20,804 nucleotides of DNA, taken from Candidatus Curtissbacteria bacterium RIFCSPLOWO2_01_FULL_38_11b (GTDB taxonomy: Bacteria > Patescibacteriota > Microgenomatia > Curtissbacterales > GWA2-41-24). Both the position numbers and the translations under genes were made by a program. The stretch is from NCBI GenBank assembly GCA_001774995.1, contig MFBO01000035.1:1-20804 (forward strand), given 5' to 3'. The notes below the pieces were generated by a model that saw only the letters and a list, made by a program, of their open reading frames with translations, had not been told where the DNA came from and made no database searches. Below are positions 1-20,804 of the stretch, one piece after another (the first letter of the stretch is position 1; each line of letters starts with the position of its first letter).

Positions 1-573
1 CATTAACTGGGTTCTTCCGTGTGTGACACGCTCGGCTATAAAATCGTCACTTACACTTTTTGTTGTCCTTTTTGTTTCCGGATTTCTTGGATCAACCGTA
101 AACCAATTATTATCTACTGTAAAAACGAACGCTGGAACACTTTCTTTTCCCTCAGCGCCAAATGATAGTATTCCCAGTTTCCAATCACCTCCAGACAAAT
201 AGAGCGGAGCTTTACTATTCAAATGATGGGTTTGGAGAGCCGAATGGCCGTAAAATCTCTGCGCTTTTTGGAACCAATCGTTCTCCAGTTTTTGGGCAGT
301 CTGTTCTGAAAAACCAACTCCTTTGAGTGTCTCTCTTACATCAAGAGACCAACCTTGGCGGCTACTACCAGAAAGGTAGGTTTCACCACGGCTTTGCATT
401 GTCTTAGCAAGAACTTCACTTGATGGATCGAGGTCAATATGGACAGATTTCCCTTTAGCAGGATACAATTCAGCCTCATAGTGATTCTCTACTTTTCTTA
501 GTGTTGCAACGACCTCACCAATTTTAGCGATATCAACTACTTCACCTTTCTGCTCCCCTTTAAATCTCTCGCA
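1..573 (-). pseudogene. Unrecognised gene, 5' end cut off by an insertion sequence; 3' end outside the window
   Basis: On the minus strand a single frame stays open from base 573 to the window edge, about 191 codons. I do not recognise the family. The product is hydrophilic, with no membrane segment or signal peptide visible; stretches such as GETYLSGSSRQGW and FVFTVDNNWFTVDPRNP look like a folded, beta-rich protein. The frame has no plausible start codon at its 5' end: it opens straight out of the terminal inverted repeat of the adjacent insertion sequence, after a TGA at 574-576. On the far side of the element, in the same orientation, lies ATG-CCG-TG (1822-1815). Joining the flanks across a shared TG gives ATG CCG TGC GAG, in frame with this ORF. 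The gene therefore probably began about 40 bp downstream of uvrB and was inactivated by the insertion. That the ORF is real is fairly sure; its function is unknown. Confidence 0.6.
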
Positions 574-597
574 TCAACTCACGTAAAATGACACCAT
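574..597 (+). repeat. Left terminal inverted repeat of the insertion sequence
   Basis: TCAACTCA followed by CGTAAAAT and GACACCAT matches, with small gaps, the reverse complement of the right end. The outer 8 bp are identical, and the inner GACAC(C/T)AT block is also shared. Confidence 0.65.
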
Positions 598-635
598 ACG
601 ATACTTGAAATATCACGTATGGTGGACACTATGCT

Positions 636-1793
636 GTGTTTGTGGACATGCACAGCAGAAGAGAACTAACAAAGATAGTTGCCCGCAGGTATTTTGGGGT
701 AAACAAGAAGGACAAAAGTGTCATTTTGGACGAGTTCTGTTCAAACTGTAGTTATGAGCGCAAATATGCAATCAAGTTACTTAAAAGGACATTTCTGTAT
801 GGACCAGAGAAGGCAAGACAAAAACGCAGTAAACCGTCACGATATACGTATATTAAACCAACTATGAAGACACTGTGGGAAGTTTGCGATTATCCGTCCG
901 GAACAAGACTGCATGCGATTCTGCCAATATTGGTTGAGTGCGGGATTGCCTATGGCGAGATCAATCCTAATATGAAACAACAGGCACTGCTTAGGCAGGT
1001 CAGCATTGCCACCATTGACCGAATGCTACAATCTGAATTGCGCACAAGGCGCAGGAGAATCAATGGCCAGACCAGGGGCGGTAAGCTCAAGTATGAAATA
1101 CCCTTTGCTATTGACTCGGGTGCGATAGTTAGTCCCGGAACACTTGAGATTGACTTGGTAGTTCACTGTGGAGAGTCAGCTATGGGCGAGTTTATCAACA
1201 CTTTAAACTCAACAGATATTGTTACTGGCTGGTATGAGGCTGAGGCTATTATGGGTAAATCCCAGAGGGCAGTCGATGCTGCGCTTGAGCAGATTGAGAA
1301 ACGACTGCCATTCCCTCTTGCTGGTATTGACTCTGACAACGGCACGGAGTTTATCAACTGGAACCTTAAGCGTTGGGCCCAAAGAAGGCGGATCACATTT
1401 ACAAGATCGAGGCCTTACAAGAAGAATGACAATGCCCATATTGAACAGAAGAACTTTACACACGTTCGGAAAGTTATTGGCTATATGCGACTAGATACCA
1501 AGGAACAATTGGAGATGTTAAATGACCTTTACCGCAATGAACTCAGACTCTATATCAACTTTTTCCAACCATCGCAAAAGCTTGTGAAGAAAGAAAGGGT
1601 TGGCAGTAAGATTAAACGTACTTACGATGTGGCTAAAACACCATACCAGAGGGTTGTGGAGAATCCGGACGTTTCCGCTACCCTTAAGAGGAAACTTAAA
1701 GCCCAGTACAAACAATTAAACGTATTTGCCTTGAAGAGAACAATTGACAGAAAACTTAAACTTATTGCAGATACTTTGAGGACACCATCATAG
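636..1793 (+). CDS. IS transposase, integrase catalytic core (DDE) family
   Basis: This is the transposase of the surrounding element, which cuts and joins the element ends. The N-terminal ~140 residues are basic and helical (RRELTKIVARRYF, then ERKYAIKLLKR), consistent with a DNA-binding region. The rve-type catalytic core follows, with candidate catalytic residues D173 (EIDLVVHCG), D234 (SDNGTEF) and E270 (NAHIEQKNF), a DD(35)E spacing. The C-terminal ~100 residues are again basic. At 385 aa it is full length and unbroken, so possibly active. The frame opens at GTG 636, with alternatives at GTG 642 and ATG 648; the last would remove only four residues. The stop codon lies inside the right terminal repeat. 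Assignment to the rve superfamily is secure, the exact IS family less so. Confidence 0.9.
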   Translation: MFVDMHSRRELTKIVARRYFGVNKKDKSVILDEFCSNCSYERKYAIKLLKRTFLYGPEKARQKRSKPSRYTYIKPTMKTLWEVCDYPSGTRLHAILPILVECGIAYGEINPNMKQQALLRQVSIATIDRMLQSELRTRRRRINGQTRGGKLKYEIPFAIDSGAIVSPGTLEIDLVVHCGESAMGEFINTLNSTDIVTGWYEAEAIMGKSQRAVDAALEQIEKRLPFPLAGIDSDNGTEFINWNLKRWAQRRRITFTRSRPYKKNDNAHIEQKNFTHVRKVIGYMRLDTKEQLEMLNDLYRNELRLYINFFQPSQKLVKKERVGSKIKRTYDVAKTPYQRVVENPDVSATLKRKLKAQYKQLNVFALKRTIDRKLKLIADTLRTPS

Positions 1794-1814
1794 TGTCTTA
1801 ATTATCTGAGTTGA
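1790..1814 (+). repeat. Right terminal inverted repeat of the insertion sequence
   Basis: The segment ending in ATCTGAGTTGA is the imperfect inverse of the left end. The transposase stop codon TAG (1791-1793) is embedded in it. A short GACAC/GTGTC stem lies just inside (1781-1797). Confidence 0.65.
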
Positions 1815-1862
1815 CACGGCATTGATTGTAAAGGTTATCCCCTATTAAACACCTAGAATTTT

Positions 1863-3929
1863 TTATGAATTGATGGAATTAAGTTCGGCAATTTGATCGC
1901 GAAGTACAGCTGCTTTTTCGAAGTCCAAAATTCTTGCGGTATCTTTCATTTCGCGAGTTAAGATTTTAATAAGCTTTTTGCTGTCGACAGGCAGCATATT
2001 GCCTTCTTTGGCTCTCTGAACTGCAGACTCGATAACTTCGTCTGTATAAGCCCTTTTTTTCTCTTCATAAGTCTTGTCGCGATCGACAAGTTTTTCTCTA
2101 ATTGGTTTTTCGATTGATGTTGGGGTAATGCCATGCGTAGTGTTATATTCAAGTTGAACTTTACGGCGGCGTTTTACTTCATTGATAGCCCGCTTCATTG
2201 AACCGGTTATGACATCTGCATAAAGAATGACGTGTCCCTGCGCGTGGCGTGCCGCTCTGCCCATTGTTTGGATAAGTGATGTTTCAGACCTTAAAAAGCC
2301 TTCTTTGTCCGCATCGAGTATTGCAACGAGGGACACTTCAGGTAAGTCTAAACCCTCTCTGAGTAAATTAATACCTACAAGAACATCAAAATTACCCAAT
2401 CGTAAATCATCTAAAATGTCGGTTCTATCCAAAGTTTGTACTTCAGAGTGTAAATACTGAACCTTAAGTCCCTTTTCTTCTAAGTAGCTGGACAGTTCTT
2501 CTGCCATGCGTTTGCTTAAGGTCGTTACTAGAGTTCGCTGGCTATTTTGTGTACGTTTTTCAATCTCAGAAATTAAATCCTCAATTTGTCCTTTTGATTT
2601 TCTGATTGATATTTGAGGATCGATAAGACCTGTTGGCCTGACAAGCTGTTCGACTATTTGGTTGCTAATTCCAAGTTCGTATTTTGCAGGAGTTGCAGAA
2701 GTGTAAATTACCTGATTTATTTTTCTTGAGAATTCTTCAAATTTTAGGGGCCGATTGTCAAAAGCAGAAGGCAGTCGAAATCCAAAGTCTACTAACATTT
2801 GTTTTCTGGCACGGTCTCCGTTGTACATGCCATTTATCTGGGGAATTGTCATGTGGGATTCATCAATTACCAAAAGATAATCTTTGGGAAAATGCTCAAT
2901 GAGCGAAAATGGTGGTTCCCCGGGATTTCTACCGTCAAAATGGCGGGAATAGTTTTCAATTCCCTTGCAATACCCAAATGTAGAAATCATTTCAAGGTCA
3001 TAATTTGTTCTCTGTTCAAGTCGATGTGCCTCCAGCTCTTTGCCTTGATTTTTAAGTTCCTTAAGCCTTGATGCCAATTCTTCCTGAATAGATTCAATTG
3101 CCCTTGTAGTTGTTTCATCCGACGCAATATAGTGTTTGGCTGGATAAAGCACGGCAAAGCTGATTTCGTCTCGAGTTTCACTCCCGGAGTGTGAAAAATT
3201 ACCACCAGGCACACTCCGGGAGTGTACTCTGCTGATGGTCTTCCCTGTGATCGGATGAATTACCTCTATTTTTTTAAGAGTTAGATCAGCAAAGTTTAGT
3301 CTTATACCGTTATTTTCATAGGAAGGTAAGATTTCAATGTTTTCGCCGCGAATTCTGTAAGTTCCCCTTCTAAAATCCGTATCATTCCTTTCGTATTGGA
3401 GTTTTGCAAAAGATTTTAAGAGAATATCTCTTGGAACTTGCAGCCCTGTTTTTAGCTCCAGCCGTGCTTCTTGATACTCTTTGGGTGAGCCAAGGTTGTA
3501 AATTGCAGAAACGGAAGCTACAACGATAACATCGTTTCTGGTGGAAAGTGCCGTAGTTGCTGCCAGTCTTAGTCTGTCGATCTCTTCATTTATTTCCGTC
3601 TCCTTCTCTATATATGTATCAGTTGCAGGCATATAAGCTTCAGGTTGGTAGTAATCGTAATATGAAACAAAGTAACAAACAGCGTTGTTTGGGAAAAATT
3701 CTCTGAATTCCTGATAAAGCTGCGCAGCTAAGGTCTTGTTGTGGGAAATAACAAGCGTCGGCTTTTGGGTTTTTTCAATAACATTGGCGACCGTGAAGGT
3801 TTTGCCGGAACCTGTTACCCCTAGTAATGTTTGATGTTTAAAGCCTTTTTTAATACCCTCTGTAAGTTTAGCAATAGCCTGAGATTGATCTCCGGCAGGT
3901 TTATAGGAAGAAGTGATAGAAAATTTCAT
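1863..3929 (-). CDS. uvrB: UvrABC system protein B (excinuclease subunit)
   Basis: UvrB is the damage-verifying helicase-like subunit of nucleotide excision repair; it is loaded by UvrA and recruits UvrC. Visible features are Walker A GVTGSGKT (37-44), the damage-probing beta-hairpin region YYDYYQPEAYMP (90-101), the DESH Walker B box, the late helicase motifs (TTLSKRMAEELS, LREGLDLPEV, QTMGRAARH) and a C-terminal UVR domain (about 650-688). At 688 aa it is slightly longer than the roughly 670 aa usual for the family. The excess is an insertion of about 21 residues between PITGKTISRV and FAVLYPAKHYI (about residues 236-257), encoded by a large palindrome. ATG at 3929 is preceded by a TATAAT ending 9 bp upstream, which suggests a very short leader. 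It is divergent from lexA, but I see no TTCGG-type repeat next to its own promoter. Confidence 0.98.
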   Translation of the reverse strand: MKFSITSSYKPAGDQSQAIAKLTEGIKKGFKHQTLLGVTGSGKTFTVANVIEKTQKPTLVISHNKTLAAQLYQEFREFFPNNAVCYFVSYYDYYQPEAYMPATDTYIEKETEINEEIDRLRLAATTALSTRNDVIVVASVSAIYNLGSPKEYQEARLELKTGLQVPRDILLKSFAKLQYERNDTDFRRGTYRIRGENIEILPSYENNGIRLNFADLTLKKIEVIHPITGKTISRVHSRSVPGGNFSHSGSETRDEISFAVLYPAKHYIASDETTTRAIESIQEELASRLKELKNQGKELEAHRLEQRTNYDLEMISTFGYCKGIENYSRHFDGRNPGEPPFSLIEHFPKDYLLVIDESHMTIPQINGMYNGDRARKQMLVDFGFRLPSAFDNRPLKFEEFSRKINQVIYTSATPAKYELGISNQIVEQLVRPTGLIDPQISIRKSKGQIEDLISEIEKRTQNSQRTLVTTLSKRMAEELSSYLEEKGLKVQYLHSEVQTLDRTDILDDLRLGNFDVLVGINLLREGLDLPEVSLVAILDADKEGFLRSETSLIQTMGRAARHAQGHVILYADVITGSMKRAINEVKRRRKVQLEYNTTHGITPTSIEKPIREKLVDRDKTYEEKKRAYTDEVIESAVQRAKEGNMLPVDSKKLIKILTREMKDTARILDFEKAAVLRDQIAELNSINS
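3179..3224. repeat. Perfect 15-bp inverted repeat inside uvrB (coding palindrome)
   Basis: CACTCCCGGAGTGTG (3179-3193) is exactly complementary to CACACTCCGGGAGTG (3210-3224), with a 16-base loop. Each arm is itself nearly palindromic. It coincides with an in-frame segment of about 21 residues (VHSRSVPGGNFSHSGSE region) that E. coli UvrB lacks at this point, so it looks like a palindromic element tolerated inside a protein gene. Confidence 0.75.
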
Positions 3930-3938
3930 AGAATAATT

Positions 3939-3944
3939 ATTATA
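3939..3944 (-). promoter_or_regulatory. Candidate -10 box of uvrB
   Basis: TATAAT on the minus strand, nine bases before the uvrB ATG. No convincing -35 hexamer is found at the right distance, and there is no Shine-Dalgarno site, so this would give a leaderless or near-leaderless mRNA. It overlaps the left arm of the palindrome cluster. Confidence 0.45.
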
Positions 3945-4141
3945 TCCCGCATGCTTCCTTATTTCTATAATTGTTCAAGAGTACCACGGGTTTTTATCCG
4001 TGGGTGAATTGAACAATTACGTACTTGCCGAAGGCGAAGCCTGAGGATACCACTGCTGTTAAGCAGTGGTAGTTCATTTTTAAAAAATACATGTGCGGGA
4101 TATATCAGAGGAGCCCCGCACTGCGGGGACCTGCTGATATA
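3941..4141. repeat. Cluster of nested inverted repeats between uvrB and lexA
   Basis: About 200 bp hold several stems. An outer stem pairs TATATCCCGCATG (3941-3953) with 4090-4104, with a 2-nt bulge. Inside it, AATTGTTCAA (3969-3978) pairs with 4009-4018 and encloses CCACGG/CCGTGG (3984-3989, 3998-4003). TACCACTGCT (4048-4057) pairs with AGCAGTGGTA (4062-4071) over a GTTA loop. Finally TATATCAG (4101-4108) pairs with CTGATATA (4134-4141) around CCCCGCA/TGCGGGG (4114-4120, 4122-4128). No ORF is evident here. It may be an accumulation of palindromic elements, or a structured RNA or terminator region. Confidence 0.7.
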
Positions 4142-4156
4142 AGCTTACGTTACCGC

Positions 4157-4185
4157 TTGACTTTCGGTTAATCTTCGGTTAATAT
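4157..4185 (+). promoter_or_regulatory. lexA promoter with direct-repeat operator (candidate SOS box)
   Basis: The -35 is TTGACT (4157-4162) and the -10 is TAATAT (4180-4185), with a 17-bp spacer. The spacer is filled by TTCGGTTAAT at 4163-4172 and again at 4174-4183, an 11-bp period that runs into the -10. A 12-bp palindrome GTTAATATTAAC (4178-4189) overlaps the -10. The -10 ends six bases before the lexA ATG, so the message would be leaderless. The same layout is found at 17541-17569. LexA autoregulation is usual for the family; that these repeats are its site is an inference. Confidence 0.75.
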
Positions 4186-4191
4186 TAACGT

Positions 4192-4812
4192 ATGACAGTT
4201 GTTCTTTACAAGCGTCAAAAGCAGATCCTAGAATATCTAAATGACTATATTTCAAAGTATGGCCATGCACCTACTTTGGTCGAGATTGCTAAGAAGTTAG
4301 GGGTTAAGTCGCTTGCAACCGTTCATGAACATTTACAGGCTCTTGAGAAAAAGGGCTTCATTAAAAAAACTTCCGGATTGGTCAGATCCATTGAATTAAT
4401 TGATCAGAAAATGAGTAAAATCGTAAAGGGTATTGAATTGCCTCTTTCGGGTTTCATTGCTGCAGGTTCTCCCATCGAACCATATACAGATCCGAACGCA
4501 ACGTTTGCGATATCTGAAAATATGGTTTCACGATCTAAAAAATCATTCGTTTTGCAAGTTAAGGGTGATTCTATGATCGAAGACGGAATTCTGGATGGAG
4601 ATTTTGTGGTGATAGAAGAAACAAATGAGGCTAAAAACGGGGACATTGTTGTTGCGATGATCGAAAATGGCGTAGTTACCTTAAAGCGTTTTTTTAAAGA
4701 GAAAGATAGGGTAAGGCTGGAACCCGCAAATGCTTCCATGGAACCTATTTTTGCCAAAAATGTTACCATTCAGGGAAAGTGTATCGCAGTTATTAGAAGA
4801 TACCAGAATTAA
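4192..4812 (+). CDS. lexA: LexA repressor
   Basis: LexA represses SOS genes and inactivates itself by cleavage when stimulated by RecA filaments on single-stranded DNA. The N-terminal ~65 residues form the winged-helix DNA-binding domain (KRQKQILEYLNDYISKYGHAPTLVEIA). The cleavage site is Ala91-Gly92 in GFIAAGSPI. The S24 peptidase domain carries Ser127 (GDSM) and Lys165 (VTLKRF) as the catalytic dyad. At 206 aa it is the standard length with all active residues present, so it should be self-cleaving. No Shine-Dalgarno site precedes the ATG; the promoter -10 lies directly upstream. The 3' end overlaps the convergent Nramp gene by 4 bp. Confidence 0.96.
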   Translation: MTVVLYKRQKQILEYLNDYISKYGHAPTLVEIAKKLGVKSLATVHEHLQALEKKGFIKKTSGLVRSIELIDQKMSKIVKGIELPLSGFIAAGSPIEPYTDPNATFAISENMVSRSKKSFVLQVKGDSMIEDGILDGDFVVIEETNEAKNGDIVVAMIENGVVTLKRFFKEKDRVRLEPANASMEPIFAKNVTIQGKCIAVIRRYQN

Positions 4813-6062
4813 AGAGTAAACAGGAAGGCGCCGGCTGCGGCTGTCATTACGATTAAGGTTAAAGTCCCTAAAATGTTTGTTATTGGGGTGTTTTTGTGTT
4901 TGCCCATAATTTTTTTATTGTTGGCTATTAAGAGGATAAACAGTATAAGAATTGGCGAAATAAGACCATAAATAACAGCCGTGTAAAAAAGGGCCTTGAA
5001 CGGGTTAATGTTAACAAATGTCATAGCAGCGCCTATTACTGTAGAGACGATGATTACTCCATAAAAAGGTTTAGCTTGTCTGAAACTTTTACTCAGGCCT
5101 TCCTTCCAACCAAAAATTTCTGAAATGGCATACGCAGCAGATCCTGCGAGCACCGGTATAGCCAAAAGTCCTGTTCCGACTATACCGAGTGCAAATAAGA
5201 GATATGAAGCTTTGCCTGCGAGGGGTTCCAATGCTTTTGCCGCCTGATCTGCCGTTTCTATTTGGTTGATACCTGCCCTGAAAAGTGTCGAAGCGGTTGT
5301 AGCAATAATTGCAAACATAACTAGGTTTGAAAAGAGCATGCCCAGATTTACATCATCGCGTATTTGCTTAAGCTCGTGTTTAGTAACTATAAGTTGTTTG
5401 TGCTTTTCTTTTTCCATCTCTTTTTTTTCTTCGACTTCTTCCGAAGTTTGCCAGAAAAATAGGTATGGGGATATTGTCGTTCCTAAAATCGCTACGATTA
5501 ATGTAACCGTCTCTTTATTTAAACTTAGTTTTGGTACAAAGGTGCTGTATATAATTTGGCCCCAATCTTGTTTGACAATAAGAGCTGAAGCGATATAGGC
5601 AAAAAGGGCAAATGTTAGCCATTTGAGGTTCGATGCTATAAATTTATAGGGAAATCTAATCATTAAAATAGTAATTATTAGGGTTATTAAAATCGTAATG
5701 AGAAGCTCATTTACTGGAATTATCAACCTGAAAGCAGCTGTCATCCCTGCAAGATCGGCACCGATATTGATAGTATTTGCGACAATTATGAGAAGAGCAA
5801 GGCAGTACAGTAAAACTTTTGATTTGTAATAAGTTTTAATGTTTCCTGCTAACCCTTTTTCGGTAACCACGCCGATACGAGCGCACGTTTCCTGGATAGT
5901 TGACATTAGAGGGAAGGTTATAAAAGCAGTCCAAAGCAAAGAGTAACCTTGGGATGCACCGGCAATAGAGTAGGTAGCAATTCCAGATGGGTCGTCGTCG
6001 GAGGCTCCGGTAATTATGCCTGGCCCGAGTTTTTTGAAGATCTTCTTAATTTTTGAAAGCAC
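4809..6062 (-). CDS. Nramp-family divalent metal transporter, divergent DPSG clade
   Basis: A polytopic inner-membrane protein with about eleven predicted helices, of the Nramp/SLC11 superfamily that moves divalent metal ions, usually Mn2+ or Fe2+ with protons. The diagnostic region GPGIITGASDDDPSGIATYS in the first helix has DPSG where classical Nramp has DPGN, and the sixth-helix region reads TTISPYLFFWQ rather than the classical metal-binding MPH motif. Both match the divergent bacterial subgroup, so the transported ion is uncertain and could include Mg2+. A charged KKEMEKEKHK loop follows helix 6. I chose GTG 6062: a TACAAT box ends six bases upstream, while the frame's further TTG at 6098 lies in short tandem repeats. 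It is convergent with lexA and divergent from rsmI. Confidence 0.88.
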   Translation of the reverse strand: MLSKIKKIFKKLGPGIITGASDDDPSGIATYSIAGASQGYSLLWTAFITFPLMSTIQETCARIGVVTEKGLAGNIKTYYKSKVLLYCLALLIIVANTINIGADLAGMTAAFRLIIPVNELLITILITLIITILMIRFPYKFIASNLKWLTFALFAYIASALIVKQDWGQIIYSTFVPKLSLNKETVTLIVAILGTTISPYLFFWQTSEEVEEKKEMEKEKHKQLIVTKHELKQIRDDVNLGMLFSNLVMFAIIATTASTLFRAGINQIETADQAAKALEPLAGKASYLLFALGIVGTGLLAIPVLAGSAAYAISEIFGWKEGLSKSFRQAKPFYGVIIVSTVIGAAMTFVNINPFKALFYTAVIYGLISPILILFILLIANNKKIMGKHKNTPITNILGTLTLIVMTAAAGAFLFTL

Positions 6063-6083
6063 TAACCTATTGTAGGTACAAAT

Positions 6084-6118
6084 GTTGACAGTTGACAACT
6101 GACAGCTGACAATTGACT
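6084..6118. repeat. Five tandem heptanucleotide repeats forming a probable divergent promoter
   Basis: The units are GTTGACA, GTTGACA, ACTGACA, GCTGACA and ATTGACT. On the plus strand the first TTGACA (6085-6090) stands 17 bp before GACAAT (6108-6113), which ends nine bases before the rsmI ATG. On the minus strand a TTGTCA within the repeats stands 18 bp before TACAAT (6074-6069), which ends six bases before the Nramp GTG. The array thus may supply -35 elements in both directions. Confidence 0.7.
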
Positions 6119-6122
6119 AAAA

Positions 6123-6797
6123 ATGAAAGGTATTTTATATATCATTTCAACACCTATCGGTAACCTAAAGGATATTACACTAAGAGCTCTTGAAGTATTA
6201 AAGACTGTCGATTATATATTATGCGAGGATACAAGAGTCACCGGAAAACTTTTACATCACTATGAAATTTCAAAGAAGTTAGTTTCTTTTAATGATTTTA
6301 GTGAAGAAGCAAAAACTCCAGTTGTCATTAAAGGTTTATTAAGCGGTCAGGTTGTGGCTTTGGTTTCTGATGCCGGAACGCCTTTGATTTCGGATCCCGG
6401 TTATAAACTCGTCCGGGAATGTATCCACCAGGGGATAGCCATTGAATCAATTCCGGGACCTTCCAGCGTTATTACTGCTTTGACAGTATCTGGTTTGCCG
6501 CCGGATAAATTTACATTTGTAAGTTATTTGCCCAAGAAGGATGTTAAGCGAAAAAGTTTTCTTGAGGATTTAAAAAAGGGTCGAGAAATCGTTAAATCAA
6601 CAATTATAATTTTTGAATCGCCTTATCGTTTAATAAAATCGCTTGAGGATATTAAGCAGATTTTTGGAGATATTGAGATTGTTGTATGCAGAGAGTTGAC
6701 GAAAATGCACGAAGAAATTAAAAGTGCAAAAGTTTCTCAGGTTATTGAGTATTTTTTGCAAAGTGCTTTAAAGGGAGAATTTATAATTTTGTTCTGA
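6123..6797 (+). CDS. rsmI: 16S rRNA (cytidine-1402-2'-O)-methyltransferase
   Basis: RsmI adds the 2'-O-methyl group to C1402 in the decoding centre of 16S rRNA, using S-adenosylmethionine. The tetrapyrrole-methylase-type fold is clear: YIISTPIGNLKDITLRALE at the N-terminus, then CEDTRVTGKLL, VSDAGTPLISDPGY, the SAM-binding IPGPSSVITAL, and FESPYRL. At 224 aa it ends right after the core (KGEFIILF), lacking the C-terminal helical extension found in the E. coli protein of about 286 aa. It starts at ATG 6123 without a Shine-Dalgarno site, just after the heptad promoter repeats. Its stop is only four bases from the convergent gpmI stop, leaving no room for a terminator between them. Confidence 0.95.
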   Translation: MKGILYIISTPIGNLKDITLRALEVLKTVDYILCEDTRVTGKLLHHYEISKKLVSFNDFSEEAKTPVVIKGLLSGQVVALVSDAGTPLISDPGYKLVRECIHQGIAIESIPGPSSVITALTVSGLPPDKFTFVSYLPKKDVKRKSFLEDLKKGREIVKSTIIIFESPYRLIKSLEDIKQIFGDIEIVVCRELTKMHEEIKSAKVSQVIEYFLQSALKGEFIILF

Positions 6798-6801
6798 ATA
6801 T

Positions 6802-8406
6802 TTACAACAAACTTCTGCCGGTCATTTGGGAAGGTTTGGGGATTTGAAGGCTAGCTAAGATTGTTGGAGCAATATCAGCAAGTAAACCTTGAGGTAGTTG
6901 AACGTTGATTCCTCTAAGCTCGTTAAATATTAAAAGTGCAGGGACAGGACTTAAGTTGTGTTGAGTGTCAACTTCGCCTGTACGAAGATTAATAAGTTCC
7001 TCAGCATTGCCGTGATCGGAAGTAATAATTAGGGCTCCACCGATTGAAAGTACTGCTTTGGAAATAATTCCCAGTTGATAATCAATGGTCTGAACAGCTT
7101 TTGTAGTTGCTTGGATGTTACCACTATGACCAACCATATCGGCATTGGCGTAATTTAAAACAATGAAATTGTATCTTTTGGCATCTAACTTTTGCAGAAG
7201 CTTAGAGGTAACTTCGCTAGCGGACATTTCGGGTTTTTTGTCATAAGCACCAACCTTTGGAGAATTGATTAAAATTCTATCCTCACCGTTAAAAGGTTTT
7301 TCAATACCCCCATTGAAAAAATAAGTAACGTGTGCGTATTTTTCGGTTTCGGCAATGTGCAATTGCTTTAAGTTTCTTTCCGAAAAAATTCGGGCGATAG
7401 GCATCGTAACCTCTTCCGGGTTAAAGGCAACATTTGTAACTGGTAGGTTTATTTCGTAACGAGTTAGAGATACAAAGAATAAATTTTCAATTTTTTTTCT
7501 TCTTTCAAAAATTTTGACTTTTTCTCCCGAATGAGTCTTCTGATTATTTAAATCCTTATCATTTAGAACAAAAGCTTTGGTTAGCTGCCTTGCTCTATCT
7601 GGTCTGTAGTTAAAAAAAATCACAGCATCGTTATCTGTTATCTGTCCAATTGGTACATTAGACTGGTCAACAATTACACATGGTTCTATAAATTCATCGG
7701 TGATATTTTGAGAATAAGAAGAGTCAAGAACAGAAACAGCATCTTTTGACTTTTTTTCGCTTTTTCCAATTAGTGCCAAATAAGCTTTACCGGTTCGATC
7801 CCATCTATTATCTCTATCCATCGCGTAGTACCTGCCAGAAATTGAAGCAATTTGCGCAAGACTTGAACCTTCTATTCTCTCTTTTAATTGGGCAATATAG
7901 CTTTTTCCGGATGTTGGCGGGCTATCTCGCCCATCTGTAAAAAGGTGCAGTTTTATTCTAAATGACGGAATGTTATTTTTTTTGAGAAGTTGTAAAAGAG
8001 CAAATAGATGATCAACATCGCTATGAACCATTCCAAGTCCAACCAGGCCCATCAAGTGTATGTTAGAGTTATTGGCAACAACGTGTTTTATCGCACCGTC
8101 GAACGCTTCATTTTCAAAAAAAGAACCGTCTGCTATGGCATTGTTAACCCTCAGAAGATCCTGAAATACAACTCTGCCCGCACCCAAATTAATATGACCC
8201 ACTTCACTGTTTCCGACTTGACCTTCAGGCAGACCTACCGCCTGTCCGGAGGCGACAAGCAGAGCGTGTGGGTAAGAAAACCAGAGGTTGTTAAAATTTA
8301 CCGGATTAGCACGAGTAATGGCATTACCAGGATTGTCTTGGGCTATCCCCCAGCCATCAAGAATGCAAAGCACTACAGGGTCAGGTTTTTGAGTAATACG
8401 CAGCAT
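6802..8406 (-). CDS. gpmI: 2,3-bisphosphoglycerate-independent phosphoglycerate mutase
   Basis: Interconverts 3- and 2-phosphoglycerate through a phosphoserine intermediate on a two-metal site. The metal-binding DGWG opens the protein (residues 17-20). The phosphorylated serine is Ser67 in GNSEVGH. Further family blocks are HLFTDGRDSPP, GRYYAMDRDNRWDR, NYRPDRARQ, YANADMVGHSGN and TSDHGNAEE, in the expected order. The 534-aa length is in the usual range. Its ATG directly follows the eno stop codon (TAA-ATG), so translation is probably coupled; it is the third gene of the ppsA-eno-gpmI operon. The metal preference (usually Mn2+) cannot be told from sequence. Confidence 0.97.
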   Translation of the reverse strand: MLRITQKPDPVVLCILDGWGIAQDNPGNAITRANPVNFNNLWFSYPHALLVASGQAVGLPEGQVGNSEVGHINLGAGRVVFQDLLRVNNAIADGSFFENEAFDGAIKHVVANNSNIHLMGLVGLGMVHSDVDHLFALLQLLKKNNIPSFRIKLHLFTDGRDSPPTSGKSYIAQLKERIEGSSLAQIASISGRYYAMDRDNRWDRTGKAYLALIGKSEKKSKDAVSVLDSSYSQNITDEFIEPCVIVDQSNVPIGQITDNDAVIFFNYRPDRARQLTKAFVLNDKDLNNQKTHSGEKVKIFERRKKIENLFFVSLTRYEINLPVTNVAFNPEEVTMPIARIFSERNLKQLHIAETEKYAHVTYFFNGGIEKPFNGEDRILINSPKVGAYDKKPEMSASEVTSKLLQKLDAKRYNFIVLNYANADMVGHSGNIQATTKAVQTIDYQLGIISKAVLSIGGALIITSDHGNAEELINLRTGEVDTQHNLSPVPALLIFNELRGINVQLPQGLLADIAPTILASLQIPKPSQMTGRSLL

Positions 8407-9663
8407 TTAGCTAATTTCATGCTCAATTTCTAAAAGTCTATTATATTTGGCAACTCTTTCACCTCTTGCCGGTGCCCCAAACTTCATATAATCAGATCCG
8501 ACCCCTACAGCAAAATCCGCAATGAAATCATCGTTGGTCTCCCCAGACCTGTGTGAAACTATAATCTTCAGATTTTGCTTTTGAGCTTCTTTTATTACAT
8601 TGATTGTTTCTGTAATTGTCCCAACCTGGTTGGGTTTGACGATAACAGCGTTGCAGGCTTTTTTGCTGATTGCCTTTTTCAATCTTTCCAAATTAGTCGT
8701 GATTAAGTCGTCCCCGATAATCAAAACATTTTCGCCAAGTCTTTTGGTAATCTGTTGCCACGATTCCCAATCGTCTTCAGAAAGTGGATCTTCTATTGAA
8801 AGTAGATGATACTGTTCATTTAAACTGACAAAATAATCGATAAAGTCAGAAGCGCTCATAGCAATCGGTTTGTCTTTTATTTTGTACGCACCGTCTATAA
8901 AGAAATTAGAAGCAGCAACATCTATGCTAAAAAATAAATCGACGCCAAGATTGAATGCACTTTTGGTAACAGCCTCCTCTAAAATTTTAAATGCATCAGC
9001 ATTAGAGTACAGCGTCGGTGCGTAACCACCTTCCTCTCCTAATAAGGGTAAACCACTGTGGGCAACTATTGTGTCTTTCAGGGCATAATATATTTGTGTG
9101 CATGTTTGAAGATTTTTAGAATAGGCGGTCGATTTAGGTGGCACAATTAAATATTCCTGAAAGTCAACATTACCACCGCCATGTTTTCCTCCGTTTAAGA
9201 TATTAAACATTGGCGTAGGAATAGAATTTACTTGATTTTCGTCTTTACCCAATATTCTGGCAATATATTTGTAAAGAGGAATTTTTAATGAAATTGCTTG
9301 TGCTTTGGTAACTGCTGCAGATAGCGCTAGTATACTATTTGCTCCTAAATTTGATTTATTGGAAGAAGAATCAGCTTCTATCATAACTTTGTCTATCTGC
9401 TCTTGGTTATTTGCATCTTTACCTATTAGTATGGGTGAAAGTTTTGTTTGAATATTGGTAAGTGCTTTTAAAACACCTTTGCCAGAAAATCTGCTGTTGT
9501 CACCATCTCGAAGCTCAAGGGCTTCATGTTTGCCAACTGAAATTCCAGATGGCACTGCAAAGGCACCAACAGCACCATCTTCAAGCTGAACAATACCTTC
9601 AACTGTTGGCGTTGCTCTGCTATCTAAAATTTCCCTAGCAACAATTCTACTTATTTTAGCCAT
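8407..9663 (-). CDS. eno: Enolase
   Basis: Cytosolic Mg2+-dependent enzyme interconverting 2-phosphoglycerate and phosphoenolpyruvate. Family blocks seen are EILDSRATPTVE near the N-terminus, LLGEEGGYAP (catalytic Glu loop), FSIDVAAS and SIEDPLSEDDWESW (metal ligands), GDDL, the catalytic lysine in VIVKPNQVGT, and VSHRSGETNDDFIADFAVG. The active-site lid loop reads PSGISVGKHEA where most enolases have PSGASTG; the metal-associated serine is kept but Ala and Thr become Ile and Val. At 418 aa it is close to normal length. It starts 15 bases after the ppsA stop and its stop abuts the gpmI start, so it is the middle gene of a three-gene operon. Confidence 0.98.
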   Translation of the reverse strand: MAKISRIVAREILDSRATPTVEGIVQLEDGAVGAFAVPSGISVGKHEALELRDGDNSRFSGKGVLKALTNIQTKLSPILIGKDANNQEQIDKVMIEADSSSNKSNLGANSILALSAAVTKAQAISLKIPLYKYIARILGKDENQVNSIPTPMFNILNGGKHGGGNVDFQEYLIVPPKSTAYSKNLQTCTQIYYALKDTIVAHSGLPLLGEEGGYAPTLYSNADAFKILEEAVTKSAFNLGVDLFFSIDVAASNFFIDGAYKIKDKPIAMSASDFIDYFVSLNEQYHLLSIEDPLSEDDWESWQQITKRLGENVLIIGDDLITTNLERLKKAISKKACNAVIVKPNQVGTITETINVIKEAQKQNLKIIVSHRSGETNDDFIADFAVGVGSDYMKFGAPARGERVAKYNRLLEIEHEIS

Positions 9664-9678
9664 TGATTGTTTTTAAAG

Positions 9679-11952
9679 TTATTCACGCAAGCGTGAATGT
9701 TCTGCTTCATAAATATACTTACGTGTGATATCTATTGCGTCAGGATTAACAGAAATTGAGGAGATACCCCATTTAACCAAAAGTTTAGTGAGCTCAGGAT
9801 AAACAGACGGGGCCTGACCACAGATCGAGCTATAAATTCCATGTTTTGATGCAGTTTCAACAGTTTTTTTAAATGCCCAAAGAACTGCTTTGTCAAGTTC
9901 ATAGAATTCTGCTGAGACTTCTTCATTGTCTCTATCTGTTCCAAGAATTAACATAGTTAAATCATTTGAACCAATAGAAACCCCGTCAATGCCGACTTTT
10001 ATATATTCTTCAAGAAGAATAACGTTTGCAGGTATTTCTACCATCATGTAAAGTTTAAATTGGCTATCTTTAAACAATCCAAACTCATCTATAATTTTTT
10101 TAACGGTTTTAAGCTCGTTAACTGTTCTTACAAATGGAATCATTAAATGCAAATTTTTATGTAGTCCTCTTACTTTTTTAATTGCTTCAAGCTCCAACTT
10201 AAAAACATCGGGGTCTTTTATGTAACGAAACGCGCCTCTGTAGCCTAGCATTGGATTCGATTCTTTTGGTTCATATTTATCTCCGCCTTGTAAATTACTA
10301 TACTCATTGGATTTAAGATCAGTTGCTCTATATATTACGGGTCTTGTGCCAAAAGCTTTACCAAAAATTGCAAGCTCGCCTGCTAATTTGTCAACAAATG
10401 TATTACTTTTACCTTGCTCTATAAATTTTTTAGGGTGAACTCCTATTTGAGCAAGAATAAATTCTGCTCGTAACAAACCAATTCCGTCAACGTTTTTGGC
10501 AGCAATTTGAGAAGCTAAATCCGGTTCGGCTAAATTAACATAAAGATGTGTTGCAGTTTTGTAAATTTTTTCAACTTCTCTCTTTTTTTGCACATTTAGA
10601 TTTTTTTTGGATGTAATCGCCTGGCCCAAATATACGATGCCACTAGCGCCATCTACTGTTACGACCATACCGTCTTTTAAGGTAGTTGTTGCCTTTTCTG
10701 TACCAACAACGCAGGCAATTCCGAGTTCCCTAGAAACTATCGCAGCGTGAGAGGTTCTTCCGCCGCGGTCTGTAACTATAGCTACTGCTTTTTTCATAGC
10801 TGGTACAAAGTCGGGGGTGGTCATTTCTGTTACAAGGACATCACCTTTTTGTATTTTTGATATCTCTTTGGCATTTTTTATAATGACAACTTTACCGGTG
10901 CCAATAATTGGTGAAGCAGGCGCTCCTTGTAAAATAATATTTTCTTTTTTAAGAATTTGACTCTTTTTTGTTAACTTATCATTTACCTCTTTTTCTTTAA
11001 TTGTTGTAACAGGTCTTGTTTGAACAATATAGAGTTGCTTATTTTCAAATGCCCATTCAATATCTTGTGGGAAAAAATAATGTTTTTCGATTAGTGCACC
11101 GATTTTAGCTAGTTCAACTATATATTTATCATCGAGTTTCTGGTCTTTTTTATGAGCCTTGGCAACTTCAAGCAACTTATTGCCTTTTGAACCTCTTACT
11201 AGTTGTTTACCTTGGCTGACAATTGTTTTGTTTATAATTTCAAAATTCTTTTTGGCAACCTCGTAGTGGTCTGGCGTTTCACGACCGCCAACAATTAGTT
11301 CTCCTAGTCCAAATATTGATTCAATAACAATTTTATCCTTGTTGTTTGTAACAGGATCAATCGTAAACATAACACCAGAGGTTTCAGACTGGATCATTTT
11401 TTGAACAGGAATAGCAATTCCTACTTTGAAATGGTCATAATTCTGATTGATCCTATAAAAAATAGCTCGAGCTTCAAATAGTGAGGCCCAGGCATTCAAA
11501 AGAGCCTTTTTTAGTTCTTGATTACCCCTAATATTTAAAAATGTTGACTGCTGGCCAGCGAAAGAAGCTTGAGGTAAATCTTCAGCTGTTGCCGATGAAC
11601 GAACGGCAACTAGAGCATCATATGATCCGGAGAGCGTTCTATAATAATCGAAAAGTTTTCTTTCTAAATTTTTATCAAGATCGATTTTTTTTATCTCAAG
11701 TTGACAAGCTTGAGCTTTAGTTTCAAGTTGAGCGGAGTTGTTAGAATCTAGGTCATAAAGAATTCCTCTGATACGATCATAGGCTCCGGATTTTTTTAGG
11801 TTATCAAAGTAAGCACTAGCGGTAACAATGAATCCATTGGGAAGTGGTATACCAATTTTAGCAAGCTCCCCTAAGTTTGCACCCTTCCCACCGACTAAGT
11901 TGACATCATCTTTATCTACCTGTGAAAACCATACAATATCTTGGTGTTGCAT
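9679..11952 (-). CDS. ppsA: Phosphoenolpyruvate synthase (pyruvate, water dikinase)
   Basis: Makes phosphoenolpyruvate from pyruvate and ATP through a phosphohistidine intermediate; in organisms without pyruvate kinase it may run toward ATP. The N-terminal ATP-grasp domain shows VGGKGANLGEL and AVRSSATAEDLPQASFAGQQ. The swivelling domain carries the phosphohistidine in GGRTSHAAIVSRELG (about residue 405). The C-terminal TIM barrel holds GIGLLRAEF, SNPMLGYRGAFRY, the SIGSNDLT block and the catalytic Cys region SICGQAPS. ATG 11952 gives 757 aa, normal for the family; the frame extends five codons further to a TTG that seems unnecessary. It is first in the ppsA-eno-gpmI operon and ends in an 18-bp palindrome. 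Confidence 0.96.
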   Translation of the reverse strand: MQHQDIVWFSQVDKDDVNLVGGKGANLGELAKIGIPLPNGFIVTASAYFDNLKKSGAYDRIRGILYDLDSNNSAQLETKAQACQLEIKKIDLDKNLERKLFDYYRTLSGSYDALVAVRSSATAEDLPQASFAGQQSTFLNIRGNQELKKALLNAWASLFEARAIFYRINQNYDHFKVGIAIPVQKMIQSETSGVMFTIDPVTNNKDKIVIESIFGLGELIVGGRETPDHYEVAKKNFEIINKTIVSQGKQLVRGSKGNKLLEVAKAHKKDQKLDDKYIVELAKIGALIEKHYFFPQDIEWAFENKQLYIVQTRPVTTIKEKEVNDKLTKKSQILKKENIILQGAPASPIIGTGKVVIIKNAKEISKIQKGDVLVTEMTTPDFVPAMKKAVAIVTDRGGRTSHAAIVSRELGIACVVGTEKATTTLKDGMVVTVDGASGIVYLGQAITSKKNLNVQKKREVEKIYKTATHLYVNLAEPDLASQIAAKNVDGIGLLRAEFILAQIGVHPKKFIEQGKSNTFVDKLAGELAIFGKAFGTRPVIYRATDLKSNEYSNLQGGDKYEPKESNPMLGYRGAFRYIKDPDVFKLELEAIKKVRGLHKNLHLMIPFVRTVNELKTVKKIIDEFGLFKDSQFKLYMMVEIPANVILLEEYIKVGIDGVSIGSNDLTMLILGTDRDNEEVSAEFYELDKAVLWAFKKTVETASKHGIYSSICGQAPSVYPELTKLLVKWGISSISVNPDAIDITRKYIYEAEHSRLRE
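9681..9698. repeat. Palindrome at the ppsA stop codon
   Basis: ATTCACGC-AA-GCGTGAAT is a perfect 8-bp inverted repeat spanning the last ppsA codons, between ppsA and eno. It could act as an mRNA processing or attenuation signal within the operon; no T-run follows it, so it is not a classic terminator. Confidence 0.5.
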
Positions 11953-11973
11953 AGTAAATATTTGCAAACTTAG

Positions 11974-12058
11974 TGCCCAAGTATTTGTAAAAACTGGGCA
12001 GATTTAATTTTTTAAATCTTTCGATTCAAACGATAAACATCATGGACTTTGGTCCATG
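11974..12058. repeat. Three successive hairpins between holA and ppsA
   Basis: TGCCCA/TGGGCA (11974-11979, 11995-12000), AGATTTAA/TTAAATCT (12000-12007, 12012-12019, TTTT loop) and CATGGAC/GTCCATG (12041-12047, 12052-12058). They sit downstream of holA and upstream of ppsA, both on the minus strand. The last is the likeliest terminator of the xse-holA operon, although its clear T-rich tail lies on the plus strand. Confidence 0.5.
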
Positions 12059-12080
12059 TTTGTTTTATTGTAACAAAATT

Positions 12081-12773
12081 TTAGCCTCTTAGGTATTTAA
12101 CAAGAAGAGTGGATATTAAATATGTTTCGTCGATATTTGTTTTTCCGCTTTTTACAAAAAAGTCAATTTTAATTATTCCTGTGAATAACTTAATAAGAGT
12201 TGATAAATTAATTGAATTTGCCTGTAAAAGTAATTTTTGCCACTGCCAGTGTTGGATTGGCTTGCCGGCTATTTTTTCTGATCCTTCACGACTTATACCT
12301 AATTTAGCTAAAATTAATAACTGTAGTCTAGCTGACAAGTGCCAGTTTAGGTTAATTTGTTTATAAGTTCTTAAAACACTTAACTCTCTAAGGGAATTAA
12401 AATAATTTGGGGAAAGAGAATTTAGAAAAGTAAAAAGTTGAGGTTTTAGCTTGAACTGTTCAATTTTAAAGTTTTGATCAAATTTTGAAAGCAAAGAGGA
12501 TGATATTTGAGACTTTTCCCAAAAGATTAGATCATGATCGTCAGGTATGGATTTTAGATCGGTTACTTTTATTTTTTTTGCTTGGATGAAATTTTCACAA
12601 ATTATGATTTTTTTTGTACCCAGAAGATCTTGCGTTAAGATTGAGTCCAAAAACTCGTCAACCGGGCTTTTTTCATCAATTTTTACCTTTGTGTAGTTTT
12701 GATAATTTTTTAAAATCTGCTGTAGGCGATTGTAAGAAGAATAGTTGTCTTCTCCATGTAGCACATAAATCAT
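12081..12773 (-). CDS. holA: DNA polymerase III delta subunit-like protein, reduced
   Basis: Probably the clamp-loader delta subunit that opens the sliding clamp. The start MIYVLHGEDNYSSYNRLQQI matches the family's first strand and helix (a FxGxD/E-type opening). The ending KIDFFVKSGKTNIDETYLISTLLVKYL matches the typical delta C-terminus, a D..xKxG motif followed by a helix. The middle is weakly conserved and very lysine-, leucine- and asparagine-rich. At 230 aa it is well short of E. coli HolA (about 340 aa), as expected in a reduced genome. ATG 12773 shares one base with the preceding stop (TGATG), so translation is coupled. It is last in the xseA-xseB-EF-Tu-like-holA operon. The assignment rests on the two ends and is good but not certain. 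Confidence 0.7.
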   Translation of the reverse strand: MIYVLHGEDNYSSYNRLQQILKNYQNYTKVKIDEKSPVDEFLDSILTQDLLGTKKIIICENFIQAKKIKVTDLKSIPDDHDLIFWEKSQISSSLLSKFDQNFKIEQFKLKPQLFTFLNSLSPNYFNSLRELSVLRTYKQINLNWHLSARLQLLILAKLGISREGSEKIAGKPIQHWQWQKLLLQANSINLSTLIKLFTGIIKIDFFVKSGKTNIDETYLISTLLVKYLRG

Positions 12774-13027
12774 CAAATTTTTACTATATTAGAATTTTTT
12801 TTTACTGCTTTGTCAACTTTAATACCGAATTCGTCACCAGCTTTGGCTATTTCAATATCAGCATGTTCAATCTGCATTGACTTGACTTGCTGTTTAAATT
12901 CGTTTCCGTCTTTATCCGTGATTTTTATGGTATCTCCTTTTTTGAGATCACCCTTAGTTAATTTTGCCACTGCAACAGCAATTTTGTCATAATAATGGGT
13001 AATAGTACCGACTTTTTGATTAGCTAT
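12773..13027 (-). CDS. EF-Tu domain II-like small protein, probable AUA start
   Basis: A stand-alone beta-barrel resembling domain 2 of translational GTPases. The reading VGTITHYYDKIAVAVAKL, GDLKKGDTIKI, FKQQVKSMQIEHADIEIAKAGDEFGIKVD matches small elongation-factor-like proteins that have no GTPase domain; their role is not established. The first canonical start in the frame is GTG 12970 (65 aa), but that would remove the conserved VGTITHYYDKIAVAV strand. The frame is open upstream to 13060 with no ATG, GTG or TTG. The best start is ATA at 13027-13025: it follows a perfect GGAGGT at 13042-13037 by nine bases and overlaps the xseB stop as ATAG. That gives 84 aa. The family call is good; the AUA start is an inference, with a sequencing error as the alternative. 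Confidence 0.75.
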   Translation of the reverse strand: MANQKVGTITHYYDKIAVAVAKLTKGDLKKGDTIKITDKDGNEFKQQVKSMQIEHADIEIAKAGDEFGIKVDKAVKKNSNIVKI

Positions 13028-13245
13028 TTTGAACTCACCTCCTCGATTTTTAGAATTTCGTTAATTTTTGTTTGAGTGCTTTTTAATATTTGTTCGCATT
13101 GCTTATGAAGTCTTACGCCTTCTTCTAAAAGCTTCAGCCCTTCCTCCAGATCTAGCTCGGGATTTTCTAATTTCTTTACAATTTCTTCCAGCCTTGTAAG
13201 TGCCTGAGTAAAATTAAGCGTTGATGATTTTTGAATTCTTGTCAT
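13024..13245 (-). CDS. xseB: Exodeoxyribonuclease VII small subunit
   Basis: Small helical subunit of exonuclease VII, which degrades single-stranded DNA; several copies bind each large subunit. The sequence NFTQALTRLEEIVKKLENPELDLEEGLKLLEEGVRLHKQCEQIL is the complete family signature, a two-helix hairpin with the central LDLEEGLKLLEEG turn. At 73 aa it is the normal length. Its ATG overlaps the end of xseA by four bases (ATGA type), and its TAG stop overlaps the probable ATA start of the next gene, so it sits in a chain of coupled genes. Confidence 0.95.
   Translation of the reverse strand: MTRIQKSSTLNFTQALTRLEEIVKKLENPELDLEEGLKLLEEGVRLHKQCEQILKSTQTKINEILKIEEVSSK
13037..13042 (-). promoter_or_regulatory. 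Strong ribosome binding site supporting an AUA start
   Basis: GGAGGT on the minus strand, inside the 3' end of xseB, nine bases before the ATA that overlaps the xseB stop codon. It is too far (over 60 bases) from the first GTG of that frame to serve it. Confidence 0.65.
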
Positions 13246-14498
13246 TCCTTTGCAACAACCTTTGAAATTATTTTGCCGTCGGTTAATTTTACTCCAATTG
13301 TGTCACCAGCAACAATTGCTTTAATACTTCTTACTATTTGACCATGTACGTTAGTAGTTATTGAATAGCCGCGCATGAGAGTATTTTTGGGAGAAAGTAG
13401 TGTTAAGGATTTGTTAAGTGTGTAAAGTATATTATTTTTGCCACCTATTTGGCCTATTATTTCTTTTTTTATTTGGTTCATAAGGGAAATTAACTTTAAG
13501 TCGGACTCAAATATTAATCGCTTATCATGCCTTATAATACTTTCGCGTAATTTTTCAAGCATATCTGGTAAGTATTGATATTTAATTTTGATACTCTCGA
13601 GTTGATTATGTAAATATGACAGGTTTTGAATGTTTGAATAAATTAGCTGATCAAATTTATTGTTATAGTACCTCTTATAACCTTGTAACTTTTCTATGTA
13701 TTGATAGTAGCCTTGTGTGATTAAATAGGCAGCACCAGTTGGAGTAGAGGCTCTTTTATCCGCTACCCATTCAGCTAGGGATTGATTATGCTCATGGCCA
13801 ATCGCGACAATAGTTGGTGTTTTCATTTTAAATATACATCTTGCTACTTTTTCATTATTAAAAGCAGCAAGGTCTTCTATGGATCCACCTCCTCTTGTAA
13901 TAACGATTACATCAAATCCTTTATTATCTGCATAAGGAAGTATCTTCAAAAGATTGGGGATCGATTGTTTACCTTGAACTCTTACATCTGCAGTATAAAG
14001 TTGGATTAGCGAAAATTCATCAACTGTATGACTTTTAAAATCATTCCATGCCGCAGATTTATAAGATGTAACTATACAAACCTTTATTGGATACAAAGGA
14101 ATTTGTTTTTTGTATTTTTCATCAAAAAGCCCCTGGGACATTAGTTTTTTAATCAACTCTTCAAGTTCTTTTTGAAAAATTCCTTCGCCGGATTCTTCCA
14201 GTTGATAAATTCTAAATTGGTATTGACCTCTTGGCTCCCATAGAGTTAAATTTCCGTAGACAAGTACCCTTTTTCCACGAAGCGTATCCTGTTTACCTTT
14301 GAGAATTTCACCTGATACAACAGACGGTAAAATTGTTTTTTCGTCTTTAAGAATTATTTTGTAGAAATTGTAGGAAGATATTTGTTCGCATTCGGCTATT
14401 TCACCTTCTACCCAGAATGTTAGAAGTTCTAATGTTTCTTTAGCAATTGCATTGATTTCGGTAACGGAGAAAATTTTTTTATCACCAATTTGTTTCAC
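13242..14498 (-). CDS. xseA: Exodeoxyribonuclease VII large subunit, altered active-site residue
   Basis: Catalytic subunit of exonuclease VII. It has an N-terminal OB-fold (about 1-105, FSVTEINAIAKETLE...WVEGEIAE), the nuclease domain (CIVTSYKSAAWNDF, VITRGGGSIEDLAAFN, AIGHEHNQSLAEWVADKRASTPTGAA), a long coiled-coil that binds XseB copies, and a C-terminal tail with the conserved RGYSI motif. At 418 aa it is near normal length. The family box GHETD reads GHEHN here: the His is kept, but the conserved Asp is Asn (codon AAT). Site-directed work on E. coli XseA found that Asp important. The start is GTG 14498; a TATACT box ends seven bases upstream and no good Shine-Dalgarno site is present. 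It is the first gene of the operon. Confidence 0.95.
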   Translation of the reverse strand: MKQIGDKKIFSVTEINAIAKETLELLTFWVEGEIAECEQISSYNFYKIILKDEKTILPSVVSGEILKGKQDTLRGKRVLVYGNLTLWEPRGQYQFRIYQLEESGEGIFQKELEELIKKLMSQGLFDEKYKKQIPLYPIKVCIVTSYKSAAWNDFKSHTVDEFSLIQLYTADVRVQGKQSIPNLLKILPYADNKGFDVIVITRGGGSIEDLAAFNNEKVARCIFKMKTPTIVAIGHEHNQSLAEWVADKRASTPTGAAYLITQGYYQYIEKLQGYKRYYNNKFDQLIYSNIQNLSYLHNQLESIKIKYQYLPDMLEKLRESIIRHDKRLIFESDLKLISLMNQIKKEIIGQIGGKNNILYTLNKSLTLLSPKNTLMRGYSITTNVHGQIVRSIKAIVAGDTIGVKLTDGKIISKVVAKE

Positions 14499-14505
14499 AG
14501 TCCCA

Positions 14506-14511
14506 AGTATA
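14506..14511 (-). promoter_or_regulatory. Extended -10 box of the xseA operon
   Basis: TGATATACT on the minus strand is an extended -10 (TGnTATACT) ending seven bases before the xseA GTG, predicting a leaderless transcript. There is no good -35 match, which is common for extended -10 promoters. Confidence 0.5.
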
Positions 14512-14535
14512 TCACTTGAGCTTCGAATTGGGGGC

Positions 14536-14564
14536 TTGACAGGAAAATTTTCCCGTTGTATATA
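14536..14564 (+). promoter_or_regulatory. Promoter of a candidate small RNA, with palindromic spacer
   Basis: A consensus -35 TTGACA (14536-14541), a 17-bp spacer and TATATA (14559-14564); TATATT at 14561 is an alternative -10. The spacer contains the perfect 12-bp palindrome GGAAAATTTTCC (14542-14553), suitable as an operator. No plus-strand protein gene follows for 3 kb. Confidence 0.6.
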
Positions 14565-14570
14565 TTATTT

Positions 14571-14625
14571 GCTTATCGCAAGATAGGTAACTTGAAAGGG
14601 CTTCTCGCAAGAGAGGCCTTTTCTT
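14571..14625 (+). ncRNA. Candidate small RNA with two GCAA-tetraloop hairpins
   Basis: Downstream of the promoter, two hairpins follow in tandem. The first pairs CTTATC (14572-14577) with GATAGG (14582-14587). The second pairs AAAGGGCTTCTC (14595-14606) with GAGAGGCCTTTT (14611-14622), 12 bp including two G-U pairs. Both have GCAA (GNRA) loops, and the second ends in a TTTTCTT tract like a terminator. No ORF of useful size is present. I do not recognise an RNA family. The second hairpin could instead, or also, terminate the minus-strand gene ending at 14637. Confidence 0.5.
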
Positions 14626-14636
14626 AAGAATATTCT

Positions 14637-15311
14637 TTAATTAAAATATTTTAAAGTTTCAAGCATATCTTCCAAAACAATTTTGTTTTCATTAATATTT
14701 TCATTTTGGTCTTTTTGAGTGTAAGAAATAAGCAAGGGACTATTAGCATCAAATACTAAATAATGAATTGCAATTAGTCCTTCGGGGGTACTTTCAAATC
14801 CTGTTGATTCTGTTTCGATTTTCTTGACTGGACGCAGATTAATATTAATATTCTGAACAGTTTTTACATTGTGAAGTTCATTAGGGTTTTCGTAAAACTT
14901 CAAAGTATTTTCCCAGTCGGCAACATTTAAAGTCTCTATCTTAATTGGAGTTAGGTTATCTTTAACGCTTTGGGGAATAATAAAAGAATAAGGGGCAAAA
15001 AAAGAGCATTGTTCGTCACTCGTGTTATAGGTAGTAAACCAGTTATTTGGATACGATACTTCAAAGCCGAAGGTCGTATTTGCACATAATTTTACTGATG
15101 AGCCAACTACTTTTGTTGACTGAACGTCATTATTGGGAAGAGGCTTATCAAGTTTATCGACGTCAGTTTTTGTTGATGCTCCCTTTACGCGGTTTGAGCT
15201 ATTATTATTGGCACTAGTTTTTCCAATTGAAAAGGTTATTAGTCCATATACTAAAATAGCCAATACAACAAAACTCAATTTTACTATAAGTTGAAATTTT
15301 GCTAGCGTCAT
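14637..15311 (-). CDS. Membrane-anchored protein with an extracytoplasmic YPxxW-type domain
   Basis: No precise family is recognised. One hydrophobic helix (about residues 9-29, IVKLSFVVLAILVYGLITF) anchors the N-terminus; a Ser/Asn/Lys-rich linker (about 30-70) leads to a beta-rich outer domain starting GFEVSYPNNWF. That phrase recurs in PsbP-like and related extracytoplasmic domains of reduced bacteria. Two cysteines (in KLCANTT and DEQCSFF) could form a disulfide. The predicted location is outside the membrane. ATG 15311 follows a good AAAGGA site. The 15380-15601 gene lies 68 bp upstream on the same strand, so they are probably co-transcribed. A GCAA-loop hairpin lies just beyond the stop. 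Confidence 0.8.
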   Translation of the reverse strand: MTLAKFQLIVKLSFVVLAILVYGLITFSIGKTSANNNSSNRVKGASTKTDVDKLDKPLPNNDVQSTKVVGSSVKLCANTTFGFEVSYPNNWFTTYNTSDEQCSFFAPYSFIIPQSVKDNLTPIKIETLNVADWENTLKFYENPNELHNVKTVQNININLRPVKKIETESTGFESTPEGLIAIHYLVFDANSPLLISYTQKDQNENINENKIVLEDMLETLKYFN

Positions 15312-15379
15312 ATTATCCTTTCCTTTTCTAGAAAGGAACTACAGCTGCCCTAGTGTCCTAGCGAGTTATGCAATCTGCC

Positions 15380-15601
15380 TTAACTGGGAGATTCGTCTGA
15401 ATCTGGTGTCCCGCCTGTGTCAACAGGCGGGGGTGGTGGTACTTCAGCCGTTGGCTCACTGGACGTGGATACATCTTCTTCCCCTTGGGGTGCTTGAACA
15501 GGAACGTCAGTGGTGGGTTCGGGAGTTGGTTCAGGTACTGAACCACCTCCAATATCGTCAGCTTGTGGTTGTCCGCCTTGATTTTGATCATCACCGTTCA
15601 T
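15380..15601 (-). CDS. Small acidic Pro/Gly-rich disordered protein
   Basis: A 73-residue protein without hydrophobic segments, made of Asp, Glu, Pro, Gly, Ser and Thr, with patches such as PEPTPEPTTDVP and VPPPPPVD; it is expected to be unstructured. I do not recognise a family. ATG 15601 is preceded by a strong GGGAGG site at a good distance, which favours this frame over two other open frames across the same bases. Its place between two membrane-anchored proteins suggests an envelope-related role, but that is only context. Confidence that it is translated is moderate. Confidence 0.65.
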   Translation of the reverse strand: MNGDDQNQGGQPQADDIGGGSVPEPTPEPTTDVPVQAPQGEEDVSTSSEPTAEVPPPPPVDTGGTPDSDESPS

Positions 15602-15662
15602 AATATCAACCTCCCTTCTTTATGTATTATTCTAGCAAATAATAATATTTAGTTGTAACCCC

Positions 15663-16760
15663 CTAAAAATTTGGTCTGAATTTTTGATTTGACTCTATAT
15701 ACAATTTTTGATTTAACTCTTTAATTTTCGATTCCAAAGAAGTTTGGAGAGAAGCAATATACTCAAAATCTGAGCGAGTTGCCCTAAGAGATAATATTTG
15801 TTCCCTCTCATTAATTAAATCATCAGCTAAATTATTTAAATCAGTTTGGGTGCTAAATGCTAACTGATATGCTTTTTCTATTTGAGATGGTTCATCAGCT
15901 GCCTGTTGTACTACTGTCTCATTTTGCAAAAGATTAGTTATCTCATCAGCGGTTGCTGATATATTTTGAAAATAGGAATTTTGCAGGTTGTGATAATTTA
16001 GATATTTATCCGATACTTTAATTTTTGACAATTGGGCAAGTGCAGAAATTGCCTGATTTTTTATGTCTTTATAATAAGCAATAATTTCTTCTTTGTTCTG
16101 CTTTTGCCAAATATCACTTTTAGTAAAATAATTTTGATTATTCTTAATGGCGATTATCTTCAAAATATTATTTTCAAACTTAAAATCGTTGATAAGACTA
16201 TCAAGAAGTCGATCAGACTGATTATAGTAATTCACAAAATCAATTTTTAGATCTTCGTTTTCCCGAGAAGTTTTAGCTTGACTAATTAGTTCTTTTTGAG
16301 AACCAAAGTTATCCTTTATGGATTCAATTTGGGATAAACTTTTTTGATTATCGGAAATTACAATTGTGTAATCTGTTTGCTTTTGATTGTCAGCTGTAAT
16401 TGCTTTTTCATAATTTGAATTAACAATGCTAAGAGATTCAATTACCTCATCTAGTGATTGATCGGATGTAATTAAATTGTAGCTAACTAGATTAATAAAT
16501 TGCTTTTTCTCTGACAGTTGCTTCTTTTGATTGAGGTTATAAAGAGTGATTACACTTAATAACAAAATAACCAAAAGTATGAATGCAAAATATATAAATT
16601 TCTTATAAACAAATACTGTGGATATCTTTGTTCCAAACGAGAATACCCCAGCCTTTTGATCGGGGGAATCTATTTTTCTTTGCCCTACGAAATTAACATT
16701 CGTGGGTTTCGTATTAACATTAGAAATATTTAACCGTAATTTTGGCAGCAGATTTAACAT
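15663..16760 (-). CDS. Single-pass membrane protein with long helical, coiled-coil outer region
   Basis: No family is recognised. About 53 N-terminal residues (basic, Asn-rich) precede one strong transmembrane helix (about 54-76, FIYFAFILLVILLLSVITLYN). The remaining ~290 residues are Gln/Asn/Lys/Ser-rich and helical, with heptad-like leucine and isoleucine spacing (LTS..., SLDEVIESLSIVNSNYEKAI, TSLESKIKELNQKLY), suggesting coiled coils. The layout, short cytoplasmic tail plus long extracytoplasmic helical rod, resembles surface or chemoreceptor-like sensor ectodomains, but no signalling domain is present. ATG 16760 is chosen; the rhomboid gene on the same strand ends 30 bases upstream, so co-transcription and perhaps a functional link with the protease are possible. 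Confidence 0.75.
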   Translation of the reverse strand: MLNLLPKLRLNISNVNTKPTNVNFVGQRKIDSPDQKAGVFSFGTKISTVFVYKKFIYFAFILLVILLLSVITLYNLNQKKQLSEKKQFINLVSYNLITSDQSLDEVIESLSIVNSNYEKAITADNQKQTDYTIVISDNQKSLSQIESIKDNFGSQKELISQAKTSRENEDLKIDFVNYYNQSDRLLDSLINDFKFENNILKIIAIKNNQNYFTKSDIWQKQNKEEIIAYYKDIKNQAISALAQLSKIKVSDKYLNYHNLQNSYFQNISATADEITNLLQNETVVQQAADEPSQIEKAYQLAFSTQTDLNNLADDLINEREQILSLRATRSDFEYIASLQTSLESKIKELNQKLYIESNQKFRPNF

Positions 16761-16790
16761 TGCAGACTGTACTTTTATTGTATGACAGTT

Positions 16791-17444
16791 TTAAAATTTG
16801 CGCCAGACTAATAGGTTTGATAGAAGAAAGCCTGCTATAAAACCGCTTACATGGGCAATATAGGCAATTCCACCAACAGAGGCTGTTACTACAACGATCG
16901 CGGTCACGCCATTGAATGCCTGAATAAAAAACCAGTAAATCAATATGAAATTTGCAGGCAGAGCAATAATTAATGGCAAACCAAAAATTGGAACAATCGT
17001 GTCTATTTTATTTCTAGGGAAATTTCTTAGATAAGCACCCAGTACACCAGCAATTGCGCCGGACGCTCCAACCATAGGTAAGGTTGAACTTGAAGTAAAT
17101 AAATACTGCACAAAGGTTGCTAAGATTCCACATATTAAATAAAAAGCCAGATATTTAAAATGGCCAATGATTGTCTCAACATTGTCACCAAATATCCATA
17201 AAAACCACATATTGGAAATTATGTGTAAAAACCCTGCGTGAAGAAACATAGAAGTTATAAATGGACTTAAATTTTCGAAACTTGTGAAGTTGATGTTTGA
17301 TGGTATTAACGCATATTGCAAAATAAATTTTTCGGCATTCGGTGCTAACAGTTCCTGGAAAAACACATAGATATTGACTGTAATTAGAGTTAAATTTACA
17401 AACGGAAACTTGCCTAGATTTTGGGTGTCACGAATGGGAAACAT
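16791..17444 (-). CDS. Rhomboid-family intramembrane serine protease
   Basis: Polytopic membrane protease that cuts transmembrane segments of substrates within the bilayer. The catalytic Ser128 lies in VGASGAIAG (GxSG) and the partner His198 in IAHVSGFIAG on a later helix. The oxyanion-side motif HIISN (His74, Asn78) is intact. About six to seven hydrophobic helices fit the family, and 217 aa is a typical compact bacterial length with only a short cytoplasmic N-terminus (MFPIRDTQ). All catalytic residues are present, so it should be active. It has its own promoter (17457-17484). The next genes downstream encode single-pass membrane proteins, which could be substrates; this is inferred only from neighbourhood. 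Confidence 0.93.
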   Translation of the reverse strand: MFPIRDTQNLGKFPFVNLTLITVNIYVFFQELLAPNAEKFILQYALIPSNINFTSFENLSPFITSMFLHAGFLHIISNMWFLWIFGDNVETIIGHFKYLAFYLICGILATFVQYLFTSSSTLPMVGASGAIAGVLGAYLRNFPRNKIDTIVPIFGLPLIIALPANFILIYWFFIQAFNGVTAIVVVTASVGGIAYIAHVSGFIAGFLLSNLLVWRKF

Positions 17445-17456
17445 AAGTTTTAAGCT

Positions 17457-17484
17457 ATTTTAATGTCAAAATACCGGATATCAA
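17457..17484 (-). promoter_or_regulatory. Promoter of the rhomboid gene
   Basis: On the minus strand, TTGATA (17484-17479), a 16-bp spacer and TAAAAT (17462-17457); the -10 ends twelve bases before the ATG, giving a leader of only a few bases. Confidence 0.55.
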
Positions 17485-17531
17485 GGTTAATATTTTACAA
17501 AAAATGTCGATTTTTAGCGAACTACACATAA

Positions 17532-17545
17532 ATCAAGTACTTGAT
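17532..17545. promoter_or_regulatory. 14-bp perfect palindrome beside the SOS promoter
   Basis: ATCAAGTACTTGAT is perfectly symmetric and overlaps the -35 of the polymerase cassette promoter. It may be a second operator between the divergent rhomboid and polymerase transcription units. Confidence 0.45.
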
Positions 17546-17569
17546 ATTCGGGTTATTTTCGGGTAATAT
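17541..17569 (+). promoter_or_regulatory. Promoter with direct-repeat operator (candidate SOS box) of the polymerase cassette
   Basis: The -35 TTGATA (17541-17546), a 17-bp spacer and the -10 TAATAT (17564-17569). The repeats TTCGGGTTAT (17547-17556) and TTCGGGTAAT (17558-17567) start right after the -35 with an 11-bp period. Spacing, repeat phase and the -10 are the same as in the lexA promoter at 4157-4185. The leader to the ATG at 17635 would be about 60 bases. Confidence 0.75.
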
Positions 17570-17634
17570 ACACATATCAAAGATTAAATATATGCTTTTA
17601 TATTTTTGCATTTTAAATTTTGAATTTATCCGCT

Positions 17635-17928
17635 ATGTCCCACGAAACTGCAATCGACGAACCGGTTAAAGTCTGGGCACTATTTGATTCTTCGATAAGC
17701 AGAGCTTTTCTGCGAATAAACTCAGAACAAGTCAAGATTTTCCCTATTGCCATGAGTTGGCAAAGAAGATTAGTGAAATTCGAAAAATTGATTTTGACAA
17801 CCAGCAGACGGGTTGGCCACATAAAAATTCTAACGTTAGTTTGTGCATCTAAGACTGCTAATTATGAGCTTGAATACAACAGTGAAAATTACATGTGGAA
17901 ATTAAAAAAAGTAATGCCTTTTGTGTAG
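17635..17928 (+). CDS. Small unknown protein, first gene of the SOS-type polymerase cassette
   Basis: A 97-aa protein directly behind the candidate SOS promoter and 62 bases before the Y-family polymerase. I do not recognise it with confidence. It looks mostly beta-stranded and basic: QVKIFPIAMSWQRRLVKFEKLILTTSRRVG, then ANYELEYNSENYMWKLKKVMPF. The pattern of a W-x-R-R strand, a YELEY strand and a final W-x-L-K-K-V strand recalls small DUF6504-type proteins found beside Y-family polymerases in other bacteria; this is a weak, by-eye resemblance. ATG 17635 is used; the frame extends five codons further to a TTG with no added support. Shared promoter and close spacing suggest a translesion-synthesis accessory role, which is an inference. 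Confidence 0.72.
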   Translation: MSHETAIDEPVKVWALFDSSISRAFLRINSEQVKIFPIAMSWQRRLVKFEKLILTTSRRVGHIKILTLVCASKTANYELEYNSENYMWKLKKVMPFV

Positions 17929-17969
17929 TTATTAGCTGTTAGCCTCTTGCTTTTGGAAATTAAAGACTA

Positions 17970-17997
17970 ATGGCGAATGGCGAATTGCTAATGGCAA
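17970..17997 (+). repeat. Four heptanucleotide repeats at the polymerase start codon
   Basis: The units are ATGGCGA, ATGGCGA, ATTGCTA and ATGGCAA in exact 7-bp register, so ATG occurs at 17970, 17977 and 17991. The first and last are in the same frame, 21 bp apart, giving two possible polymerase starts. Similar short tandem arrays lie upstream of genes at 6084 and 20433. Confidence 0.6.
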
Positions 17998-19343
17998 GAA
18001 TTATATTACATGTTGATTTAAATAGCTTTTTTGCAAGAGCTAGTCAACAAGCAAATCCAGCACTCCAGGGTAAACCCGTTGGAATTGTTAAAGCGCGTGG
18101 CAGGACTTGTATCATTGCTGCTTCAGTAGAAGCTAAAAGTTATGGTGTTGTTACGGGTTGCCGTGTTAATGACGCCAAAAAACTGTGTCCACAGATTATT
18201 TTGCTGCCTGCAGATTTTGATAAATACGAAGATATTAGTCGTCGCTTTATAAAAATTTGTGCTTCCTATTCGCCACTTTGTGAAGTTTTTTCGCTTGATG
18301 AGTGTTTTATTGATGTAAGCGAAACAACGCGATTCTGGCACAATAGGCCAATTACAAGCAGGGAACATCTCGCCTGGATTGAACTAGTCAGAAGCTTGGG
18401 ATTACCTATTGGTGCTATTAATATTGCTTTCGATATCAAAAGAAGGCTTAATCAAGAAATAGGAGATTTTATGACCTGTTCTGTGGGGATTTCTTATAAT
18501 CGACTACTTGCCAAGCTGGCATCGAACCAAATTAAGCCAGATGGACTTTTTTGGATAACCTCTGATAATGCACTTAATATTTTAGATAAATCACACTTAA
18601 TGGGTATCTGCGGTTTAGGCTTTGGGCTTTATAATCATTTAATAAAACTTGAAATTGATAATTTTTCAAAGCTTAGAGCATGTTCGCCTGCTTTTTTGCA
18701 TAAACATTTCGGCCCGTATTGGGCGGTTCATCTTTTCAATATTTGCCGGGGTATAGATAATACAGCTGTGATACCTTATCAGGAAATTCCTGAGGCTAAA
18801 AGTGTCGGTAGAACTTATACCACGCATAAGCCTTTAAACGATAAAAACGCAATTTATAAACTTACCAGAAACTTAGTAGAAGAAGTAAGCGCAAAAGCTC
18901 GCAAAATGGGTCTTACAGGACGTTACGTTGGCTTTTCTATGCGTAGTGGAGAAGAATATCAAAACAACAAAAATAATGGTTGGCTTGCCAACCGTAGCTT
19001 TAGCAAAGGTTGGCACGGACATAGAACTTTAAAAAATTATATTGACGACGGGAAAAAACTTTTTGATGTATGCAGATTAATTTCCAAAGATTGGGAGTTT
19101 AAAAATATCATATTCTGCAGCGTAACTTTAGGGATGCTTGCGAAAAAAGCATATTCGCCTCTTGTCCTTTTTCCAGACGATAAAAAGCAGGAAAATCTAA
19201 TCCAAACTATCGACAAAATTAACTGGAAATTGGGAGATTATACAATTTTTCCAAGCCAGCTTTTAGGAACTAGCATCATCAGGCCGGAAGTTACTGGCTA
19301 TTTTGGGGACAAAAAGTTTAGGTTAAACTTTTTGCGGAAATGA
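17991..19343 (+). CDS. Y-family DNA polymerase (DinB/UmuC-type translesion polymerase)
   Basis: Error-prone polymerase that copies past damaged bases. The N-terminal catalytic core begins ARIILHVDLNSFFARAS (metal ligand Asp9, steric-gate aromatic region) and has the second metal site SLDECFIDVS (Asp103, Glu104). SVGISYNRLLAKLASNQIKPDGLF is the palm/thumb signature. The helix-hairpin-helix region (MGICGLGFGLYNHLIKL) and little-finger domain (KSVGRTYTTHKPL onward) follow. At 450 aa it is longer than DinB (about 350) and closer to UmuC; the extra C-terminal ~90 residues are not recognised, and no beta-clamp motif is obvious there. ATG 17991 sits right before the conserved core; ATG 17970, in a heptad repeat, would add seven residues. 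It is co-transcribed with the 97-aa protein from a candidate SOS promoter. Confidence 0.93.
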   Translation: MARIILHVDLNSFFARASQQANPALQGKPVGIVKARGRTCIIAASVEAKSYGVVTGCRVNDAKKLCPQIILLPADFDKYEDISRRFIKICASYSPLCEVFSLDECFIDVSETTRFWHNRPITSREHLAWIELVRSLGLPIGAINIAFDIKRRLNQEIGDFMTCSVGISYNRLLAKLASNQIKPDGLFWITSDNALNILDKSHLMGICGLGFGLYNHLIKLEIDNFSKLRACSPAFLHKHFGPYWAVHLFNICRGIDNTAVIPYQEIPEAKSVGRTYTTHKPLNDKNAIYKLTRNLVEEVSAKARKMGLTGRYVGFSMRSGEEYQNNKNNGWLANRSFSKGWHGHRTLKNYIDDGKKLFDVCRLISKDWEFKNIIFCSVTLGMLAKKAYSPLVLFPDDKKQENLIQTIDKINWKLGDYTIFPSQLLGTSIIRPEVTGYFGDKKFRLNFLRK

Positions 19344-19358
19344 ATTATGAAATCATTG

Positions 19359-19417
19359 CCTAAAGAAATTTCGTTTTTAGGAAAATTCTTGCAGGGAAAC
19401 TAAAAATTTTCGCCTAA
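19359..19417. terminator. Hairpins between convergent polymerase and CvpA-CAP genes
   Basis: CCTAAA (19359-19364) can pair with TTTAGG (19376-19381). Alternatively TTAGG at 19377 pairs with CCTAA at 19413-19417, together with AAAATT/AATTTT inside. These mutually exclusive stems in the gap between two converging genes are likely a two-way terminator, though neither strand has a long T-run. Confidence 0.4.
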
Positions 19418-19422
19418 GGAAT

Positions 19423-19446
19423 CTATTCCGTAAATACTTGCGTGAA
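19423..19446 (-). pseudogene. Duplicated last codons of the CAP gene, beyond its stop
   Basis: In frame after the CvpA-CAP stop and 54 bases downstream, the minus strand reads FTQVFTE-stop, nearly repeating the CAP protein's own ending FTQVFME-stop, with about 20 of 24 bases alike and similarity extending a little outside. It looks like the remnant of a tandem duplicate whose body was lost. Confidence 0.5.
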
Positions 19447-19476
19447 TCTTTCGTCAAATTTAGGGTAAGCATTTTC

Positions 19477-20433
19477 TTATTCCATGAATACCTGCGTGAA
19501 CATCTTTCCATAGACTCCACCATCTATCGCACCGATACCGATGTGGCTAAAAGCGGGGTCAAGAATGTTGCGTTTGTGACCAGGGCTGTTTATAAGACCA
19601 GTGTGAGCTCTATTAACATTGGGTGCAAGAGCCAAATTTTCGCCAGCATAGCTATACTCAATACCATTTTTAAGAAGTCTATCGCCTACATCTTCACCTT
19701 CTGGTGAATAATGGCTAAAATAACCCCTCTCAAACATGTCTTTCGAATGGCTCCTGCCAACAGAAGCCAGTTTTTCATCCCAAATCAATGATTTTGCGCC
19801 GGCAAGTTCTCTTTGTTGATTTACAAGATTAAACATTTCCTTTTCACTCATGTAGTCTATTGTTAATTCACTTTGAGTAAATTTAAGATCAATAGACCCT
19901 TTATCTTCTGGTCTGACAGTTAGAAATGTTAGGCCCTGTTTGGTTATGGGGCCAAAGATACTATTTAAGGGTTTTTCTAAAATCGTAGCTTGGGCAACAA
20001 GAGCAGAGCCAATTTTGGAATCATAAATATCCTGTTTTAGGTTAGGTTGGAGAGGTAGAGAAACTACAAAAAGTAGCACAAATGCCATGAATAACAGAGC
20101 GTTGAGAGCTGCCGGCAAAAACCCACCGATTTTATTAATAAAAATATTTTTGTACTTTTCTATAAAACTTTTCAAAAATCTGGTAATTATGCCGAAAAAA
20201 ATGCTTTCGCCTATCATCCAAACCAGAAGGAAACCTATTGGATTTGCAGCAATTGGCGGTAAGTTAAAAAATTTGATCAAAAGGGAAGCTATTTGACTAT
20301 AAAGAGTTAGTGCTAAAATCAATGAAAACAGAAGGCCCAGGATATTTAAAACTTGACTAAAAAAGCCCTGCCTTAAACCTTCTATGGCAAAGAGGATAAC
20401 TATTAATAAAATGACAAAATCAACCCAGTTCAT
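19477..20433 (-). CDS. CvpA-type membrane domain fused to an extracytoplasmic CAP (SCP/PR-1) domain
   Basis: The N-terminal ~130 residues form four hydrophobic helices of the CvpA (colicin V production) type, starting NWVDFVILLIVILFAIEGLRQGFFSQVLNILGLL in the family's usual way. A linker follows, and from about residue 195 a CAP domain: FNLVNQQRELAGAKSLIWDEKLASVGRSHSKDM, then RGYFSHYSPEG, YAGENLA, and GLINSPGHKRNILDPAFSHIGIG. The CAP His/Glu cavity residues appear present. The domain should lie outside the membrane; the fusion's exact role is unknown, though similar proteins occur in Gram-positive-like envelopes. ATG 20433 starts exactly at a CvpA-like N-terminus, has no Shine-Dalgarno site and is preceded by 8-bp tandem repeats. 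It converges with the Y-family polymerase gene. Confidence 0.92.
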   Translation of the reverse strand: MNWVDFVILLIVILFAIEGLRQGFFSQVLNILGLLFSLILALTLYSQIASLLIKFFNLPPIAANPIGFLLVWMIGESIFFGIITRFLKSFIEKYKNIFINKIGGFLPAALNALLFMAFVLLFVVSLPLQPNLKQDIYDSKIGSALVAQATILEKPLNSIFGPITKQGLTFLTVRPEDKGSIDLKFTQSELTIDYMSEKEMFNLVNQQRELAGAKSLIWDEKLASVGRSHSKDMFERGYFSHYSPEGEDVGDRLLKNGIEYSYAGENLALAPNVNRAHTGLINSPGHKRNILDPAFSHIGIGAIDGGVYGKMFTQVFME

Positions 20434-20464
20434 TAATTAGTTTATTAGTTGATTAGCAGATTAG
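20433..20464. repeat. Four 8-bp tandem repeats just upstream of the CvpA-CAP gene
   Basis: TTAATTAG, TTTATTAG, TTGATTAG and CAGATTAG share ATTAG in exact 8-bp register and run into the start codon. On the gene's own strand they supply TAAT-rich sequence, including TAATAA eight bases before the ATG, which could act as a -10. Confidence 0.6.
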
Positions 20465-20721
20465 CTAATTTGTAAGTAAGAGTTTAGTGGGTAGTGGTTA
20501 GAATTTCAAATAAGGTGGGGCACTATACTTCGCTCGAAATAGTTTTTTTCGAGCTATGAGTAGCAAGATGCCCTTTATATCCTTCTCTAAAGTTACACAT
20601 CACTAAGAGTTTCGAGTAACAGGTTTCTTAGCTGATTTAAGAAAATGTTTGTTCATGAATGCAACGCCAGAGCCTGACTTTAGATATCTCTCAAAATCTA
20701 AAAACATATGTTTGATAGTTT
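20465..20721. other. Non-coding stretch with hairpins
   Basis: I see no supportable ORF from 20434 to the tRNA, about 325 bases. It holds GCTCGAAA/TTTCGAGC (20532-20539, 20547-20554) enclosed by GGGCA/TGCCC (20518-20522, 20569-20573), TTTCTTA/TAAGAAA (20624-20630, 20638-20644), and the 12-bp palindrome AAACATATGTTT near 20702-20713. It could hold a structured RNA or the 3' processing region of a tRNA transcript; nothing decides between these. Confidence 0.45.
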
Positions 20722-20760
20722 ACTATCCGAAGCTAAAGTGAAACTTTAGCGAAGGATAGT
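20722..20760 (-). terminator. Long hairpin directly at the 3' end of tRNA-Lys
   Basis: ACTATCC (20722-20728) pairs with GGATAGT (20754-20760), and GCTAAAGT (20732-20739) pairs with ACTTTAGC (20743-20750) over a GAA loop; a GAA/GAA internal loop separates the two stems. It begins at the tRNA discriminator base. It may terminate or guide processing of the tRNA precursor, or be a palindromic element inserted beside the tRNA; no T-run follows on the minus strand. Confidence 0.5.
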
Positions 20761-20804
20761 GGGGGCACAGGGACTCGAACCCTGAACCAATCGCTTAAAA
20801 GGCG
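20760..20804 (-). tRNA. tRNA-Lys (anticodon UUU), 3' part only
   Basis: The minus strand enters the window in the anticodon arm: CGC, then the seven-base loop CTTTTAA with anticodon TTT, then GCGAT. A five-base variable loop (TGGTT), the T arm CAGGG-TTCGAGT-CCCTG and the acceptor half TGCCCCC with discriminator A complete the 3' half. The D arm and 5' acceptor strand lie beyond the window. CCA is not encoded. Anticodon UUU reads lysine codons. Confidence 0.88.

Follow-up and report, generated by a model that had tools for sequence, protein, structure and literature searches.

A predicted direct-repeat LexA operator at lexA and at a Y-family polymerase cassette in Microgenomatia

The promoters of lexA and of a Y-family DNA polymerase cassette in the window (the whole stretch of 20,804 nucleotides analysed here) both contained a direct repeat of TTCGGKTWAT with an 11-bp period (4157-4185 and 17541-17569). 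With a probability of about 0.92, these repeats are LexA operators, at which a LexA dimer would repress transcription until DNA damage relieves it, and the best reading of the box is that it belongs to a small SOS regulon. Both promoters were built of a TTGA-type -35, a 17-bp spacer and a TAATAT -10. This common build and the 11-bp direct repeat had been described in an earlier note and proved correct to the base when the sequence was read again; its placement of one promoter 5' of lexA and the other 5' of a translesion polymerase was borne out by matches to TIGR00498 and Pfam IMS, respectively. The features were as follows.

4157..4162, + strand: -35 of the lexA promoter, TTGACT (from sequence)
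4163..4172, + strand: predicted LexA half-site 1 of the lexA promoter, TTCGGTTAAT (from sequence; aligned position conserved in relatives)
4174..4183, + strand: predicted LexA half-site 2 of the lexA promoter, TTCGGTTAAT (from sequence; period 11 preferred in relatives)
4180..4185, + strand: -10 of the lexA promoter, TAATAT, overlapping half-site 2 (from sequence)
4192..4812, + strand: lexA, 206 aa, LexA wHTH and S24 peptidase (TIGR00498; Pfam)
17541..17546, + strand: -35 of the polymerase-cassette promoter, TTGATA (from sequence)
17547..17556, + strand: predicted LexA half-site 1 of the cassette promoter, TTCGGGTTAT (from sequence; box also 5' of relatives' Y-polymerase genes)
17558..17567, + strand: predicted LexA half-site 2 of the cassette promoter, TTCGGGTAAT, 11-bp period (from sequence)
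17564..17569, + strand: -10 of the cassette promoter, TAATAT (from sequence)
17635..17928, + strand: first cassette gene, 97-aa protein (102 aa from TTG 17620), Y-polymerase small partner, distantly DUF6504-like
17970..19343, + strand: Y-family DNA polymerase, 457 aa, with a second ATG at codon 8 (Pfam IMS 4.9e-42, IMS_C 8.9e-7)

The two identical half-sites of the lexA promoter were separated by a single C, and the two slightly different ones of the cassette by a single T. The lexA ATG, at 4192, was only 6 bases away from the -10, which is why the lexA mRNA is probably leaderless. TTCGGKTWAT-N-TTCGGKTWAT, with up to two mismatches allowed, was encountered at two places in the window, each without any mismatch. 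With up to three mismatches, five places were found in the entire draft genome, which is 77.5% complete and comprises 41 contigs totalling 535,950 bases: the two promoters with none and three others with three mismatches each; the backward control pattern was found at no place in the same genome at the same threshold.

The LexA protein scored 202.9 bits against TIGR00498, for which the curated cut-off is 110.95, and displayed the Pfam domains LexA_DNA_bind and Peptidase_S24. Its predicted Ala-Gly cleavage site (AAG, 90-92), serine (in GDSM, 125-128) and lysine (in TLKRF, 163-167) fall within regions that can be aligned with LexA proteins of solved structure. Among named organisms, the nearest relatives of this LexA came from a Candidatus Curtissbacteria bacterium (at 78% identity) and from many Daviesbacteria, both of which we take to be Microgenomates (Patescibacteria). 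The stretch between uvrB and lexA contained repeats, by eye hairpin-bearing and MITE-like: 3963-4079 had 97-100% copies at G000:C3:752-866 and C29:678-793 and a short copy at C7:3-36, and 4099-4144 had 92-93% copies at C32 and C16. Beside uvrB, at 636-1793, there was a transposase-like gene with matches to rve (Pfam, 3.5e-7) and IS481 (NCBIfam, 1.3e-8), both below the curated cut-offs.

The 97-aa protein of the cassette itself matched no Pfam or NCBIfam model; one of the 16 aligned members of its family matched DUF6504 at 3.9e-5. Single-sequence structure prediction yielded an all-beta fold of low confidence (mean pLDDT 59.5). Y-polymerases of family members, and of several class genomes beyond the family, likewise had a small protein of about 80-97 aa encoded 5' of them. 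Between residues ~125 and 148, the Y-polymerase of the window carried about 23 extra residues separating two blocks that directly adjoin each other in family relatives, G003, G007 and G002 among them. lexA (4192) and the Y-polymerase gene (17970) shared one contig and one strand, and the same held, at 13-18 kb from each other, in G003, G005, G006, G007 and G008.

Conservation upstream of lexA was surveyed in relatives outside the source genome, over the 150 bases upstream of 59 loci with at least 50% identity (L007-L066, except L027, whose upstream was absent), of which 57 were distinct. The earlier note had named lack of conservation 5' of lexA orthologs as grounds for rejecting the operator. 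The repeat was found conserved: TTYGG-N6-TTYGG (period 11) was present in 36 of the 57 Microgenomatia upstreams, whereas none of 50 shuffles gave more than one. No other TTYGG period from 6 to 25 exceeded five of 57, and only one of the 47 lexA upstreams of other bacteria (those of 49 loci with full 150 bases) displayed the period-11 repeat. A palindromic operator, such as TTAATATTAA at 4180-4189, was ruled out, inverted TTYGG/CCRAA arrangements being present in 0 and 1 of the 57 upstreams, which indicates a preference for the direct over the inverted form.

The 28 lexA boxes from relatives yielded the consensus TTGACAnnTTCGGGTTTTnTTTGGTA. Nine of 34 listed lexA boxes were located 31-84 bases from the ATG and all nine kept an adjacent TTGACA; the box thus appears to move together with the promoter. 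The strict form was missing from 21 of the 57 upstreams. One of these (L019) was a misplaced start, and most others displayed by eye a near variant, e.g. TTCGGGTTATATTTGATA, or a spacing between the words that was one base shorter. Among 17 more distant members of the class (an 18th stretch, L241, ended at a contig edge and was excluded), the strict form was recognized by eye in two, one of which duplicates L063. The lexA box of the source genome was the most deviant among those of the 12 genomes compared, scoring 14.3 bits against 24.5-32.5 for the others, ten of which (out of eleven) had been part of the model.

Twelve family genomes, a subset of a larger group, were scanned with the family pattern at up to two mismatches, which revealed 61 sites versus 15 for the backward control; the source lexA box, with three mismatches to this pattern by direct count, is not among them. 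Forty-three sites preceded members of six families assigned by BLAST: lexA (11), the Y-polymerase cassette (11), nrdR (10), DUF3276 (6), DUF763 (4) and recA (1). Others, assigned by Pfam or by reading, preceded uvrA (1), thioredoxin-reductase-like genes (2, one of them Pfam-scanned), a C5 methylase (1), an HNH gene (1) and LAGLIDADG genes (3), while seven were within ORFs and three had no clear assignment. Since the list of target families had grown from such sites, having been drawn up after some of them had been seen, three further family genomes were checked. They displayed 15 sites versus one for the backward control. Eleven of these were at listed families (lexA 3, nrdR 3, Y-polymerase 2, DUF3276 2 and recA 1); eight of the eleven were fully blind, the three lexA boxes being already known from the lexA survey. 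The other four were 5' of a LAGLIDADG gene, of an HTH protein gene and of a DUF2806 gene, or inside an ORF. A relative of the 97-aa protein was encoded between box and Y-polymerase at nine of the 11 polymerase sites of the 12 genomes and at both of those of the three further genomes.

Y-polymerase matches were found in 14 of 16 genomes, with a box upstream in ten of the 14: the source genome, G002-G008, and G016 and G017 from other families. It was lacking in four: the match in G001 started at residue 97, the G020 gene stood at the beginning of its contig, and neither G015 nor G019 had a close LexA. In the source genome, a box model from the relatives' 28 lexA boxes pointed to four places with E <= 0.5, namely lexA, the cassette, nrdR and DUF3276, the scoring having covered 150 of the 491 candidates from a first look; a ribonucleotide reductase gene was directly 3' of nrdR.

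An operator-like box shared by lexA and translesion polymerase promoters is what would be expected of an SOS regulon. The targets anticipated in the earlier note were confirmed in part: sites were enriched at lexA and Y-polymerase genes instead of being randomly placed, but the pattern scan revealed a recA box in only two of 15 family genomes (G001 and G013) and a uvrA box in one (G003). In the source genome, a box was looked for at recA, another gene expected of such a regulon, and was not found, and uvrA was likewise without one. The search extended to uvrB and revealed no box there either; a three-mismatch match at 2109, inside the uvrB frame, was taken as chance. The recA box of G016, which belongs to another family, displayed a form with N7. 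By eye, another conserved element, roughly ACTTGTAATTTT-AAATCTRTAGTAAAACTA, was present 5' of family recA genes (L144, L145, L147-L151), and L151 (G001) displayed a second box-like sequence on the opposite strand next to its recA box. Upstream of nrdR, short frames shared the letters DHNILCFW (L188, L177, L182); the DNA behind them may be an NrdR box, in which case LexA and NrdR might both control nrdR.

The class as a whole offered a further control. LexA matches were found in 53 of 55 genomes, source included, and were absent from two; six of the 53 were merely distant (E 1e-16 to 1e-32). Forty class genomes outside the family set were scanned with a related pattern at up to one mismatch. 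The 32 with a close LexA displayed 22 sites versus 7 for the control, and the eight without a close LexA ortholog 3 versus 2. Five of the 22 were 5' of Y-polymerase cassettes (four further class genomes besides G017 had such a box), three were lexA boxes by coordinates and one was 5' of a rarA-like gene. The remaining 13 had no assigned repair role, and one of them preceded a LAGLIDADG-like frame below the Pfam cut-off. None of the three sites in the genomes without close LexA was 5' of a recognised repair gene: two were within opposite-strand ORFs, one of these also 22 bases 5' of an 85-aa frame, and the third was 116 bases 5' of an ORF without known repair role. Diverged LexA-like sequences were encountered in open frames of 489-605 aa (G013:C12, G013:C97, G022:C77, G024:C7 and G018:C17). 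At G013:C97, a box was divergently placed beside such a frame, 5' of the DUF2806 gene.

Three other explanations were weighed against LexA operators. The box might be the operator of another regulator, an HTH repressor responding to damage or nucleotides, with lexA as just one target, and the further, diverged LexA-like proteins of several family genomes could provide such a regulator. This is unlikely, as the box was 5' of lexA in all 15 family genomes (11 of the scanned set, the three further ones and the source), as autoregulation predicts, while nrdR and the Y-polymerase were the next commonest targets after lexA and the pattern fell to near control level in the genomes lacking a close LexA ortholog. 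Still less probable is that the repeat is a spacer element of a lineage-specific promoter class: TTGAC did stand immediately 5' of 32 of the 34 listed lexA boxes, by reading, but an element of promoters in general should be frequent, and the model matched only four places genome-wide at E <= 0.5. A chance likeness of two AT-rich promoters, to which the low number of exact copies genome-wide, just two, might point, can be dismissed in practice, given that no joint match at up to two mismatches occurred in 100 dinucleotide shuffles of the window and that the box is conserved and recurs in relatives.

Under repression by LexA, a dimer of the protein encoded at 4192-4812 would bind the two same-facing TTCGG half-sites, one helical turn (11 bp) apart, so that one DNA-binding head would have to be rotated compared with its placement on a palindrome. 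As the repeat fills the stretch from -35 to -10, bound LexA would block RNA polymerase, keeping it off the lexA and cassette promoters. Upon DNA damage, RecA filaments would trigger LexA self-cleavage at the Ala-Gly site. Both units would then be switched on, together with nrdR and ribonucleotide reductase, and with DUF3276 (Pur-alpha-like), elsewhere in the genome.

A search with LAGLIDADG_3 in the 15 family genomes gave eight matches in six genomes. Two belonged to longer frames (820 and 864 aa) that may represent inteins, and no box with up to three mismatches was found at their loci. Five of the six genes in shorter, free-standing frames had an upstream box with two to three mismatches (G001:C101, L316; G003:C17, L318; G006:C10, L312; G009:C18, L314; G013:C1, L319), the exception being in G012; several of the five had first come to notice through the box, while the denominator of six comes from the independent family search. 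Relative to the box, frame starts ranged from -6 to 170 bases. As background, boxes with up to three mismatches were found seven times per 718,158 strand-bases in the lexA loci of other bacteria (backward pattern, six) and once per 67,044 strand-bases in nine family recA loci (backward, none); this single match must be the one-mismatch recA box of G001. Such selfish endonucleases may exploit the damage signal of their host. A literature search on homing endonucleases with LexA and SOS gave, among the matches listed, none about SOS-boxed endonucleases by title.

The SOS network of Patescibacteria was reportedly treated in 2017 by Sanchez-Osuna, Barbe and Erill (Environ Microbiol 19:3465). In the available parts of two later papers, that study is cited among motif reports in a context where LexA motifs are said to vary (PMC8565304), and again where LexA is said to have evolved direct-repeat recognition in several instances (PMC7739468); the available part of a third paper (PMC10235906) is silent on the motif. 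Because the 2017 study is cited both for LexA motifs and for direct repeats, the suggestion of the earlier note that the box is undescribed is doubtful and probably wrong. The motif of that study is from the same superphylum as the source, and the present box or a near form of it is probably already in print. A literature search for LexA with Microgenomates found no paper. We raise only tentatively the wider proposal that TTCGG-N6-TTCGG is new for Microgenomatia, couples translesion synthesis to nucleotide supply and was repeatedly entered by LAGLIDADG genes. If true, the free-standing LAGLIDADG endonucleases would fire only during host DNA repair. Apart from that proposal, the box gives a readable DNA-damage regulon to a lineage that is uncultured and whose genomes are very small, and it adds a clear case in which a direct repeat is apparently recognised by LexA.

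The alphaproteobacterial LexA box, GTTC-N7-GTTC, is described in the available part of PMC8565304 as a direct repeat with an 11-bp period. This arrangement is common to both, while the core here is TTCGG-N6-TTCGG. The earlier note had stressed this different core, and rightly so: GTTC-N7-GTTC was found in none of the 57 Microgenomatia lexA upstreams and was absent from the window, and was present in four of the 47 upstreams of other bacteria. In Balneolaeota, the LexA box TTACACATATTTTWTACATA is likewise a direct repeat and, according to the available part of PMC7739468, was bound by LexA in EMSA. As far as that text goes, lexA and translesion polymerases are targets in both groups, the sites here being known from sequence; the cores differ by reading, and recA belongs to the Balneolaeota regulon but rarely carries a box here.

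The Bacillus-type LexA box, CGAAC-N4-GTTCG, is a palindrome. Its half-site contains TTCG, like the box described here, which is a direct repeat instead. Exact Bacillus-type and E. coli-type boxes were found in none of the 57 Microgenomatia upstreams and also in none of the 47 others, which makes this a weak test. The recognition-helix region of the source LexA (SLATVHEHL) resembles SSPATIHAHL, the commonest form among the other bacteria compared (labelled Bacilli). Measured from one fixed column of the alignment to another, the LexA linker was 18 residues long in 50 of 62 Microgenomatia rows (range 17-22; the rows count the source LexA twice and include near-duplicates), versus 14-21 in 45 of 49 rows from other bacteria and more in four (26, 33, 33 and 33); these lengths rule out that direct-repeat reading stems from a longer hinge. 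With a recognition helix like that of other bacteria and a linker of no unusual length, this clade is suited to asking what makes LexA change between palindrome and direct repeat, and how a dimer turns one of its heads.
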